From Microbacterium sp. BH-3-3-3 (GTDB taxonomy: Bacteria > Actinomycetota > Actinomycetes > Actinomycetales > Microbacteriaceae): 64,000 nt of DNA. A program made the position numbers and the translations under genes. The notes below the pieces were generated by a model, which did no database searches, was not told where the DNA came from, and saw only the letters and a program-made list of their open reading frames with translations. Shown in pieces: positions 1-64,000 of this stretch (position 1 is its first letter; each line of letters starts with the position of its first letter). The stretch lies in assembly GCF_007679045.1 (NCBI RefSeq), contig NZ_VEFS01000002.1:372001-436000 (forward strand), given 5' to 3'.

Positions 1-333
1 AAGGGCTTCTACCTCTCGGTCTTCCTGCTCGGGCTGTTCGCCGCGATCTCGGTGCAGAAGGCCGTGCGCGACCGTGCGGAAGAGATCCCGGTCACCGGCG
101 CATACCTCGGCGTCGCGTGGAGCATGCTGCTCGTCGCGCTCACGCTCATGGCCGTCGGCTTGTGGAACGCCGAGCTGCTGCTGTCGGAGAAGGGCTTCTA
201 CGGCATCGGATTCGCGATGAGCCTGTTCGCCGTCGTCGCCGTGCAGAAGAACGTGCGCGACCTCGCCGCATTCCGCTCCGTGCACCCCGAGCCCGCGCCG
301 AAGGAGCACACGACCTACCCGACGCTGGGGTGA
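1..333 (+). CDS. YiaA/YiaB-family two-helix membrane protein (5' partial)
   Basis: The reading frame is open from the first base, so the N-terminus lies outside the window. The protein consists of two similar halves, each a hydrophobic helix that starts KGFY and ends VQK-VRD (FAAISVQKAVRD, then FAVVAVQKNVRD). This internal duplication is the hallmark of the yiaA/B two-helix domain, a small inner-membrane family of unknown role. The tail is short, polar and proline-rich. It stops two bases before the end of the next gene, which runs convergently. Family assignment is good; no function can be given. Confidence 0.8.
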   Translation, partial: KGFYLSVFLLGLFAAISVQKAVRDRAEEIPVTGAYLGVAWSMLLVALTLMAVGLWNAELLLSEKGFYGIGFAMSLFAVVAVQKNVRDLAAFRSVHPEPAPKEHTTYPTLG

Positions 334-335
334 GC

Positions 336-1028
336 TCAGCCGACCGGCGTCCCCTGGTGGAACAGGCACCGCGGTGCGGGGTCGCACCGCCAGAGGGACG
401 ACCGGCGGCTGACGCGATCTTCGAACCGCAGCAGGTACGTCAGCAGCACCGTGTCGGGTCCGAGCACTCGGTGCTCCCTCTCGCTCAGCGAGGGGGAGGG
501 GTCGGTGCCCGGCTCGTTCTGCAGCGCGGCCACGATCTCGTCGCGCGTCCAGCGGCGGCCGGACTGACCGAACTCCACGAACGAGGGATCGAGCAGTCGG
601 CCCGCCTCCTGCGGGTCGGAGCGCACAGACGGATCCAGCAGGTGCTGCTCGGCTGCCCAGGCCGCGGCGACGAGGGCCTCGTCATCCCGAACCCGCCCGC
701 GGATCACGTACGACCGCTCGATCCCGGCGGTCTCCCGCCCCCAGGTGCTCGCGGCGACCCGACGCTGGTGGGCGTCGAATGCGGCCTCGTCGACGAAGCG
801 CTCCGCCACCCGCCACACCAGCTCGTCAGCGGTGGGAGTGACCTCGAACGACAGGCATCCGGGCTCGGCGCGAGTCAGCGCGACGTGCTCGTCGAGGTGG
901 GCGCGCACGCGTTCCGCCTCGGCCGCGTCGGCGCAGCGCAGCTCGCCGGAGAGCGTGACTTCAGGCCCGCGCGAAGGAGAGCGGTCGTCGGGATCGGCCG
1001 CGTCGAGGCGCGTCAGGGAAATGCCCAC
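336..1028 (-). CDS. ABM-domain plus SnoaL/DUF4440-like fusion protein
   Basis: The 230-residue protein has two halves. Residues about 23-110 look like an antibiotic-biosynthesis-monooxygenase (ABM) dimeric alpha/beta-barrel, with the typical stretch from EPGCLSFEV to the FVDEAAFDAHQ segment. Residues about 115-230 look like a DUF4440/SnoaL-type NTF2 fold, starting EALVAAAWAAEQHLLDP and including DPSFVEFGQSGRRWTRDEI. Each domain is common alone; the fusion suggests a small-molecule oxidation or detoxification role, but the substrate cannot be read from sequence. The start is GTG. It is convergent with the YiaA/B gene. Confidence 0.7.
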   Translation of the reverse strand: MGISLTRLDAADPDDRSPSRGPEVTLSGELRCADAAEAERVRAHLDEHVALTRAEPGCLSFEVTPTADELVWRVAERFVDEAAFDAHQRRVAASTWGRETAGIERSYVIRGRVRDDEALVAAAWAAEQHLLDPSVRSDPQEAGRLLDPSFVEFGQSGRRWTRDEIVAALQNEPGTDPSPSLSEREHRVLGPDTVLLTYLLRFEDRVSRRSSLWRCDPAPRCLFHQGTPVG

Positions 1029-1133
1029 GAGCCCACCGTAGGCAGGAACGCCCAGCAGAGTCGTATCGCGGCGTCGGTACCCTGGAACCGCCGAGTCGCG
1101 TCACCGACTCGCGCGCACCCGAAGGAGACCCCC

Positions 1134-1502
1134 ATCGCCGCTTCGCCCTCCTCGACGAGGATCCGCGCCCTGCGCACCGCCTCCCTCGCGATCGCCGGGA
1201 TCGGCGCCGCGATCACCATGGGCGCCCTGGGGCCCTGGTTCACGCCGGTGATCCTGCTGGTCGCCACGGCCGGGGCGCTGCTCGTCATCTGGCGGAGCGA
1301 CGGGGCCACGGTCGGTGCCCGCGCCACGGTGCCGGTGCTCGTCGTCGTGGTCGCCCTCACGGTGGCGGCTCTGCTCGGTCTCGCGGGCGCCCTGCCCTCG
1401 GGGTGGGTGTGGGCCTCGCTCGGCGCGTATGCCGTGGCGTGGGGTGAGTACCTCGTGTCGCAGACCATCGCGCGTTCGCACGAGCTGACGGGCTACCGGT
1501 GA
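1134..1502 (+). CDS. small three- to four-helix membrane protein, possibly ATC-initiated
   Basis: A hydrophobic protein of about 122 residues with three or four membrane segments (around AIAGIGAAITMGALG, VILLVATAGALLVIW, VPVLVVVVALTVAALLGL and WVWASLGAYAVAW). I do not recognise the family. The start is unusual: no ATG, GTG or TTG lies at a sensible place. A strong Shine-Dalgarno (GAAGGAG at 1121-1127) sits 6 bases before an in-frame ATC at 1134, so either an ATC start is used, a base error has removed ATG/GTG, or a CTG further in is used. The open frame continues far upstream, but that part overlaps the gene on the other strand. Confidence 0.55.
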   Translation: MAASPSSTRIRALRTASLAIAGIGAAITMGALGPWFTPVILLVATAGALLVIWRSDGATVGARATVPVLVVVVALTVAALLGLAGALPSGWVWASLGAYAVAWGEYLVSQTIARSHELTGYR

Positions 1503-1537
1503 TCCCCGCCGCGGCGCGTTGATCGGCGCCGCTCGGA

Positions 1538-2008
1538 TCACCGCAGCTCGAGGCAGACCAGGTCGGGCCGCTCGTCCCACGACGGCACGACCTCGAACCC
1601 GGCGCGCGCGTACAGCGACAGCGCGGGCTCGCGCCATCTCCACACGGACAGCCGCACCGGTCGCGGCGCACCGTCGACGGCGGCGGCCAGCAGCGCTGAA
1701 CCGACGCCGCGACCGCGGGCGGCCGGGGTCGTCCAGAAGCGGGAGATCTCGCCTCCCTCGGCTGAGCGCGCGATCACCACGACGCCGCAGTCCTCATCGT
1801 CGACCGCGGCGATGAGCACGCGACGGTCGGCGAAGACGTCGGCCGGATCGTCGATCTCGCGCGCGTAGCGGGCGGGCATCGCGGCATCCGCGTCGACGAG
1901 TCCGTGCTCGGCCTTCTCGGACTCGGTGCGACGGAGGTAGTCGCCGACGAGCATCGAGACGGACTCACCGTCGCGCGGGAACCGGGCGGTGCGGATGACG
2001 ACGCTCAC
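1538..2008 (-). CDS. GNAT-family N-acetyltransferase
   Basis: A 156-residue single-domain GNAT. The acetyl-CoA pyrophosphate-binding loop RGRGVGSALL follows the beta4 strand EISRFWTTPAA, and a C-terminal SLYARAGFEVV motif closes the fold. The size fits a small-molecule or peptide acetyltransferase acting in the cytoplasm. The acceptor cannot be predicted. The start is GTG at 2008. It is a single gene between two convergent or co-directional neighbours, with no sign of an operon. Confidence 0.8.
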   Translation of the reverse strand: MSVVIRTARFPRDGESVSMLVGDYLRRTESEKAEHGLVDADAAMPARYAREIDDPADVFADRRVLIAAVDDEDCGVVVIARSAEGGEISRFWTTPAARGRGVGSALLAAAVDGAPRPVRLSVWRWREPALSLYARAGFEVVPSWDERPDLVCLELR

Positions 2009-2079
2009 CGCCCCACCGTAGACGGAACGGGCCCGGATGCCGGGGAATCGGCATCGGGGCCCGTTCGGGCACTCGCGAA

Positions 2080-3114
2080 TCAGGCGGTGGAGAGAGTCGA
2101 CTGCCAGCCGAGGGCAGGGGCGACGTGCTTCGCGAAGTTCTCCACCAGGCGCAGGTTGAAGTCGACGCCCATCTGCGAAGGGATCGTGAGCATGAGCGTG
2201 TCGGCGCTCATGACGGCGGCGTCGTTCTGCAGCTGCTCCACGAGCACCTCGGGGGGTGCGGCGTAGGTCTTGCCGAAGGTCGAGCGCATGCCGTCGATCA
2301 CGCCGATCTGGTCGCTGCCGGCCGAACCGCTGAAGTACATCTCGTCTTCGGCCGTGACGATCGGGAAGATGCTGCGACTGACCGAGGTGCGGGGCTCACC
2401 CGGGTGTCCGGCCTCGCGCCACGCGGCGCGGAAGGCGTCGAGCTGCTGCGCCTGCAGGATGTCGAACGGCGTGCCGTCGGCCTCGGTGAGCAGCGTCGAC
2501 GACATGAGGTTGACGCCCAGGCGTCCCGCCCACTCGGCGGTCGCGGTGGTGCCGGCACCCCACCAGATGCGCTGACGCAGTCCGGGGGAGTGCGGCTCGA
2601 TGCGCTGCAGGCCGGTGCCGCCGCCGAAGGGGCTGTGCGGGTCGCGCTCGGCGAGACCCTCGCCGTCGATCGCGCGCAGGAACAGGTCGAAGTGCTCGCG
2701 GGCGATGTCGCCGCCGCGCGGGTCTTGCGAGCCCGTGTAGCCGAACGCCTCGTAGCCGCGCACGACCGACTCGGGTGAGCCACGGCTCACGCCGAGGGCG
2801 AGTCGATTGCCGCTGATGAGGTCGACGGATGCCGCCTCCTCGGCGAGCATGAGCGGGTTCTCGTACCGCATGTCGATCACGCCGGTGCCGACCTCGATGC
2901 GCGAGGTGCGGGCGGCGATCGCGGCAAGCAGGGGCATGGGGGCGGCCTGCTGGCGGGCGAAGTGGTGAACGCGGAACGAGACGCCGTTGACCCCGAGGTC
3001 GTCCATGCCCTGGGCGAGATCGATCGCCTGGAGCATCGAGTCGCCGGCGGTCAGTTGACGCCCACCGCCGAGGGGCCCGTAGTGGCCGAAGGAGAGTGTG
3101 CCGAAGGAGCGCAT
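2080..3114 (-). CDS. LLM-class flavin-dependent oxidoreductase
   Basis: This 344-residue protein is of typical length for bacterial luciferase-like monooxygenases, TIM-barrel enzymes that use FMNH2 or F420. Diagnostic stretches are the N-terminal LSFGHY strand, the SRIEVGTGVIDMRYENP segment, NRLALGVSRGSPE, and the AREHFDLFLRAID helix. The natural substrate is unknown. ATG at 3114 is the first sensible start. The neighbour at 3204 is divergent, leaving an 89-bp intergenic stretch that must carry both promoters. Confidence 0.8.
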   Translation of the reverse strand: MRSFGTLSFGHYGPLGGGRQLTAGDSMLQAIDLAQGMDDLGVNGVSFRVHHFARQQAAPMPLLAAIAARTSRIEVGTGVIDMRYENPLMLAEEAASVDLISGNRLALGVSRGSPESVVRGYEAFGYTGSQDPRGGDIAREHFDLFLRAIDGEGLAERDPHSPFGGGTGLQRIEPHSPGLRQRIWWGAGTTATAEWAGRLGVNLMSSTLLTEADGTPFDILQAQQLDAFRAAWREAGHPGEPRTSVSRSIFPIVTAEDEMYFSGSAGSDQIGVIDGMRSTFGKTYAAPPEVLVEQLQNDAAVMSADTLMLTIPSQMGVDFNLRLVENFAKHVAPALGWQSTLSTA

Positions 3115-3203
3115 GTCGGATACAACATCACACTCCTCGATCTATTCCCGCGCATATACCGCGATCGGCCCCGGGGGCGTCCAGGTGTGGAACCATTCAG
3201 AGC

Positions 3204-4058
3204 ATGGACGATGACGTGCTCCAGGAGTTGCAGCTCCTGCGCGCACGGGCGTACGGACCCGACGCCGACATCGCCGATGACCCCGCAGCCCAGCAGCGGC
3301 TCGCACAGCTCGAGGAGCAGGAGCGACGGGCTCGCGCGACCCCGGCTCCGACCCCGGTCGACCCGCCCCCGCTGCCGCCCCGGCCTGCCGTCGACGCCGC
3401 CGCCGCGGCATCCGGAACCTCCCGCCCCCTCGAGGTCGCGAGCACCGACGAGACGCCGTCCGACGATGACGCAGGTCGCGACCACGAGACGCCCCGCGAG
3501 CGCCGCCCGCTCGTGCGGTCGAAGCGCAGCTTCTGGGCGTGGGCGATATCTCTGGCGGCGGTCACCGCCCTCGCGAGCGCCGCCACGGCGTCGGGGGTGG
3601 CGCTCGTTCCGGTGTCGACGGCGACGGGGGCGTCGCAGGTCGACGTGCTCGTGCCCGATCCCGCGGCCACGGTCCCCTCGATCTTCGGCGACCGCGGACT
3701 CGACTCCCGCGGCTACCGCGACTACTTCGGCGTGACCGCCTTCGCCGGGTACGTGCAGATCGACGCGAGCGAGAACCGCAGCCCCTGCCTGTACCTCCTC
3801 GACACCGACGAGGTCGACCAGGGTGGTTCGCGCGGCTTCCGCGGCAACTTCGTCTACGGCGGGTGCGGCGCGGGAGTGTTCCCCGCGACCGTGCAGTTCG
3901 TCGTCGCCGACGGCATGCCCGAGGCCTTCGTCGAGCGGTTCCCCCTCGGCACGAGCGTGCAGTTCGTCTTCGACGGAGAGAACGTCGGGGTCTTCGCGGA
4001 CCGCGACGGAGAGGACCGACCCGCGGTCGCGGCAGGCGGCATCCAGGGCGGTCCCTGA
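3204..4058 (+). CDS. single-pass membrane-anchored protein with extracytoplasmic C-domain
   Basis: A 284-residue protein. Residues 1-105 are hydrophilic, proline- and acid-rich and predicted cytoplasmic (DDDVLQELQLLRARAYG at the start). One membrane helix follows (FWAWAISLAAVTALASAA, about residues 111-130). The outer domain of about 150 residues contains CLYLL and YGGCGAGV cysteines that could pair. I recognise no catalytic motif. The architecture is common in Microbacteriaceae as hypothetical proteins. The stop codon falls inside the first unit of a 23-bp repeat, so the last residues (GGP) are encoded by repeat sequence. Confidence 0.6.
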   Translation: MDDDVLQELQLLRARAYGPDADIADDPAAQQRLAQLEEQERRARATPAPTPVDPPPLPPRPAVDAAAAASGTSRPLEVASTDETPSDDDAGRDHETPRERRPLVRSKRSFWAWAISLAAVTALASAATASGVALVPVSTATGASQVDVLVPDPAATVPSIFGDRGLDSRGYRDYFGVTAFAGYVQIDASENRSPCLYLLDTDEVDQGGSRGFRGNFVYGGCGAGVFPATVQFVVADGMPEAFVERFPLGTSVQFVFDGENVGVFADRDGEDRPAVAAGGIQGGP

Positions 4059-4265
4059 ACCTGTCGGAGGGCGGTCCCTGAGCCTGTCGAAGGGCGGTCC
4101 CTGAGCCTGTCGAAGGGCGGTCCCTGAGGCTTCGGCAAGCTCAGTCGCCTCGCGTGGTTCCGGTGGCTTCGACAGGCTCAGCCACCTCGTGCGCAGTGGT
4201 CCCTGAGCCTGTCGAAGGGTGGTCCCTGAGCTTGTCGAAGGGTGGTCCCTGAGCCTGTCGAAGGG
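4050..4265. repeat. 23-bp tandem repeat with GAGCCTGTCGAAGG core
   Basis: Direct repeats with an exact 23-bp period start at 4050, 4073, 4096 and 4119, and again at 4198, 4221 and 4244. The unit is GGTCCCTGAGCCTGTCGAAG plus GGC or GGT. Between the two blocks lies an inverted copy (GGCTTCGACAGGCTCAGCC around 4162-4183), so the array can fold into hairpins. The same core recurs at 34100-34572 and 39728-39864. The first unit supplies the TGA stop of the gene at 3204-4058. No spacers resembling CRISPR are present. Confidence 0.9.
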
Positions 4266-4286
4266 CGCGGATGAGAGGCTGGGGGA

Positions 4287-6818
4287 GTGACCCCCCTTCT
4301 CGAGCACGTTCCCGTCGGCGCCGATGCGGATGCCGCGTACCTGGGCTTCGTCGAGTGGGCGGGCTCGCGAGGGCTCACGCTTTACCCCGCGCAGGACGAG
4401 GCGATCATCGAGATCGTCTCGGGCGCGAACGTGATCCTGTCGACCCCGACCGGCACGGGCAAGTCGCTGGTGGCGGTCGCCGCGCACGCCGCCGCCCTCT
4501 CCCGCGGCGGGCGCACGTATTACACCGCGCCGATCAAGGCCCTCGTGAGCGAGAAGTTCTTCGCCCTCGTCGACATCTTCGGCGCCGAGAACGTCGGCAT
4601 GGTCACGGGCGATTCGTCGGTCAACTCCGACGCTCCGATCATCTGCTGCACCGCGGAGATCCTCGCGAATCTCGCCCTGCGGCAAGGGGCCGACGCGAAC
4701 GTCGACCAGGTCGTGATGGACGAGTTCCACTACTACGGCGAGGCCGACCGCGGCTGGGCCTGGCAGGTGCCGCTGCTGCTGCTGACCCGCGCGCAGTTCA
4801 TCCTCATGTCGGCCACCCTGGGAGATGTCACCGAGATCGCCGACGACCTCTCGCGTCGCACCGGCCGGCCCACCGCGCGGGTGACAGGTGTCGAGCGGCC
4901 CGTGCCGCTGCACTTCGAGTACGCGCGCACGCCCGTGCACGAGACGGTGCAGGAGCTGCTCGACACGAAGCAGGCGCCGATCTACGTCGTGCACTTCTCG
5001 CAGGCCGCGGCGATGGAGCGCGCCCAGGCGCTGTCGTCGATCCGCATCATCGGTCGCGAGCAGCGCGACGAGATCGCCGAGGCGATCGGCGGCTTCCGCT
5101 TCACGACCGGCTTCGGCAAGACGCTCTCGCGCTACGTGCGCGCGGGCATCGGCGTGCACCACGCCGGCATGCTGCCGCGCTACCGCCGCCTGGTCGAGAC
5201 ACTCGCCCAGCGCGGTCTTCTGCGCGTGATCTGCGGCACCGACACCCTGGGCGTCGGCATCAACGTGCCGATCCGCACCGTGCTCATGACCGCGCTGACC
5301 AAGTACGACGGCACGCGCATGCGCCAGCTCTCGGCGCGCGAGTTCCACCAGATCGCCGGTCGCGCGGGCCGCGCGGGCTACGACACCGCCGGAACCGTCG
5401 TCGTCATGGCGCCCGACCACGAGATCGAGAACGCCGCGCAGATCCTCAAGGCCGGCGACGACCTCAAGAAACAGAAGAAGATCGTGCGCAAGAAGGCGCC
5501 GCAGGGCTTCGTCAACTGGACCGAGCAGAGCTACGACCGCCTCGTCGCCGCCGAGCCCGAGCCGCTGCAGCCGCAGATGAAGCTGAGCGCCGCGATGCTC
5601 ATCAACGTCATCGCCCGCGGGGGCGACGTGTTCGGCAACGTCCGCTCGCTCGTCTTCGACAACCACGAGTCGCGCGCCCGCCAGTACGAACTCGCGCGTC
5701 GAGCCCTCGCGATCTTCCGCACCCTCGTGCAGGCCGGTGTCGTCGAGGCGGATGCCGACGGCATCCACCTCACCGTCGATCTGCAGCCGAACTTCGCGCT
5801 CAACCAACCCCTCTCGCCGTTCGCGCTCGCCGCGATCGAGATGCTCGACCCCGAGGTCGAGCTCGGGAGGGCTCCGGATGCCGTGCCGGCGGCGTCGTCG
5901 GTGGGCACGGGGCACTACGCGCTCGACGTCGTCAGCGTCATCGAGTCGACCCTCGACGACCCGCGCCCGATCCTGTCGCAGCAGCAGTTCCGCGCGCGCG
6001 GCGAAGCCGTGGCGGCGATGAAGCGCGAGGGCATCGAGTACGACGAGCGCATGGAGCTGCTCGAGGAGATCACCTGGCCGAAGCCCCTCGACGAGCTGCT
6101 CGCACAGGCGTACGAGGTGTTCGCCTCGAGCCAGCCGTGGATCCGCGACTTCGAGCTGTCGCCCAAGTCGGTCGTGCGCGACATGTACGAACGCGCGTGC
6201 TCGTTCGGCGAGTACGTCTCGCTGTACCAGCTCGCCCGCAGCGAGGGTCTCGTGCTGCGGTACCTGAGCGACGCGTTCCGCGCGATCCGCCAGACGGTTC
6301 CGGTCGATGCGCAGACCCCCGACCTGCTCGATCTCATCGCGTGGCTCGGCGAGGTCGTGCGTCAGGTCGACTCGAGTCTCGTCGACGAGTGGGAGCAGCT
6401 GATCAACCCGGCCGACGATCCCACGGCTCCGGTGGTTCCGCCCGCTCCGCCGTCGATCCTCACCAACCGGCGCGCGTTCGGCGTGCTCGTGCGCAACGAG
6501 ATGTTCCGCCGCGTGCAGCTGGCCGCTCTCCAGCGCGACGACGAGCTCGTCGAACTCGATCCCGACGTCGACTGGCCCGCATCCCTCGACGCCTACTTCG
6601 ACGAGCACGACGAGATCGGCACCGGGGGAGCGGCGCGCTCCTCGGCCCTCGTCGTCATCGACGAGTCGTCCGCTGCGGACGGCGTCTGGCGCGTCGAGCA
6701 GATCATCGACGACCCCGCCGGCGACCACGACTGGCGCATCCGCGCCGAGGTCGACCTCGCCGCCTCCGAGGAGGAGGGCACGGCGATCGTGCGCGTCACC
6801 GAGGTGATCCGCCTCTAA
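4287..6818 (+). CDS. DEAD/DEAH-box helicase with C-terminal DUF3516 domain
   Basis: An 843-residue SKI2-like superfamily-2 helicase. Motif I TPTGTGKS is at residues 53-60, motif II DEFH at 145-148, motif III SAT at 175-177 and motif VI QIAGRAGRAG at 355-364. The long C-terminal half (from about residue 400, KKIVRKKAPQGFVNW onward) matches the actinobacterial DUF3516 arrangement. It probably remodels RNA or DNA using ATP; the in vivo substrate is not established. The start is GTG with a GGGGAG ribosome site 21 bp after the repeat array. Its stop overlaps the convergent gene by 4 bp. Confidence 0.88.
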   Translation: MTPLLEHVPVGADADAAYLGFVEWAGSRGLTLYPAQDEAIIEIVSGANVILSTPTGTGKSLVAVAAHAAALSRGGRTYYTAPIKALVSEKFFALVDIFGAENVGMVTGDSSVNSDAPIICCTAEILANLALRQGADANVDQVVMDEFHYYGEADRGWAWQVPLLLLTRAQFILMSATLGDVTEIADDLSRRTGRPTARVTGVERPVPLHFEYARTPVHETVQELLDTKQAPIYVVHFSQAAAMERAQALSSIRIIGREQRDEIAEAIGGFRFTTGFGKTLSRYVRAGIGVHHAGMLPRYRRLVETLAQRGLLRVICGTDTLGVGINVPIRTVLMTALTKYDGTRMRQLSAREFHQIAGRAGRAGYDTAGTVVVMAPDHEIENAAQILKAGDDLKKQKKIVRKKAPQGFVNWTEQSYDRLVAAEPEPLQPQMKLSAAMLINVIARGGDVFGNVRSLVFDNHESRARQYELARRALAIFRTLVQAGVVEADADGIHLTVDLQPNFALNQPLSPFALAAIEMLDPEVELGRAPDAVPAASSVGTGHYALDVVSVIESTLDDPRPILSQQQFRARGEAVAAMKREGIEYDERMELLEEITWPKPLDELLAQAYEVFASSQPWIRDFELSPKSVVRDMYERACSFGEYVSLYQLARSEGLVLRYLSDAFRAIRQTVPVDAQTPDLLDLIAWLGEVVRQVDSSLVDEWEQLINPADDPTAPVVPPAPPSILTNRRAFGVLVRNEMFRRVQLAALQRDDELVELDPDVDWPASLDAYFDEHDEIGTGGAARSSALVVIDESSAADGVWRVEQIIDDPAGDHDWRIRAEVDLAASEEEGTAIVRVTEVIRL

Positions 6819-7360
6819 CCCGCGGTTCCCCCGGTGGGGCGCCGACCGACGACGCGGCGGAGCACCAGACCGACCACGGCGACCACCACGGTCGTCACCA
6901 GTGGCGGCACGATGATCTCCGGCATGGTGGATGCCGAGACGAAGACGCGCGCACCGAAATCGGCCATACCCGGCAGATCACGGGCGAGCACTCGCGTCCC
7001 CGCGGCCGAGGACAGCGCCGTCGTCAGAGCCGGGACCAGCCACACCAGCACGAGTCCCACGAGGCCCGTCAGCACCCGCCCGATGGTCGAGACACCCGTC
7101 CAGACGATCGCAAGGCCGACGAGAACCGGGGAGACGTACGGCAGCACCGGCAGCAGGGCCTCGAACGGAGAGGTGTACGAGAACAACGGGAAGAGGAACG
7201 TCGCGAGCCACGATCCCCCCGCCGCGGCCCCGACCACCAGGCCGAGACCCGCGCCGGCGCGCGGCGCGGCGGCGAGGAGGACGCAGGCGACCCACGCCGT
7301 GAGCGCGGCCAGCACGGCCACGGCCGTCAGCAGCACCAGGTAGAGCACCGACTCGTCGCG
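6815..7360 (-). pseudogene. 3' part of a membrane-protein gene split by a 22-kb insertion
   Basis: A hydrophobic reading frame with at least five membrane segments, ending VLRRVVGRRPTGGTAG. It has no proper start: the frame RDESVLYLVLLTAV enters directly from island sequence at about 7360. The 5' half of what looks like the same protein, ending AIVQTAATTRSVLQQ, lies at 29476-29849 on the same strand. Joining the two gives a continuous helix-linker-helix, QQ followed by RDES. I therefore read this as one integral membrane protein gene of roughly 300 codons interrupted by the island. A GTG at 7348 could allow a truncated product. Confidence 0.7.
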
Positions 7361-8748
7361 GTCAACAGCTCTTGCTCAGCCTCAGAGAACGGGATGACCG
7401 TCGTGAGCTCCGGCATTTCCGTATACGGCAGACCCGCGCACATGACCATGCCGGCGCGCTCTACGAAGCCCTTCGCCTTCAAGCGGTCCTCCTCCGGGAG
7501 GGCGCTCAGGTCGGCCATGGTGTGCGAAATCATCGCCGTGCCGACGCCCACCTGACGGTTGAGTCGGGTGAGGAAGTCCACGCGGTCGACGATGCCGTTT
7601 CCGGCGCGCAGGGCGCGCCACAGCTCGTCCATGATGACGAAGTAGTGCCGTCGGGGTTCCAGGCCAGCGTCCGCGAGGACGTTGGCGATGTTCACCGTCG
7701 CGAAGCCGTTCGACCAGCACGCGAGCAGCGTGGCCGCGCGCAGATCGCCCTCAGCCTCACCGATCGCGGAAATGTCGTAGACCACCGGACGGTCGAGCGC
7801 CATGGGGTTCGTCGTGTGGTGCGAGAACACCCCGCCGAGGCGACCGCTACCGGTCGCCAGGGCGAGCAACGACGCTTCGAGGCCACGCGTAATCTCCTGG
7901 TACTTGTCGAAGTCGCCGCGGTCGACGGCCACCTGTCGCAGCTCCTCCGGGCCTTTCTGCACGACGGCCAGCAGATCACCGAGCACCGGGATGCCTTCCA
8001 TGTTGCGATCGAGCACGCGGAGGGCCTGGTCGATGATCGACTCCTCGACGTCGGTCGGCGGCGACTTGCGCTGGATCGTCAGCAGGGACGACACCATCGC
8101 CAGGCGGCGACCGTGGGCGTCTTCCAGTACCTCGTTGGCTTTTTTCTGGAAACCGGCCTCGATGAGGCGCAGAGCGGCCTCCTTGGCCTCGCCGGGGTCG
8201 AGCACGTTGAGGTATCCGCGCCCGCGGCCGAGGGTGATGACCTGACCGCCGAGCGCGCGGATGACCTCCACGTAGTCGGGGCGCAGATCGCCCAGCACGA
8301 GGGGCTGCACGCCGTAGCCGGCGAGTCCCGACGCCATGCGAGCGATGACCGTCGACTTGCCGAGCCCGGGCTTACCGAGCACGAACACAGACGGGTTGCT
8401 GATGAGCTTCGCCCGCTGGAACCACGAAATCGGGTCGGCGCAGAGCGTCGCCCCCGTGTGAATGTGGCGACCCAGCGGCACGCCCACCATCGGCGTACCG
8501 GCGCCGATCGCGTACGGCCACAGGCCGCACGTCTGCACCGTCGTGCCGCGCCACTCCGGGACGGGCTGTAGGTACGTCGACGAACCGCCGCCGGGGCCGC
8601 TCCACCCGCGAGAGGTGAGCGACCCACCGGACGCGCCCGCGCCCGTGGCGGTGTTCTTGCGCCCGGTGCGGACGAAGACGAGCGCACCCACCACGACGAG
8701 CAGGATCAACCCGCCCAACGCGAGCAGCGCGATCAGATCAGGGCTCAT
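7327..8748 (-). pseudogene. VirB4-like conjugation ATPase, 3'-truncated
   Basis: The 473-codon frame encodes an N-terminal membrane helix (residues 5-26), a Walker A loop GKPGLGKS at 125-132 and a Walker B strand FVIMDE near residue 395. This is the architecture of the ATP-binding protein in SCO6880/SCO6881-type actinobacterial conjugation modules, where it powers a type IV secretion-like channel. Homologues continue past FSEAEQELL, whereas here the last nine codons (TSRCSTWCC) are read out of frame from the interrupted host gene. The protein has thus lost its C-terminal end. Its ATG overlaps the stop of the upstream SCO6880-like gene (ATGA). Confidence 0.75.
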
Positions 8749-9115
8749 CAGATTCCCTCCCTCAGCATCGCCGGGACAGCTACGTGCTTGGTCAGCACGA
8801 GCCCGAGGGGCAGAGCCGCGGCGAAGGCGCTGTCCTGTGACCCGCACACCGGGCGCAGCCGCAGCCGAGCGGTCGCGCCGAGGTTGTCGACCGCCGCGCG
8901 AGCGTCGGCCTCCTTGCTCGGGTCGATTACAGTCGCGGTCACGAGGATGCCGAAGTTGACCAGGCCCGCGCCCGATGCCTCCTCCGACTCCGTGGCCTGA
9001 GCCGAGCGCAGCGCGAGCGAGTCGCGCGCCGCCGGCTTCCGGCTGGACGTGGCCTTGAACTCCGCAGCTCGCACGTCCGCCTGGACGATCGCCGCCGCGC
9101 GAGAGGCGACGGCCG
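8748..9115 (-). pseudogene. SCO6880-family conjugation protein, C-terminal fragment
   Basis: About 120 codons survive, running from NAAVASRAAAIVQADVRAAE to the terminal VPAMLREGI. The stretch RLRLRPVCGSQDSAFAAALPLG is typical of the C-terminus of the SCO6880 family found beside VirB4-like ATPases in actinobacterial conjugative elements. The 5' end is lost at about 9115, where the opposite strand switches to a NagA fragment. Overlap with the VirB4-like gene (ATGA) preserves the original operon order, so the pair came in together. Confidence 0.68.
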
Positions 9116-9690
9116 CGTTCGTGGATCAGGGGGTGGTCGTCGCCGTCGGGCACACGGACGCCTCCTACGACCAGGCCGCCGAAGCGTTCGATCGGGGAGC
9201 GTCCCTGCTGACCCACGCATTCAACGCAATGCCCGGCCTGGGACACCGTGCCCCCGGCCCCGTCGGTGCCGCTTTGTCTCGCGAGCACGTCGCCATCGAA
9301 GTTATCGCCGACGGAAACCATGTGCATCCGGTCATGGTGCGTACGTTGTTCGATGCCGCCGCATCTCGCGTGGTGCTTGTCACGGACGCCATGTCGGCCA
9401 CCGGACTCGGCAACGGTCGCTATAGCCTGGGCGGCCTCGACGTCGACGTGAACGAGGGACAATCGACCCTCAGCGGAACCGACACCCTTGCGGGGTCCAC
9501 ACTGACCATGGCACATGCCGTACAGGTAGCCACCGCGGCAGGGGTCCCCGCGGAGCTCGCCCTGCGTGCAGCTACCGATACACCCGCCCGTGTCCTGGGG
9601 CTGCCCCTTGCCGCGGACATTGAGCTCGGGACGAGCTTGGCGGGTTTGAACTGTTTCCGTGACGGGGAACCGAATGCGTTCCACGCTTGA
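9111..9690 (+). pseudogene. nagA: N-acetylglucosamine-6-phosphate deacetylase (NagA) fragment, both ends lost
   Basis: About 190 codons match the catalytic half of NagA: GHTDAS, THAFNAM, DGNHVHP and the LVTDAMSATG strand carrying the catalytic Asp. The N-terminal third is missing; upstream codons belong to the antisense SCO6880-like gene. The C-terminus leaves the family after VLGLPLAADIELG, with a short unrelated tail. The metal-site residues that remain are intact, but the barrel is incomplete, so it should not be active. A complete NagA would deacetylate GlcNAc-6-P in chitin or peptidoglycan sugar recycling. Confidence 0.75.
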
Positions 9691-10020
9691 TTGTCGACCA
9701 ACCGGGGCGAGATTGAGGTGGCTTGGCCGCAATCACTTGTCGAGTGGATCCACCCTTAGGAAGGAAAGGGTGGGCTCGGAAGCCGGCATAGTCTCGTCTT
9801 AAGGAGACGTGTATGCCGCGACAGGGGAGGGGGCTCGCCCCACAGTCATGTACGCCGAGAGGGCGGCGCTCCTGATGAGAGGCGCGTTCCACGAGGTTCC
9901 TTCGCGGGACACCTTCCTTATCGCGCTGATGCGGATGCGGGCCGACTCGGGATCGGCGCGACTTTGGTGACGTGGAGGACGGGCGCGGCGTCTCCCTCTG
10001 GGGTCGATACGCTGTCGCGC
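9691..10020. other. 330 bp without a recognisable gene
   Basis: Neither strand shows a convincing reading frame. Composition is mixed, with short direct and inverted words such as CCACCCTT/AAGGGTGG near 9750-9772, which could form a small hairpin (CCACCCTTAG, GAAGGAAAGGGTGG). The stretch lies between the NagA fragment and a lipoprotein gene and is probably more rearranged mobile DNA. Confidence 0.4.
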
Positions 10021-10449
10021 ATGCGAAAGGTTGCGGCCGTCTCAGCGGTCTTCGGCGTTCTTCTATTGGCGGGGTGCTCGGGCGGGGAGGCTTCGTCCGA
10101 GGGGGACTCTGCGTCAAAGTCCGCCTTGCCCGTCGCTTCGCCGTCATCGACGGTCGTGGCCGCAATGTCGATCGCAGACGTGCTCGACAAGACGGGCTGC
10201 GGCCGCCCCATCGATGCGGCGGCGAAGCCACCGGTCGAGAAGGCTGTTTCTTGCAAGATTGGCGCCGATGGCGACCTGGCGTTCCTCTGGGAGCTGCCGT
10301 CCGCTTCGGCCGCGAAAAGTTGGCTTGCTGGCGGCGGCATTGAGATTGGCACCACCGATGCGGTCTACATCGACGGAAATGTGATCATGCTGGCCACGGA
10401 CGCTGCGACGTCGAAGGCATTCGCCAAGATCGGAGTCGCATATCCGTGA
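10021..10449 (+). CDS. small secreted lipoprotein
   Basis: A 142-residue protein with a signal peptide MRKVAAVSAVFGVLLLAGCS. The lipobox LLAGC puts the lipidated cysteine at residue 19. A Ser/Ala-rich linker follows (to about residue 50), then a globular domain of about 90 residues (SIADVLDKTGCGRP to KAFAKIGVAYP) with two cysteines at about 60 and 79 that could pair. Similar lipoproteins are common as hypothetical genes on actinobacterial mobile elements. The function is unknown. Confidence 0.6.
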   Translation: MRKVAAVSAVFGVLLLAGCSGGEASSEGDSASKSALPVASPSSTVVAAMSIADVLDKTGCGRPIDAAAKPPVEKAVSCKIGADGDLAFLWELPSASAAKSWLAGGGIEIGTTDAVYIDGNVIMLATDAATSKAFAKIGVAYP

Positions 10450-10474
10450 GATCAGGCGCCGTGGGAGCCCGCGG

Positions 10475-10526
10475 CGTTAGGTCAGAAAACTGACCTAACG
10501 TGTGACTATCAGTTTCCCTGATAGTC
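10475..10526. repeat. two adjacent perfect inverted repeats
   Basis: The first is CGTTAGGTCAG at 10475-10485, a loop of AAAA, then CTGACCTAACG at 10490-10500. The second is GACTATCAG at 10504-10512, a loop of TTTCC, then CTGATAGTC at 10518-10526. They are three bases apart. Flanking ACGTG/CACGT extends the second stem imperfectly. They lie 26 bp downstream of the lipoprotein stop and could end its transcript, but there is no T-run after them. A recombinase or regulator site is also possible. Confidence 0.75.
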
Positions 10527-10614
10527 GCCACGTGAAGAGGGCAAGGGCTACCGGCGCGACCGCGCCGGCGGTGACGGATCCCTCAGTCGTCAGCTACCTG
10601 CAGGGTGTGACAGC

Positions 10615-10647
10615 CTAGGCCGATCACGCACAGCGCGGTCGGCCTAG
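10615..10647 (-). terminator. hairpin downstream of small membrane-protein gene
   Basis: CTAGGCCGA at 10615-10623 pairs with TCGGCCTAG at 10639-10647 around a 15-base loop. It starts 11 bp after the stop of the minus-strand gene at 10658-10858. The T-run is poor, so this is a probable but not certain terminator. Confidence 0.4.
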
Positions 10648-10657
10648 TATGCCCACG

Positions 10658-10858
10658 TCAACGAAGACCACCGCGGCCTCGATCAATTTGCGACCGAATG
10701 TCCTCAGCCGCACGCCGCATTTCGGGATCCAATCGAGGGCTGACGCGGCTGCTACGCCAGCGCGTCAGGGCCACGCCCGCGACAAAAGCGACGGCGACAA
10801 CTGCGAGGGCTCCCGACGTCATCGCCACAAGTAAACCGATCATTTGGGCTCCGATCAT
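10658..10858 (-). CDS. 66-residue single-pass membrane protein
   Basis: One N-terminal membrane helix (about residues 6-29, GLLVAMTSGALAVVAVAFVA) is followed by a basic cytoplasmic tail RWRSSRVSPRLD and a charged helix. This looks like the small membrane proteins often found in conjugation modules, but no family can be named. There is a downstream hairpin. The size makes the call uncertain. Confidence 0.45.
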   Translation of the reverse strand: MIGAQMIGLLVAMTSGALAVVAVAFVAGVALTRWRSSRVSPRLDPEMRRAAEDIRSQIDRGRGGLR

Positions 10859-10896
10859 TAGTGGCGAGGCTCACGCCGCCGCATCCCTGACCCTAC

Positions 10897-11148
10897 TCAC
10901 GAGTCGCGATCGCGAGCCCAACCGCGCGATGCAAGCGAGACCGCGGCCCGGGACGCCAGGAACCGCCAACGGTCGTAGTCACCGATCATCTGGGACAGCT
11001 CGTTCAGGAACTCCGGTTCCTTCACACCGCCGCCGTAGATCGCCACGTTCGACGCGCTCCAGAGCTTGCGCATCCCGTCACGGCCCCACACCTGAACGCC
11101 CTGGGACCACGACTGCAGAATGGTCATCAACTGGTTCGCGGCGATCAT
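10897..11148 (-). pseudogene. VirD4/TraG-like coupling protein fragment (TraM-recognition region)
   Basis: An internal piece of about 50 codons, LMTILQSWSQGVQVWG followed by RKLWSASNVAIYGGGV and LSQMIGDYD, matches the C-terminal ATPase/TraM-recognition region of coupling proteins that bring the relaxosome to the conjugation channel. The codons before LMTI and after GDYD do not belong to the family. Both ends are therefore cut, within about 10970-11130. It sits only 2 kb from the VirB4-like fragment, consistent with one original conjugation locus broken up. Confidence 0.65.
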
Positions 11149-11175
11149 GTCGTCACGGTCGCCCGGGTTCGTTCG

Positions 11176-11199
11176 CGTGAGGGGGCATCCCCCATCACG
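11176..11199 (-). terminator. hairpin after the GH1 gene
   Basis: GTGAGGGGG pairs with CCCCCATCAC around a CAT loop, 25 bp beyond the GH1 stop codon on the minus strand. It probably ends the rhamnosidase-transporter-glucosidase transcript, although the T-run is weak. Confidence 0.4.
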
Positions 11200-11223
11200 C
11201 CCGGCACGAGCGGGCGGCAGAGT

Positions 11224-12465
11224 TCAGAGCATTCGTCCGTTGCTCGCCGCGTGTGCCCCGAGCCACTGGCCACTGGGCTTGACGAGACGCCGTTGGGTCT
11301 CTCGATCGACACCGATAAAGCCGAACTTTGGTCGATAACCGAAAATCCACTCGAAGTTATCGAATGCGGACCACGCGATGTAACCTCGCACGTCGATTCC
11401 GTCGCGGAGGCAATTGCGGACACCTTCCAAGGCCGTCTGGACATAACGAACGCGTTGGAAGTCGTCCTCGGTGGCGAGGCCGTTCTCGGTGACGAGGACC
11501 GGGGTCTCGGCCACGCTCCACGCTTCGCGGATCGTCTGTTCGAGGGCGAAGGGGTAGATCTCTTCGCCGAGCTGGTTCTTCTCGACATCGTCGCCAGCGT
11601 GGACGAGCCCGTCGGGCCCGACAATTGAACGTCCGTACGTCTGGATGCCGACGAAGTCGTCACCACGCGACGCTTCCAGATAGCGGATGTTCGTGTTGAT
11701 CCGGATCGTCTCCGCGCGCTCCTCGGATCCCCCCAGGCTCTGGATCGCACTGTTGGCAAGAGTCCAGCCCGCCGGCAGGTCCGGCAAGATGCCATGGATC
11801 GCCTCCACCGCAGCGCGGTGCGCGGCATGCTTCACGGCGAACGCCGCGTCGCCGGCGCTGAATTGGAAGGACGCGAATTTCTCTGGGTCGATTCCCAGAC
11901 GGCGCGCAGCATTCGCGAACATCGGCTTGCCCGCCCGCGTGTGCGCCGACAGTTCCAGAATGCCGAGATTGTGGATCAGGTCCGCCAGGTTGGGCTCATT
12001 CATCGTGCAGACGGCGGACATCAGATGGCCCAGCTCGCGGGTAACGAACGCGGCGTAGGCGGCGAACAGGTCGACAGTCTCCGGGTTCTCCCACCCGCCG
12101 CGGGCGATGAGCCACGTCGGCGAGCTGAAGTGATGGTAGGTGACGATGGGCCGCAGGCCATGGCGGTGGCACGCCTCGAGCACCCGGCGATAGTGCTCGA
12201 CCGCCTCGTGCGAGAAATCACCGGGGGCGGGTTCGATTCGCGACCACTCCACGGAGAACCGGTATGTGGTGAATCCGAGGCCGGCGATGAGCGCGATGTC
12301 GGATTCGAAGAGGGAGTAATGGTCGATGGCGCTACCGGAGGGCTCCGCGAAGACGGTCCCCTCGACGTTCTCCAGCAACCAGTAGTCGTTGGCCTGGTTG
12401 TTGCCTTCGACCTGATGCGCTGCGGTGGCGAGGCCCCACTGGAAACCTTCGGGAAAAGCGGTCAT
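11224..12465 (-). CDS. GH1 beta-glucosidase-like glycoside hydrolase
   Basis: A 413-residue (beta/alpha)8 retaining glycosidase. The acid/base glutamate lies in TMNEPNL (E157) and the nucleophile in VTENGL (E327); the N-terminal FQWGLATAAHQVEG is the GH1 signature. It is cytoplasmic, with no signal peptide. I chose ATG at 12465 because conservation starts there; the frame stays open for another 39 codons. It follows the MFS gene across a strong hairpin and probably hydrolyses a beta-glycoside brought in by that transporter, downstream of rhamnose removal. The sugar specificity is not visible. Confidence 0.85.
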   Translation of the reverse strand: MTAFPEGFQWGLATAAHQVEGNNQANDYWLLENVEGTVFAEPSGSAIDHYSLFESDIALIAGLGFTTYRFSVEWSRIEPAPGDFSHEAVEHYRRVLEACHRHGLRPIVTYHHFSSPTWLIARGGWENPETVDLFAAYAAFVTRELGHLMSAVCTMNEPNLADLIHNLGILELSAHTRAGKPMFANAARRLGIDPEKFASFQFSAGDAAFAVKHAAHRAAVEAIHGILPDLPAGWTLANSAIQSLGGSEERAETIRINTNIRYLEASRGDDFVGIQTYGRSIVGPDGLVHAGDDVEKNQLGEEIYPFALEQTIREAWSVAETPVLVTENGLATEDDFQRVRYVQTALEGVRNCLRDGIDVRGYIAWSAFDNFEWIFGYRPKFGFIGVDRETQRRLVKPSGQWLGAHAASNGRML

Positions 12466-12495
12466 TTCTACTTTCGTCTCACGTGCGCTGGTGTC

Positions 12496-12532
12496 GCGGT
12501 CGCCTGCAGCCTGCGATGCTGCAGGCGACCGC
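12496..12532 (-). terminator. strong 14-bp hairpin between MFS and GH1 genes
   Basis: GCGGTCGCCTGCAG at 12496-12509 pairs perfectly with CTGCAGGCGACCGC at 12519-12532 around a 9-base loop. No T-run follows. It lies between two genes of one presumed operon, so it may be a partial terminator or an RNA-processing/stabilising stem that sets different transcript levels for transporter and glycosidase. Confidence 0.6.
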
Positions 12533-12606
12533 CCGGCGCGGTTGGGTGTCGATTCCGTGTTTCTTCGCGGCGCCTCCGACAAGGGCGTGGCCTCGGGAGG
12601 GAGCGC

Positions 12607-13887
12607 CTACTTCACGCCCCGGATCGGGACGATGAGGATGGCGCCGACGACCGCGGCGGCGGCGCCGGCGAGGAAGAGCGCCGTGAAGTTCTGGGGATTG
12701 GTGGCGGATGCCCCGATCGACAGAAGGGCGGGAGCGACGGCTGTCACGAGCGTGGGTGGCAGGGCGTTCGCAAGATTCATGATGCCGAGGTCTTTGGCGG
12801 GGTTCTTCGCGTCGGGTAGGACGTCCATGACGAGGGCGTAGTCGACGGCGAAGTAGACGCCCTGTCCGATGCCGATCACCGCGACAGCGATGAGGAACAT
12901 CGGGTAGGTCGTCGCCATCGCCGTCAGACCGAGGCCGATCGCGAACACGACCGCCGAGGCGATGACGAAGGGCTTACGGCGGCCGACGCGATCGGACACC
13001 TTCGCCAGCAGCGGGGCAAAGATCATCGACAGAGCGGTGCTGATGACGCCGGCGACGAGGATCGCGGTGCCCACCGTCGCCGGATCGATGTGGTGGACGA
13101 TGATGAGGTAGAAGGCCTGATACGCGTTGACCGCCGCGACGCCCACGAAGATCATGAACCGGCTCCACCACGCCCATCCGTAGGCAGAATGGCGCACCGG
13201 GTTGACCCAGAACGTCGCGAGGAACTCACGGAGGAGGAACGGGGGTCGCTCCTGGCGTGCCAGGGCGACGTCGGAGATGGTGAACGCCAGCACGAGCACG
13301 GCCACAACCGACACTGCCGCGGGGAGGAAGATCATGGCGGCGAGGTTCGGCTGCATCAACTGGGCGAGGAAGATCCCCACGATCGCGCCGAGCGGCGAGC
13401 CCAGCCCCAGCATGGCCGAGGCGGGCCCACGGTGTTCGGCGGCGACCTGGTCGGGGACCAGGGCGGTCGCGCCGACGAGCGCCGACACCGCGCCGAGAGT
13501 GGTGATGATCCAGCCCAGGGTGAGCACGGGGACGTTCGAGGCGACGACGGTCACCACCGCGCCGAGGGCGAGCAGCGCCGCCCCGGCGAACAGGTAAGGC
13601 CGCCGGCGACCAATCTTGGCGAGAGTGCGGTCGCTGAGTCGACCGAAGACCGGGTAGCCGATCAACGAGAAGACGCTGCCGATACCGACGACGATCGAGA
13701 GCACCGTCGTTGCTCCCGCAGCGTCGATCGCGGCGGACTTGAGCGACAGGGTGAGTATCGCGTTGGACAGCAGGGTGCCGTTGACCGCAGCGACGGCGAC
13801 GACGAGCGTGATCAGGAAGCCCAGGCTGGGCTTGCCGTCTCGGGCACGGGGCGACGTGCGGTGCACGGAGGTAACAATGCGTGACAC
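12607..13887 (-). CDS. MFS transporter, probable glycoside importer
   Basis: A 426-residue protein with about 12 hydrophobic segments. The MFS loop 2-3 motif appears as GRLSDRTLAKIGRRRP, with a second copy AKVSDRVGRRKP in the other half. GTG at 13887 is preceded by a good ribosome site (GAAGGAGAACACC). It lies 47 bp after the alpha-L-rhamnosidase and before the GH1 glucosidase in the same direction. Context suggests uptake of a plant glycoside or of the product of rhamnoside cleavage. The family resembles GPH/SUC-like sugar transporters in this genus. Confidence 0.82.
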   Translation of the reverse strand: MSRIVTSVHRTSPRARDGKPSLGFLITLVVAVAAVNGTLLSNAILTLSLKSAAIDAAGATTVLSIVVGIGSVFSLIGYPVFGRLSDRTLAKIGRRRPYLFAGAALLALGAVVTVVASNVPVLTLGWIITTLGAVSALVGATALVPDQVAAEHRGPASAMLGLGSPLGAIVGIFLAQLMQPNLAAMIFLPAAVSVVAVLVLAFTISDVALARQERPPFLLREFLATFWVNPVRHSAYGWAWWSRFMIFVGVAAVNAYQAFYLIIVHHIDPATVGTAILVAGVISTALSMIFAPLLAKVSDRVGRRKPFVIASAVVFAIGLGLTAMATTYPMFLIAVAVIGIGQGVYFAVDYALVMDVLPDAKNPAKDLGIMNLANALPPTLVTAVAPALLSIGASATNPQNFTALFLAGAAAAVVGAILIVPIRGVK

Positions 13888-13934
13888 GGTGTTCTCCTTC
13901 GAACGATGGGTGGTGCCAGGGGTGGTGTGGAACG

Positions 13935-16643
13935 TCAAACGGTGAGGCGGACGGAGGATGCGGCGGTGACCTCGTTCCTTCCGGGATGGAGGGTGAGGGT
14001 GAGGTCGGGGAGCACGAGCTCGGCCTCGACCCCGAAGGGCAGGACGACCTCGACGTCGACGACCTCGCCGCGGCGCTGCCATGTGCTCGTGATCTCGCCG
14101 AACGGGGTGTCAACCGCAGCCGAAACGCGGTCGAGGGGGGCCTCGATGTCCGGGGCGATGCGCGCGCGACGCCACCCCGCGGCGGCGGGCGCGACGCCCG
14201 CGAACCGTCGAACGAGGAAGTCGTCGACGCAGCCGAAGGCGTAGTGGTTCAGAGACATCTCCCGAACCGAACCGTCCGCGGCCACGGCATCCCAGGTCTC
14301 CCAGATGGTTGTCGCGCCGCGGTCGACCTCGTACAACCACGACGGCGCCCGGTCCTGCCAGAGCACCGCGCGCGCAAGGTCGCGGTGTCCTGCGTCCCAG
14401 AGCGCGTCGAGCAGATAGGGCATTGACAGGAAGCCGGTGTCGAGGTGGTCGCCACGGGCGTGCACCAGGTCGACGAGGCGACCGGCCGCCGCATCGCGCA
14501 GGTGGTCGGGGATCATGTCGAGCCCGAGGGCCAAGGCGTACATGCCCTGCAGCTCGACGGGGAGCGACGCGTCGGCGCCGACGTACTCGCGGGCGAAGGC
14601 GTCGCGCACCTCGTCGGCGCGCGACGCGTACTCCTGGCTCTCGTTCGCGCGACCGAGCACGGCGGCGATGCGCGAGGCGAGGGTAAGGGTGTGCGCCTGG
14701 AACATCGGGGCCGCCAACTCGGAGGTGAGGGCCGGAGCGATGCCGATGGCCTCGTGGGTGGGCTTGCCCTCCATGGTCGAGGGCGTCAGCCAGTCGCCGA
14801 AGTGCTCACCCGTGTTGTACAGCAGTCGCTGGCGTTCGCGTCGCTCGGCCGAGAGCTCCGCGCCGGCGAGAGCGGGCGGGACTTCGGCGGCAGCCGTCGC
14901 GGTCTGGAAGGCGATCCACCCCTGGATCGCCGGGTAGTTGTCCTCGAGGATGCGCACGTCTCCGGTGCGCTCGTACAGCGTCCACGGCACGATCGCGATG
15001 GCATCGCTCCAGCCGGCCGCGGCGACGATTGACCCGAAGCCCGAGGCGGTGGTGATGGCTTCGTCATCGAATGCCGACCGGGGGGAGAAGATTGGCACCC
15101 GCCCGTCGGGAAGCTGATCGGCCCGCAGGTTCTCGAGCCAGCGGGTCACGAACGGCGTCACTCGCGCGATGTTGGTCGCAGCGGCGACGAAGACCTGCAT
15201 GTCGCCCGTCCAGCCGGCGCGTTCGCGCTGGGGGCAGTCGGTGGGGATCGACAGGAAGTTGCCACGCTGGCTCCACACGACGTTCTCGTGCAGGCGGTTC
15301 AGGCGCGGGTCGGACGTCTCGAAACGACCCGTATATTCCAAGTCGCTCGAGATGACGATGGCCGAGACGTCGTCGGCGATGAGGGCGTCCAGCCCGCGGA
15401 TGCGGGCGTAGCGGAAGCCGTGGAATGTGAACTCCGGTTCCCACTCGACCGCGCGCCCGTCGGAGACGTACACGTCGGTCTGCTCCTTGTTGATGCCGGA
15501 GATGTTGACGAACCAGTCGCCCTGGGCATCGAGCGTTTCGGTGTGCTCGATCGTGATCTCGCATCCCGGTGCCAGCGCCGGGATGCGCAGGCGCACGCGC
15601 CCCGCGATGACCTGCCCGAAGTCGACGACCACACCGTCGTTCGTCCTCGTGACCGACCGGGCGGGCAGTTCCATCACTCGGCGGACCGGCTCTCCCGAGA
15701 ACGCGACGAGAGGGCTGAGTTCGCCCTCCCGCACCGCGACCGGTGCCCATCCGGAATCGTCGAATGTGGTCGAGGTCCACTGCTGCGCGCGGCGGGCGTC
15801 GTAGCGCTCGCCGACGAAGATGTCGGCGTAGGTCCACGGGCCCTCCGCGCTGATGGCACCCGTTCCGGCGCGCACGATCTCGGTGCGCCCATCGGGCATC
15901 GTCAGGTGGAGCTCCCAGGTCACGGCGGTGCGGTCGCCGAACTGCGCACTCGAACCGGTGAGTCCGATGCGGCCCGCCCACCAGCCGTCGGCGAGGGCGA
16001 TGGCCAGGACGGTCGGTCCGCCCTGCAGGTGTTCGGTGACGTCGTAGGTCTGCACGCTCATGCGGTGCCGGTAGCTGTCGAACCCCGGGGCCAGTGCCTC
16101 GTCGCCCACGCGCTCGCCGCCGAGCCACGCCGAGTAGACGCCGCGTGCCGTCACCATCAAGCGAGCTCGAACGGGTGCCTCCGTCAACGCGATGCGCTGC
16201 CGCACGAGCTGGACGGGGCGCAGTCGCTCGGACGGGTCGGTTGTGGGTCCAGATCCTCGGATCCAGTCCATGAGCGACCAGCGCTCCAGCTCGGTCGGCG
16301 ACTGCGCGGGCTCGATCCAGGGGGCTTCCCACCGGGACAGATCGGGCGCGGTTCCGAAGTGGGACTCCTCGCGCAGCTCGCCGTACGCGGACCAGCTCGT
16401 GACGCGCCAGGTGTAGTCCTCCAGTGGACGGAGCGGGCGCCCGGCGTAGGGGATCAGGGCGCCGGCGCCGTCGGGGACGCGTCCGGTATCCCAGACGGTG
16501 ATGCCGGCCCGATCGACGACCTCGATGCGGTAGGCGGTCTGTGCGTGGTCGGCGACCCACGAGAAGCGCGGCTCCGGGGAGGCGACCGCAAGAGGGCGCC
16601 GTTCGTGCTCGACGCGGAGATCGCGGCAGCGCTGCTCGCTCAT
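13935..16643 (-). CDS. GH78 alpha-L-rhamnosidase
   Basis: A 902-residue multidomain enzyme. An N-terminal Fn3/beta-sandwich (residues 1-105) precedes the rhamnosidase N-domain (VRQRIALTEAPVRARL, ARGVYSAWLGGERVGDEALAPG, about 148-190). The concanavalin-like domain spans about 330-430. The (alpha/alpha)6 catalytic domain starts near 440 and carries the acidic motif DCPQRERAGWTGD (469-481); a C-terminal beta domain follows. It removes terminal alpha-L-rhamnose from plant glycosides. No signal peptide is seen, so it probably works inside the cell on imported substrate. ATG at 16643 has a GAAGGAG ribosome site. It is the first gene of the operon with MFS and GH1. Confidence 0.9.
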   Translation of the reverse strand: MSEQRCRDLRVEHERRPLAVASPEPRFSWVADHAQTAYRIEVVDRAGITVWDTGRVPDGAGALIPYAGRPLRPLEDYTWRVTSWSAYGELREESHFGTAPDLSRWEAPWIEPAQSPTELERWSLMDWIRGSGPTTDPSERLRPVQLVRQRIALTEAPVRARLMVTARGVYSAWLGGERVGDEALAPGFDSYRHRMSVQTYDVTEHLQGGPTVLAIALADGWWAGRIGLTGSSAQFGDRTAVTWELHLTMPDGRTEIVRAGTGAISAEGPWTYADIFVGERYDARRAQQWTSTTFDDSGWAPVAVREGELSPLVAFSGEPVRRVMELPARSVTRTNDGVVVDFGQVIAGRVRLRIPALAPGCEITIEHTETLDAQGDWFVNISGINKEQTDVYVSDGRAVEWEPEFTFHGFRYARIRGLDALIADDVSAIVISSDLEYTGRFETSDPRLNRLHENVVWSQRGNFLSIPTDCPQRERAGWTGDMQVFVAAATNIARVTPFVTRWLENLRADQLPDGRVPIFSPRSAFDDEAITTASGFGSIVAAAGWSDAIAIVPWTLYERTGDVRILEDNYPAIQGWIAFQTATAAAEVPPALAGAELSAERRERQRLLYNTGEHFGDWLTPSTMEGKPTHEAIGIAPALTSELAAPMFQAHTLTLASRIAAVLGRANESQEYASRADEVRDAFAREYVGADASLPVELQGMYALALGLDMIPDHLRDAAAGRLVDLVHARGDHLDTGFLSMPYLLDALWDAGHRDLARAVLWQDRAPSWLYEVDRGATTIWETWDAVAADGSVREMSLNHYAFGCVDDFLVRRFAGVAPAAAGWRRARIAPDIEAPLDRVSAAVDTPFGEITSTWQRRGEVVDVEVVLPFGVEAELVLPDLTLTLHPGRNEVTAASSVRLTV

Positions 16644-16753
16644 CGGGTGCTCCTTCGCTCGCGTCGCACAGATCTGCGGCGCAGGGCGAGCGTACGACGT
16701 GAAAACCTTACATGCAAGCTTTTCGCGAAAGTTTCGTCACGTACGCTTCTTCC
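16644..16753. promoter_or_regulatory. divergent GH78/TetR control region with TTTCGCGAAA palindrome
   Basis: The region separates the rhamnosidase operon from the TetR-family gene. A perfect 10-bp palindrome TTTCGCGAAA lies at 16721-16730, inside the longer near-dyad CTTTTCGCGAAAG. This is a reasonable operator for the adjacent TetR protein. If the regulator starts at GTG 16754 rather than ATG 16712, the palindrome is fully noncoding, which favours the later start. Confidence 0.45.
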
Positions 16754-17371
16754 GTGGTCGCACGAGGGACGAAACGGGGCTCGTACGCGGTCGGCCGGGA
16801 GCGGCGCGAACGCATCCTCGCCGTCGCGTCGCAGAGATTCTTCGAGGCTGGCTACTCGCAGACCTCTCTCGCCGAGGTGGCGCGCGCGGTTGGCATCACG
16901 ACGCCGGGGCTGACGCACCACTTCCCGACGAAGCAGCACCTGCTCCTCGCGATCGTCGAGCACCGGCTCGACGTCGCCCAGGGGATGGCGGATGCCGCGA
17001 GCGGCGAGCCCGATGGCATCCGGACCATTCAGCTGCTCCAGTCGATCTCGGACACGATCGCCTCGGACCCGGCGCTGATCACCTTGTTCGTGCTCGTCTC
17101 AGCCGAGACGGCCGACCCCTCCAGCCCCGTGCACGCCCTCTTCGCGCAGCGGTACGAGCGCGCCGTGGAGGACATCGCTTCCAGCTTCGAGGCGGAGGCG
17201 CGAGCCGGGGCCATCCGTTCCGACCTCGACTACCGCGCTCTCGCGCGCGAGTGCATCGCGGTCAGCGACGGTCTGCAGCTGCAGTGGGTGGTGGCGGGCG
17301 GGGGGATAGATCTCTCCGGTCTCATCCGAGCGCATCTGGACCGAGTGTCTCGTCTGATTGCGATCGACTGA
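16712..17371 (+). CDS. TetR/AcrR-family transcriptional regulator
   Basis: Up to 219 residues. The HTH lies near residues 45-65 in ILAVASQRFFEAGYSQTSLAEVARAVGI, followed by TTPGLTHHFPTKQHLL, typical of the family. The C-terminal ligand domain is helical (residues 80-219). The annotated start is ATG 16712; GTG 16754 (giving VVARGTKRG) is a strong alternative that frees the palindromic operator. It is divergent from the GH78-MFS-GH1 operon and is the best candidate for its repressor. The inducer is unknown, possibly a rhamnoside or its aglycone. Confidence 0.82.
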   Translation: MQAFRESFVTYASSVVARGTKRGSYAVGRERRERILAVASQRFFEAGYSQTSLAEVARAVGITTPGLTHHFPTKQHLLLAIVEHRLDVAQGMADAASGEPDGIRTIQLLQSISDTIASDPALITLFVLVSAETADPSSPVHALFAQRYERAVEDIASSFEAEARAGAIRSDLDYRALARECIAVSDGLQLQWVVAGGGIDLSGLIRAHLDRVSRLIAID

Positions 17372-17461
17372 GACGGCCGCGCCACAGGCGCCGCGACATC
17401 CGCGCCACGCCCGCGGAGCTCCGTGACGTGCTGACGAAACAGCGAGAGACAGAGGGATGAC

Positions 17462-18556
17462 GTGAACGATCTGATGGACGACCTCGACACGCCCGTGGTG
17501 CTGGTGGATCACGGCCGGATGCTCTCCAACATCGCGAGGATGCACGAGCAGTTGTGCGCTCGGGGAGTCGTGGTACGACCGCACGTGAAGACGCACAAGA
17601 TCCCGCAGATCGCTCGACTTCAACGTGATGCCGGGGCGCGGGGTATCACGGTCGCCACGATCGGTGAGGCCGAGGTGTTCGCGGACCACGGTTTCGACGA
17701 CATCTTCATCGCGTATCCGCTGTGGATCACCGCGCGCGCCGCGGTGAGGCTGAGGGCGATCAGTGCGCGGGCCAAGGTCATGTTCGGCGTCGACTCGGCG
17801 GAAGGCATCGCTGCGGCGGCAGCCCACCTCGCGTCGGCCGCGCGAGACGTGTCGGTCATGATCGAGGTCGACAGTGGGCACCACCGCAGCGGAGTGCGTC
17901 CCGCCGACGTCGGAAGCATCGCGTCGGCCGCCCGTTCGCGCGGGCTGGACGTGGCGGGCGTGTTCACGTTCCCCGGGCACAGTTACGCCCCGGGGCACGC
18001 GGAGGAAGCGGCGCGGCAGGAACGAGAGGCTCTCGCGGAGGCGGCGCGCTCCCTCGCGGATGCCGGCTGGGTCGACGTCTGGATCAGCGGCGGCTCGACT
18101 CCCAGCGTACTCGCGACACCCGCCGGTGCCGTGTCGGAGTTGCGGCCGGGAGTGTATGTCTTCGGCGACGCGCAGCAGGTCGAGCTCGGTCACCACGCCC
18201 TGGACGAGGTCGCCCTCACCGTCCTGAGTACGGTGGTCAGTCGCTCCGAGGACGGTGACCAGCGGCGGGTGATCCTCGACGCGGGGAGCAAGATCCTCGG
18301 GAGCGACAGGCCCGCCTACGTCAGCGGGTTCGGCCGGATCCTTGAGCACCCCGCCGCGCGCATCGCGGCACTCTCCGAGCATCACGCCACCGTCGTTTTC
18401 CCCGATGACGTCGCCCTGCCTGAGCTCGGCTCGCGCCTTCGCGTCATCCCCAACCATGTATGCCTCGTCCCCAACCTCGTCGACGAGGTCGTCGTCGTCC
18501 GCGATGGCGCTGTCGGAGAGCGGTGGCCGGTCGCGGCGCGCGGGCGGAACGGCTGA
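17462..18556 (+). CDS. D-threonine aldolase / D-serine dehydratase-like PLP enzyme
   Basis: A 364-residue fold-type III PLP enzyme. The N-terminal alanine-racemase-like barrel carries the PLP lysine in RPHVKTHK (about residue 42), and the phosphate-binding and metal regions include DSGHHRSGV and FTFPGHSY. The C-terminal motif RVIPNHVCL has the His-x-Cys pair that binds Zn or Mn in D-threonine aldolase and DSD1-type D-serine dehydratase. It cleaves or dehydrates a D-beta-hydroxyamino acid. GTG at 17462 follows AGAGGG. It lies 90 bp after the TetR gene, so read-through is possible. Confidence 0.82.
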   Translation: MNDLMDDLDTPVVLVDHGRMLSNIARMHEQLCARGVVVRPHVKTHKIPQIARLQRDAGARGITVATIGEAEVFADHGFDDIFIAYPLWITARAAVRLRAISARAKVMFGVDSAEGIAAAAAHLASAARDVSVMIEVDSGHHRSGVRPADVGSIASAARSRGLDVAGVFTFPGHSYAPGHAEEAARQEREALAEAARSLADAGWVDVWISGGSTPSVLATPAGAVSELRPGVYVFGDAQQVELGHHALDEVALTVLSTVVSRSEDGDQRRVILDAGSKILGSDRPAYVSGFGRILEHPAARIAALSEHHATVVFPDDVALPELGSRLRVIPNHVCLVPNLVDEVVVVRDGAVGERWPVAARGRNG

Positions 18557-18614
18557 CGGGCGCCCGCGCTTTCGCTCGCCGCTCCGTCGTGATCGGCTGA
18601 TTGCGCGGGCGCGC

Positions 18615-18848
18615 TCACGATCGCGTCCGGCGTCTCCGCGTCCACGCTCCGTGCAGGCGCAGCAACTGCGGCACCACGACGTACACCGCGAGCGGGACGA
18701 CGGCGAGGGTGAGAACGAACGTCCGGAGCACCGGATGCCAGCCTTCGGCGAACGGCTCGAGAGCGAGGGAGCCGAGCGTCACCAGGGGAAAGATCGCGCA
18801 CCAGGTCAGAAAGGCCCGGGCGTGGATGCCGGGCGGAGGGCCGCTCAT
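18615..18848 (-). CDS. 77-residue two-helix membrane protein
   Basis: Two hydrophobic segments (LTWCAIFPLVTLGSLAL and TFVLTLAVVPLAVYVVVPQLL) and an Arg-rich C-terminus (WTRRRRTRS). Its ATG overlaps the stop of the esterase gene by 4 bp (ATGA), so it is translationally coupled to it. Short proteins of this kind are widespread in Microbacterium; the role is unknown. Confidence 0.65.
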   Translation of the reverse strand: MSGPPPGIHARAFLTWCAIFPLVTLGSLALEPFAEGWHPVLRTFVLTLAVVPLAVYVVVPQLLRLHGAWTRRRRTRS

Positions 18849-19639
18849 ACCGCGTTACCGAAGGCGCGGCGGAGGAACGCGACGGCGGGATCCATGACGA
18901 TCGCGCTGTCGTCGAGGCCCGACCAGATGTGTCCGACCCCGGGGACGAGCTGCAGCTCGACGTCGACCCCCGCCTCGCGCAGTGCGGCGGCGAAGCGCTC
19001 GCTGTGGTGGTGGGGGATCGCGCGGTCGTCGAGGCCGTGCGCCAGGAGGAAGGGTGGCGCCCCCGCGTGAACGTGATGCAGGGGGCTCGCCGCGCGAGCG
19101 GCATCCGGCTCCTCCGACGGGTCGACGCCGAGGAGGCGGGCTTCCCGGCTCGGCGGGCCGGCCGGGGTGGGTGCCGGCGGCACGTCCGCGAGGTCGCTGG
19201 GGCCGTACCAGTCCACCGCGGCTCGAATCCCGGCGTCGGGTTCGAGAGCGAGCAGGGCCGCGAGATGGCCGCCGGCCGACTCGCCCCACACCGCCACTGC
19301 GTGTGGGTCGAGATCGTATTCCGCGGCGTGATCGTCCAGCCACCGGCGTGCGGCCCGGGCGTCCTCAAGCGGCGCGGGGAAGGGGGCCTCGCTCGACAGG
19401 CGGTAGTCGACGGATGCCACGGCCCATCCCTCGTTCACCAGTCGGCCGAAGGTCTCGTCCGGCGGGAAGAAGCAGAACGCCCTTCGGCTCCCCACCATCC
19501 ACCCTCCGCCGTGCAGGAACAGCACGACGGGAGACGGGCCGGTCTCGGCGGGGCGGTGCAGGTCGAGCACGAGCGGCCGGAAGCCCGGGACGCTCGCGTA
19601 GACAACTTCACGATCGATGCGGGCGGAATCGCATGTCAT
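18845..19639 (-). CDS. alpha/beta-hydrolase esterase (HSL family)
   Basis: A 264-residue enzyme with the oxyanion-hole motif HGGGW, nucleophile motif GESAGG, acid in HGLDDRAIPH and catalytic His in PGVGHIW. This is the hormone-sensitive-lipase/acetyl-esterase pattern. It may remove acyl groups from plant glycosides handled by the neighbouring locus, but the substrate is a guess. ATG 19639 was chosen because homology starts with the beta-strand YASVPGFRPLVLDLHRP. The gene is downstream of the cupin (5-bp gap) and upstream of the small membrane protein, forming one operon. Confidence 0.82.
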   Translation of the reverse strand: MTCDSARIDREVVYASVPGFRPLVLDLHRPAETGPSPVVLFLHGGGWMVGSRRAFCFFPPDETFGRLVNEGWAVASVDYRLSSEAPFPAPLEDARAARRWLDDHAAEYDLDPHAVAVWGESAGGHLAALLALEPDAGIRAAVDWYGPSDLADVPPAPTPAGPPSREARLLGVDPSEEPDAARAASPLHHVHAGAPPFLLAHGLDDRAIPHHHSERFAAALREAGVDVELQLVPGVGHIWSGLDDSAIVMDPAVAFLRRAFGNAV

Positions 19640-19644
19640 GGGCG

Positions 19645-20163
19645 TCAGTCGAAGAGCGCGTAGTCCGCGACGAAGTTGACGTCGTGACGGGCGCCCTCGG
19701 CCGCCATGACCGAGAAGTCGGGGATGTGGAACGCGTCGGGCTCCGGGATGCCCGCGGTGTCGGTCGGTCGGCCGACGGCGCGGAAAAAGTCGCTGAACCC
19801 GCCCGAGGTCACGCCGAAGATCTTGCCCGTCTGCTCGATGCGGTACGAGTGGATGGTGTTCTTCGGCACGTAGCCGAAGTGCCCGGCCTCGAGGACGCGG
19901 GTCTCGCGGTGACCGTTCTGATCGTCGACCCACAGGCGGATCGCGCCCTCGAGCACGAAGAAGGTCTCGTGGGTGAGGGCATGGAAATGCGGGGGGACGG
20001 GTCGACCGGGACGCCCCTCGGTGAGGAAGGCGTCGAACTCGCGGCTCGTCTGCGGAGCGGTCGCCAGCAGCGTGAACAGCTGGTCGAACATGACGAGCTT
20101 GTCGCCGTCGGCTTCGCCGAGGAAGTAGGGGGCGGGGCCGGCGGGAAGGGCGCTGTGCGACAT
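19645..20163 (-). CDS. cupin-domain dioxygenase-like protein
   Basis: A 172-residue cupin. Motif 1 PPHFHALTHETFFVLEG gives the His, His and Glu metal ligands; motif 2 is GHFGYVPKNTIHSYRI. The overall shape, including the C-terminal FSDFFRAVG and FSVMAAEGARHDV segments, resembles the quercetin 2,3-dioxygenase-like cupins of actinobacteria. A flavonoid-modifying role would fit a locus that cleaves rhamnosides, since flavonoid glycosides often carry rhamnose. ATG 20163 is the start of conservation. A LysR gene is divergent. Confidence 0.78.
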   Translation of the reverse strand: MSHSALPAGPAPYFLGEADGDKLVMFDQLFTLLATAPQTSREFDAFLTEGRPGRPVPPHFHALTHETFFVLEGAIRLWVDDQNGHRETRVLEAGHFGYVPKNTIHSYRIEQTGKIFGVTSGGFSDFFRAVGRPTDTAGIPEPDAFHIPDFSVMAAEGARHDVNFVADYALFD

Positions 20164-20325
20164 GGGGAACCTCCGGGTACGTCGTCGGACCCTTCCCACT
20201 CTGCGCGCGGCGGCCGCGCCGAGCCAGTACGTTTTCGTGAAGGAGCGTGAGGCATCGTCTAACACTGGACGGCTGTGGATGTCATGTACGGGGTCGCGGT
20301 GTGTGCCGTCGTCTAACGTGGGCGG
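20164..20325. promoter_or_regulatory. cupin/LysR divergent intergenic region
   Basis: This 162-bp stretch holds the divergent promoters of the cupin-esterase operon and the LysR gene. A direct repeat CGTCTAAC occurs at about 20256-20263 and 20309-20316, preceded in both by ATC or GTC. Such spaced repeats could be the recognition and activation sites of the LysR protein. Confidence 0.35.
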
Positions 20326-21228
20326 ATGGAGATCTCGTCGCCTGCCCTGCGCTACTTCGCGGTGCTCGCCGAGGAGTTGCACTTCACCCGGGCGGCGCAG
20401 CGGCTGCGCATCAGCCCGCCCTCGCTGAGTCAGCAGATCTCGCGTCTGGAGAAGCAGGTCGGACGCCAGCTGTTCTTGCGCACGCCCCGGGCGGTGGAGT
20501 TGACGACCGCGGGGCGCGAGCTGGTGCCCCTTGCGCTCCAGGCGGTCGCCGCGCACGAGGCGGTCGCGCGGTGGGCGCGCGCGTCGACCGCGACACCGCC
20601 GCTCCAGGTGGGAATCGTGGCGACGGGCGCGGGGGCGCTGACCAGCGACATCATCGCCGAGACGCTACGACGTCTGCCCGACGTGCGCGTCGAGCTGAGG
20701 CGGCTCGGATTCATGGACGTCGAGCGGGCACTCATCGACGGAACCGTCGACCTGGTGCTCTCGCTCGGGCCGGCCCCGGCGGATCCGCGGGTGGATAGTA
20801 CGACGCTCCTCGTGGAGCCGCGCGTGCTCGTCGTGCGCGAGGAACACCCGCTCGCCTCCCGCGACTCCGTGTCGATTGACGAGACGAACGGTCTCGATTT
20901 CGTGGTGCCCGTCGAAGCGCACAACGCTGCGCGCGCCTGGTGGCTCGTCGACCCTCGTCCGGACGGATCGACGCCGAGGGTCGTCGGCGTCGCTGACGGT
21001 GTGGAGGGGCTTATGGACTTCTGCGTCGCGGGGGTCGGTGTCAACATCGCTACCGCCTCGGCGGCGACCCATTACGGCCGGGCTGGCCTCGCCTATGTCG
21101 AGATCGACGACATCGCCCCGGCCGAGGTGCTCGCCATTCGGGCGGCGGAGCCCTCGCGACCCGAAGCGCTCGCGGTGGTCGCGATTGCGGAGGCGCTGGC
21201 CCGGCGCCGTACCGCCGTCGCGGACTGA
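20326..21228 (+). CDS. LysR-family transcriptional regulator
   Basis: Exactly the usual length (300 residues). The N-terminal winged HTH reads LRYFAVLAEELHFTRAAQRL followed by SPPSLSQQISRLEKQVG and FLRTPRAVELTTAG. The C-terminal half is a periplasmic-binding-protein-like effector domain. It is divergent from the cupin-esterase-small membrane protein operon and probably controls it, as is typical of LysR proteins. The effector is unknown. It is the last intact chromosomal-type gene before the next stretch of mobile fragments. Confidence 0.88.
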   Translation: MEISSPALRYFAVLAEELHFTRAAQRLRISPPSLSQQISRLEKQVGRQLFLRTPRAVELTTAGRELVPLALQAVAAHEAVARWARASTATPPLQVGIVATGAGALTSDIIAETLRRLPDVRVELRRLGFMDVERALIDGTVDLVLSLGPAPADPRVDSTTLLVEPRVLVVREEHPLASRDSVSIDETNGLDFVVPVEAHNAARAWWLVDPRPDGSTPRVVGVADGVEGLMDFCVAGVGVNIATASAATHYGRAGLAYVEIDDIAPAEVLAIRAAEPSRPEALAVVAIAEALARRRTAVAD

Positions 21229-21275
21229 CGCCGCGTCGTGCTTCGTCGGCTCCGGCCCGGGGGCGGCTGCGGCCG

Positions 21276-21530
21276 TCAGTCCCGCAGGAAGGGCGGCACG
21301 ATGCGCGGCGGCTGCGCCTCCAGCGTTTGTCGTTGGACGTCTCGGAAGCGAGCCGGAGATTTCCCCGTGTTGACGAGGGCGAAGTGGGCGGCGACGAACC
21401 ACTCGGCAGCCTCGGCCGAAAGGCTTATGGACGTGGCCACGCCCGATGACCTCAGCACGAGCCCGGGCGTCGGCGCTGTGGTCACGCACAGCCTGGCGGG
21501 GTGATCGCTCTGCACGCCCTGGACGGCATC
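21276..21530 (-). pseudogene. C-terminal remnant of an unrecognised gene
   Basis: About 70 codons (ARLCVTTAPTPGLVLRSSG to RIVPPFLRD) have the composition and codon use of real protein, with an amphipathic helix AEAAEWFVAAHFALVNTGK. No start lies within homologous-looking sequence, and at about 21530 the opposite strand becomes relaxase. I read it as the 3' end of a gene cut by the rearrangement. The family is not recognised. Confidence 0.35.
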
Positions 21531-22119
21531 CCTAGCGAATGGCGGCGTTGCTCGACAGACCTCAGGCGCGTTCGCGGCGTGGTCCAACGCCGTTGAGGAA
21601 GTGCCTGGCGACCTCGCCGCCGCAGCCGACGAGCTGGCGAAGTCGGCACAGACCTACCGCGGCCACACGAAGCCCCAGAAGGCGGGGCGCGTGTCTGCCG
21701 GCGGCGCGGCGATGCTGCTCGCGAGCGCCATGCGTGGCGGTCAGGGAACGGCAGCGCAAGCGGCCATACTCCGACAGCTCGCCAACCTCACCGGGGCCGT
21801 TTACGACGCCGCCAAGGCCGCAGGACAGGCACGCCACGCCCAGGCCCTCGCCACCGACGTTCGGGAGCGACTGCGCCGCGTCCACGACGCCTTGCCGGCA
21901 CCCGCGAAGACCGCGACCGCCACGGCCACGCCGGCCCCCGCTCCGCGTCACGCGACGTCGGCGGATATCAACGACATGGCCCGCGACATGCTCGACAAGA
22001 TCAACCGCGCCGGGGAGAACCGTCGCAAGGGACCGGGCTCGCCGCTCCCGTCGACGATCGAGCCGGCGCCGCCCCGCACGACCGCAACCCCGAGCCCTGA
22101 CCGAGGCGCGGAACGATGA
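21520..22119 (+). pseudogene. relaxase/mobilisation nuclease, C-terminal fragment
   Basis: The frame (ANGGVARQTSGAFAAWSNAV, then GGAAMLLASAMRGGQGTAAQ and LRQLANLTGAVYDAAKAAG) matches the helical C-terminal region of relaxases in actinobacterial integrative elements. The N-terminal nicking domain with its HUH and catalytic Tyr is absent. A later start at 21601 could still give a 172-residue protein. It is followed after 12 bp by the gene that normally accompanies this relaxase, so the pair is a surviving piece of one mobilisation operon. Confidence 0.6.
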
Positions 22120-22131
22120 GAGGAGCACGTC

Positions 22132-22977
22132 ATGGCCGATGAGAGCGACGGCATCTCCGAAGCGTTCGAGGGGCAGCTCCGCGTCGCGATGACCGCCGCC
22201 GGCCGCGTGGGCGAAATCATCGCCCGACAGCGCGAGGAAGCAGCTCGGCGCGCCCAGGCCGAGAGCACCCAGCAAGCCCGCGAGCTGGCATCCCGGATGC
22301 AGGCCGAACGGCAGTCCACGCGCGTTGAGCTCAGCGGCGTCTACCGGAATGACTGGTGGAATCGTGCGACCCCCGAGCAGATCGGCGCGACGTTGGCCAC
22401 GGCACGCGCCTGGCGCCACGAGGAGCCCGAGGCAGCGCGCGCCGAGGCGCACATGCGCGACGAGCTGCGCACCCGCTACGGCGTCGACATCGACGCAGCC
22501 GGCGGCGACCCTCGGGCCGTGCAAGCAGCCGTCGACGCGGAGCTGCTGCGCCGGCAGTCCGAGTCAGTGCGGCAGCGTGGTACGGGTGAGGAAGCCGAGG
22601 CGGCGTTACTGATGCGTGAAGCCGACCGCGCGGATCGCCAGACCGGAGGCGCTGACCGGCGCGCCGAGAACGTGTTTGAGGCCTCTGAACAGCCGATCCA
22701 AGCCCATGTTGAGGCTTCGCGCCACGTTCGCGCGGCTCAGCCTGCACGCGCCGTGGCCCCTCCCAGGTATGACTCAGCACGACGCCGAGCAAACGACGCA
22801 CGCAACCTCGAGGGCAAGGGGATCGAACACGAGGCCATAATCGCAAAAATGCATGCGGACACAGGCAATGCCAAACCAGCGACAGAGGCAGTCAAGGGCG
22901 CATCCGAGAACGGCAAGGGGTCACGACGAGCGCGACCTGCATCAATTCAAGTGCAACGCCCCGGGCTCGGGCGCTGA
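22132..22977 (+). CDS. relaxase-associated coiled-coil accessory protein
   Basis: A 281-residue, highly charged, mostly helical protein beginning MADESDGISEAFEGQLRVAM, with long Ala/Glu/Arg/Gln stretches (IIARQREEAARRAQAES) and no membrane segment. Proteins with this beginning and WWNRATPEQI-type motif follow the relaxase in actinobacterial ICEs and mobilisable elements; a relaxosome role is likely but not shown. ATG has a GAGAGGAG ribosome site. The C-terminus is probably complete or nearly so. Confidence 0.62.
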   Translation: MADESDGISEAFEGQLRVAMTAAGRVGEIIARQREEAARRAQAESTQQARELASRMQAERQSTRVELSGVYRNDWWNRATPEQIGATLATARAWRHEEPEAARAEAHMRDELRTRYGVDIDAAGGDPRAVQAAVDAELLRRQSESVRQRGTGEEAEAALLMREADRADRQTGGADRRAENVFEASEQPIQAHVEASRHVRAAQPARAVAPPRYDSARRRANDARNLEGKGIEHEAIIAKMHADTGNAKPATEAVKGASENGKGSRRARPASIQVQRPGLGR

Positions 22978-23031
22978 AAAGATACCTGACTATCGATTGC
23001 GCCGCCCGTGTTTCGGCGCGTCAGGCTGCGC

Positions 23032-23069
23032 CTTAGAGCAGCTCCCGTTGGTCCTGGGAGCGCGCTAAG
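23032..23069. repeat. imperfect inverted repeat (cruciform-like)
   Basis: CTTAG-A-GC-A-GCTCCC (23032-23046) pairs with GGGAGC-GC-G-CTAAG (23056-23069) around a 9-base loop. It lies between the mobilisation accessory gene and the truncated hydrolase. No T-run follows. It may be a transcription end or a recombination-type site. Confidence 0.45.
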
Positions 23070-23120
23070 CGACCAAGCTCGATATGAGGGAGAAAAACCC
23101 GTGTGACGGGGAGAAGCTGA

Positions 23121-24121
23121 CTAGACGCGGATCTCCGAGAAGGTCTCCGCCACCCAGTCGGCGATATAACCCGCGACGTAGGGCATGTTGTCAATGGAGA
23201 TGTGCTCCGTGCCGCCCTCAGGCTCACTGAAAATGCGTAGTTCGAGCTTCGAGGAGTTGACGGCTTGCGCGGCGGTGAGTTCGGCGTATCTAACGTTGAT
23301 CTGTCGGTCATTCGCGCCGTGCGTGATAAGAAACGGAGTCGTGATTTTCTCGGCGACCCCGTTCAGGTGCATGTCCTTGGTGACTCGAAGAAAGTCGTCA
23401 ATGTTGTCAACGCCCCAAACCCAGAACACATGTTCCCAGTAGTGCGGAACCGGATTCTCGCCCTCGCGGCGCCGTCGGCCCTGTTGCACCTCGGCCCAAT
23501 CGTGGTTTGCTCCCCACGCGACGACAAGCTTAAGACGCTTCTCGAACGCAGCAGCACGGGGCGCGTAATAGCCGCCCAACGACCAACCGACGATACCGAT
23601 CTGCGCGGCGTCCACGTCGTCGCGCGTCTCGAGATAGTCGATGCAGGCCGATGCCCACGTCTCTGTGTCATGGCGAGCTGTGAGACCGCGCAGCCGAAGC
23701 GCTTCCCCGGACCCCGGCGTGTCGACCATGAGGGTGGAGATACCGCGCCGCGCGAGCATCTGAGGGAAGCCCGAGTAGTACATCATCTCCTTCGTGGAGT
23801 CGAGCCCGTTCCACTGAATAATCACGGGGGCGGGGGCGAGGTCAGACGTCTCTGCTGCATAAAAATAGGCCGGCAACGAGACGTCTTCGTACGGAATCTC
23901 CACGCGGGTGAGAGGCACGTCGCTGAGGGAGACATGTCGCTCCAGCAGATCCATCGACTTCTGATATGCAGCGGTTCGTCCCGACCACGTGGGGGACTGA
24001 AGGCGCTCCGCCTGGGACGTGTAAAGCGATGACCTATACAGCTTGTCGCCCGCACCGATCCTGCGCCCCCGCTCAATATCACCCTCGGCGGAGGTTGTAA
24101 GACGGTCAGCGACAGCCGACC
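23121..24121 (-). pseudogene. alpha/beta hydrolase (DUF1100/pseudo-oxynicotine hydrolase-like), 5'-truncated
   Basis: Residues from SAVADRLTTSAEGDIERGRRIG onward match hydrolases with a helical N-terminal cap. The core has nucleophile motif GWSLGGYYAPR, an acid in THGANDRQ and the catalytic His in GGTEHISIDN. Family members normally have 30-60 residues before SAVADRL, and here the sequence departs from the family at about 24121. An open frame continues to 24224, so a chimeric start is possible. The catalytic residues survive, so residual activity cannot be excluded. Confidence 0.65.
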
Positions 24122-24417
24122 ACATCATGCTCGCCAAGTTATTGCGAGGCGTTGATCTCGCTGACACGGCAGCCGTCGCAGAGGTCCTCCGCATGTATGA
24201 CCTCAAGCGCATCGGGCACACCACCTCACAGGTTGAACAGGCCTACGGTGCCGGGCAGCTCTTCCACCACACTCCGCCGGAGGGCCGCGCTGAGCGGGAT
24301 CGAATGCTGGACGAGACGTCTTTCCTGCAAGACATGGTCGGGGACGGCTCGCCCCGCGAGATCGTCGCTCAGCTGGTTGAGATGGGGGAGGACAGGCTGG
24401 CGCCAGCGGGACGCTAA
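24121..24417 (+). pseudogene. C-terminal fragment of an unrecognised protein
   Basis: About 98 codons (HIMLAKLLRGVDLADTAAVAE to GEDRLAPAGR) look like genuine helical protein with GC-rich third positions, but start abruptly where the antisense hydrolase ends. Motifs such as EVLRMYDLKRIGHTT and MLDETSFLQDMV are not ones I can assign. It may derive from a plasmid or phage gene. Confidence 0.4.
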
Positions 24418-24648
24418 TCCTCGGCGAGCACTCCTTCTGAATGCATTCGCTCTCGAGGCGGCGTTCGGGGCAAGCGTCATCGGCCCTGGTGGCAAGGCCG
24501 GACTTTTCGCAGCCCCGAACCGATCGCCGCTCGGATGACGGCGACGTGGTCTCGGTCGCGAAGCGGTGTGCGCACGCGGGGAGACCCGGAAAGAAACTGT
24601 CGTGCTCCAACCTGTCGGTGGATTCGCTAGATTCGTAGGAACAACGAG
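24418..24648. other. gap without a supported gene
   Basis: Open frames exist on both strands but have poor codon bias and no recognisable motifs. The stretch lies between a truncated gene and a strong terminator. Confidence 0.4.
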
Positions 24649-24692
24649 GGGCCCCAGATCCAGTCGTCCGGCTGGAATTCTGGGGCCTTTCT
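24649..24692 (+). terminator. Rho-independent terminator
   Basis: GGGCCCCAGATCCAG (24649-24663) pairs with CTGGAATTCTGGGGCC (24672-24687), with an internal bulge, and is followed by TTTCTCT. This is the best intrinsic terminator in the island and ends transcription before the next gene pair. Confidence 0.75.
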
Positions 24693-24773
24693 CTGATCCC
24701 GTCGCCCGTTTAGGTTGCAACTTGGCGTACGTCGGGAAACAACCCATCTGGCGGTTCAACGTAGGCTCGCCGC

Positions 24774-25253
24774 ATGACAGCTGACCTGGGTCCTCACGAG
24801 CCAGAGTCCAGGGCCCGGCGGTTGCCGAGGTTGTGGTGGCTGTTCGTCGCTATCGGTTTGGTTGTTGGCGGCATTGGGGGTTTTGTAATCCCGCCGCCCT
24901 ACCCGGACGGGCAGTGGTGGGGGGCTTTTCTGACATCTGCCGGCTTCGGCGGCAGCCTGGCCGTGGTCGGTGCTGGCATCGCGGCTACCATCGCTTTTTA
25001 CAACTCTCGCAGCGATCGCCAGCAGAAGCAGGATGCTGACGCGCTTTCTCAGTGGTGGAGCCGCTTCACGTGGGCCTGTGAGAAGGCCGTCAGCACGAAA
25101 CGTGGCGAGTCGGAGATGGGTCTATCGGTACTCAAAGCATTGATAGATGCGCCTTGGGCTCGAGACGAGGATAATGAGATGGCAATCGGAGTGGCTAACG
25201 TCATCAACGACGCCATGAACCCCACACCGAACAAAAGGTGGTGGCAGCGATGA
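24774..25253 (+). CDS. two-helix membrane protein of mobile-element type
   Basis: A 159-residue protein with a polar N-terminus, two membrane helices (LWWLFVAIGLVVGGIGGFVI and SLAVVGAGIAATIAFYNS, about residues 21-82) and a soluble helical C-terminal domain rich in Trp, Lys and Asp. The layout resembles small accessory membrane proteins of actinobacterial prophages and ICEs. ATG at 24774 starts soon after the terminator. Its stop overlaps the next gene by 4 bp. The role is unknown. Confidence 0.6.
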   Translation: MTADLGPHEPESRARRLPRLWWLFVAIGLVVGGIGGFVIPPPYPDGQWWGAFLTSAGFGGSLAVVGAGIAATIAFYNSRSDRQQKQDADALSQWWSRFTWACEKAVSTKRGESEMGLSVLKALIDAPWARDEDNEMAIGVANVINDAMNPTPNKRWWQR

Positions 25254-25450
25254 GCGGATACAGCGAACAGTCGCAGAAGCTCGCGGAGGAGCTGGCCGAG
25301 AAGGCAGCGAACAATCTCCGCCGATCCGGCCGTACCGTTGAGCGCAGCGCAACGACCGGGCGCTATGTTGTCGGCGACAAAAGTGTCGGTAGCACAGTCG
25401 TTCGCAAGCACGGCGGGCTGGGTGGTGCGATCACCCGCCGCAATGGGTAG
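25250..25450 (+). CDS. 66-residue small basic protein
   Basis: Residues 1-25 form a charged helix (SQKLAEELAEKAANNLRRS). The rest carries ATTGRYVVGDKSVGSTVV, close in style to the widespread short actinobacterial proteins with a TGRYVSKATA-like motif seen on mobile elements. ATG 25250 overlaps the upstream stop (ATGA), so the pair is co-translated; a GTG at 25238 is a less likely start. The function is unknown; a DNA-binding or toxin-antitoxin role is speculation. Confidence 0.55.
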   Translation: MSGYSEQSQKLAEELAEKAANNLRRSGRTVERSATTGRYVVGDKSVGSTVVRKHGGLGGAITRRNG

Positions 25451-25527
25451 CCCTGCGCTCTAGTCGCCTTTCAAGTGCCTCTCGCGGGGTATCAAGTTGC
25501 GCCAGATGTGGCGCTTGAGTCCGCCCT

Positions 25528-26235
25528 TCAGCTGGGCAGGAGCTCGAACCCATCGGTCGACACGAGCTTCAGCTTCGGTCCGGAAAGCTTGGACTTTACG
25601 TGTAGAACGATGAAGTTCAGGCGCCCGTTGGTGAATCCTTCGGCCACGAAGGTGACACGGCCGCGCGTCGTGTCCAGGGTGATCTCGCATGGAGGAGCGC
25701 TGCCGGTTTGCAGGCTCAGAAGCGCTGATAGCTCGGGATACGTGGTCTGGCCGATAGTTCGCCGAAGCATGGAGGTCAGGCGGCCGTAACGGTTCTGGAA
25801 GCGAGCCGATTCGAACGTCTGCGTGCCGATTACTTCGACGCTTCCCCCCGGCTTCGGAAACCTGCTGGCTGCGACGACAACCACCTCAGCCGGCCAGTCG
25901 AGCACCGGGCGCCACATGTTCTCGGTGGTCGCGATGACGTACCGGCCGCCGTCGAGCGAGTGGTCGTTGACCTTGATCGGTTCGTCCTTGCCGAGCAGTG
26001 CGGCCTTCGCGTCCCACGAGTATCCCGGCGCCTCGGCGATGAAGCCGGGACAGCGGTCCGACACGACGAGGTGATCCTCCGACAGGAGCGACGCCTGCGT
26101 GGCGATGCCGTACGAGACGTTGTTGAGCCCGCCGGCGGTGGGGATGCCGAGCAGGTTCAGCTCGCGTAGAAAGTGCAGCGCCGCGGGGTCGACGATCACG
26201 AGCTCCAGGCGGAGGGCGGTGTCGTACGGCGTATG
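25528..26235 (-). pseudogene. phage terminase large subunit, C-terminal nuclease-domain fragment
   Basis: The frame from PYDTALRLELVIVDPAALHFL through AEAPGYSWDAKAALLGKDEP and DHSLDGGRYVIATTENMW matches the RNase H-like nuclease half of terminase large subunits: IVDPAA and DHSLDG carry two of the metal-binding Asp residues. The ATPase half is missing. At about 26235 the frame meets a different fragment on the same strand. The GTG at 26199 might allow translation of the remnant. It shows that phage DNA contributed to the island. Confidence 0.6.
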
Positions 26236-26500
26236 CGGCTGAGGCGGTCTGCGACCTCGCGGCCATCGAGGTACTTGTCGCCGATGTCCGTGAGGCCGGC
26301 CCGCTGCAGTAAGCGCTCCTTCTCATCCCGGGAGTCGAAGCACACGGCAAAGCAGAACTCGGAGTCGGTGGCGCGCTTGAAGCGGCCGGCTCTGTTCGCC
26401 CCATGTGTCGCTAAACTGACATAAGATCCATTATCGGCGTTGCCGTCTAGCGGCGCATTGCTAGTGCGTCTGCTGGATTGAGACGCTCGAGCTGAGGCGA
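26196..26500 (-). pseudogene. fragment of a mobile-element hypothetical protein
   Basis: A frame reading GNADNGSYVSLATHGANRAG, then CFAVCFDSRDEKERLLQRAG and DKYLDGREVADRL, has strong protein character, then runs out of family sequence and stops within the terminase frame. Proteins of this style occur in actinobacterial prophages and ICEs without a known role. No start codon was identified; the sequence begins just after a strong terminator hairpin. The two fragments overlap in different frames around 26196-26235. Confidence 0.45.
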
Positions 26501-26502
26501 GC

Positions 26503-26539
26503 GATGAACGGCCCCTCCAGGCAGGAGGGGCCGTTCATC
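26503..26539 (-). terminator. 16-bp perfect hairpin terminator
   Basis: GATGAACGGCCCCTCC (26503-26518) pairs exactly with GGAGGGGCCGTTCATC (26524-26539) around a 5-base loop. It lies 53 bp after the stop of the small membrane gene at 26593-26802 and probably ends the Rhs operon. Confidence 0.7.
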
Positions 26540-26592
26540 CGCAAGTGAGCTCGGGGCTGTACCGAAGGCTCGATACCGACCTCGAACGATAA

Positions 26593-26802
26593 CTATTTCT
26601 CGGCGTCCGCCTCAGAGGACGCATCATCCTGCGGCAAACCTCGTTCGGCCACTGCGCGGCGTGCCCAGAATAGAAGCGTCCCGGCGGCAATCCCGGTGAG
26701 GATCGCCGGCACCCACCATCCCGCGCCGGCGAATGCGATCGTCGCGGCGCCTAGAGGGATTACGCCAGCGATGTAGATGATCGATGCCTTGTCCATAGTC
26801 AC
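26593..26802 (-). CDS. 69-residue two-helix membrane protein downstream of Rhs
   Basis: Two membrane segments (IIYIAGVIPLGAATIAFAG and WWVPAILTGIAAGTLLFW) and an acidic tail rich in Asp, Ser and Glu. The start is GTG 26802 or ATG 26796. It is the second of two short membrane-protein genes after the Rhs gene and may belong to the same transcript (66-bp gap). It could be an immunity or accessory protein, but nothing in its sequence proves it. Confidence 0.55.
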   Translation of the reverse strand: MTMDKASIIYIAGVIPLGAATIAFAGAGWWVPAILTGIAAGTLLFWARRAVAERGLPQDDASSEADAEK

Positions 26803-26868
26803 AAAACGTTTGTCGTTGTCGACGTTGAACTATTCATACTTGAAGCGCAGGTCGATGGTGCAACGAGA

Positions 26869-27087
26869 TCAACCTTTGTTTCGCCTTTCATTAATCAAGA
26901 GCACCGCTATTAGTACGATGGCCGCTACCATTCCGAGCAGCCCAAATGCCCAGGTTGGCCAGCCGAGAAGGCGGTTTGCACCGACTTCCGGGCCGCTTGC
27001 ATCGCCGATGTTCGCGAAGAATATGAAAGCGCATAGCGCGCCGAGCAGTCCGAAGATGACCACCCCGCCCATAGTGTTTGACTTCAT
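26869..27087 (-). CDS. 72-residue two-helix membrane protein, candidate Rhs immunity
   Basis: Two hydrophobic segments (MGGVVIFGLLGALCAFIFFA and WAFGLLGMVAAIVLIAVLLI) and a basic end ERRNKG. ATG 27087 is preceded by AAGGAAAAA and lies only 8 bp after the Rhs stop codon, so the pair is tightly coupled. Polymorphic-toxin genes normally have their immunity gene in this position, and a membrane-active toxin would need a membrane immunity protein. This is inference from place and topology only. Confidence 0.6.
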   Translation of the reverse strand: MKSNTMGGVVIFGLLGALCAFIFFANIGDASGPEVGANRLLGWPTWAFGLLGMVAAIVLIAVLLINERRNKG

Positions 27088-27094
27088 TTTTTCC

Positions 27095-29475
27095 TTATGT
27101 AAATTGTCCGACAACGCCGTACGCGACACCGGTAGAGAGAGCAAGGCATCCAGCCCCGGCGATCAAGCCGAGACCACCGGTCAACCCGGCAGTTACACCT
27201 GCACAGATTACGCCCGTTAGCGTGCCTACAATCAGACCGGTCGCTTCCCCAGCTATCTGTTGTGGGTCGCCACTGTGGAGGGCTGCGGCCGCTCCCCCGA
27301 TGTCCCGTATCAACCCGAGGATGTCGAAGTAGCCAAGCCCGGCGTTCCCCGACGGATCAGTTATGTTTATCGGGTTTCCGCTGGCGTAGCCGTACGGGTT
27401 CTTTTCTTGGCCCGTCAGATCCATCTGCGTGAAGCGGGCCTGGCTAGCGTCGTAGTATCGCGAGCCAAATTTGTAAAACCCGCCGCCGAGGGACAGCTCG
27501 CCGATGTAGCGGAGTTGGTTTTCTGCGATGCGGGCGTTGGGTCCGGTGGCGCGTTCTTCGCCGTCGGGGCTGTAGCTGTAGCCGCCGAGGTAGCCGCCGC
27601 CGCTGTTGAATATGCCGACGACGGATCCGAGGTGGTCGGTGACGTAGTAGAACCGCTTGTTGTCGATGCTCTTGTACGACAGTGCCGCCCCTTCGGGGGT
27701 GCGGGTGTACCCCTGGTCGGTGGTCGATCCGTCGCTTCGGCGCATAAGCCCACCGGCTCCGTTGTCGAAGTTAAGGCCGGTGCCGTCGCCGTAGCGTTCG
27801 GTGTTGCCGACGGCGAAGTTGGTGTTCGCAACGCCTCCGAGGTAGCGCGTCTGGCTGCGGACACCGTAGCTGGAGGCGAAGCCTGACCCGTCGCGGGTCT
27901 GGTTGCCGGCGGCGTCGTAGGTCCAGGTCATGGTGTCGCCGGTGGCGGCGACGAGCTGGTTGGCGGCGTTGTAGGTGAAGTTCTTGTTCCCTGTGATGCC
28001 CGTGGACCCGGTGCGGGCCATGGAGGTGCGGTTGCCGTTGGCGTCGAAGGTGTATGCCCAGGACGCTGAGGTGGTCGACCCGGTCTTCTCGGTCGCGTTT
28101 GTCAGTCGGTTGCGGGAGTCGTACGCGTAGGTGGAGACGGCGCCGTCGGTGATGCCCTGCTCTTTGTAGGAGGTGCGGGTCTGCACGTTGGCGCGGTCAT
28201 CGCTGGTGCCGGGCTTGGCGTAGCTGTAGCCGATGTCGACGACAGTGGTGCCGGCCCAGGTTTTCGCGGTGATGCGTCCGGGGCGGCTGCCTGCGTCGCG
28301 CGCGGTTTCGATGGTGGCGTTGCCAGGCAGGATGCGCTTGGTCTCTGCTCCGTTGACGTCGTATTCGAAGAGGATGCAGCCGGAGTCATCCGGGTTCGGC
28401 GCCGTGCAGTTGGCGGCTCCGCCTTGGAGGACGGTGGTGAGCTGGTTGGCGGCGTCGTAGTTGTAACGCACCTGACCTGAGGCGTCGAGGTAGCTGGTGA
28501 TGTTGCCGACCTTGTCGTACGTGTACGTCGATTTCACGCCTGAGCGGGGCCCGGTTTCCTCGAGCAGACGGCCCTGGGTGTCGTAGGTGAAGGTGCGTGC
28601 CCCGCCGGCGGAGTCGGTGCGGGACTTTTCGAGCCCGTTGTCGTAGTACTCCATGGCGACGTTGGCGGTGTTGTGGAACGTCGTCAGCAGGGTCTTGTCG
28701 CGCACGTCGTACTGGTAAGAGGTGGTGTAACCGTTGCCGTCGGTGACGTATGCCACACGCCCGAGCGAGTCGTACGTGTACGCGGTCTCCCCCATCGGTG
28801 CCGGCGGGGTGACCTTTCGTAGATCGCCCTTGTTGTCGTAGAGGTAGCTGGTGACGTTGCCGTTGCCGTCCTTCGTGGTGCAGACCTGGCCGGCGAAGCC
28901 GCCGCAGGTGCCGTAGGTCTTCTCGAACTCCACCACGGGGTTGCTGCCGCTGGTGTCGGACTGCTTGGTTGGGTTGCCTGCGCTGTCGTACTCGTACTGC
29001 TTCTTGTTGCCCGCGTCATCTGTGGAGCACTTGGGCTGGAACGCCGTCCCCGTGTCGGGGGCGGAGCAGTTGGTGCCGATGGCGTACTGCGCCGCCGCGG
29101 CCGCGCCGGTAGGAAGCTGAGCTCCGGTGCGGTTGTTCGACCCGTCGTACGTGTACGTGGTCTGACCGGTGCCGAAGGCATCGGTGGTGGTGGCAATGTC
29201 GTTGTTTGCTGTCCAAGACTGCGACCGCCCGCGTCCGAGCGCGTCCTTGGTGTTGGTCACCTTGCCGGTGTTGTCGTAGGCGTAGGCGGATGCGTTCCCG
29301 TTGGCATCCGTCACTACCGTTCGACCGAACGAGTAGGCGAAGGTGGTGTCGATGCCCGGCTGTTGCGCGACCTTCGTCACACGGTGTGAGGAGTCGTACG
29401 TGAACGTCACCGTCGTCGTTGCCCCGGCGGCCCCTGCGACGGGGAACACCATGGTGGAGATGCGGCCGGTGGCGT
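27095..29475 (-). pseudogene. Rhs/YD-repeat protein, 5'-truncated, with hydrophobic C-terminal tip
   Basis: More than 790 codons with many YD repeats (YDSSHRVTKV, YDNKGDLRKV, YDAANQLTTV, YDSRNRLTNAT), then the conserved core end YYVTDHLGSVVG, RYYDASQARFTQMD and NPINITDPSG. After DPSG there are 83 residues of variable tip, rich in Gly and Ala with GxxxG spacing (GLIVGTLTGVICAGVTAG). No nuclease or other toxin motif is seen, so the tip may be membrane-active or only the translocation part. The N-terminus, with any secretion signal, is lost at about 29475 where the split host gene resumes. ATG 29452 could start a shorter product. Confidence 0.75.
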
Positions 29476-29849
29476 TGCTGCAGTACCGAGCGGGTGGTCG
29501 CCGCCGTCTGCACGATCGCGACGACCTGAACGATCACGAGCCCGCCCAGCGCGGCGAATGATCGGGCCAGGCCCGGACGCGACCGGCGCGCGCGGGCGAT
29601 GATCCCGGCGAAGACGCCCCCGACGACGAGCAGCACGATGATCGTCGTGATCGCGTACTGACTGTAGGGCAGCATCACGAAGGGCCCGACCTTCGCGGGA
29701 TCCTGCCCCTCGCCCAGGTTCTGCAGCGGCAGGAACGGCCCGGTCAGCAACCAGGGCAGCAGACCCGCCACGCCGCCCGCCGCCCCAGCAGCACGAACCA
29801 CGCAGTGCCCGTTCGTCGGCGCAGGTCGGTGTCGTCGTCCATGAGGCCC
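29476..29849 (-). pseudogene. 5' part of the split membrane-protein gene, with frameshift
   Basis: Starts MDDDTDLRRRTGTAWFVLLG at ATG 29849, then a one-base loss in a G/C run near 29779-29793 shifts the frame and leads to a stop. The continuation AAGGVAGLLPWLLTGPFLPL in the next frame is clearly the same protein, carrying two or three membrane helices to AIVQTAATTRSVLQQ. There it joins the Rhs sequence. The rest of the protein resumes at 7360 downwards. The gene is therefore dead twice over, by frameshift and by insertion; the frameshift could also be a sequencing error. Confidence 0.65.
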
Positions 29850-30053
29850 CCGTCTCGGTCGATGCTCCGACGCTATCGGAGCGACGCGGGCGCATCGTGT
29901 CGCCGAGCCGTCGCCGCCACCTGGCACGCGCGGCGGCGGCCTTCTCCACAGTGGGCGATCGGGTGCATTCGTGCACAGTCTCACGACAGCTGCCCGCGGG
30001 CAGCCCGCACCGTGATCTACAGTCGGGGCATCTCATCGTGAAAGGACCGGGCC

Positions 30054-30464
30054 ATGGAGACGATCCCCCTGCTGTCGACAGCGATCGGATTGCTCGTCAC
30101 CGGTTCGGCGACCATCCTCGGGGGCACGAAGTGGATGATCGGTCGTGTCGGACACCGCACCGACGCGCGCTTCGCCGAAGTCGGCGCACGCTTCGACCAG
30201 ATGGACGCGCGCTTCGACCGGATGGACGCGCGCTTCGATCGGATGGACGAGCGCATGGACCGGGCCGATGCCCGTTCCGCAATCCATGACGAATCCCTCG
30301 TCGGCCTCAAGCTCGACCTCGCGCGCTTCGAAGCGCGCACGGACGAGCGCTTCGTCGCCGTGGGCGCGCGCTTCATCGCCGTGAGTGAATCCCTCGCCGA
30401 GATCCGAACGACGGTGGCCCGCCTCGAGGGCCCCCACCCGCCGTTCCTCATCGCGCGCGGGTGA
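30054..30464 (+). CDS. membrane-anchored coiled-coil protein with internal repeats
   Basis: A 136-residue protein. One N-terminal hydrophobic segment (LLSTAIGLLVTGSATILGG) is followed by a coiled coil made of seven-residue units: ARFAEVG, ARFDQMD, ARFDRMD, ARFDRMD, ERMDRAD, and later ERFVAVG, ARFIAVS. The DNA shows near-identical 21-bp units here, so repeat number may vary. ATG with GAAAGGACC ribosome site. Similar short proteins are common and of unknown role, perhaps scaffolding at the membrane. Confidence 0.65.
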   Translation: METIPLLSTAIGLLVTGSATILGGTKWMIGRVGHRTDARFAEVGARFDQMDARFDRMDARFDRMDERMDRADARSAIHDESLVGLKLDLARFEARTDERFVAVGARFIAVSESLAEIRTTVARLEGPHPPFLIARG

Positions 30465-30498
30465 GCGGCGAAGCCGGGGGAACCCGCGCACGAACGAC

Positions 30499-30528
30499 GG
30501 ATGCCGAGGCCCCGGGGCCCCGGCATCC
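30499..30528. terminator. bidirectional terminator between convergent genes
   Basis: GGATGCCGAGGCC pairs with GGCCCCGGCATCC, followed by GGTCTCTT on the plus side. It lies 17 bp before the dps stop codon and 35 bp after the coiled-coil gene, serving both. Confidence 0.6.
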
Positions 30529-30545
30529 GGTCTCTTCTGCGTGTG

Positions 30546-31106
30546 TTACGACTTGCGGGCGACGCGGTTCTCGGCGCTGACCATCCACGACAGCTGCTCG
30601 AGGCGCTCGAGCACACCGTGCAGGATGTCGGCGCTCGTGGGGTCTTCGTCGTCGACGTCGTCGTGCACCTCGCGGACGGTGCCGACCGTCGCGTCGAGAC
30701 GCTGGGTGATGAGGTCGATGACCTCCGACGTGTCGACCTCGCCCTGGGGGAACTCCGGCAGGGTGGTGGTCTCGGCGATGGTGTCGCTGCGGCCGTCGGG
30801 CAGGGCGTGCAGAGCGCGCATGCGCTCGGCGACCTCGTCGCTGAACTCACGTGCGGCGTCGATGATCTCATCGAGCTGCAGGTGCGTGTCGCGGAAGTTC
30901 TTGCCGACGACGTTCCAGTGGGCCTGCTTTCCCTGGATCGACAGCTCGATCAGGTCGACGAGCACGGCCTGCAGCGAGTCGGTCAGCTTCTCCGACGCCT
31001 GGAAGCCCTTCTCGGCGTTCTGCTCGTCGGTGGTCTCGGGACCGCTGCCTCCGCGCGCGGGGCGACGACGGTTCTTGGTGGGGGCGTCCTTGGTGGTAGT
31101 GGACAT
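30546..31106 (-). CDS. dps: Dps-family DNA-protection ferritin
   Basis: A 186-residue protein with a basic, disordered N-terminal tail (TTTKDAPTKNRRRPARGG) that can bind DNA and a four-helix Dps core. Core landmarks are the ferroxidase His in GKQAHWNVVG, the helix THLQLDEIIDAAREFSDEVAERM, and VHDDVDDEDPTSADIL. It sequesters iron and protects DNA during oxidative or stationary-phase stress. ATG 31106 has a GAAAGGAAC ribosome site 7 bp upstream. Neighbouring stress-type genes suggest co-regulation. Confidence 0.9.
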   Translation of the reverse strand: MSTTTKDAPTKNRRRPARGGSGPETTDEQNAEKGFQASEKLTDSLQAVLVDLIELSIQGKQAHWNVVGKNFRDTHLQLDEIIDAAREFSDEVAERMRALHALPDGRSDTIAETTTLPEFPQGEVDTSEVIDLITQRLDATVGTVREVHDDVDDEDPTSADILHGVLERLEQLSWMVSAENRVARKS

Positions 31107-31266
31107 GCGCGTTCCTTTCACTCACGGTCGATATCGACGCTAGGCGCGACGCACGCACTCGCAGCGGGGGTTGCGGGGGTTGCGAAGCCGGGGTACCGCC
31201 GATCGCCTCTAGCCGTTCACCCGGGGATCGACAACCCCGGCTCCGTGCCGCCGCCGCGTTCCTAGC

Positions 31267-33084
31267 GTGAGAGTCGTGCCATTGCATCCGCCCTCGCCCT
31301 CTCGCCCCCTTCGCGACTACGCCGCGATCGGCGATGGCCGCACGGTCGCCCTGATCGGCCTCGACGGCTCGGTCGACTGGTTGCCGCTGCCCAACATCCA
31401 CTCGCGGCCCGTGTTCGCGCGCCTCGTCGACGAGTCGTCCGGCGGCTGCATCGAGCTCGCCCCGGTCGGGGAGTACACCGTCACCCGTCGTTACATCCCG
31501 CGCACGAACGTGCTCGAGACGACGTTCACGACCGACACCGGGGTCGCCACGGTCACCGACGCGATGGTCACCGGCATCGCCGGTCGCCTGCCGTGGGCGG
31601 AACTCGCCCGCCGCGTCGACGGCGTGAAGGGCGAGGTCGAGTTCGCTTGGTGCGTGCAGCCCGGCACCATGCTGCGCTCCGCCGCCCCCTGGACAGAGCG
31701 CATCGACGGCTTCTCGATCATGCGCATCGGCCACGTGTCGCTCGCAGTGACGGGTCACGAGCACGGTCTTCACGGTGATCCGGATGCCGGGAACGAGAGT
31801 ATCGACGGCGGTTTCACGACCGAGAAGGGGTCGCGTCACCTGCTGGTGATCGCCGCGACCGAGGGGGAGCCCTTGCGCGTCCCCGACGCGCAGAACGTCG
31901 ACCGCGGGATCGACCGCACCATCGGCGGCTGGGAGATGTGGTCGGACGAGTTCTCGTACGACGGTCCCTGGGTCGACGACGTGCAGCGCAGCGCCCTCGC
32001 CCTCAAGCTCCTGCTGTTCAGCCCGACCGGTGCGATCGCGGCCGCGGCGACGACGTCGCTGCCCGAGAACCCGCGTGGGGGGAAGAATTGGGACTACCGC
32101 TACGCCTGGGTGCGCGACCTCGCCTACACCGCGCACGCCTGGGTCGGTTTCGGCCTGCGCGAAGAGACGCACGCCGCGATCTCGTGGCTGCTGCGCACGA
32201 TCCGCAAGAACGGCCCCGAAGTACAGGTGATGTACACCCTCGACGGCGACGCCGAGATCGGGCTCGAGAAGCACCAGGTGCCGGGATGGAACGGCAACCA
32301 GCCCGTCGTCACCGGCAACCCCGCGCAGGGGCAGCTGCAGCTCGGCGTCTACGGCGACCTCATCGCCCTCTGTCGCACCTACGTCGAGGCCGGCAACCGC
32401 CTCGACATCCAGACCGGGCGTCTGCTCGCCGACGTCGCCGACCGCACGTGCGACCTGTGGCGTCTCGAGGATTCGGGCATGTGGGAGCTCCCCGAGCTGC
32501 GGCATTACACCTCGTCGAAGATGGGCTGCTGGAAGGCGCTCGACGATGCGCAGTGGCTCGCCACCGGCGGCCACATCCCCGACAACGGCGACCGCTGGCG
32601 CGCCGAGCGTGACCGCATCCATCACTGGGTCGGGGAGCACTGCTGGTCGGAAGACCTGCAGACCTACACGCTCGCCCCCGGCAGCGAAGACCTCGACGCC
32701 TCGGTGCTGCTGCACGCTCCGACGGGCTTCGACCGGGGCGAGCGCATGTCGAAGACGGTGGATGCCATCACCGAGCGCCTCACGACCGAGAACCACCTCG
32801 TCTACCGCTACACCGGCATGGACCAGGAGGAGCACACCTTCGTCGCGTGCGCCTTCTGGCGGGCGACCGCCCTGGCCTGCGTCGGCCGGCACGCCGAGGC
32901 GATCGAGGCCATGGATTCCCTCGTCGCCCAGGGCAACGACGTCGGGATCTACTCCGAGATGATCGCCGAAGACGACGGCGCCTTCTGGGGCAACCTCCCG
33001 CAGGCACTCAGCCATCTCGCCCTCATCAACGCCGCCCTCGTCATCCGCGAGGTGGTCGACCCCGCCGACCTCGGCGGTCACTGA
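31267..33084 (+). CDS. GH15-family glycoside hydrolase (glucoamylase/trehalase-like)
   Basis: A 605-residue cytoplasmic protein with the actinobacterial GH15 layout: an N-terminal beta-sandwich (LRDYAAIGDGRTVALIGLDG, then WLPLPNIHSRPVF) and an (alpha/alpha)6 barrel with the motif GGKNWDYRYAWVRDLAY at about 268-284 carrying catalytic-region acids. The second glutamate region is near MYTLDGD and EDDGAFWG. Members include trehalases and glucan hydrolases; the sequence alone does not decide. GTG 31267 or 31276 are both possible starts. The SDR gene follows 54 bp later in the same direction. Confidence 0.82.
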   Translation: MRVVPLHPPSPSRPLRDYAAIGDGRTVALIGLDGSVDWLPLPNIHSRPVFARLVDESSGGCIELAPVGEYTVTRRYIPRTNVLETTFTTDTGVATVTDAMVTGIAGRLPWAELARRVDGVKGEVEFAWCVQPGTMLRSAAPWTERIDGFSIMRIGHVSLAVTGHEHGLHGDPDAGNESIDGGFTTEKGSRHLLVIAATEGEPLRVPDAQNVDRGIDRTIGGWEMWSDEFSYDGPWVDDVQRSALALKLLLFSPTGAIAAAATTSLPENPRGGKNWDYRYAWVRDLAYTAHAWVGFGLREETHAAISWLLRTIRKNGPEVQVMYTLDGDAEIGLEKHQVPGWNGNQPVVTGNPAQGQLQLGVYGDLIALCRTYVEAGNRLDIQTGRLLADVADRTCDLWRLEDSGMWELPELRHYTSSKMGCWKALDDAQWLATGGHIPDNGDRWRAERDRIHHWVGEHCWSEDLQTYTLAPGSEDLDASVLLHAPTGFDRGERMSKTVDAITERLTTENHLVYRYTGMDQEEHTFVACAFWRATALACVGRHAEAIEAMDSLVAQGNDVGIYSEMIAEDDGAFWGNLPQALSHLALINAALVIREVVDPADLGGH

Positions 33085-33138
33085 TCCTCCACCGGGGCCT
33101 CCGGTCCCGGCATCCACCCCCCCCTGAAAGGACTCGCC

Positions 33139-34032
33139 ATGAGCACGCAGTACACGTTCACCGACCCGTCGAAGCTGTACGCCGACATCGACCCGCAGTC
33201 GCAGGACCAGAAGGAGCCCGGCCTCGACGCCGAGCTGACGCCCAAGGCCAAGTTGGGTGAGGACACCTACGTCGGCACCGAGCGCCTCAAGGGCCGCAAG
33301 GCCCTGATCACGGGCGCCGACTCGGGCATCGGTGCCGCCACCGCGATCGCCTTCGCCCGCGAGGGCGCCTCGGTCGCGATGTCGTACCTGCCGCAGGAGA
33401 AGGAGGATGCCGACCGCATCGCCGGGATCCTCCGCGAAGCCGGTGCCACGGTCGTGCAGATCCCCGGCGACCTGCGCGAGCGCGAGTACGCCCGCACGCT
33501 CGTGAAGGAGGCGGTCGAGGGCCTCGGCGGCCTCGACATCGTCGTCAACAACGGCGGCAAGCAGATCTTCAACGAAGACGTCACCACCCTGACCGACGAG
33601 CAGTTCGACGACACGTTCAAGACCAACGTCTACGCGATGTTCTGGATCTGCAAAGAGGCCGTGCCGCACCTGAAGCCCGGTTCGACGATCATCAACACGA
33701 CCTCGATCCAGGCCTACTCGCCGGCGCCGATCCTCGTGGACTACGCCTCGACCAAGGCGACCATCAACACCTTCACGAAGGCGCTCGGTCAGCAGCTCGC
33801 CCCCAAGGGCATCCGCGTCAACGCCGTGGCTCCCGGCCCCATCTGGACCCCGCTCCAGGTCACCGACGGTCAGCCCGACGAAAAGGTCGACGAGTTCGGC
33901 GAGGAGACCCCTCTCGGTCGCATGGGCCAGCCGGCCGAGCTCGCCCCGGCGTACGTCTACCTCGCTTCGGCGGAGTCGAGCTACGTGATCGGCGAGACGC
34001 TCAACGTCAACGGCGGCATGCCCACGCCGTAA
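33139..34032 (+). CDS. SDR oxidoreductase, YhdF/general-stress type
   Basis: A 297-residue short-chain dehydrogenase with the 40-residue N-terminal extension typical of the GSP39/YhdF subgroup (DPSKLYADIDPQSQDQKEPG). The cofactor motif is TGADSGIG, NNGG stands for NNAG, and the catalytic Ser, Tyr and Lys lie in NTTSIQAYSP and DYASTK. It probably reduces carbonyls with NAD(P)H under stress. A GAAAGGACTC ribosome site precedes the ATG. It follows the GH15 gene and ends in a good terminator. Confidence 0.88.
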   Translation: MSTQYTFTDPSKLYADIDPQSQDQKEPGLDAELTPKAKLGEDTYVGTERLKGRKALITGADSGIGAATAIAFAREGASVAMSYLPQEKEDADRIAGILREAGATVVQIPGDLREREYARTLVKEAVEGLGGLDIVVNNGGKQIFNEDVTTLTDEQFDDTFKTNVYAMFWICKEAVPHLKPGSTIINTTSIQAYSPAPILVDYASTKATINTFTKALGQQLAPKGIRVNAVAPGPIWTPLQVTDGQPDEKVDEFGEETPLGRMGQPAELAPAYVYLASAESSYVIGETLNVNGGMPTP

Positions 34033-34047
34033 GCGTCGTGCGCAGAG

Positions 34048-34080
34048 AGGGCCGTCGTCCGGGGTTCGGACGGCGGCCCT
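34048..34080 (+). terminator. Rho-independent-like terminator after SDR gene
   Basis: AGGGCCGTCGTCCG (34048-34061) pairs with CGGACGGCGGCCCT (34067-34080), one mismatch, with a 5-base loop, 16 bp after the stop codon. CCGTCGTT follows. Confidence 0.65.
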
Positions 34081-34099
34081 CCGTCGTTCGCGGAGCGCA

Positions 34100-34572
34100 G
34101 GTGGCTGAGCCTGTCGAAGCCTCCGGTCCCTTCGACGGGCTCAGGGACCTCGCTCCGGCAGATGGTGCGAAGCGGGGCGTAGGTGGCTGAGCCTGTCGAA
34201 GCCTGCGGTCCCTTCGACGGGCTCAGGGACCTCGCTACGGCAGGTGGTGCGGGGCGGGGCGTAGGTGGCTGAGCCTGTCGAAGCCTCCGGTCCCTTCGAC
34301 GGGCTCAGGGATCTCGCTCCGGCAGGTGGTGCGGGGCGGGGCGCAGGTGGCTGAGCCTGTCGAAGCCTCCGGTCCCTTCGACGGGCTCAGGGACCTCGCT
34401 CCGGCAGGTGGTGCGGGGCGGGGCGCAGGTGGCTGAGCCTGTCGAAGCCTCCGGTCCCTTCGACAGGCTCAGGGACCTCGCTCCGGCAGATGGTGCGAAG
34501 CGGGGCGTAGGTGGCTGAGCCTGTCGAAGCCTCCGGTCCCTTCGACGGGCTCAGGGATCTCGCTCCGGCAGG
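34100..34572. repeat. 82-bp tandem array, six copies, each with a hairpin
   Basis: Units start at 34100, 34182, 34264, 34346, 34428 and 34510, an exact 82-bp period; the last is incomplete. Each contains GGTGGCTGAGCCTGTCGAAG and, 11 bases on, TTCGACGGGCTCAGG, which together form a stem of about 15 bp. The rest of the unit is ACCTCGCTCCGGCAG followed by a G-rich spacer. Copies differ at few positions. The array fills the whole space between the SDR terminator and the stop codon of the convergent GNAT gene. Its core is the same as in the arrays at 4050 and 39728. Confidence 0.93.
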
Positions 34573-35037
34573 TCAGTCGGTGAGCGGCTTGCGGTAGAAG
34601 ATCTCGCCGTCGGCGGTCTCTTCGGTGCGGTGATAGCCCTCGCGCTCGTACAGGCGCTGGTTGGCCTCGCTGAGGCCGCCGGTGAAGAGTTCCGCGGTCG
34701 TCGCCCCTTCATCGCGGCCGCGCTGCTCGACGGCCGCCAGCAGCGCCGAACCGAGCCCCGCGCCCTGCTGGTCGGGCGCGATCGCGAGGCGGCCGATCAG
34801 CAGCAGCTCCCCGTCGCGGCGCGCGCGGACGGCTCCGACGATGCGGTGTGCGTCGACCGCGACGCACCCGAGGTTCTCGACGAGCTCCGCCCGCAGCTCT
34901 TCGAGCGTCTGGGTGAGCGGCGGCATGTCGGGGTCGCCGTAGATGAGCGCCTCGCTCGCGAAGGCGGCGCGTTGAATGGTCAGCACCTCTCCCGCGTCGT
35001 CAGTGGTGATCGGACGGATGGTGGGCGCGTCGGCCAT
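34573..35037 (-). CDS. GNAT-family N-acetyltransferase
   Basis: A 154-residue GNAT with the acetyl-CoA loop QQGAGLGSALL, the preceding strand LLLIGRLAIAPD and the C-terminal RLYEREGYHRTEE motif. It resembles small-molecule or aminoglycoside-type acetyltransferases, but the substrate is unknown. ATG 35037 has AAGGACACGACC upstream. Its stop codon directly abuts the 82-bp repeat array, so its transcript must run into the hairpins, which may act as its terminator. Confidence 0.82.
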   Translation of the reverse strand: MADAPTIRPITTDDAGEVLTIQRAAFASEALIYGDPDMPPLTQTLEELRAELVENLGCVAVDAHRIVGAVRARRDGELLLIGRLAIAPDQQGAGLGSALLAAVEQRGRDEGATTAELFTGGLSEANQRLYEREGYHRTEETADGEIFYRKPLTD

Positions 35038-35125
35038 GGTCGTGTCCTTCTGAGGGGTGTGAGGCTGCGGGTTAACTATCATGGGCTTCGGTGCCGCGTC
35101 ATTCGGGTGAACGGTATCTCGCACC

Positions 35126-36055
35126 ATGAATGACTTCTACGACACCTCGGTCCGCACGGACGACATCGCCGCGACGGATGCGTGGCTGCGCGCGCAGTAC
35201 GGTCACGTCGACCTGCAGGCCGACGACGCCGTCTACGCCGAGCGTCTCGTCGGCGACGGCGCGTTCGCACTGCGACGACTCGAGTGGGATTCCCGCGTCG
35301 ATCTGGCCTACGAATCCGACCGCTTCTACGTGTGCAGCTCGACGCCCGGGTACGCCTGGCGGATCGGTCGCTGGGACGGGGAGTTCAGCGTCGCTCCGGG
35401 TGTCATCCAACCCGGCGACGAGTTGCGCGCCCTCGCCGACCACTGCCGTCTCGACGTCGTCTCGTTCGATGCCGAACGACTGACGCAGACCGCGTGCACC
35501 ATCTACGGTGACGACGAGCTCACCGTGCGCTTCGCCGGGACCGACCCCGTCTCGCCGCGCCTGCGCGACTACTGGCTGGCGACCCAGCGATGGGCCCTGA
35601 CGCAGCTGCCGGTCCTCGCGGAACCGCTCGTGCGGGCGCACGTGTACCGCGCGTTGTCGGTCGCGGCGCTCGAGAGCTTCGCGTTGGTCGGCGATCCGCG
35701 CGAGCGACGCGCGTCGGCCGCGGCCCAGGCGTCGATCTACAACGCCGCCGCCGCGTGGATCGACGATCACGCCTCGCTGCCGGTCACGGTCGACGACGCC
35801 GCTCGCGCCGCGGGCACCTCGGTCGACGGGCTTCGTCGCGCGTTCGCCGCCAACGGGCAGGTCGTCGAGTCGCCCGAGGGCTACCTCGAACTCGCCCGCC
35901 TCAGCGCCGCGCACGCCGACCTGCTCGATGCGCACGCCGACGAGACGAGCACCGAGCAGGTCGCGGCGCGATGGGGCTTCGGCGATCCCGCCGTGTTCGC
36001 CACCGCGTACCGAGCGGCTTACGGCGTCTCGCCGCGCACGACGCTCGAACGCTGA
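35126..36055 (+). CDS. AraC-family transcriptional regulator
   Basis: A 309-residue protein with a long N-terminal ligand-type domain and a C-terminal double HTH: first helix pair in VTVDDAARAAGTSVDGLRRAF, second in TSTEQVAARWGFGDPAVFAT, ending AYGVSPRTTLER. The start is ATG 35126. It is divergent from the GNAT gene with an 88-bp gap. A paralogue with the same arrangement and similar motifs is at 52629-53564. Target genes are unknown. Confidence 0.83.
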   Translation: MNDFYDTSVRTDDIAATDAWLRAQYGHVDLQADDAVYAERLVGDGAFALRRLEWDSRVDLAYESDRFYVCSSTPGYAWRIGRWDGEFSVAPGVIQPGDELRALADHCRLDVVSFDAERLTQTACTIYGDDELTVRFAGTDPVSPRLRDYWLATQRWALTQLPVLAEPLVRAHVYRALSVAALESFALVGDPRERRASAAAQASIYNAAAAWIDDHASLPVTVDDAARAAGTSVDGLRRAFAANGQVVESPEGYLELARLSAAHADLLDAHADETSTEQVAARWGFGDPAVFATAYRAAYGVSPRTTLER

Positions 36056-36059
36056 CCGC

Positions 36060-36356
36060 TCAGCGATCGCGGTCGGTGTACTCGCCGGGGTCGCTCACGT
36101 CTTCGTCGTCTCGGTCGCCGCTGGGCAGCTGCACGTCGGTGTAGGCGCCCGCCTCGTCGGCACGCGGACGAGAGGCGCTGCCGTCGGCGTTCTCGCGGTC
36201 GACGTACTCGCCGGGCTGGTCGGCGCTGCCGCGATCCGCGGTGCCGTCGGGCAACTGCACGTCGGTGTACTCGCCCTCGCCGGGTCCGGTGCCGTGTGCG
36301 CCCGCATGTCCGTCGGCGTGGTCGCCGTCGTGGCCGGGAACGTGGTGATCAGCCAT
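36060..36356 (-). CDS. acidic low-complexity protein with repeated GEYTDVQLP motif
   Basis: 98 residues, strongly acidic, no hydrophobic core. A short motif recurs: GEYTDVQLPDG, GEYVDRENADG, GAYTDVQLPSG and GEYTDRDR, spaced by 20-25 residues. The N-terminus is His/Asp rich (HHVPGHDGDHADGHAGAH) and could bind metal. ATG 36356 has GAGGAGG 6 bp upstream, so it is a real, well-translated gene. It is probably disordered. Two other acidic low-complexity proteins lie at 39918 and 43573, in the same stress-gene neighbourhood. Confidence 0.65.
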   Translation of the reverse strand: MADHHVPGHDGDHADGHAGAHGTGPGEGEYTDVQLPDGTADRGSADQPGEYVDRENADGSASRPRADEAGAYTDVQLPSGDRDDEDVSDPGEYTDRDR

Positions 36357-36419
36357 AGCCGCCTCCTCGGGGTTGTGGTGGAATCGACGGTAGTCCCCGG
36401 ATGCCGCGTGCCCGAGGCT

Positions 36420-36459
36420 CTTGACACGCGTTCTGCCGTGCGCCGTCGACGGTGTCAAG
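36420..36459. promoter_or_regulatory. CTTGACAC / GTGTCAAG dyad in divergent promoter region
   Basis: CTTGACAC at 36420-36427 and GTGTCAAG at 36452-36459 face each other between the divergent genes at 36356 (minus) and 36499 (plus). Each contains a TTGACA -35-like hexamer on its strand, reading inward across the other. A similar pair lies at 43438-43488. Confidence 0.5.
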
Positions 36460-36498
36460 GGCGTGGGCCGGATCGCGGACGCCGGGCAGGGTGGAGAC

Positions 36499-36657
36499 AT
36501 GCCAGCTCTCGCCATCATCCTCGTCATCGTCGGTCTCGTGCTGCTGTTCCTCGGCGTCTTCGTCGAGGCGGTCAAGTTCCTGCTGTGGATCGGCATCATC
36601 ATCCTGATCATCGGTGTGATCGCCGCCCTCATGCGCTTCATCCGCCGCAAGGCCTGA
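36499..36657 (+). CDS. 52-residue two-helix membrane protein
   Basis: Almost entirely hydrophobic (MPALAIILVIVGLVLLFLG, then LLWIGIIILIIGVIAALM) with a basic end RFIRRKA. ATG 36499 follows a GGTGGAGAC ribosome site. Proteins like this (GlsB/PMP3-like hydrophobic short proteins of actinobacteria) are often stress-linked, but no function is shown. It is divergent from the acidic protein gene and probably shares its control region. Confidence 0.7.
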   Translation: MPALAIILVIVGLVLLFLGVFVEAVKFLLWIGIIILIIGVIAALMRFIRRKA

Positions 36658-36672
36658 CGCTCCGCGTCTACC

Positions 36673-36710
36673 ACGCCGCCCCTCGCGACACTCGTCGCGG
36701 CGGGCGGCGT
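36673..36710. terminator. bidirectional hairpin terminator
   Basis: ACGCCGCCC (36673-36681) pairs with GGGCGGCGT (36702-36710), with an inner TCGCGA/TCGCG stem. It lies between two convergent genes, 15 bp and 8 bp from their stops, and is followed by TTCGTTCGTT. Confidence 0.6.
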
Positions 36711-36718
36711 TCGTTCGT

Positions 36719-37804
36719 TCAGGCGGTGAAGAGATCGCGCGCCCGCGGCGGGTGCTGCGCCGCGACGGCCTCGAGCGCGGGTCCGAGCTTGTCGTGGCGG
36801 AACGCGAAGCCGGCCTCCTGCAGGACGCGCGGCACGGCCCAGCGGCTCTTGAGCACGAGCTCGGGCTCGTTGCGCAGCACGGCCATGGCGGGATCGAGCA
36901 TCCAGCGGAAGGCGGGCAGACCGAACGGCGCACGCGCGATGCGCCGCAGCTCGCGCATCAGCGTGCGGTTGTCGCTCACGTCCGGGGCCGACAGGTTGAC
37001 AGGACCGGCGAGATCCTCGCGATCGCGGAGGAACCGCACCGACCCCACGACGTCGTCGATGTGGATCCAGCTGAACCGCTGGCGGCCCGAGGTCCGGTGC
37101 CATCCCGAAAGGGTCGGGCCCGTGGGGTGCGCGCCGATCCCGCGATAGCGGCGATGCGGGAACCACCAGCTGTCGATCTGCGGCCCGCCGAGTCCGAGGC
37201 GGGCCAGGGCGAACAGCATGCGGGTGGCGGGGCCGTCGCCGAGCACGATCGCCATGCGCAGGGCGACCCTCCGGGTGCCGGGGAGGTCGCCGTCGAAGAA
37301 CGCGCGTTCCCAGCTCGTGGCGACATCCACCGAGAACCCCTCGCCGATGATGCCGTCAACCTCGTCGTTGCCGCTCTCGGTCTCGTGCCGGTAGATCGTC
37401 GCGGTGGAGGCGTTCATCCACACGCGGGGTGGTCGCCGGGCGGCGCTCACGGCGCGGTGCAACGATCTCGTCGTGTCGACGCGCGAGCGCAGGATTTCGT
37501 CGCGGTTCGCGTCGGTGTACCGGCACGACACGATCTTTCCGGCGAGGTTCACGAGCACGGCGGCGCCGTCGACCGCGCGGGCGATGGCCGCGGTGTCACC
37601 CCAGACGATCGACCCCGACCGACCGATCGTGACCACCTCGTAGCCGTCGTCCGCGAACGCCGCGCGGAGCGCTCCGCCCACGAATCCGCCCGCCCCGGCG
37701 ATCACGACGCGGGGCCGGTCGGGCGCCTCGCCCGGCATCACGCGGTGCGCATGCGCCGCGGTCTCAGCGTCGGCACCGTCTGCTTCGATCATGGTTTCCC
37801 GCAT
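36719..37804 (-). CDS. TIGR01777-family sugar-nucleotide-epimerase-like protein
   Basis: A 361-residue extended-SDR protein. The Rossmann motif is GAGGFVGGALRAAF; downstream are NLAGKIVSCRY, the WMNASTATIYRH strand and FSWIHIDDVVGSVRFL, all diagnostic of the TIGR01777/YfcH group. The DUF1731 C-terminal domain (LPAFRWMLDPAMAVLRNEPELVLKS) is complete. The substrate is unknown for the family. The start is ATG, with two in-frame ATGs (37804 or 37792). Confidence 0.85.
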   Translation of the reverse strand: MRETMIEADGADAETAAHAHRVMPGEAPDRPRVVIAGAGGFVGGALRAAFADDGYEVVTIGRSGSIVWGDTAAIARAVDGAAVLVNLAGKIVSCRYTDANRDEILRSRVDTTRSLHRAVSAARRPPRVWMNASTATIYRHETESGNDEVDGIIGEGFSVDVATSWERAFFDGDLPGTRRVALRMAIVLGDGPATRMLFALARLGLGGPQIDSWWFPHRRYRGIGAHPTGPTLSGWHRTSGRQRFSWIHIDDVVGSVRFLRDREDLAGPVNLSAPDVSDNRTLMRELRRIARAPFGLPAFRWMLDPAMAVLRNEPELVLKSRWAVPRVLQEAGFAFRHDKLGPALEAVAAQHPPRARDLFTA

Positions 37805-37889
37805 CCTCTCGCCGGGTCGATGCTAGTGAGGCCGTGACCGTGCGCGTCATCGCGACCGAGAGGTGCCATGCGATGGGCATGATGAAACG

Positions 37890-38291
37890 GTGAATGCCCA
37901 CGAGCAGGACAGCTGGATCACCCTTCCCGCCCCCGTCGCGTACGACGCCCTGGTCGAGCCGCCCTATCGCGACCCGAAGCTCAAGCCCGGCGCCCAGGCG
38001 GTGTCGGCCTTCGCAGCCGCCCTCGAGGTCGGCAACAGCGCCTCCTCGTTCACGGTCAACCTCAACCAGTTCAGCGTCGAGTGGGGGTACGCCGCCGTGC
38101 GCCTGCCCTCCGCCGCGCCCGCGCTCATCGTCGAAACCACGCGCGCTCGGGCCGAGACCCCGCTGCCCGCTCTGCCCGAGGTCGGGCGCTCGGCCGATGT
38201 CACGCGCACGACCAACGGGACCTCCTACGGCATCGCCGGAGGCGTCTTCGTGGTGCTGGCGGCGACCGCCTTCCTGTTCGTGAGGCGGTGA
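37890..38291 (+). CDS. C-terminally anchored small protein
   Basis: A 133-residue protein with a soluble, beta-rich N-terminal part (WITLPAPVAYDALVEPPYRD, FTVNLNQFSVEWGY) and one C-terminal membrane helix (IAGGVFVVLAATAFLFV) ending RR. There is no signal peptide. GTG 37890 is taken as start because the frame upstream lacks coding bias; ATG alternatives are poor. I do not recognise the family. It lies directly upstream of the serine-hydrolase lipoprotein gene in the same direction, with a 92-bp gap. Confidence 0.55.
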   Translation: MNAHEQDSWITLPAPVAYDALVEPPYRDPKLKPGAQAVSAFAAALEVGNSASSFTVNLNQFSVEWGYAAVRLPSAAPALIVETTRARAETPLPALPEVGRSADVTRTTNGTSYGIAGGVFVVLAATAFLFVRR

Positions 38292-38383
38292 TCGGGCGCG
38301 GCTGATCTCCCTCGACAGGGGGAGGCGACGGGGCGTGAGAGATCCGTAGCGTGGAGGCATCCCCACCCCCCGGAAGGACCACC

Positions 38384-39712
38384 GTGACTCTCGCCCGTCG
38401 CTTCGCCGCCGCCCTGTCCGTCCTCGCCGTCGCCGCGCTCGCCGCGTGCACGAGCGCGGCCCCCGAGTCGCGTGCGAGTCGCGCGGCATCCGTCGACATC
38501 CCCTCCACAGCGGTGGGGGAGCGGATGACGTGGGTTCTCGACCAGCTCGAAGCCGAGGAGGACGCGACGCCCGGAACCTGGGCCCGCGTGCTCCACGAGG
38601 ACTTCCAGAAGCAGGTGTCGGCGGAGCAGGTCGCCGAGCTGCTCAATCGGCAGATCCGGCCCGCGGCTCCCTTCACCGTCACCGCCTACCAGGGCACCGA
38701 CACCCAGGCGCTCGCCACCGTCGCCGGGAGCCTGGGCGATCCCTTCGACCTGACCCTCTCGATCGACGCGGACGACCGCATCACCGGCATGATCTTCGGG
38801 CCGGCCGCCACGCCCTGGGAGCCCTCGACCTCGCTCGACCAGGTCGAGGAGCGCCTGCGCGCCCTGCCGGGCGACGTCAGCGCGCTGGTGCTCCGCGGCG
38901 TCCACGAGATGCTCGACATCGACAGCGCGCGATCGGCCCCGCTCGCGTCGGTGTTCAAGCTGTACGTGCTGCTCGCGGTGGCGGATGCCGTGGCATCCGG
39001 CGACCTGTCGTGGGACGAGGTGCTCGTGCTCGGCGACGCCGACCGCAGCCTCCCCTCCGGCGAGTTGCAGGACGAACCGACCGGCACCGAGGTGACGGTG
39101 CGCGAGGCCGCCTCGGCGATGATCCGCATCAGCGACAACACCGCGACCGACCTGTTGATCGGCCGACTGGGCCGCGAGAGGGTCGAGGCTGCGGTCGCGC
39201 GCAGCGGACATGCCGACCCCGCGGTGCTGGTGCCGTTCGTCTCGACGAAGGAGCTGTTCACCCTCGGCTGGGGGGATCCGGCGCTCCGCGAGGAGTGGGC
39301 CGCCGCCGATGTCGCGGGCAAGCGTGCTCTGCTCGACCGCATCGATGCGGCACCGCTCGCGGTCGACGGTGCGGCGGTCGTCGCGCCGGCGTGGGAGGAC
39401 GGCTTCGACTGGTTCGCCTCGGCCGCTGATGTCGCCGGGGTGCACCGAACACTGCAGCAGACGGGCGACGCCGAGGTGCTCGGCATCCTGAGCGAGAACC
39501 CCGGGCAGGGCCTCGACGTGGGCACCTGGCCCTACGTGGCCTTCAAGGGCGGTTCGAGTCGGGGCGTCGTGACCGGCAGCTGGTTCGTGCGCGACGACGA
39601 CGGCGAGGCGATCGTGGTGCTGATGATGTCGTCGACGGATGCCGCGGCGGTCACCGGCGCGACGCGGGACTTCTTCCACCTCGCCGAAGACGCCCTGCGC
39701 CTCGCGCACTGA
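38384..39712 (+). CDS. serine hydrolase lipoprotein, class A beta-lactamase fold
   Basis: A 442-residue exported lipoprotein: signal peptide ending LAVAALAAC, lipid Cys at residue 22. A Cpl-7/DUF3887-like domain spans about 45-140 (a fold often found before such hydrolases). The C-terminal domain has the class A set: SVFK (189-192, nucleophile Ser and Lys), SDN (250-252) and KGG near 390. It may be a penicillin-binding-protein-like peptidase or a divergent beta-lactamase; an ExxxN Omega-loop glutamate was not confirmed. GTG with GGAAGGACC ribosome site. Confidence 0.8.
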   Translation: MTLARRFAAALSVLAVAALAACTSAAPESRASRAASVDIPSTAVGERMTWVLDQLEAEEDATPGTWARVLHEDFQKQVSAEQVAELLNRQIRPAAPFTVTAYQGTDTQALATVAGSLGDPFDLTLSIDADDRITGMIFGPAATPWEPSTSLDQVEERLRALPGDVSALVLRGVHEMLDIDSARSAPLASVFKLYVLLAVADAVASGDLSWDEVLVLGDADRSLPSGELQDEPTGTEVTVREAASAMIRISDNTATDLLIGRLGRERVEAAVARSGHADPAVLVPFVSTKELFTLGWGDPALREEWAAADVAGKRALLDRIDAAPLAVDGAAVVAPAWEDGFDWFASAADVAGVHRTLQQTGDAEVLGILSENPGQGLDVGTWPYVAFKGGSSRGVVTGSWFVRDDDGEAIVVLMMSSTDAAAVTGATRDFFHLAEDALRLAH

Positions 39713-39727
39713 GCGCGATCCTGTCTG

Positions 39728-39864
39728 AGGTCCCTGAGCTTGTCGAAGGGCCCCGAACCCGCAGAAGCTCCCTGACCCCGCAGAAGGTCCCTGAGCCTGT
39801 CGAAGCGACCCCGAACCCGCAAGGTCCCCGAGCCGGTGGAAGGTCCCTGAGCCTGTCGAAGGGC
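39728..39864. repeat. degenerate copies of the GAGCCTGTCGAAGG repeat
   Basis: AGGTCCCTGAGCTTGTCGAAG at about 39728 and AGGTCCCTGAGCCTGTCGAAG near 39785 and 39840, separated by decayed copies (CCCCGAACCCGCAGAAG, CCCGAGCCGGTGGAAGG). It lies between convergent genes and may serve as terminator DNA. Confidence 0.8.
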
Positions 39865-39917
39865 AGCCCCGAGCGCGGCGGGGCGACCGGCTCTCCCGGC
39901 CGCCCCCGCCGCGCTCG

Positions 39918-40385
39918 TCAGGCCCGGTCGGGGTCGGGCAGCGTCTGCGCGATGCGGCTCGAGGCCGCCGAATCGCGACCGACCCCCGGCTGGAACTTCG
40001 CGATCGGGTCGTCGCCGTCGACGTGCGGCTCGGGGCCGTCATCGGCGGGCGCGGGCGAGGCCGGCGTCTTCTCGGCCGACTCGTCGGCCGTGTGGTCGGC
40101 GTCCGCGTTTGCGCTGTCGATGTCTTCGGTGTGACGCGAGGTCGAGCCCCCGTCGCCGCCGTGTTCGCGCTCTCCGTCGGCGTTGCGCGTGCCGACCCCC
40201 GGCAGGTCGTTCTGGCTCGAGACGCCCTGCACACGCGCTTCGTCGTCGGGGTCGATGCGCGCGGCTCCCACGGCCCCGGTGTCGGCACCGGCGGCGCCGG
40301 CGGGCACGTCGGCGGTGAGACCGTCGGATTCGGGCACGAGGTTCTCCTCGTCGGTTCCGGGCAGGTGGTCGGCGGGGTTGTCCAT
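39918..40385 (-). CDS. acidic, disordered 155-residue protein
   Basis: Composition is dominated by Asp, Glu, Gly, Ala, Ser and Thr, with few large hydrophobics; no fold or motif is recognised. It has runs such as DNPADHLPGTDEENLVPESDG and ends ASSRIAQTLPDPDRA. ATG 40385 has GAAGGAACACC upstream. It is the second of three such proteins in this region. Hydrophilin-like protection during drying or osmotic stress is a reasonable but untested idea. Confidence 0.62.
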   Translation of the reverse strand: MDNPADHLPGTDEENLVPESDGLTADVPAGAAGADTGAVGAARIDPDDEARVQGVSSQNDLPGVGTRNADGEREHGGDGGSTSRHTEDIDSANADADHTADESAEKTPASPAPADDGPEPHVDGDDPIAKFQPGVGRDSAASSRIAQTLPDPDRA

Positions 40386-40536
40386 GGTGTTCCTTCCGTG
40401 GGTGTGCCGCCACGCTAGGCGCCGATCCATCGGGGTGGACCGGGGTTGCGCGTCACCGGGTCGCGGCATCCGGAGCCTGCGGCCGACGATGTCGGAGCCC
40501 GTGGGTAGGCTCGGAACAGCTTCGAAAGGAACCGCA

Positions 40537-41529
40537 ATGCAGCAGCGTCCCCTCTCTCGTACCGGCCGCGAGGTCTCGGCGATCGGCCTCGGCACCTGGC
40601 AGCTCGGCCCCGACTGGGGCGGGGTGAGCGAAGACGAGGCCCTGTCGGTGCTCGCGGCCTCGGCCGACGCCGGCGTCACTCTCTTCGACACCGCCGACGT
40701 CTACGGCGACGGCCGCAGCGAAGAGATCATCGGCACCTTCCTTCGGAGCACGGATGCCACGGGCATCACCGTCGCGACGAAGATGGGCCGCCGTGAAGAC
40801 CAGGTGCCCGAGAACTACACGATCGAGAACTTCCGCGGCTGGCTTGACCGCTCGCGGCGCCTGCTCGGCACCGACACCCTCGACCTCGTCCAGCTGCACT
40901 GCCCGCCGTCCGCGGTCATCGACGACGACGCGACCTGGGACGCCCTCGACCAGCTCGTGAGCGACGGCGTCATCGCCGCGTACGGCGCCTCGGTCGAGAC
41001 GATGGACCAGGCCCTGTCGGCCCTCCAGCGGCCGAACCTGACCAACCTGCAGATCATCTTCAACCCGTTCCGCCTCAAGCCGCTCGACGAGGTGCTGCCG
41101 CTCGCGGCCGAGAAGAACGTGGCCGTGCTCGCGCGCGTGCCCCTGGCGAGCGGTCTGCTGTCGGGCAAGTACACGCGCGACACCACGTTCGACAAGGACG
41201 ACCACCGCACGTACAACCGCAACGGCGAGGCGTTCGACAAGGGCGAGACCTTCTCGGGCGTGCCGTTCGACGAGGGAGTGGCGGCCGCCGACGAGCTCAA
41301 GAACGCCCTGCCCGAGGGCGTGACGCTGCCCGCGGCGACGCTGGCCTGGATCGCGTCGCGCGAAGGCATCACCTCGGTGATCCCGGGGGCCCGCTCGGTG
41401 CAGCAGGCCACCGCGAACGCCGCCGCGGCCGACCTGATCGACGGCGGCTTCGACCTCGCGGCCTTCGACACCCTCGTGCGCGACGTGTACGACCGGCGTC
41501 TGCGGGCGGAGATTCACCCGCAGTGGTGA
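40537..41529 (+). CDS. aldo/keto reductase
   Basis: A 330-residue (beta/alpha)8 NADPH-dependent reductase. Catalytic tetrad: Asp and Tyr in FDTADVYGDG, Lys in VATKMG and His in LVQLHCPP; the cofactor end is ITSVIPGARSVQQATAN. This is the AKR12/13-like bacterial pattern. The substrate is likely a toxic carbonyl or sugar; it is not determinable here. ATG 40537 follows GAAAGGAACC. It ends in a strong bidirectional terminator. Confidence 0.9.
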   Translation: MQQRPLSRTGREVSAIGLGTWQLGPDWGGVSEDEALSVLAASADAGVTLFDTADVYGDGRSEEIIGTFLRSTDATGITVATKMGRREDQVPENYTIENFRGWLDRSRRLLGTDTLDLVQLHCPPSAVIDDDATWDALDQLVSDGVIAAYGASVETMDQALSALQRPNLTNLQIIFNPFRLKPLDEVLPLAAEKNVAVLARVPLASGLLSGKYTRDTTFDKDDHRTYNRNGEAFDKGETFSGVPFDEGVAAADELKNALPEGVTLPAATLAWIASREGITSVIPGARSVQQATANAAAADLIDGGFDLAAFDTLVRDVYDRRLRAEIHPQW

Positions 41530-41540
41530 GACCGACATGA

Positions 41541-41580
41541 CGAAAGCCGGGCCCGTCCGTATGGACGAGCCCGGCTTTCG
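41541..41580. terminator. strong bidirectional terminator
   Basis: CGAAAGCCGGGC pairs with GCCCGGCTTTCG, with an inner CGTCC/GGACG stem. AAAG on one side and CTTTCG on the other serve both convergent genes. Confidence 0.85.
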
Positions 41581-41594
41581 TTCGGAAGGTGACG

Positions 41595-42047
41595 TCAGCT
41601 GACGTCGCCGCGCCAGGCGCCCGATTCGGTGCCGCGCGATTCGATGTACTTCTTGAAGTTGTCGAGGTCCTTCTTGACCGAGTGGTCGTCGGCGCCGAAG
41701 GCGGCACCGAGCTTCTCGAGGACGCCGGTGGGGGCCCAGTCGATCTGCACCGTGACACGCGTCTCGGTGTCGGACAGGCGGTGGAAGGTCACGACGCCGG
41801 CGTGGTTCTCGTCGCCGCCCACGCTGTTCCACGCGACGCGCTCGTCGGGGTGCTGCTCGGTGATCTCGGCGTCGAACTCGCGCTCGGCTCCGGCGATCTT
41901 GACCTTCCAGTGCGTGAGGGTCTCGGACTTCTGCGTGATGGACTCCACGAAGCTCATGAAGTGGGGGAACTCCTCGAACTGCGTCCACTGGTTGTAGGCG
42001 ACGCGAACGGGAACGTCGACGTCGATGGTTTCGATGACCTGGGCCAT
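41595..42047 (-). CDS. SRPBCC-family (START/polyketide-cyclase fold) protein
   Basis: A 150-residue helix-grip fold protein: VIETIDVDVPVRVAYNQWTQ, the FPHFMSFVESI loop, THWKVKIAGAEREFDAEITE, and a C-terminal helix DDHSVKKDLDNFKKYIES. It matches the coenzyme Q-binding COQ10-like or SRPBCC group found in actinobacteria. It probably binds a lipid or quinone. ATG 42047 has GAGGACACC upstream. Many homologues sit near stress genes, as here. Confidence 0.83.
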   Translation of the reverse strand: MAQVIETIDVDVPVRVAYNQWTQFEEFPHFMSFVESITQKSETLTHWKVKIAGAEREFDAEITEQHPDERVAWNSVGGDENHAGVVTFHRLSDTETRVTVQIDWAPTGVLEKLGAAFGADDHSVKKDLDNFKKYIESRGTESGAWRGDVS

Positions 42048-42161
42048 GGTGTCCTCTTCCTGTGTGTCTTCCGGGGCTGCCCCCAGTCTTCGTGCGCCCA
42101 CCCGCCCGCACCCCGGGGGTTGAGGGATCGGCCCTCGTGGCCTATACGCGGGGGAGACGCG

Positions 42162-43382
42162 TCAGGCGCGGCCGCGCAGGATCAGGTGCCAGTAGACCCA
42201 CGGAAGCACGCGGCGGTCGGCGATCCACGAGAGCCGGCGCTCGCGATACAGCGAGCGCCAGAACGGGACGCTCGGCTGCAGCCGGCCCTGGCGGTCGAAC
42301 TCCGCGAACACGACGGTGCCGCGCGACACCGTGAACGGCACCACGCTGTACCCGTTGTAGGTCGCCGTGGGCGCGCGCCCGGCCAGCACGGCCGTCATGT
42401 TCTGCACCAGCGCCTGGGCCTGGCGGCGGATCGCTCCGCCCGAGCGGCGCGTGGCGACGGTCGCGGCATCGCCGAGGGCCCAGATCTCCGGATGCCGGGT
42501 GTGCTGGAACTTCTCGGGGTCGACGTCGACGAAGCCGTGCGGGTCGTCCGGGGCCGCCAGGCCGCTGCCGGCGATCCACTCGGGCGCCCGCTGCGGAGGG
42601 ACGGCGTGCAGCAGGTCGTAGGCGATCGTCTCCTCGGCGTCGCCGTGGCCGATCGTCACCGTCCGTGCCGCGGCATCCACCGCTCGAAGCTCCCGGCTGT
42701 AGTGCACCTCGATGCCGTACTCGTCGAGTTTGCGCTGAAGTTCGCGGTCGATGGCGGGGATGCCGAAGGGCACGGGGTCGGGGCACACGAAGACGACGCG
42801 GATGCCGGCGCGCACGCCGATCGAGCGCCACCAGTCGCAGGCGAGGTACATCGGCTTCTGCGCCGCGGCTCCGCACGACGCGGGCTCGGGTGGCTGCGTG
42901 AAGACCACGGTGCCGGAGCGGAAGTCACGGAGCGCGGGCGAGGCCTTGGCCGCCAGGTCGTAGTCGTAGTTCGAGATGCCCGTGGCATCCGCCATCGCCT
43001 CGGGAAGGCCCGGAACCTGCTCCCACGCCATGCGGAGGCCCGCGCACACGACGAGTTGGTCGTAGTCGATGCGACCGCCCGACACCAGGTGCACGCGTCG
43101 GGCGTCGGGGTCGACCGTGAACGCCTCGTCGCGCAGCCACCTCACCCCCGGCGGGATGACGTCGGCCTGGGGGCGGACGGCCTCCGAGGCGCGGGCGGCG
43201 CCGCCGGCGATGTGGGACTGCAGGGGAGCGAACACGTGCTGTTCCCGCGGCTCGATCACGGTGATGTCGCCGAGACGGGCGCGGTGCAGGCGCCCGGCGA
43301 TCGACAGTCCGGCGTTGCCGCCGCCGATCACGACGATGCGCGGGGTCGCGCGGGCGGGCACGGCGGAACGGGGGTCGGGCAT
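42162..43382 (-). CDS. SQR/NDH-2-like FAD-dependent oxidoreductase
   Basis: A 406-residue two-dinucleotide-binding flavoprotein: FAD motif VVIGGGNAGLSIAGRL, the FAPLQSHIAGG loop, second Rossmann region RVVFVCPDP, and GDAATVATRRSGGAIRRQAQ at the end. The stretch ASCGAAAQKPMYLACDWW resembles the sulfide:quinone reductase active site, with a Cys at the expected place. The second catalytic Cys expected in the C-terminal third is absent, so true sulfide oxidation is doubtful. It is probably a membrane-associated quinone reductase. It is divergent from the acidic protein at 43573. Confidence 0.78.
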   Translation of the reverse strand: MPDPRSAVPARATPRIVVIGGGNAGLSIAGRLHRARLGDITVIEPREQHVFAPLQSHIAGGAARASEAVRPQADVIPPGVRWLRDEAFTVDPDARRVHLVSGGRIDYDQLVVCAGLRMAWEQVPGLPEAMADATGISNYDYDLAAKASPALRDFRSGTVVFTQPPEPASCGAAAQKPMYLACDWWRSIGVRAGIRVVFVCPDPVPFGIPAIDRELQRKLDEYGIEVHYSRELRAVDAAARTVTIGHGDAEETIAYDLLHAVPPQRAPEWIAGSGLAAPDDPHGFVDVDPEKFQHTRHPEIWALGDAATVATRRSGGAIRRQAQALVQNMTAVLAGRAPTATYNGYSVVPFTVSRGTVVFAEFDRQGRLQPSVPFWRSLYRERRLSWIADRRVLPWVYWHLILRGRA

Positions 43383-43437
43383 GGGGGATCCTCTCGTTCG
43401 TCCCACCGTGCGTCATCGGCGTAGACGCCGCCAGCAC

Positions 43438-43488
43438 CTTGACAGGTGCCGCTCACGACGGCGACGACGGTCGCAGGGACCTGTCAAG
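43438..43488. promoter_or_regulatory. CTTGACAGGT / ACCTGTCAAG dyad in divergent promoter region
   Basis: CTTGACAGGT (43438-43447) and ACCTGTCAAG (43479-43488) form a perfect 10-bp dyad between the divergent genes at 43382 (minus) and 43573 (plus). The spacing between hexamers is 37 bp, versus 26 bp in the similar dyad at 36420; the difference is about one helical turn, so both would face the same side. Confidence 0.55.
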
Positions 43489-43572
43489 GGGCACCGGCCG
43501 ATGACCGCGGCCCCGTTTGATGAGAGAGCCGCGCCACCCGCGGCTTCGCGTCTGCGACGAAAGGACCCTCTC

Positions 43573-43914
43573 ATGAGCGACGCCTCGATCGACCCCACTC
43601 CCTCCGACGCGGCTATGGCGGGCGTGCAGCCGCTGCGCGACGGCGACACCTCCATCGAGCCCGATCCCACGCTCGACCCCGCCCAGGCGGAGTGGGACGC
43701 CACGACCGCCATCGACGAGGGCGCCGACCCCGACGACATCAACCCTGCCACCGCGACGGGTGCCGACCCGGCCGAGATCCCCGCCGACGACAGCGACATC
43801 CCGCTCGAGGACATTCACCCCGAGTCCACCGGCACCGACTCGCAGGGTATGGACCCGGGCGTTGTCGAGCTGGGCGAAGAGGGACAGGGCGACCTCGCTC
43901 CCGAAGACCTCTGA
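43573..43914 (+). CDS. acidic, disordered 113-residue protein
   Basis: Strongly acidic with many Asp-Pro, Thr and Ala residues (IEPDPTLDPAQAEWDATTAI, IPLEDIHPESTGTDSQGMDP). No hydrophobic core, Cys or His. ATG follows GAAAGGACCC. It ends in a hairpin. Third member of the low-complexity acidic set (with 36060 and 39918), here divergent from a flavoprotein and convergent with hsp20. Confidence 0.62.
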   Translation: MSDASIDPTPSDAAMAGVQPLRDGDTSIEPDPTLDPAQAEWDATTAIDEGADPDDINPATATGADPAEIPADDSDIPLEDIHPESTGTDSQGMDPGVVELGEEGQGDLAPEDL

Positions 43915-43933
43915 GACGTCTCGCGAACACCGC

Positions 43934-43972
43934 ACGATGCCCCGACCCTCGATGAGGGGGCCGGGGCATCGT
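43934..43972. terminator. bidirectional terminator before hsp20
   Basis: ACGATGCCCCG (43934-43944) pairs with CGGGGCATCGT (43962-43972); the loop itself can pair as CCCTC/GAGGGG. It lies between two convergent genes. Confidence 0.7.
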
Positions 43973-43982
43973 CGCGTGCGGA

Positions 43983-44438
43983 CTACTGCTCGATCAGCTG
44001 AGGCGTGCTCTCGTGCGCCTCGATGGCACCGTCGTGCTCGTCGGTCGAGACGGCGATGCGGCGCGGCTTCGCCTTCTCGCTGACCGGGATCGTCACGCTC
44101 AGCACCCCGTTGCGGTACGACGCGCTGATGCCGTCGGTGTCGATGCCCTGCCCGAGGTTGAGCTGGCGGACGAACGACGCCGTCTCGCGCTCGCGCGTGA
44201 TCCACTTGACGCCCTCGCCCGAGCCGAGGGTGCGCTCGGCGCGGATCGTGAGCAGCTGGCCGTCGACGTCGATGTCGACCGAGCCGGGGTCGATACCGGG
44301 GAGGTCCGCCGCGAGCACGTAGTGGTCGCCGTCGCGGTAGAGGTCCATCGGCATCCGTCGCGGACCACCGCCGCGGCGGGCGTCGAGGAGCGTCGACGCG
44401 AGGCGGTCGAGGTCGCGGAAGGGGTCGTAGGTGGCCAT
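43983..44438 (-). CDS. hsp20: Hsp20/alpha-crystallin small heat-shock protein
   Basis: A 151-residue chaperone. The N-terminal arm MATYDPFRDLDRLASTLL precedes the alpha-crystallin domain (about 25-125), from MPMDLYRDGDHYVLAADLPG through GQLLTIRAERT and FVRQLNLGQGID to the signature NGVLSVTIPVSE. The C-terminal IXI-like motif is weak (PQLIEQ). It holds unfolding proteins during heat or oxidative stress. ATG 44438 has AAAGGAGAACGACC upstream. Both HAIR and CIRCE elements precede it, so HspR and HrcA are expected to repress it. Confidence 0.9.
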   Translation of the reverse strand: MATYDPFRDLDRLASTLLDARRGGGPRRMPMDLYRDGDHYVLAADLPGIDPGSVDIDVDGQLLTIRAERTLGSGEGVKWITRERETASFVRQLNLGQGIDTDGISASYRNGVLSVTIPVSEKAKPRRIAVSTDEHDGAIEAHESTPQLIEQ

Positions 44439-44492
44439 GGTCGTTCTCCTTTTCGATCGGTCGGGACTCGGCATCCCCGATGTTCTGTGAAG

Positions 44493-44511
44493 TTGAGTCC
44501 ATGTGGCTCAA
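44493..44511 (-). promoter_or_regulatory. HAIR element (HspR site) upstream of hsp20
   Basis: TTGAG (44493-44497) and CTCAA (44507-44511) with 9 bp between match the HspR-associated inverted repeat, whose consensus is CTTGAGT-N7-ACTCAAG. It lies 55 bp upstream of the hsp20 start codon. Confidence 0.7.
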
Positions 44512-44522
44512 TTGCGATCAGA

Positions 44523-44549
44523 TTAGCACTCGGCCCAGGAGAGTGCCAA
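44523..44549 (-). promoter_or_regulatory. CIRCE element (HrcA site) upstream of hsp20
   Basis: TTAGCACTC (44523-44531), a 9-bp spacer and GAGTGCCAA (44541-44549) match the CIRCE consensus TTAGCACTC-N9-GAGTGCTAA with one mismatch. It is 12 bp beyond the HAIR element, so two heat-shock repressors may act on one promoter. Confidence 0.85.
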
Positions 44550-44642
44550 GACCCTGCATGCGCAATTGGCGCACCTCGCCGAGCCCATCGGCCCTGACGC
44601 GAGCCCCGTGCGCGTCGGCATCCGTGGCCCTTCCCGACACGG

Positions 44643-45533
44643 TCAGCGCGGGCGACGCAGCGGGATCCGCGACCAGCCCCCGCTCACGGCACCGGGATCG
44701 TGCTGGGGAGCGAGGACGGCTCCGGTGGTCGTCGGCGCGGGGCGACGCCGCAGTCCCAGCGCGTGCTGCAGCGCGCGGATGAAACGGTCGTACACGCGCG
44801 GCGCGAAGAACTGCAGGGGGCGGGTCACGAACTGCGCCGCTCCCACGCCGACCTCGTGACGGGGCCCGCGCGTCACCCGCACGACGGCCCGGGCGACGCG
44901 GTCGGCCGACACCACCGGCGGCAGAGGGAAGGGCGTGCGCCCCGTCGAGTTGGCGGCGCGCTGGTAGATGGGGGTGTCGATGCTCGCCGGAACCACGATC
45001 TTCACCCGGATGCCGCGGTGCGCGAGCATCTCCTGCCGCAGCGACCGCGTGAATCCGAGCAGGCCGTGCTTCGCGGCGACGTACGACGAGACGTACGGGC
45101 CCGCCACCTGCGCGTACAGCGAGCCGACGAAAACGATCGTCCCGGTGCCGCGGGCGAGGAAGTGGGGGAGCACCGCCCGCGCCGCGCGCATGTGGCCGGT
45201 GAGGTTGGTCTCGATGACCCGGTCGCGCACGGCATCGGGGGTGTCGGCGATCGACCCGTACGAGAAGACGGATGCCGAGGCCACCCACACGTCGATGCGT
45301 CCGAACCGGAGGAGGGCGATGTCGGCGGCGCGCTGCGGGCCGTCGGCGAGAGCGAGGTCGATCGACGCGGTCTGCACCTCGGCCCCGCGAGCGCGGCATT
45401 CCGCGGCGGCGGACGCGAGCGCCTCCTCGTCTCGGGCCACCAGCATGAGACGCGCCCCCTGGCGGGCGAAGCGCAGGGCGGTGGCACGGCCGATCCCGCG
45501 GGATCCTCCGGTGATGACGACGACCTGGGGCAT
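44643..45533 (-). CDS. SDR-family oxidoreductase
   Basis: A 296-residue short-chain dehydrogenase with cofactor motif TGGSRGIGRATAL, Asp of the adenine pocket in ASIDLA, and catalytic Ser, Tyr, Lys in VFVGSLYAQ and SSYVAAKHG. Beyond about residue 230 it has an unusual tail (FAPRVYDRFIRALQHALGLR followed by a Pro/Arg-rich end), as in the membrane-associated SDRs of this order. ATG 45533 is the start. Substrate unknown. It lies next to the PKS/UbiA locus but is not clearly part of it. Confidence 0.82.
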   Translation of the reverse strand: MPQVVVITGGSRGIGRATALRFARQGARLMLVARDEEALASAAAECRARGAEVQTASIDLALADGPQRAADIALLRFGRIDVWVASASVFSYGSIADTPDAVRDRVIETNLTGHMRAARAVLPHFLARGTGTIVFVGSLYAQVAGPYVSSYVAAKHGLLGFTRSLRQEMLAHRGIRVKIVVPASIDTPIYQRAANSTGRTPFPLPPVVSADRVARAVVRVTRGPRHEVGVGAAQFVTRPLQFFAPRVYDRFIRALQHALGLRRRPAPTTTGAVLAPQHDPGAVSGGWSRIPLRRPR

Positions 45534-45779
45534 CGGGGTCTCCTTCGAGGCTTCTGCGGAACGCTGCTGCCCCGGCGCTCGCGACGGTAGGCGGGAGGGG
45601 ATCGGATGCCGCGGGGGTTGACGTACCGACCGCCGACGCCCGTGCGCACCGGCGGGCCGCCCGGTGGACACGCCGTTCCCGGATGCCGATCCGCGGCGCG
45701 TCGCGCCGGATCCCCGCCGTTGTGCCCGGCGACCCCGCCGCGGGCCACCGGACCGCCGCCGCGCGGTAGCGTCGGACCC

Positions 45780-46613
45780 GTGACGGATGCCGCGACCACG
45801 ACGTCGCCCCTGCGGGCCCTGTGGGGGGCTACCCATCCGGGGCCCACGCTCGTCGTGACCGTCCTCTCACTCGCGCTGGGCATCGCGGCGGGGCTCGAGC
45901 CGTGGCGCCTGGGGCTGCTGGTCGTGGCGGTGTTCGCGGGGCAGGTCTCGGTCGGACTGTCGAACGACGCGATCGACGGCGCCCGCGATGCCGCGGTCGG
46001 ACGCACCGACAAGCCGATCGCGGGGGGAGCCCTCACCCCCGAGCGCGCGCTGGCCGTGGCCGTCGGAGCCCTCGTGGTCGCCCTGCTGCTCTCCGCACCC
46101 TTAGGGGCTGCTCTCGTCGCGGCGCACGCGATCGCCCTCGCCTCGGCCTGGGCCTACAACGCGGGCCTGAAGTCGACCCCGCTCTCGATCGTGCCGTTCG
46201 TGCTGAGCTTCGGTCTCTTCCCTTCGTTCGCGACCCTCGCCGGCCCCGACCCGGCGCTCGCCGCGCCGTGGGCGGCACTGGCGGGAGCCGCGCTCGGCGC
46301 CGCCGTGCACCTCACCAACGTCGTGCGCGACCTCGACGACGACCGCCGCACCGGCGTGCGCGGGTTGCCGCACCGCCTCGGTGCCCGCGGGTCGGTGCTG
46401 ATCGCCGCGGCCGGGATCGTGGTCGGAGCCCTGGCGGTGCTGCTCGGGCCGTCGGGTGGGGCGGATGCCGTCGGGGCGGTGTTCTTCGCGGCCGTGGTCG
46501 TGGTCGCGGTCGTCACCGCGGTGCTCGTGCTGGTGCGGCCCCCGGGACGCGCGGTGTTCCAGCTGACGATGCTCGCAGCCCTCCTGCTCGCCGCCCAGCT
46601 CGTCATCGCGTGA
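45780..46613 (+). CDS. UbiA-family prenyltransferase
   Basis: A 277-residue integral membrane protein with about eight helices. The first Asp-rich motif is NDAIDGARD (62-70), where N-x-x-x-D-x-x-x-D binds the prenyl diphosphate, and the second is DLDDDRRTG, both essential in the UbiA family. It transfers a prenyl chain to an aromatic or quinone-like acceptor. GTG 45780 is the start. It converges with the FAD monooxygenase of the type III PKS operon (10 bp apart), which suggests that the PKS product may be its acceptor. Confidence 0.83.
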   Translation: MTDAATTTSPLRALWGATHPGPTLVVTVLSLALGIAAGLEPWRLGLLVVAVFAGQVSVGLSNDAIDGARDAAVGRTDKPIAGGALTPERALAVAVGALVVALLLSAPLGAALVAAHAIALASAWAYNAGLKSTPLSIVPFVLSFGLFPSFATLAGPDPALAAPWAALAGAALGAAVHLTNVVRDLDDDRRTGVRGLPHRLGARGSVLIAAAGIVVGALAVLLGPSGGADAVGAVFFAAVVVVAVVTAVLVLVRPPGRAVFQLTMLAALLLAAQLVIA

Positions 46614-46623
46614 GAACTGCTCG

Positions 46624-47736
46624 TCAGGTTCCGGATGCCGCCCGGTCGAGGCGCATCGCGTAGGCCCGGGTGAACAGCGCGCCACCCGGTCCGCGCAGAG
46701 CGGTGCGGAGCGCGGCGGAACGGGCCGCGTGCGCCCGCGGGCCGGAGGCGCGGCCCAGCAGGGTGTTGAGGAAGGCGAGGCGCGCGGCGTGCCGGGCCGA
46801 CGCGAGGCGGTCGCGCTGCCAGCGATCCAGACCGGTCTCGTCGCCCCCGCGCACCCACGGCGCGAGCAGCGGGGCGAGGGTGAGCGCGTCGAGCAGTCCG
46901 AGGTTCATGCCCTGACCGCCGATCGGGCTCACCTCGTGCGCGGCGTCGCCGACGACGATCACCCGGCCGCGACGCAGTGCAGGAGCCACCGCGCGTCGCA
47001 CGCCGAAGCTCGACGCCCCGGCCGTGTCGACCTCGACCCCCGTTCGGCGCGCCACCGCGTCGTGCAGGAAGGCCGCGGCATCCGGAACCTCGTCCCGCCC
47101 GGCCCAGGCCACGAGCCTCCGACGTCCGTCGGGGAGGGGGAACGACTCGACCACGCCGTCGCGCTCGAGGTGCACGCGGGCGACCGGCCCTCCCGGCGCG
47201 GTGACGTCGGCCATGACGTAGCGATCGGGGTAGTGGTGGGTGCGAACGGCCCCGTCGCGGTAGACGAGGGAGCGTCCCGCCCATCCGGATGCCACGACCA
47301 CGACCTTCGCGCGCAGGTCGTCGGCCCCCGCGACGCCGACGCGCACGCCGTCCGCCTCCGCCCGCAGCGACTCCACGGTCACCCCGCGCCGCATTGGCGG
47401 GGCGAGGGCGGTCAGCACCTCGATCGTGTCGGACTGCGGCAGCGCCGCCACGTACGGGTGGCGCGCCCGCAGGCGATCGAAGCGGATCGCGGCGAGCAGG
47501 CGTCCGTCGGCTCGGGCCTCTCCGCGCGCGATCCGCACCGCTCGGTCGAGGATCCCGTCGGTGGCGCCCGAGGCCTCGAGCAGGGCGAGGGCGGGGGAGT
47601 GGATGCCGATCGCCCGCGTTCCCGCTCCGGCCTCGCTGCGACGTTCGACGAGGGCGACGTCGACGCCCCGCGCGCGCAGGTCGGCGGCCAACGCCAGCCC
47701 CACGGGGCCGGCGCCGACCACGAGCACCTCAGTCAT
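46624..47736 (-). CDS. FAD-dependent monooxygenase, SrsC-like
   Basis: A 370-residue group A flavoprotein hydroxylase: GAGPVGLALAADLRARG for the ADP moiety, a DG-like region, and GDAAHEVSPIGGQGMNLGLLDA at the FAD ribityl site. This is the pattern of aromatic hydroxylases. Its ATG overlaps the methyltransferase stop, so it is translationally coupled. By analogy with SrsC of Streptomyces it could hydroxylate the alkylresorcinol ring made by the PKS, giving a hydroquinone. The analogy rests on gene order and family, not on a direct alignment. Confidence 0.8.
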   Translation of the reverse strand: MTEVLVVGAGPVGLALAADLRARGVDVALVERRSEAGAGTRAIGIHSPALALLEASGATDGILDRAVRIARGEARADGRLLAAIRFDRLRARHPYVAALPQSDTIEVLTALAPPMRRGVTVESLRAEADGVRVGVAGADDLRAKVVVVASGWAGRSLVYRDGAVRTHHYPDRYVMADVTAPGGPVARVHLERDGVVESFPLPDGRRRLVAWAGRDEVPDAAAFLHDAVARRTGVEVDTAGASSFGVRRAVAPALRRGRVIVVGDAAHEVSPIGGQGMNLGLLDALTLAPLLAPWVRGGDETGLDRWQRDRLASARHAARLAFLNTLLGRASGPRAHAARSAALRTALRGPGGALFTRAYAMRLDRAASGT

Positions 47737-48436
47737 CGGCATCCGCCCGCCCTCGAGCCACGGCGAGCACCCGGAACGGCGCGGGGGTCTCCACCCGCCA
47801 GGGCGCGCCGAGGGCCGCTGCGAGCTCGGGCGCGCGATAGCTCCGCCGGATCGAGCGCAGCCCGTCGACCCGCAGGAAGGTGCCGGCGGCGAGAGGGGCG
47901 ATCCCCGCGGCGTACAGGGCGTAGGCGAGGCGCCCGCGGGCGATGTCGGCGTGCAGCACGCGTCCGCGCGAGAGGGCGAGCGAGTCGTCGGCGAAGCGCC
48001 GCAGCCCGTCGGCGTCGAGATGGTGCAGCACGTGGTTCGAGATCACGAGGTCGAACCTCTCGCCCGCGGCCAGCAGATCGTCCGACCCCTGCGCGACGAA
48101 CCGCACGCCGGATCGTTCCCGCTCGCGCGCGGCCTCGCGGGCACGCGGATCGGGGTCGGCTCCGACCCACTCCACCTCGAGTCCGTCTCGCGCGGCCAGC
48201 GCCGCCAGCCGCACCACGACGTCGCCGCCCCCGCATCCGAGGTCGAGCACGCGCGCCGGTCGGCCCAGGGCGCGCAGCTCGGGACGCACCCGCGTGCGGT
48301 ACACGTGCCCCCACGCCGAGACGAGACGGTTCACGACGTCGAACCGCCGATACGTCGCGGCGAGTGCGCGGGGGTCGCAGTCGGGGTCGTCCATCAGCTC
48401 GGTCAGCGCGGTGTCGCGCCGGGCCAGCGTGCTCAC
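47729..48436 (-). CDS. class I SAM-dependent methyltransferase
   Basis: A 235-residue Rossmann methyltransferase: motif I VLDLGCGGGDVVVRLA, acidic loop VGADPDPRA, motif IV FDLVISNHVLHHLD. GTG 48436 overlaps the PKS stop codon (GTGA) and its own stop overlaps the monooxygenase start, so three proteins are made in fixed ratio. The gene probably O- or C-methylates the polyketide aromatic ring. Homologues in type III PKS clusters are common in Microbacterium. Confidence 0.82.
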   Translation of the reverse strand: MSTLARRDTALTELMDDPDCDPRALAATYRRFDVVNRLVSAWGHVYRTRVRPELRALGRPARVLDLGCGGGDVVVRLAALAARDGLEVEWVGADPDPRAREAARERERSGVRFVAQGSDDLLAAGERFDLVISNHVLHHLDADGLRRFADDSLALSRGRVLHADIARGRLAYALYAAGIAPLAAGTFLRVDGLRSIRRSYRAPELAAALGAPWRVETPAPFRVLAVARGRADADD

Positions 48437-49527
48437 GCGCCGGTGCGGCGCATCGTCAGCCGCGCCGCCTCCACCGTGAGCCCCGGCCCGAACGCGAGGG
48501 CGGCCACCCTGTCGCCCTCGACGCGCTCCGCATCGGCCAGCAGGTCGCGCAGGATGAACAGCAGCGTCGCGCTCGACATGTTGCCGTGTCGGCGCAAAAC
48601 TTCGCGCGAGGGGGCGAGGGCGCTGGCATCCAGACCCAGGGCGTTCTCGACGCGGTCGAGGATGCTGCGCCCGCCCGGGTGCACGGCCCACGCGTCGACG
48701 GCCGAGAGGTCGCCCAGCACGTCGTCGGCGATGGCCGAGATCTCGCGACCGATGATCCGCGGAACCTCGGGGGTCAGGGTCATCTCGAACCCCGAGTCGC
48801 CGACCGTCCAGGCCATGTCCTTCTCGCCGTCGTCGGTCACATGGGTGGCGAACCCGTCGAGGTCGAGGCCGTCACGCGAGGAGTCTCCGGATGCCACGAC
48901 CGCCGCTCCCGCACCGTCGGCGAACACCGAGGCGGCGACGATCTGGTCGGGGTGCGAGGAGGTCTGCCAGTGCAGGGAGCACAGCTCGCAGCATGCGACG
49001 AGCACGACCGCCGCGGGGTCGTCGCCGACGATGCGGGCAGCGAGACGGAGGGCGGGAATGGCCGCCGCGCAGCCGATGAAGCCGAGGTGGTAGCGCTCGA
49101 CCGCCGGCGAGAGTCCGAGGTCGCGCACGAGGTGGTAATCGGGCCCGGGGGCGAACATGCCGGTGCACGACACCGTCACGACGTGGGTCACCGCGTCGGC
49201 CCCGTACCCCGAGCCCGACAGCGCCTCCCCGGCAGCCGCGGCGAAGAGGGCGGGCGCACGGCGGCGGTACTCATCGTTGCGCGCTCCCGTCGGGGGCATC
49301 AGCAGGGTGTCGCCGTCGCGCACCGGGAGCCCCTCGACCTCGGTGCCCGCCAGCTGCGGCAGCACGACGTGGCGAGTGTCGATGGCGGCGGCGTCGAACG
49401 CCGCGCCGACGAGGCGCTGGCTCTTGCGGTCGAACCCGGGTTGCGCGGCGAACAGGTCGCGCAATGTCGACTGGGAGACACGGGTATCGGGCAGGGCCGT
49501 GCCGATCGACACGATGCGGGCGGTCAT
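48433..49527 (-). CDS. type III polyketide synthase (chalcone-synthase-like)
   Basis: A 364-residue homodimeric ketosynthase. Catalytic Cys153 is in LGFIGCAAAIPAL, His283 in WAVHPGGRS and Asn316 in HGNMSSAT; the CTGMFAPGPDYHL loop is also typical. It condenses malonyl-CoA units onto an acyl-CoA starter to make alkylresorcinols, alkylpyrones or related rings; the product cannot be told from sequence. First gene of an overlapping three-gene operon (PKS, methyltransferase, FAD monooxygenase). ATG 49527 with AAGGTGAGG upstream. Confidence 0.9.
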   Translation of the reverse strand: MTARIVSIGTALPDTRVSQSTLRDLFAAQPGFDRKSQRLVGAAFDAAAIDTRHVVLPQLAGTEVEGLPVRDGDTLLMPPTGARNDEYRRRAPALFAAAAGEALSGSGYGADAVTHVVTVSCTGMFAPGPDYHLVRDLGLSPAVERYHLGFIGCAAAIPALRLAARIVGDDPAAVVLVACCELCSLHWQTSSHPDQIVAASVFADGAGAAVVASGDSSRDGLDLDGFATHVTDDGEKDMAWTVGDSGFEMTLTPEVPRIIGREISAIADDVLGDLSAVDAWAVHPGGRSILDRVENALGLDASALAPSREVLRRHGNMSSATLLFILRDLLADAERVEGDRVAALAFGPGLTVEAARLTMRRTGA

Positions 49528-49606
49528 GCCTCACCTTGACACGGTTTCACCCGACAGGGCGCGGATCGGAGACCGGTTGTCGTGCGCCGATTCTCGTGCC
49601 AGCGCC

Positions 49607-50803
49607 TCAGACGGCGACCAGGTCCGCCAACAGTAGCCCCGCGATGGCTCCGCGGTAGTCGTCGATCATGCGCCGGCGGTCGAGGCGCCCGCGGGCGGCG
49701 ACGGCCGCGGCGCGCAGGGCGGGCCGGTGGGCGAGGGCGTGGGTCCACGCCGCCACGATCGACGACTCGTCGCGGGCGGTGACCAGGCCGAACCCGTCGA
49801 TCATGCGCGCGGCGTCGCCGACGTCGGTGGTGACGGGAACGGCTCCGGATGCCGCCCCCTCGACGAGACAGAGCGGCGAGGCCTCGCCGAAGGCACTCGT
49901 GAGGGCGACGATGTCGGCGATCCGGTACAGCTCGGGCATGTCCTCGCGCAGCCCGAGCGCGTGCAGGTTCACCGACTCGCCCACTCCGCTCTCGGCCCGC
50001 AGGGCGCGGAACGCGGGGTTGTCGGCCGTCATGCCCGAGCCGCACATGACGTAGTGCGCTCCGGGCGCGCGGCGCGCGTGCGTGGCGACCGCGCGGAGGA
50101 AGAGCCCGGGGTCCTTCATCGCGTCGAACCGCGCGGCGAGCAGCACGACGGGGGCGGAGTCGGGGATGCCGAGGCCCGCGCGGATGCGCCGGCGCTGCAC
50201 GCGCGTGCCGGGGCGGAAGCGTCGCGTATCGATGCCGTTGTCGATCACCCGCGCCTCGCGGGTGACGACACCGGCGTTCGCGTAGGCGAGCGAGGTCGAT
50301 TCGGCGCACGAGATCGTGGCGGTCACGGCGCCGCTGCCCGCGGCATCCGTCAACCACTCGAGAGCGGGGCCGGAGTGCGTCGGGTCGGAGCGGTGCAGGC
50401 ACGCGGCGATCGGGCGGTCGGGGAGCAGACCTGCACGCGCCAGCGCGACGACGAGGCTGAGCGGCTGCTCCTTCAGAGAGAGCACGACGTCGGCCTCGGT
50501 GAACAGGGCGGCGGCCCGGGCGAGCTCGGTCGCGGTGAACTCCTCGGGGGCGAGGGGACGATCGCCCACGATGCGGTCGAAGGTGTCGATGACGACCCCC
50601 GCCTGCTGCAGGCGGCGGAAGCGCGTGTCGTCACGGGCGAACTGCATCGAGGCGTCGCGACGCGCGGCGGAGGTGAGCGAGAGCACGCGGTGCTGCTGCG
50701 CCCCGCCCTGCGACAGGCCGGCGACCACGTCGGAGTGGAGGATGCGCGCCCCGCCGGCGAAGAAGCCCTCGTAGAGCGAGAGCACACGGATGGGTCGAGT
50801 CAT
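49607..50803 (-). CDS. glycosyltransferase family 4 protein
   Basis: A 398-residue GT-B enzyme. The N-terminal domain starts IRVLSLYEGFFAGGARILHS; the C-terminal nucleotide-sugar domain has the linker RVIDNGIDTRRFRPG, VVLLAARFDAMKDPGLFLRA and the E-x7-E acceptor of donor ribose in FGEASPLCLVEGAASG. It transfers a sugar to an unknown acceptor. ATG 50803 is the start of homology. It is transcribed in the same direction as the PKS operon, 79 bp upstream, so it could glycosylate that product. Confidence 0.83.
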   Translation of the reverse strand: MTRPIRVLSLYEGFFAGGARILHSDVVAGLSQGGAQQHRVLSLTSAARRDASMQFARDDTRFRRLQQAGVVIDTFDRIVGDRPLAPEEFTATELARAAALFTEADVVLSLKEQPLSLVVALARAGLLPDRPIAACLHRSDPTHSGPALEWLTDAAGSGAVTATISCAESTSLAYANAGVVTREARVIDNGIDTRRFRPGTRVQRRRIRAGLGIPDSAPVVLLAARFDAMKDPGLFLRAVATHARRAPGAHYVMCGSGMTADNPAFRALRAESGVGESVNLHALGLREDMPELYRIADIVALTSAFGEASPLCLVEGAASGAVPVTTDVGDAARMIDGFGLVTARDESSIVAAWTHALAHRPALRAAAVAARGRLDRRRMIDDYRGAIAGLLLADLVAV

Positions 50804-51001
50804 CGTCAGTCGCCTTCGGGGCCGGGGGTGGGGCACCGCGGACGCGGTCGTCCCATGCTGAAGGCTCGACCCCGAGTGGTGGGTTACGTCCACGAGACCA
50901 TCGCATGAACGCCGGGACACGACCCGGTTCGCCTCCGTGAACGAGCCGACGCGCCGGCTCCCGGGGGAAGGAACCGACGCGTCGGGTGAAGGGGCGGTCG
51001 A

Positions 51002-51202
51002 TCACGCCGGGGGCGCGACCTCCTTCGCCTCGCCGACCTCGTGCGTGCGCGACCAGGGCCACCGCTTCGTCGCGGGCGCCGTCGCCGACGGCTGGGGGGC
51101 CTCATCGATCGAGCGCGGGCCGATGCCGTTGCCCATGGCGGCGGTCATCGCGATGCTCCACACCGAGCCCGTCTGCCGTCCGCTCTGCTGTCCGTAGATC
51201 AT
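51002..51202 (-). CDS. 66-residue small protein
   Basis: Polar, with MIYGQQSGRQTGSVWSIAMT, the Gly/Pro segment GNGIGPRSIDEAP and a Thr/Lys/Arg-rich end. ATG 51202 is preceded by a good ribosome site (GCGAGGAGAACGACC), which is the best evidence that this is a gene. No family recognised. An overlapping plus-strand frame (50937-51197) lacks such a site and was not called. Confidence 0.45.
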   Translation of the reverse strand: MIYGQQSGRQTGSVWSIAMTAAMGNGIGPRSIDEAPQPSATAPATKRWPWSRTHEVGEAKEVAPPA

Positions 51203-51475
51203 GGTCGTTCTCCTCGCTCCCGTCTCCCGACGGGGATGCCCGTCTCCCGACGGGGTCGTGACCTCAGTCCTCACCCCGCGATGCGCGGCGAGACGCGCCC
51301 TTGACAGCGGTGACACGGTGAGCATGCCCGGCCGGGAACCACGTACTCCGCCGCCGGGCCGACCCGCGGGGCGTTCGCGAAAGGGTGGCCTGTGCGTCGG
51401 CCCGGAGTGTCACGATGACGGCGCGCGGGCGCAAGCGGGCGGCGCTCTGGGTTGCAGTGAGTACGATCGTGCCTC

Positions 51476-51928
51476 GTGCAGACGTCTACCGGTGCTTCGA
51501 CGCCCCCCTCGCCGGGGTCGGACCTGAGTCGCGCGCTGCTCGCTTACGGCGAGGCCCGCCGCACGGCGGCCGCGGAAGCGCGGCGCGTCCTCTCGCTCAA
51601 CGAGCTCGACGCGCGCGCCCTCATGTTCGTCGCCGAGAACCCGGGCGCGCGTCCCTCGCACGTGCGCGACCACCTGGGCATCACCTCCGCGGGCGTCACG
51701 ACCCTCATCGACCGCCTCGTGCAGCGCGGCGCTGTGCGCCGCGACCTCGACGACGAGGATCGCCGCGTCAACCACATCACCGCGACCGTCGATCTCGACG
51801 CCGAGCCCTGGCGTCACCTGCGCGCGTTCGACGCGGGCATCGAGAAGGCCGTCGCCGATCTCGACCCCGCCCACGCCGCCATCGCGGCCAGCGTCATCGA
51901 TCAGCTCATCGGGGCCACCGACAGCTGA
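51476..51928 (+). CDS. MarR-family transcriptional regulator
   Basis: A 150-residue winged-helix protein. The HTH is in RPSHVRDHLGITSAGVTTLIDRLVQRG, followed by the wing AVRRDLDDEDRRVNHITAT. A GTG start at 51476 gives the usual length. It probably represses a nearby gene or its own; no palindrome was firmly identified upstream, but TTGACA at 51301-51306 could be a -35 element. Confidence 0.8.
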   Translation: MQTSTGASTPPSPGSDLSRALLAYGEARRTAAAEARRVLSLNELDARALMFVAENPGARPSHVRDHLGITSAGVTTLIDRLVQRGAVRRDLDDEDRRVNHITATVDLDAEPWRHLRAFDAGIEKAVADLDPAHAAIAASVIDQLIGATDS

Positions 51929-51982
51929 GCATCGGCGACCGTCCGGATCGCCCGCGGATCACGTCGCCGACGAGGCGTCGGG

Positions 51983-52324
51983 TCAGGAGCGTGCGACGAA
52001 CGCTTCGGAGCGCGCCTGCAGGAACGAGCACAGAGCGCTGAGCGTCGCGAGTTCGCCCGACAGCGCCATGACGCGTCCGGCGGGCAGCGGTGCGGCGTCT
52101 TCGCGCGGCTCGAAGGTGACGGCCCACTCGGTGGATCCCTGTTCGGGGCCGGGGGAGATGAAGAACGTCGTCGACACGCTGCGCAGCTGCGCGGCGATCA
52201 GACCCGTGTCGGAGCCGTCGTCGCCGTCTTGCGGGATCACCCGCAGGATCTCCGCGTGGTCGTACCCCATTGCGCGGAAGTCGTCGACCCAGGTCTGCAG
52301 GGTCGTCATGGTGCGGAACGGCAT
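51983..52324 (-). CDS. hypothetical 113-residue protein
   Basis: A compact alpha/beta protein (LQTWVDDFRAMGYDHAEILR, TFFISPGPEQGSTEWAVTF, VMALSGELATLSALCSFLQA) without membrane segments. No family recognised. ATG 52324 is the likely start; the frame remains open to 52429. It is convergent with the MarR gene. Confidence 0.5.
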   Translation of the reverse strand: MPFRTMTTLQTWVDDFRAMGYDHAEILRVIPQDGDDGSDTGLIAAQLRSVSTTFFISPGPEQGSTEWAVTFEPREDAAPLPAGRVMALSGELATLSALCSFLQARSEAFVARS

Positions 52325-52628
52325 GCGGGTCCCTTCGGCGGGCGGGGCGCCGGGCGGCGTCACCCTCCCATTATGGCCTCGCGCGCGGCCCGTCTCCGCT
52401 GGCCGAGGACTACTCACGCGAATGCGCATTCTGTATTGAGCGCTTCATTTTATGGCTGATCAAGTCGAAATGCGCATGAATGCGCGCGGGAAAGATACGG
52501 TGGAAAGACGGATGGGGGGCATCCGCGAAATTCGCATTCGTCGTATCGACTGCGTGGGAGCGTTCCCGCATTCACCTGCGCTATCGCGCCGGTTATCGCC
52601 GTCGATCCCGGACGAATGAGGACACTTC
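52325..52628. promoter_or_regulatory. AT-richer region with repeated GCATTC-type words upstream of AraC gene
   Basis: A perfect 12-bp palindrome GAATGCGCATTC lies at 52420-52431. Related words follow: AATGCGCAT at 52469-52477, CGCATTCG at 52533-52540 and GCATTC at 52568-52573. The stretch is richer in A and T than the surrounding genes (for example TTCATTTTATGG). It precedes the AraC-family gene at 52629 and is a likely multi-site control region. No gene of more than about 60 codons is supported here. Confidence 0.5.
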
Positions 52629-53564
52629 GTGGAGCATACGAACATCGAGACGCGAGACGCCGAGACCGTCGAGCATCTGTGGCAGACGGTCGTCCCCGGT
52701 GCACGCATCTCGCGAGCCGAGGCGATTCAGCCGGCGCTCACCTGGCACGCGGCATCCGAGCCGGGGTTCGCGTTCTGCGACTACACGATCGGCTCCACCA
52801 TGCTGGTCGAATCCGACCCGCTCGACCAGGTCGTCGTCGGCCGTATCGCCGGCCCGCGGGTCTCGGCCACTTATCGTCGCGAGCGCATCGACGCGGCCGT
52901 GCCGTTCATGGTGGTCGATCGTCCTCTCGAGATCGCCTTCACGGGGAGGATCGCCGGCACCGCCGTCTCGTTCTCGCGCACCGACTTCGACGAGGCCGCG
53001 CGCCGTCTCTCGGGTGACGACACCCTGCGCGTGCGCGCCACGGGCTACGCCCCGGTGAGCGAACAGCGCATGCGCTACTGGTCGCGCACGTGGGAGTACA
53101 CGCGCGACGTGCTGCTGCGCTCGCCCGAGCGCACCCCACTCATCGAGCAGCAGGCGCGCACCCTCATGCTCGAGGCGTCGCTCCTGGCCTTCCCGACCAC
53201 CTTCACCGACGCCCTCGCGGCGGGTCGACCCTCGCGACCGCTGCCCGCGCCCGTGCGCCGCGCCAAGGCGTACGTCGAAGCGCACGCCGCGGAGCCCGTG
53301 GTGCTCGCCGACATCGCCCAGGCGGCGCGCCTGTCGCCCCGCGGGCTGCAGTACGCCTTCCGCGCCGCGACGGGTCGCACGCCCATGCAGTACCTGCGCC
53401 GGGTGCGTCTCGACGCCGCGCGCGCCGAGCTGCGCAGCGCCGATCCGTCGGTCGACACCGTGGCCGCGATCGCGGCGCGCTGGGGTTTCTCGAACCTCGG
53501 CCGGTTCGCGGCGATGTACCGCGGCGAGTTCGGAGAGACGCCCTCCACGACGTTGCGCTCCTGA
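52629..53564 (+). CDS. AraC-family transcriptional regulator
   Basis: A 311-residue regulator with an N-terminal sensor domain of about 190 residues and a C-terminal double HTH: VVLADIAQAARLSPRGLQYAF and VDTVAAIAARWGFSNLGRFAAMY, ending GEFGETPSTTLRS. GTG 52629 starts right after TTCGTGGAGC. It is a paralogue-like partner of the gene at 35126. The cluster of GCATTC words upstream suggests autoregulation. Confidence 0.83.
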   Translation: MEHTNIETRDAETVEHLWQTVVPGARISRAEAIQPALTWHAASEPGFAFCDYTIGSTMLVESDPLDQVVVGRIAGPRVSATYRRERIDAAVPFMVVDRPLEIAFTGRIAGTAVSFSRTDFDEAARRLSGDDTLRVRATGYAPVSEQRMRYWSRTWEYTRDVLLRSPERTPLIEQQARTLMLEASLLAFPTTFTDALAAGRPSRPLPAPVRRAKAYVEAHAAEPVVLADIAQAARLSPRGLQYAFRAATGRTPMQYLRRVRLDAARAELRSADPSVDTVAAIAARWGFSNLGRFAAMYRGEFGETPSTTLRS

Positions 53565-53588
53565 CACGAAGCGGTCACCCGCGCCGGG

Positions 53589-55082
53589 TCAGTGGCCCGC
53601 GCCGAGCTCTCCGCTGAGGCGGTCGTGGAAGCGCGAGGCGTGGTCGTTCATGCCCACCAGCTCGACCGTGGTGCCCACGTGCGCGTACTTCGTGCGCACG
53701 GCGTCGAGGGCGGCGACCGTCGAGGCGTCCCACACGTGCGAGCGCGACAGGTCGATGACCACTCGCGAGGGGTCGTCGTGGTACGCGAACTTCGTGGTGA
53801 GGTCGTTGCTCGAGGCGAAGAACAGCTCGCCCTCCACGGTGTAGCGGGCGACGTCGCCGCCGACCTCGCGCGTGACGCGGGTGAGGCTCGCGACGCGGCG
53901 GGCGAAGAGCACGGCGGCGGCGATCACGCCGACACCGACGCCGATGGCGAGGTTGTGCGTCCACACCGTCACGGCGACGGTGAGCACCATGACGATGGTC
54001 TCGCTCACCGGCATCCGCCGCAGAGTCGCGGGGCGGATGCTGTGCCAGTCGAAGGTGGCGACCGAGACGACGATCATGACGGCCACGAGCACCGCCATCG
54101 GGATGATCGCGACGACATCGCCGAACGCCAGAACGAGGACCAGCAGGAAGACGCCCGCGAGGAAGGTCGAGATGCGCGTGCGGGCCCCCGACGCCTTGAC
54201 GTTGATCATCGTCTGGCCGATCATCGCGCACCCGCCCATTCCGCCGAACAGGCCCGACAGCACGTTGGCGGCGCCCTGCCCGAGCGATTCGCGCGTCTTC
54301 GACGAGGGGGTGTCGGTGATGTCGTCGACCAGGGCCGCGGTCATGAGCGACTCGAGCAGTCCGACGATGGCCATGGCGATCGCGAACGGGAAGATGATCG
54401 CCAGCGTCTCGCCCGTCAGCGGGACGTTGGGCACGAGCGGCGCGGGAAGGCTCTCGGGAAGGGCGCCCTGGTCGCCGACGGTCGGCACCGAGATGCCGAA
54501 CACGACGACGGCGCCGGTCAGCAGCACGATCGCCACGAGCGGGGCGGGCACGACCTTGGTCAGGCGCGGAAGCAGGTACATGATCGCAAGGCCCGCCGCG
54601 GCGATCGGATAGACCGCCCACGGCACGCCGATCAGCTGGGGCACCTGCGCCGTGAAGATGAGGATCGCGAGCGCGTTGACGAAGCCGACCATGACGCTGC
54701 GCGGGATGAAGCGCATGAGCTTGGCCACCCCGAGCAGGCCGAGGATCACCTGCAGGAGGCCGCCGAGGATCACCGTCGCGAGCAGGTAGTCGACACCGTG
54801 CTCGCGGGCGACGGGGGCGATGACGAGGGCGATCGCACCGGTGGCGGCCGAGATCATCGCGGGGCGTCCGCCAAGGAACGAGATGGCGACCGCCATGACG
54901 AACGACGAGAACAGGCCCAGGCGCGGGTCGACGCCGGCGATGATCGAGAACGCGATCGCCTCGGGGATGAGGGCGATGGCGACGACGAGGCCGGCGAGCA
55001 CCTCGCGGGTGAGCAGGCGGGGGGAGCGCAGGGCCTGCAGGACGGTGGGCTCGGTGCGCGGGCGCGCGAGGGCAGAGGTCAT
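53589..55082 (-). CDS. SulP-family inorganic anion transporter with STAS domain
   Basis: A 497-residue protein with about 10-12 membrane segments (ALIPEAIAFSIIAGVDPRLGLF is the SulP signature) and a C-terminal STAS domain from about 395 (VEGELFFASSNDLTTKF, VVIDLSRSHVWDASTVAALD). Members move sulfate, bicarbonate or other anions, usually with Na+ or H+. The next gene, a MerR regulator, is divergent with 118 bp between. The substrate cannot be told. Confidence 0.87.
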   Translation of the reverse strand: MTSALARPRTEPTVLQALRSPRLLTREVLAGLVVAIALIPEAIAFSIIAGVDPRLGLFSSFVMAVAISFLGGRPAMISAATGAIALVIAPVAREHGVDYLLATVILGGLLQVILGLLGVAKLMRFIPRSVMVGFVNALAILIFTAQVPQLIGVPWAVYPIAAAGLAIMYLLPRLTKVVPAPLVAIVLLTGAVVVFGISVPTVGDQGALPESLPAPLVPNVPLTGETLAIIFPFAIAMAIVGLLESLMTAALVDDITDTPSSKTRESLGQGAANVLSGLFGGMGGCAMIGQTMINVKASGARTRISTFLAGVFLLVLVLAFGDVVAIIPMAVLVAVMIVVSVATFDWHSIRPATLRRMPVSETIVMVLTVAVTVWTHNLAIGVGVGVIAAAVLFARRVASLTRVTREVGGDVARYTVEGELFFASSNDLTTKFAYHDDPSRVVIDLSRSHVWDASTVAALDAVRTKYAHVGTTVELVGMNDHASRFHDRLSGELGAGH

Positions 55083-55162
55083 GGAGAGTCTCCAGGAGGT
55101 AGGGGAGGGGACCCGCGTCGGCGCGGGGAAGAATAGGGGGGTCGCGATCGCGACGAACTAGA

Positions 55163-55179
55163 CTCTACCGTAACGAGAG
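55163..55179. promoter_or_regulatory. possible MerR operator between sulP-like and merR-like genes
   Basis: A weak dyad CTCT-N9-AGAG centred on CGTAACG in the divergent intergenic region. MerR-family regulators often bind dyads in such positions. The arms are short, so this is tentative. Confidence 0.3.
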
Positions 55180-55200
55180 GGTTGCGGGATCGGGGATGCG

Positions 55201-55572
55201 ATGACCGAGGTGCGACCCATGCAGATCGGCGAGCTCGCCGAGCGGACGGGGCTGTCGATCCGCACGCTCCGTCACTACGACGAGATCGGTCTGCTGCGTC
55301 CCTCGGCCCGCACCGAGGGTGGCTTCCGTCTCTACACCGCCGACGACGAGTCGCGCCTGCTCCTCATTCGCCGCATGAAGCCGCTCGGCTACTCCCTCGA
55401 GCAGATGGGGGAGCTGCTCTCGGTGGTCGACGGCCTCGAGGCCGATCCTTCCGACGAGGCGCTGCGCGCGCGGCTCGCCGACATCCGCGACGAGGCGCAC
55501 CAGCGGCGGGAGGACCTCCGCCGCAAGGTCGCCGCGGCCGACGAATTCATCGCTCAACTGGAGGCACGATGA
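55201..55572 (+). CDS. MerR-family transcriptional regulator
   Basis: A 123-residue regulator: the HTH MQIGELAERTGLSIRTLRHYDEIGLL is a textbook MerR start, followed by a coiled coil (RDEAHQRREDLRRKVAAADEF) for dimerisation. It has no cysteine pair for metals and only a short effector region, so the signal is unknown. ATG 55201 or 55219 (the latter begins MQIGEL). Stop overlaps the GNAT start (ATGA), so the two are co-translated. Confidence 0.87.
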   Translation: MTEVRPMQIGELAERTGLSIRTLRHYDEIGLLRPSARTEGGFRLYTADDESRLLLIRRMKPLGYSLEQMGELLSVVDGLEADPSDEALRARLADIRDEAHQRREDLRRKVAAADEFIAQLEAR

Positions 55573-56147
55573 CCGCGCACGACATCGTCCTCGAGGGTCA
55601 CGGCATCCGCCTGTCTCCCGCTCGAGCCGACGACGCGGCCGAGGCGTGGCCGCTGACCGACCCGGAGCTGTGGAGCCGCATGACCACGCCCTGGGCGGAC
55701 TCGGTCGAGGCCTACGCCGCGCGCGTCGAGCAGCAGCGCGCGACGCCGGGGCTGTACGCCTTCACGGTGCGGGATGCCGAGACCGGTGAGGTCCGCGGCG
55801 CCACGACGTTCTACGAGTACGTGCCCGCGCAGGGGCGGGTCGAGATCGGGACGACCTGGTACGGCCGCGCGTTCCAGGGCGGTCGCACCAACCCCGCCGC
55901 GAAGATGCTGCTTCTCACCCACGCGTTCGAGGCGTGGGAGGTCAATCGCGTGGCGCTCCGGTGCGACGCCCGCAACGAGCGCAGCGCGCGCGCCATCGAG
56001 CGTCTCGGGGCCACCCGCGAGGGGCGCCTGCGACAGCACCGCATCGCTCCCGACGGCAGCGTGGCCGACACGCTGTACTTCTCGATCCTGCGCGACGAGT
56101 GGCCCGCGGTGCGCGCCGGTCTCGAGGAGCGTCTGCGCGAGGCCTGA
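55569..56147 (+). CDS. RimJ/RimL-type GNAT acetyltransferase
   Basis: A 192-residue GNAT of the RimJ/L-like subgroup: GIRLSPARADDA at the start, IGTTWYGRAFQGG, LLTHAFEAWEVNRVALRCDA and NERSARAIERLGATREG. It transfers acetyl to the N-terminus of a protein or to a small amine. It is translationally coupled to the MerR gene, which probably controls it. Confidence 0.86.
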   Translation: MTAHDIVLEGHGIRLSPARADDAAEAWPLTDPELWSRMTTPWADSVEAYAARVEQQRATPGLYAFTVRDAETGEVRGATTFYEYVPAQGRVEIGTTWYGRAFQGGRTNPAAKMLLLTHAFEAWEVNRVALRCDARNERSARAIERLGATREGRLRQHRIAPDGSVADTLYFSILRDEWPAVRAGLEERLREA

Positions 56148-56157
56148 TCGCGCCGAA

Positions 56158-56216
56158 ACTGCATCTCGCCGACGAAACGGCCGCAGTCTGCAACGGGCGT
56201 GTCAGCGAGATGCAGT
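56158..56216. repeat. 12-bp perfect inverted repeat, REP-like
   Basis: ACTGCATCTCGC (56158-56169) and GCGAGATGCAGT (56205-56216) are exact reverse complements, 35 bp apart. They lie between convergent genes. It may be a dispersed intergenic element or a long-loop terminator. Confidence 0.55.
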
Positions 56217-56260
56217 CTCGCGGTGATCGTGGCGTGAGGCGGACGCGTGTGGGCGCGGGC

Positions 56261-57004
56261 TCAGCCGGCGGCGGCCTCGGCGGCGCGACGACGGGCGAAC
56301 TCCCGCGCCTCGGTGAACAGCTCGAGGTCGATCTGCACGTGTCGGCGCGCGAGCTCGGCGGCCTCGTCGGGGGTGGCCTGCACGATCGCGTCGACGATCG
56401 CGTCGTGCTCGCGGGCGGCGCGCGTCTCCATGCGGAGGTGACTTCCCCGGTCGCCCCAGGGGTGCGCCGGGGCCGACAGCGAGAGGTGTCGCTCGTGCTC
56501 GAGCAGGATGTCGCGCAGCGCGGTGTTGTGCGCGGCGTCGATGATGGCGAGGTGCAGCAGGCTGTCGGCGCGCTGCTTCGGGTCGCCCGACTCCGCCGCG
56601 TGGAAGTCGTCGAGGCGGCCCCGCATCGCGGCGATGTCGGCGTCGGTGCGCCGCTCGGCGGCCAGGCGCGCGAGCGAGGAGTGCAGCATCGAGCTCGCCG
56701 TGCACGCGTCGACGAGGTCGCTCCATCGCTCCTCGAACCACCGGTCGACGCCGACCACGATCGAGTCGGGCCAGTCTTCGGCGACGAACGTGCCGCCGCT
56801 CCGTCCGCGACGCCGTTCGATCAGGCCGCGTGTCGACAGGTCGTCGAGGGCCGCGCGCACCGTGGTGCGTCCGACGCCCAGGAGGGGAGAGAGGTTGCGC
56901 TCGGCGGGAAGACGGGTGCCCGGGAGGAACTCGCCCACCGCCACGGCGGTGATCAATCGATCGGTCACGCGCTCCACCAGGGAGGCGTCGTCGGTGTCGG
57001 CCAT
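56261..57004 (-). CDS. GntR/FadR-family transcriptional regulator
   Basis: A 247-residue FadR-subfamily regulator: winged HTH in ERVTDRLITAVAVGEFLPGTRLPAERNLS plus LGVGRTTVRAALDDLSTRGLIERRRG, and an all-helical FCD effector domain (HLAIIDAAHNTALRDILLEH, AREHDAIVDAIVQATPDEA) with metal-type His residues. It is divergent from the peptidase-permease-amidase operon across 78 bp and is the obvious regulator of it. Confidence 0.86.
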   Translation of the reverse strand: MADTDDASLVERVTDRLITAVAVGEFLPGTRLPAERNLSPLLGVGRTTVRAALDDLSTRGLIERRRGRSGGTFVAEDWPDSIVVGVDRWFEERWSDLVDACTASSMLHSSLARLAAERRTDADIAAMRGRLDDFHAAESGDPKQRADSLLHLAIIDAAHNTALRDILLEHERHLSLSAPAHPWGDRGSHLRMETRAAREHDAIVDAIVQATPDEAAELARRHVQIDLELFTEAREFARRRAAEAAAG

Positions 57005-57082
57005 GGGCTCCCGTCGTTTCTCCCATGTTAATTCCGCAGAAAAGGTTTGCCAACGCACCTTTAACGGGTCCACCATGACTGC

Positions 57083-57985
57083 ATGCACCGCTCCACGCAA
57101 CGCGAGATCACCGTTCCCTTCCGCGACGGCTTCACCTGGGCCCGCCTCACCGAACCGACCGAGCCCACCGGCGCCGCGCCGCTGTTCGTGCTCCACGGGG
57201 GCCCCGGGATGGCGCACAACTACGTCTCGAACCTCGACGCCCTCGCGGAGCTGACCGGTCGCACCGTCGTGCACTACGACCAGATCGGGTGCGGCAAGAG
57301 CTCCCACCACCCCGACGCTTCGGCCTCCCAGTGGGTGCCGCAGCTGTTCGTCGACGAGTTCCACAACCTGCGCGAAGCGCTCGGCTTCGACGAGTACCAC
57401 GTGCTCGGTCAGTCGTGGGGCGGCATGCTCGGCGCCGAGATCGCCGTGCGTCAGCCCGCGGGGCTGCGAAGCCTGGAGATCTGCAACTCCCCGGCATCCA
57501 TGGCCCTCTGGCTCGCGGGAGCGGCGCGACTGCGCGCCGAACTCCCCGAAGACGCCCGCGACGCCCTCGACCGGCACGAGGCCGCCGGCACCCTCGACGA
57601 CCCCGAGTACGCCGAGGCCACCCGCGTGTTCTACGAGCGCCATGTGTGCCGCGTCACGCCGATGCCGCAGGACTTCGTCGACAGCGAGCAGCAGATGCTC
57701 GCCGACCCCACGGTCTACTTCACGATGAACGGGCCGAACGAGTTCCACGTCGTCGGCACGGGTCGTGACTGGACGATCATCGACCGCCTGCCCCAGGTCG
57801 CCGTGCCCACGCTGGTGGTCGCCGGCGAGTTCGACGAGGCCACCCCCGAGACGTGGGAGCCCTTCGTCGCGCACATCCCCGGCGCCCGCTCGCACGTGTT
57901 CGCCGGGGCGAGCCACTGCACCCACCTCGAGATGCCCGACGCCTTCCGCACGGTCATCGCCGACTTCCTCGCGCCCCTTCCCTGA
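57083..57985 (+). CDS. proline-iminopeptidase-family alpha/beta hydrolase
   Basis: A 300-residue hydrolase with HGGPGMAHNYV near the N-terminus, nucleophile motif GQSWGGMLG, acid in VAGEFDEATPE and His in GASHCTHLE. Members release N-terminal Pro or act on amino-acid amides and esters. First gene of an operon with an APC permease and a formamidase-like amidase, so it may act on a peptide or amino-acid amide. ATG 57083 lies 78 bp from the divergent regulator. Confidence 0.85.
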   Translation: MHRSTQREITVPFRDGFTWARLTEPTEPTGAAPLFVLHGGPGMAHNYVSNLDALAELTGRTVVHYDQIGCGKSSHHPDASASQWVPQLFVDEFHNLREALGFDEYHVLGQSWGGMLGAEIAVRQPAGLRSLEICNSPASMALWLAGAARLRAELPEDARDALDRHEAAGTLDDPEYAEATRVFYERHVCRVTPMPQDFVDSEQQMLADPTVYFTMNGPNEFHVVGTGRDWTIIDRLPQVAVPTLVVAGEFDEATPETWEPFVAHIPGARSHVFAGASHCTHLEMPDAFRTVIADFLAPLP

Positions 57986-58019
57986 CACCCGCCCCACCCC
58001 ACCCGAACCAGGAGACCCG

Positions 58020-59444
58020 ATGTCGCACCCCGCCCCCGAGGCCCAGCAGTCGCTGGAGTCGTTCGGCTACAAGCAGGAGCTCAAGCGCTCCATGTCCACC
58101 TTCGACCTCGTGGTCTACGGTCTCGTCTTCATGGTGCCCATCGCGCCGTGGGCGATCTTCGGCGTGGTGTTCAACGCCGCGAGCGGCATGGTGCCGCTGG
58201 TCTACCTCACCGGCGTGATCGCGATGATCTTCACCGCCCTCGCCTACGCGCAGATGTCGAAGGCGTTCCCGATCGCCGGCTCCGTCTTCTCGTACGTCGG
58301 TCGCGGTCTGCACCCCACGGTGGGCTTCTTCGCGGGCTGGGCGATCCTGCTCGACTACCTGCTCGTGCCGACGCTGCTGTACGTGTTCGCGGCCTCGTCG
58401 ATGGCGGGCATCTTCCCCGACGTCCCGCAGTGGATCTGGGCCGTCTCGTTCGTCATCATCAACACCGTCATCAACGTGCTCGGCATCGGCTCGATCAAGA
58501 TCGCGAACCGGGTCATGCTCGCGATCCAGCTCGCCTTCGTGGTGATCTTCGTCGTGATCGCGATGGTCGCCCTGTCGTCCGGCACGATCCCCGGCGCGGA
58601 GTTCACCATGGCTCCGCTGTGGGATGCCGAGAAGGTCAACCCCGCGCTCATCGCCACCGCCCTCTCGATCGCGGTGCTGAGCTTCCTCGGCTTCGACGGC
58701 ATCTCCACGATGGCCGAGGAGTCCACGGGTGACCGGAAGTCCGGCGGTCGCGCCATGATCATCGCCCTGCTCGTGGTCGCGGTGCTCTTCATCGCGCAGA
58801 CCTGGTTCGCCAGCGCCCTCGCCAACGGCACGATCGCCTTCGGCGACGACGAGGTCAACAACGCCTTCTTCCTGCTCGTGGCCAAGGCCGCCGGCAGCGG
58901 GTGGGCGACCGCCTTCCTCGCGGTCAACGTCATCGCGGTCGGCATCGCCAACGCGGTCGCGGCCCAGGCGGCGACCTCGCGCCTGCTCTATTCGATGAGC
59001 CGCGACCGGCGCCTTCCCGCCTTCCTGTCGAAGGTCACCTCGCGCCAGGTGCCGATGGCGGCGATCCTGCTGGTGAGCGCGATCTCGCTCGTGCTGGTGC
59101 TGTTCTTCGTCGGCCAGATCGCCGTCATCTCGTCGCTGGTGAACTTCGGCGCCCTGCTCGGCTTCATGCTGCTGCACGTGTCGGTCGCGGCGTACTACCT
59201 CGGCAAGAAGAAGTCGAAGAACTACCTGCTCCACCTCGTGGTGCCGCTGGTCGGCTTCCTGATCATCGGATACGTGCTGCTCAACGCCGATATGACCGCC
59301 AAGATCGGCGGCATCCTGTGGCTGGTCGTCGGCGCGATCGTCTACGTGATCTTCGCCCGCAAGAGCGGCGGGGCCACCGGACCCCTGCCCGAGCACGCCA
59401 CGGCGACCGCCGGCGAGGGCGGCGGAGAGGTGGCGTCCCGATGA
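58020..59444 (+). CDS. APC-superfamily amino-acid/amine permease
   Basis: A 474-residue transporter with 12 predicted helices (LVVYGLVFMVPIAPWAIFGVVF at the start, GRGLHPTVGFFAGWAILLDYLL and DRRLPAFLSKVT as family marks). It imports amino acids, amines or amides in exchange or with H+. ATG 58020 follows a CAGGAGACCCG ribosome site, 34 bp after the iminopeptidase gene. Its stop overlaps the amidase start (ATGA). Confidence 0.87.
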   Translation: MSHPAPEAQQSLESFGYKQELKRSMSTFDLVVYGLVFMVPIAPWAIFGVVFNAASGMVPLVYLTGVIAMIFTALAYAQMSKAFPIAGSVFSYVGRGLHPTVGFFAGWAILLDYLLVPTLLYVFAASSMAGIFPDVPQWIWAVSFVIINTVINVLGIGSIKIANRVMLAIQLAFVVIFVVIAMVALSSGTIPGAEFTMAPLWDAEKVNPALIATALSIAVLSFLGFDGISTMAEESTGDRKSGGRAMIIALLVVAVLFIAQTWFASALANGTIAFGDDEVNNAFFLLVAKAAGSGWATAFLAVNVIAVGIANAVAAQAATSRLLYSMSRDRRLPAFLSKVTSRQVPMAAILLVSAISLVLVLFFVGQIAVISSLVNFGALLGFMLLHVSVAAYYLGKKKSKNYLLHLVVPLVGFLIIGYVLLNADMTAKIGGILWLVVGAIVYVIFARKSGGATGPLPEHATATAGEGGGEVASR

Positions 59445-60367
59445 CCTTCGAGCACCGGCTCGGTAAGGAGCACGGTCGCCCGGGGTACGACGCCTCGGTG
59501 CCCCCGGTGCTGCGCATCCGCCCCGGCACCGGCGAGAGGATCGCGTTCGAGACCGACGACGCGGTGTACGCCGAGCTGCACGACCACGGCGATCTCGCTG
59601 CCCTCCAGGCGCCGATCAACCCGGTGACGGGTCCGGTGTACGTCGAGGGGGCGAAGCCGGGCGACGCCCTGGCGGTGCACGTGCACGAGATCCGCCTGGG
59701 AGACTACGGCTGGTCGCAGAGCCTCCCCGGCGCCGGAGCGCTGCAGCACCGCATGCCCGACCACGTCGTCAGCCGGCGCATCCCGATCGACGCGGAGGGA
59801 GTTCACCTCACCGAGCGGCACGTGGTGCCCGCGCGTCCGATGATCGGGTGCATCGGCACGGCGCCGGCGACGGGGCAGAACTCCACCGTCATGCCCACGA
59901 CCGCGCTCGGCGGCAACATGGACCTCACCGACGTCGCCCCGGGCGCCACGGTGTACCTGCCCGTCGAGGTCGAGGGGGCGCTGCTGTCGATCGGCGACAT
60001 CCACGCCGTGATGGCCCGCGGCGAGTCGTCGTTCGTCGCGATCGAGGCGGCGGGCGTGGCCGTGGTCTCGATCGATCTGATCCCGGATGCCGCTCTGCGC
60101 GCGCCCCGCGTCGAGACCGACGAGGAGTGGATCTTCGTCGGCCTGGGCGACCCCGTGCAGGAGAGCGTCCGGCGCGGCTACGAAGACGTCTTCGACCACC
60201 TCGTCGACGAGCGCGGCTGGGACCGGATGGACGCGTACGCGGTCATGAGCGCCCTCGTGCACAGCGAGCTGGGCGGACCGACGGGGTCGGAAGCGCCCGA
60301 TCCGCTGCATCCGTTCCGCGCCGTGGGGGCGGTGACGCTGCACCGCCTGCCCAAGAGCGTGCTCTGA
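59441..60367 (+). CDS. acetamidase/formamidase-family amidase
   Basis: A 308-residue FmdA/AmdA protein: TGPVYVEGAKPGDALAVHV, MIGCIGTAPATG, GGNMDLTDVAPGATVYLPVE and GDIHAVMARGE are family landmarks. It hydrolyses formamide, acetamide or a similar short amide to ammonia and acid. ATG 59441 overlaps the permease stop. With an iminopeptidase and a permease it forms a uptake-and-release pathway for an amide-linked nitrogen source. Confidence 0.88.
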   Translation: MTFEHRLGKEHGRPGYDASVPPVLRIRPGTGERIAFETDDAVYAELHDHGDLAALQAPINPVTGPVYVEGAKPGDALAVHVHEIRLGDYGWSQSLPGAGALQHRMPDHVVSRRIPIDAEGVHLTERHVVPARPMIGCIGTAPATGQNSTVMPTTALGGNMDLTDVAPGATVYLPVEVEGALLSIGDIHAVMARGESSFVAIEAAGVAVVSIDLIPDAALRAPRVETDEEWIFVGLGDPVQESVRRGYEDVFDHLVDERGWDRMDAYAVMSALVHSELGGPTGSEAPDPLHPFRAVGAVTLHRLPKSVL

Positions 60368-60433
60368 CCGGGGGGTGGCCCGGACGCGGTGGCGGTTCGA
60401 GCGGGGCCGGAGCGCCGTGTAAGATCGTCCCTT

Positions 60434-60525
60434 GGAAGTGTGTCCGAGCGGCCTAAGGAGCATGGCTGGAATCCATGTAGGCGGGGTAACTCGCCTCGCA
60501 GGTTCAAATCCTGTCACTTCCGCCA
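60434..60525 (+). tRNA. tRNA-Ser (anticodon GGA)
   Basis: Acceptor stem GGAAGTG pairs with CACTTCC at 60515-60521; discriminator G is followed by an encoded CCA (60523-60525). The anticodon stem CATGG/CCATG holds loop CTGGAAT, giving anticodon GGA (codons UCC and UCU). A long variable arm (TAGGCGGGGTAACTCGCCTC) marks a class II tRNA, and GGTTCAAATCC is the T-arm. A possible -10 TAAGAT lies at 60420-60425. Confidence 0.96.
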
Positions 60526-60532
60526 CACGAAG

Positions 60533-60561
60533 AGCGTCACCCCTCAGGGGGTGGCGCTTTT
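60533..60561. terminator. Rho-independent terminator after tRNA-Ser
   Basis: AGCGTCACCCC pairs with GGGGGTGGCGCT (one mismatch), followed by TTTTCG. It lies 8 bp after the tRNA and just beyond the stop of the convergent transglutaminase gene. Confidence 0.8.
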
Positions 60562-60567
60562 CGCTCG

Positions 60568-62862
60568 TCAGACGGGGGTGGTCTCGCGCTCCGGGGCCTC
60601 GGCCCCCGGTCGCACGAGGAGGGAGCGCGGCGCGATCCGTGCCACGAGGCGTCGCGTGCGGGAGGCGCCCGACGCCAACTGCGTGCGGATGCGCTCGACC
60701 GCGTCGGCGAGCGCGGGTCCCGCCGCGGCATCCGGCTCCGTTCCGGCGTAGCTGACCTCTTCGAGCGCTGCGCGGAGCAGATCGACGTCGTCGGCGTCCA
60801 CGCCGTGCTCGTCGACGAGTTGGGTGGCGTAGGCGCGCGGCGACACGCTCGCGGGGGAGGGGATGCCGAGATCGACGGCGTCTTCGCGCATCGCCGTCCA
60901 CGCGGCCACCGGGTCTCCCGCCCGTGCGGCGGCGAGTCGACGGCGCCGGACGACGGTGCGCACGACCGACGGTGCGGCAGCCAGCAGCAGCAGTGCGAGT
61001 GCGATCACGACGGAGGGGATCCACGCCGTGCCGGTGCGGGCGGCCACGCCCGCGCCTCCGGCCTCCACCGCCCCGGTGTCTCCGCGATCCGCCGACGACG
61101 CCGCCGGCGACGGAGCCGTCGAGGGAACGGCCGCGTCTTCTTCGGGGGTCGTGGGGGCGGCTCCCCCTGTCGTGGAGCTGGAGGCGAAGTTCGTGGGCAC
61201 GCCGAGGCTGTTGGTCGGCTCGAAGGGCACCCAGCCGATGCCCTGGAAGTACACCTCGGGCCACGCGTGCAGCTGGCTGGAGGTGACCGTGTACTCGATG
61301 CCCCCCTGCTGCGGGATGCTCGAGGCCGTGCCGGGCAGGTACCCGATCACGATGCGCGAGGGCATGCCCAGCGAGCGCGCCATGACCGCGAACGCCGAGG
61401 CGTAGTGCACGCAGTAGCCTGCGCGCACCTGCAGGAAGTCGGCGACGGCATCCATCCCCGCCCCGTCGAAGCCCGCCTCGACGGGCGCATCGAGGGAGTA
61501 GCGGAACGCGCTGCTGCGGAACCACGTCTGCAGGTCGATCAGCGCGTCGTACGACGTGCTCGCGCCGGCCGTCACCTGTCGAGCCGTGTCGCCGATGATG
61601 GCGGGGACGTCGGGGGGCAGCGAGGTGAGCGCCGGGTCGAGGTCGGGGCTGCCGACCTGACGGGCGCGGATCTGCTCGAGGGTCGGCCGGGGCACGTTCG
61701 CCTGCACCTCGTACACCTGGTCGCGCGTCGAGCCGGCGCGGGTGACGACGGTGCGGTTCTGCGGCATGCCCAGCCAGTCGCCCGACAGTCCCGTGACGGT
61801 CGAGGCGGGGTAGGGCACGGGCAGCCACGGGCTGTCGAGCTGATCGACGGTGACGGTGGTCGACCAATCGGCCAGGGCGATGTCCTGGTCGACGCCCACG
61901 CGGTCGAACACGGGCCCGTCGGAGGGCACGGGCACCGTATCGGAGCTGTCGGGTTCCCACACGGCGCCGTCGAAGCGCGAGAGCGTGACGGCACGCAGGT
62001 ACGGGGCGGTCGGCCCGGTCGTGCGCACGGTCAGCACGTCGACCTCGCGCGGCTGGCGCAGGTCGTTGCCGAGTTCGAGGTTGGGGTTGATGGTCGTCCC
62101 GATACCGCCGGTCCCGCCGGTCGCGAAACGCAGGCCCGGCTGGGGCAGCAGCGGGGTGGCGACCACGGCGACGATCACGGCGACGGCGGCCACGCCGAGC
62201 GCGGTCGACGAGGCGCCCAGGCGACGCGGGGCCGGGTCGCGGTCGGACACCGCGATCGCCCGAGCGCGTGTGTCGACGCGCAAGAGGAACAGCAGAGAGG
62301 CCGCCAGCAGCACGAAGGCGACGATGTCGACGTCGGAGGGGATCGCGATGGTCGGGATCAACGAGACCGCGACGAGACCGACGCCGGCGAGCAACGGCAT
62401 CCGGGCCGTGAGCACGACGTGATCCAGCACCAGGGCGAGTCCGCCGATCGCTCCCACGAGCAGGAACGCCAGGCCGACGGCCGGTTCGACGGGGGCGACA
62501 CCGAGGCGGATCTCCTCCGACGCCCCCGAGAGCAGACCCGGGACGCTCGCGAAGGTGGCGGGGGTGGGGATGAGCCCGAGGAGCGCCGTGGTGCGACCGA
62601 AGATCGCCGTCAGCAGCACGACCCACACACCGAGCTCGATGGCGCTGGCGAGGATCGCGGGCAGGCGGGCGATGCGCACCAGCAGGCCCGCGCCCAGCAC
62701 CCCGGCCGTCACGACGACGGCGCCCGCGACCCACGGGCCCGGCGCGATGACCGAGAAGACCGGCAGCATCGCCGAGACGATGGCCGCGAACAGCCCCAGG
62801 GTGAGCATCGTCGCATCGCGACGTCGACGCGGGGTGCGCAGCACCGTGAGGTCAGCCGACAC
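60568..62862 (-). CDS. TgpA-like transglutaminase membrane protein
   Basis: A 764-residue protein. Residues 15-205 hold about six membrane helices; an extracytoplasmic transglutaminase-like domain follows, with catalytic Cys in VRAGYCVHYASAFAVMARSLG, His in SQLHAWPEVYF and a likely Asp/Glu in WVPFEPT. A further helix and DUF4129-like tail come last. Paired with a DUF58 protein, this is the usual actinobacterial cell-envelope or stress module of unknown substrate. GTG 62862 overlaps the DUF58 stop, so it is translationally coupled. Confidence 0.87.
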   Translation of the reverse strand: MSADLTVLRTPRRRRDATMLTLGLFAAIVSAMLPVFSVIAPGPWVAGAVVVTAGVLGAGLLVRIARLPAILASAIELGVWVVLLTAIFGRTTALLGLIPTPATFASVPGLLSGASEEIRLGVAPVEPAVGLAFLLVGAIGGLALVLDHVVLTARMPLLAGVGLVAVSLIPTIAIPSDVDIVAFVLLAASLLFLLRVDTRARAIAVSDRDPAPRRLGASSTALGVAAVAVIVAVVATPLLPQPGLRFATGGTGGIGTTINPNLELGNDLRQPREVDVLTVRTTGPTAPYLRAVTLSRFDGAVWEPDSSDTVPVPSDGPVFDRVGVDQDIALADWSTTVTVDQLDSPWLPVPYPASTVTGLSGDWLGMPQNRTVVTRAGSTRDQVYEVQANVPRPTLEQIRARQVGSPDLDPALTSLPPDVPAIIGDTARQVTAGASTSYDALIDLQTWFRSSAFRYSLDAPVEAGFDGAGMDAVADFLQVRAGYCVHYASAFAVMARSLGMPSRIVIGYLPGTASSIPQQGGIEYTVTSSQLHAWPEVYFQGIGWVPFEPTNSLGVPTNFASSSTTGGAAPTTPEEDAAVPSTAPSPAASSADRGDTGAVEAGGAGVAARTGTAWIPSVVIALALLLLAAAPSVVRTVVRRRRLAAARAGDPVAAWTAMREDAVDLGIPSPASVSPRAYATQLVDEHGVDADDVDLLRAALEEVSYAGTEPDAAAGPALADAVERIRTQLASGASRTRRLVARIAPRSLLVRPGAEAPERETTPV

Positions 62863-64000
62863 GGGAATACCCCTGTTCCATGGCGTCGTCCCACGATGCG
62901 GCGACCTCGCCGCCTGACCGCACGAGGGACGCACGCCATCCGCCGGCGCGCAGGCCGTCGAGGTCGGTGTCGAAACCCTCGTCCGCGACGACGATCAGCA
63001 CCGGCATCGCCGAATGTCGCGCCACGGTCCCCAGCGAAGCACGATCGTCGGCCCCCAGTCGTCCGGTGACCACCACGACCGGGCCCAGCAGCGCGCCGGC
63101 CGAGGCGGGCACGATGCGGTGCGAGGGGTCGTCGGGGCGCGCACGCAGGCTCGCGAAACCGGCCGCGGTCCGGCGGGCGTCGACGTCGTCACCGCCCTCG
63201 ACGGGATCCGTGAGCAGGGCCCCGTCGCTGTCGACGACGTCGACGGTGTAGCCCTCGTGCACGAGACGTGCGATGACCGACACGCACGCGCTGACTGCCG
63301 TCTCGAACGCCGCATCGGCGCCCGGCGCGTGCGCGGCGAGCGGCGACCAGCGCGACAGCGCGCGGTCGAGCACGACCGTCGCGGCCGGAGACGACTCCTG
63401 CTCCTCCTGACGCACCATGAGGGTGTCGCGGTGGGCCGTCGCCCGCCAGTGGATGCGCCGCATCGAATCGCCCGGGGCGTAGGGCCGGGCGACGAGGTTG
63501 TCGGCGCCCTGGCCCAACTGCATCGTCGTCGTCTGGCGCGACCCGCCGGCCTCGCCCGACGCGGTGGGCAGGGGAGCGAGGTCGACCACGGCCGGACCCA
63601 CGGTCACGGGGGTGGGGCGCCCGAGGGCGAGCCGCCGCCGGACCAGGCCGAAGGGATCGGTCGTGGTGACCTCGAACGGACCGAGGGAATGGATGCCGCG
63701 CGACGTGCCGACGACCTCGTAACGCACCTCGATCGCTCCGCCCGCGCCCGCGAGCGTCGATGAGAGGCCGGGAGAAGCGCCCTCCGCCCGACCCGAGAGA
63801 CCCGACGGCAGCGCGTCACGCCAGCGTCCGGGGCCCGTCGGCAGCGCGCTGTGCAGACCCGCGCGCACGAGCACGCTCGCGCGGGCGCCGACCTCGGGCA
63901 CCTCCGGGGTGATCGTGCGCGTCACCGAGCCCGCGCCCCGCGTGAGCAGCAGGGCGATGCCGGAGGCCGCGAGAAGCGCCGCCAGCAGCGAGGCGAAGTA
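62852..64000 (-). CDS. DUF58 domain protein (5' partial)
   Basis: The frame is open through the last base of the window, so the N-terminus lies outside. Within the window are an N-terminal helix (LLAALLAASGIALLLT), a beta-rich region, and the DUF58 core: GTSRGIHSLGPFEVTTTDPFGL and YAPGDSMRRIHWRATAHRDTLMVRQ, then a VWA-like domain. In such operons an upstream MoxR-type AAA ATPase is expected just beyond this window. It pairs with the transglutaminase gene downstream. Confidence 0.85.
   Translation of the reverse strand, partial: YFASLLAALLAASGIALLLTRGAGSVTRTITPEVPEVGARASVLVRAGLHSALPTGPGRWRDALPSGLSGRAEGASPGLSSTLAGAGGAIEVRYEVVGTSRGIHSLGPFEVTTTDPFGLVRRRLALGRPTPVTVGPAVVDLAPLPTASGEAGGSRQTTTMQLGQGADNLVARPYAPGDSMRRIHWRATAHRDTLMVRQEEQESSPAATVVLDRALSRWSPLAAHAPGADAAFETAVSACVSVIARLVHEGYTVDVVDSDGALLTDPVEGGDDVDARRTAAGFASLRARPDDPSHRIVPASAGALLGPVVVVTGRLGADDRASLGTVARHSAMPVLIVVADEGFDTDLDGLRAGGWRASLVRSGGEVAASWDDAMEQGYSRVG

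Follow-up and report, generated by a model that had tools for sequence, protein, structure and literature searches.

The window (the whole 64,000-nucleotide stretch of Microbacterium sp. BH-3-3-3 DNA that was analysed) contains an operon for a type III polyketide synthase (PKS) and two further enzymes, a convergent gene for a UbiA-family prenyltransferase and a neighbouring glycosyltransferase gene. The reading frames of all five genes are intact across 45780-50803, and the Pfam assignments of all five exceed the gathering score. The genes are arranged as follows:

45780-46613, plus strand: UbiA-family membrane prenyltransferase (UbiA), GTG start, 277 aa; PF01040, 89.4 bits; converges on the operon
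46624-47742, minus strand: FAD-dependent aromatic monooxygenase (FMO), 372 aa; PF01494, 131.9 bits (cut-off 22)
47729-48436, minus strand: class I SAM methyltransferase (MT), GTG start, 235 aa; NCBIfam NF004851 (PRK06202), 278 bits (cut-off 243); PF13649
48433-49527, minus strand: type III PKS, 364 aa; PF00195 and PF02797; catalytic residues C153, H283 and N316
49607-50803, minus strand: GT4 glycosyltransferase (GT4), 398 aa; PF00534; a neighbour that is probably outside the pathway

The PKS and MT genes overlap by 4 bp and the MT and FMO genes by 14 bp (8 bp if counted from the second ATG). UbiA and FMO lie tail to tail, 10 bp apart, and GT4 is situated 79 bp upstream of the PKS. An earlier note on this DNA had described overlapping minus-strand PKS, MT and FMO genes with a convergent UbiA, and the frames, overlaps and Pfam matches agree with that description.

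The aspartate motifs of the UbiA protein are kept among its relatives (N62-D63-D66-D70 in 79/79, D184-D188 in 80/80), and its structure model (pLDDT 92.5) matches UbiA homologues, a fold that indicates a UbiA-type enzyme and leaves the acceptor unspecified. A PDB sequence search with UbiA gave no match at E ≤ 0.1, and the protein reaches no NCBIfam equivalog cut-off. The catalytic triad of the PKS is conserved in 90/90 relatives of its own kind, and its confident structure model matches solved type III PKSs. The PDB matches of the FMO are aromatic hydroxylases and polyketide oxygenases, and those of the MT are weak only.

Two kinds of operon are distinguished here: the window kind, with a PKS, a class I MT and an FMO, and the Srs-like kind, in which a PKS is accompanied by an ICMT and a FAD enzyme. 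Sorting by E-value divided the 223 PKS genomes of the family into 117 of the window kind, 101 Srs-like and 5 with very weak matches. The two kinds rarely co-occur in one genome; more than one PKS match was found in 16 family genomes, 14 of which were re-scanned, and 2 of the 14 (G073 and G008) proved to have matches at more than one place. Among eight regions around Srs-like PKSs (L127-L134), four have the order PKS-ICMT-FAD, one has PKS-ICMT (L130), and in one (L134) a PKS and UbiA accompany a partial FAD gene; the PKS was missed by the gene caller in L127 and L132, and the identity of the neighbouring ICMT was confirmed in L128. The window MT belongs to a different superfamily from the ICMT of the Srs-like kind, its profile matching 0/19 ICMT proteins at E ≤ 10. 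The PF01494 monooxygenase is common to both kinds, and the window FMO profile matches 19/19 Srs-like FAD enzymes (best E 1.4e-19).

The Streptomyces griseus srsABC genes resemble the window in that one operon encodes a PKS, a methyltransferase and a FAD-dependent hydroxylase (PMC6669644, in the portion of the text available), the last being a PF01494 protein like the window FMO. They differ in that SrsB is an ICMT-type enzyme and in that the same portion of text describes three genes and no prenyltransferase (PMC6669644). Moreover, the window PKS shows a mean identity of about 30% to the 14 Srs-like PKSs examined, which also serve as stand-ins for AgqA of the system discussed below. The earlier view that the locus holds the same kinds of genes as SrsA/B/C thus stands for the FMO but not for the MT or the PKS, and a gene-by-gene match is not supported.

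The closest relatives of the window locus are from Microbacterium. Among 42 Microbacteriaceae-like loci (L037-L078), 40 were long enough for gene order to be judged (L058 and L063 being excluded). PKS, MT and FMO are found in the same order and on one strand in 40/40 of these, with UbiA on the opposite strand in 36/40, so the arrangement is more than chance; the conservation of the block, which the earlier note had proposed checking, is therefore borne out. UbiA lies about 7.6 kb past the FMO in L050 and 0.8-2.5 kb past it in L038, L039 and L054. At four of the 40 judged loci, all from close relatives (L043, L047, L049 and L051), UbiA was not found. The gene caller overlooked UbiA in L048, L064 and L075, where a separate search showed it to be present, and it performs poorly on low-GC loci (L079-L085, L127 and L132).

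Across genomes, UbiA is coupled to type III PKSs in the order outside the family. UbiA is present there in 70 of 301 genomes, all 70 of which have a type III PKS, and in 0/179 PKS-less genomes; the two genes lie within 6 kb of each other in 51/70, in eight families and three arrangements. In one of the loci (L161) UbiA is the first of four genes and overlaps the PKS by 4 bp. Within the family, a UbiA relative occurs in 5/76 PKS-less genomes and UbiA is missing from 66/117 window-kind genomes, where the core therefore operates without it. The link is weaker in the class outside the order: a UbiA relative is present in 146 genomes, 48 of which lack a type III PKS, and these 48 (26 of them from one family) are drawn from 125 PKS-less genomes. 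A survey of the class gave 55 UbiA-PKS pairs within 3.6 kb, which is a lower bound for the 98 genomes with both and, same-contig cases having been chosen, not a rate. The genome searches scored a limited number of first-pass candidates, and misses are possible. UbiA without a PKS, an occurrence to which the earlier note had attached weight, is thus lacking in the order outside the family and rare in the family, but not in the class outside the order.

The family of UbiA enzymes is common to both kinds of PKS, and UbiA presence tracks PKS subtype within one genus. In a quick tree of UbiA proteins, those from window-kind genomes form one side (36/36 rows; support 82, below the starred level). 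In this tree the near-identical loci L037-L064 are represented by L042, L052 and L060, and two genomes each appear under two handles (L067/L107 and L068/L108). The PKS clade with UbiA has a support of 84 in a quick tree, again below the starred level. These observations support assigning the UbiA enzyme to type III PKS operons and not to menaquinone.

The pairing of a type III PKS and tailoring genes with a UbiA-like prenyltransferase, seen in the window at 48433-49527 and 45780-46613, also characterizes agqABCD of Actinoplanes missouriensis, a system reportedly described by Awakawa et al. in 2011. As given in partial texts of four sources (PMC3227686, PMC3569393, PMC7692728, PMC10896814), agqABCD makes alkyl-O-dihydrogeranyl-methoxyhydroquinones, and the UbiA-like AgqD catalyses O-prenylation of the alkyl-methoxyhydroquinone. 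If AgqA is Srs-like, as its mention beside SrsA as a resorcinol synthase in the available text suggests, the window differs from agq in the kind of its PKS and in having an MT that does not belong to the ICMT type. On this comparison agqABCD is an apt precedent in which prenylation is already known, and the window reads as an agq-like variant with clearly different enzymes for the first steps, which would largely explain it.

Other systems share parts of this organization. The hidABC genes of picocyanobacteria and a planctomycete operon combine an MT, a FAD-dependent oxidoreductase and a type III PKS that together make long-chain alkylresorcinols, and one such MT seems to be a C-methyltransferase; compared by description only, they differ from the window in their order (MT-oxidoreductase-PKS) and in having no UbiA described in the accessible part of the source (PMC10896814). 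In the los locus of Micromonospora endolithica, a UbiA gene is annotated next to a type III PKS and tailoring genes, and the excerpted account reports that loseolamycins A1 and A2, obtained by losA activation, carry no prenyl group (PMC7587189). Gephyromycinifex aptenodytis has a UbiA-STS-ICMT-FAD cluster, with the difference that its UbiA is placed in an angucycline scheme (PMC8779670). For Phytohabitans strains with agq orthologues, the expected masses were absent in culture, according to the available part of PMC7692728.

We consider it fairly probable that together the four genes encode an agq-like route to a prenylated phenolic lipid. The PKS would extend an acyl starter by malonyl units and close an electron-rich phenolic ring, most likely that of an alkylresorcinol, which the MT and FMO may methylate and hydroxylate to a (methoxy)hydroquinone; UbiA, in the membrane, would then use a prenyl diphosphate to prenylate the ring or a ring oxygen. 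The analysis shows the identity of the genes, their conservation and the coupling of UbiA to type III PKSs across genomes; the step order, the type of ring, the length of the prenyl chain and the choice of O- over C-prenylation are inferred from agq. The pathway is favoured by the UbiA-PKS coupling in the order outside the family, including the short distances and the L161 overlap, by the side of the UbiA tree and the tracking within a genus, by the separate MenA and heme O synthase genes described below, and by AgqD. Against it stand the window-kind genomes and close relatives without UbiA, the PKS-less genomes of the class with a UbiA relative, the loseolamycin and Phytohabitans results, and the residues lining the Pks18 tunnel for long-chain acyl starters, which are only partly kept in the window PKS (in an alignment, C205 is kept as C183, and S143, N208, A209 and H221 correspond to C121, H186, W187 and A199).

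The distance between the PKS kinds also raises the possibility, which we judge unlikely, that UbiA is coupled to a PKS making another head group (e.g., a pyrone, an acylphloroglucinol-like ring or a short-starter resorcinol), the prenylated product then being neither an alkylresorcinol nor an alkylquinone. The low identity to Srs-like PKSs and the different MT superfamily are consistent with this, as are positions fixed by kind, C121 and H186 being found in 90/90 window-kind PKSs and V or I and T in 14/14 Srs-like ones. The best PDB sequence matches of the window PKS are, moreover, Steely1 and 2-pyrone synthase (about 154 bits), with Pks18 at 144 bits; an Srs-like PKS matches Pks11 at 350 bits. 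On the other hand, the two PKS kinds share a UbiA family and the PF01494 monooxygenase, and their rarity in the same genome is expected if each stands in for the other.

A role for UbiA in primary metabolism (menaquinone, carotenoid or heme O), its place beside the PKS being due to chance, is very improbable. Its convergent orientation, by which it is not co-transcribed in the window, and the UbiA relatives of PKS-less genomes in the family and class would fit such a role, but adjacency recurs in eight other families and the genome encodes MenA and heme O synthase at separate sites, above curated cut-offs, and on that ground a menaquinone or heme O role for UbiA was rejected. Another UbiA-family gene (L003) meets NF009608, which is named only prenyltransferase; this third paralogue may be a lycopene elongase. 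An EboC/UbiA-297 identity for UbiA, raised by the accessible text of PMC9235831, seems unlikely, the labelled neighbour genes having suggested no ebo set. Additional glycosylation of the product by GT4, also proposed in the earlier note, is scarcely to be expected. GT4 is present in 28/29 window-like loci, where it is encoded upstream of the operon and on its strand, but glycosylation is not supported because GT4 occurs in 0/14 more distant loci keeping all four genes (one of which, L066, has only 1.6 kb of upstream sequence), and the gap separating it from the PKS ranges between 77 and 3040 bp. GT4 is thus a neighbour limited to one clade and probably outside the pathway, and both it and an SDR were rejected as pathway members on their distribution across loci.

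A further and tentative proposal is that the window-kind PKS, class I MT, FMO and matched UbiA may constitute a self-contained cassette, distinct from agq, that has passed from one actinobacterial family to another and whose product is a prenylated lipid of an unrecorded class, differing in its ring or in how it is methylated; the presence and subtype of UbiA would then track the PKS subtype and not the organism. With the window-kind branch comes a PKS clade for which no described product was found. The branch also offers enzymes potentially able to prenylate phenols of the resorcinol type, which is the chemistry of plant cannabinoids. Among prenylated type III PKS lipids, agq is the only described bacterial case found, yet UbiA is paired with a PKS in many families across the class. 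If the agq-like reading is true, many clusters at present assigned to simple alkylresorcinols would yield prenylated lipids, and the presence of UbiA together with the PKS subtype would tell which clusters prenylate.

Four genes lie together at 45780-49527 of the window, an overlapping minus-strand trio and a UbiA-family membrane prenyltransferase gene that converges on it, the layout originally claimed for this stretch:

45780-46613, plus strand: UbiA-family gene, with 10 bp between its end and the stop of the FAD monooxygenase (FMO) gene
46624-47742, minus strand: FMO gene, overlapping the methyltransferase (MT) gene, its stop facing the UbiA end
47729-48436, minus strand: MT gene, overlapping both the PKS and FMO genes start to stop
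48433-49527, minus strand: type III PKS gene, overlapping the MT gene start to stop
79 bp upstream of the PKS gene: a glycosyltransferase (GT4) gene

The nearest relatives of the block are in Microbacterium records. Flanking frames at 43983-44438 and 53589-55082 resemble, by eye, a heat-shock protein of the Hsp20 type and a SulP-type transporter.

The Cys-His-Asn triad of the PKS (C153, H283, N316) is present in 90 of 90 relatives of the same kind, and its predicted structure is a confident model with a type III PKS fold; its starter may be a long acyl chain, with one of five compared Pks18 tunnel residues kept by alignment. The MT, a class I SAM enzyme, scores over the NF004851 cut-off, and the FMO is a PF01494 member. 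Both Asp motifs are retained among UbiA relatives, and the UbiA model matches UbiA homologues, the top match by E-value being an archaeal lipid synthase.

The block is real and conserved, and its apt precedent is the agqABCD cluster of Actinoplanes missouriensis, whose AgqD O-prenylates an alkyl-methoxyhydroquinone (PMC3227686); the cluster product is reported in PMC3569393, and the cluster is also covered in PMC10896814. By analogy with agqABCD, we infer that the PKS would most likely form a phenolic ring that the MT and FMO would methylate and hydroxylate, with UbiA most likely transferring a prenyl group onto the ring compound. Phytohabitans is reported to have orthologous agq clusters, for which the culture work described in PMC7692728 did not see the expected masses.

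Among 42 Microbacteriaceae-like loci, 40 were of sufficient length for judging. PKS, MT and FMO are kept together in all 40, and 36 have UbiA on the opposite strand (displaced by 0.8-7.6 kb in four of these), which bears out the conservation that the earlier note had proposed as a check. GT4 was found in none of the 14 more distant loci (L065-L078), though all 14 retain the four genes; it does not seem to be part of the block, and the possible glycosylation predicted from it is unsupported. One of these loci (L070), from a record titled Planococcus sp. APC 4015, holds the whole block as a Microbacterium-like copy, and the record is probably mislabelled or contaminated. The PKS also occurs in L079-L085, of which six are titled as Bacteroidota groups and one as Kuenenia; these seven loci show an MT match in six cases, an FMO match in two and UbiA in none.

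A PKS of the window's kind is found in 117 of 299 family genomes, a weaker match in 101, a very weak one in five and none in 76. UbiA (E<=1e-35) accompanies these in 51/117, 96/101, 3/5 and 5/76 genomes, respectively. The weaker kind is PKS-ICMT-FAD wherever visible in full, resembles the srs operon of Marisediminicola (PMC6669644), and has a PKS scoring 350 bits against Pks11. Both kinds seldom co-occur in one genome. The likening of the window's trio to the Streptomyces Srs set holds for overall kind but not gene by gene: the PKSs share ~30% identity, the FAD enzymes are distantly related, and the profile of the window's MT matched none of 19 ICMT proteins. In Srs-like family genomes (L135-L142) UbiA is often separate from the PKS and has a recurring set of neighbours, which from their sequences look by eye like MFS-type transporter, quinone-oxidoreductase-like and lipase-like genes.

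UbiA goes with type III PKS, a genomic coupling that extends beyond the family. Across 301 genomes of the order outside the family (UbiA at E<=1e-20, PKS by PF00195), all 70 with UbiA also have PF00195, 52 more have PF00195 without UbiA, and none of the 179 lacking PF00195 has UbiA. The pair lies within 6 kb in 51 of the 70, spanning eight families (39 divergent, six convergent, six same-strand); at one locus (L161) UbiA is the first of four genes, with a 4-bp overlap with the PKS. The alternative, that UbiA is conserved independently of the PKS, for example as a menaquinone enzyme, thus finds no case in the order outside the family, but some elsewhere. A PF00195 check found no PKS in the five UbiA-bearing PKS-less family genomes (G075, G099, G287, G290, G294). 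The link is weaker in the class outside the order, where 146 of 269 genomes have UbiA (98 with PKS, 48 without) and 46 have PKS without UbiA; at E<=1e-35, PKS accompanies UbiA in 81 of 96. One family (f44; genomes of 1.2-2.2 Mb) supplies 26 of the 48. PKS-less genomes with UbiA relatives, including these 26 and the five above, are often reduced, and two of their UbiAs (L177, L180) sit on long branches.

The coupling also reaches UbiA subtype. In a tree of 57 UbiAs, all 36 from genomes with the window's PKS kind, derived from three families (f1, f9, f14) and named Microbacteriaceae loci, fall on the same side of one branch (support 82; none of 500 shuffles was as low). Among 50 PKSs of that kind placed in a second tree, a clade of 23 is entirely without UbiA (support 97) and includes three genomes of the window's genus, and another has UbiA in 19 of 22 (support 84) and includes the window along with two more genomes of that genus. 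This split inside one genus, together with the one-sided UbiA tree, argues that UbiA follows PKS kind and not simply organism. Arrangement varies: G105 and G163 keep a convergent FMO-UbiA pair with the PKS on a different contig, and in the g51 genome group UbiA is divergent, 46 bp from a PKS of the window's kind.

Prenylated type III PKS lipids are already known, so the idea itself is not new. Searches of an open-access library found no report of this PKS branch with UbiA or of the general pairing; single annotated UbiA-PKS cases appear in PMC7587189 and PMC8779670, and one cyanobacterial PKS cluster includes a prenyltransferase (PMC8086630). The genes ctg1_2034 to ctg1_2037 of PMC8779670 (UbiA-STS-ICMT-FAD) look agq-like and are there assigned to an angucycline route.

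In the 1.8-Mb family genome G030 (contig 1, 409000-425000; L134), UbiA adjoins an Srs-like PKS and a FAD gene, and their retention suggests that the lipid is important even in a reduced genome.
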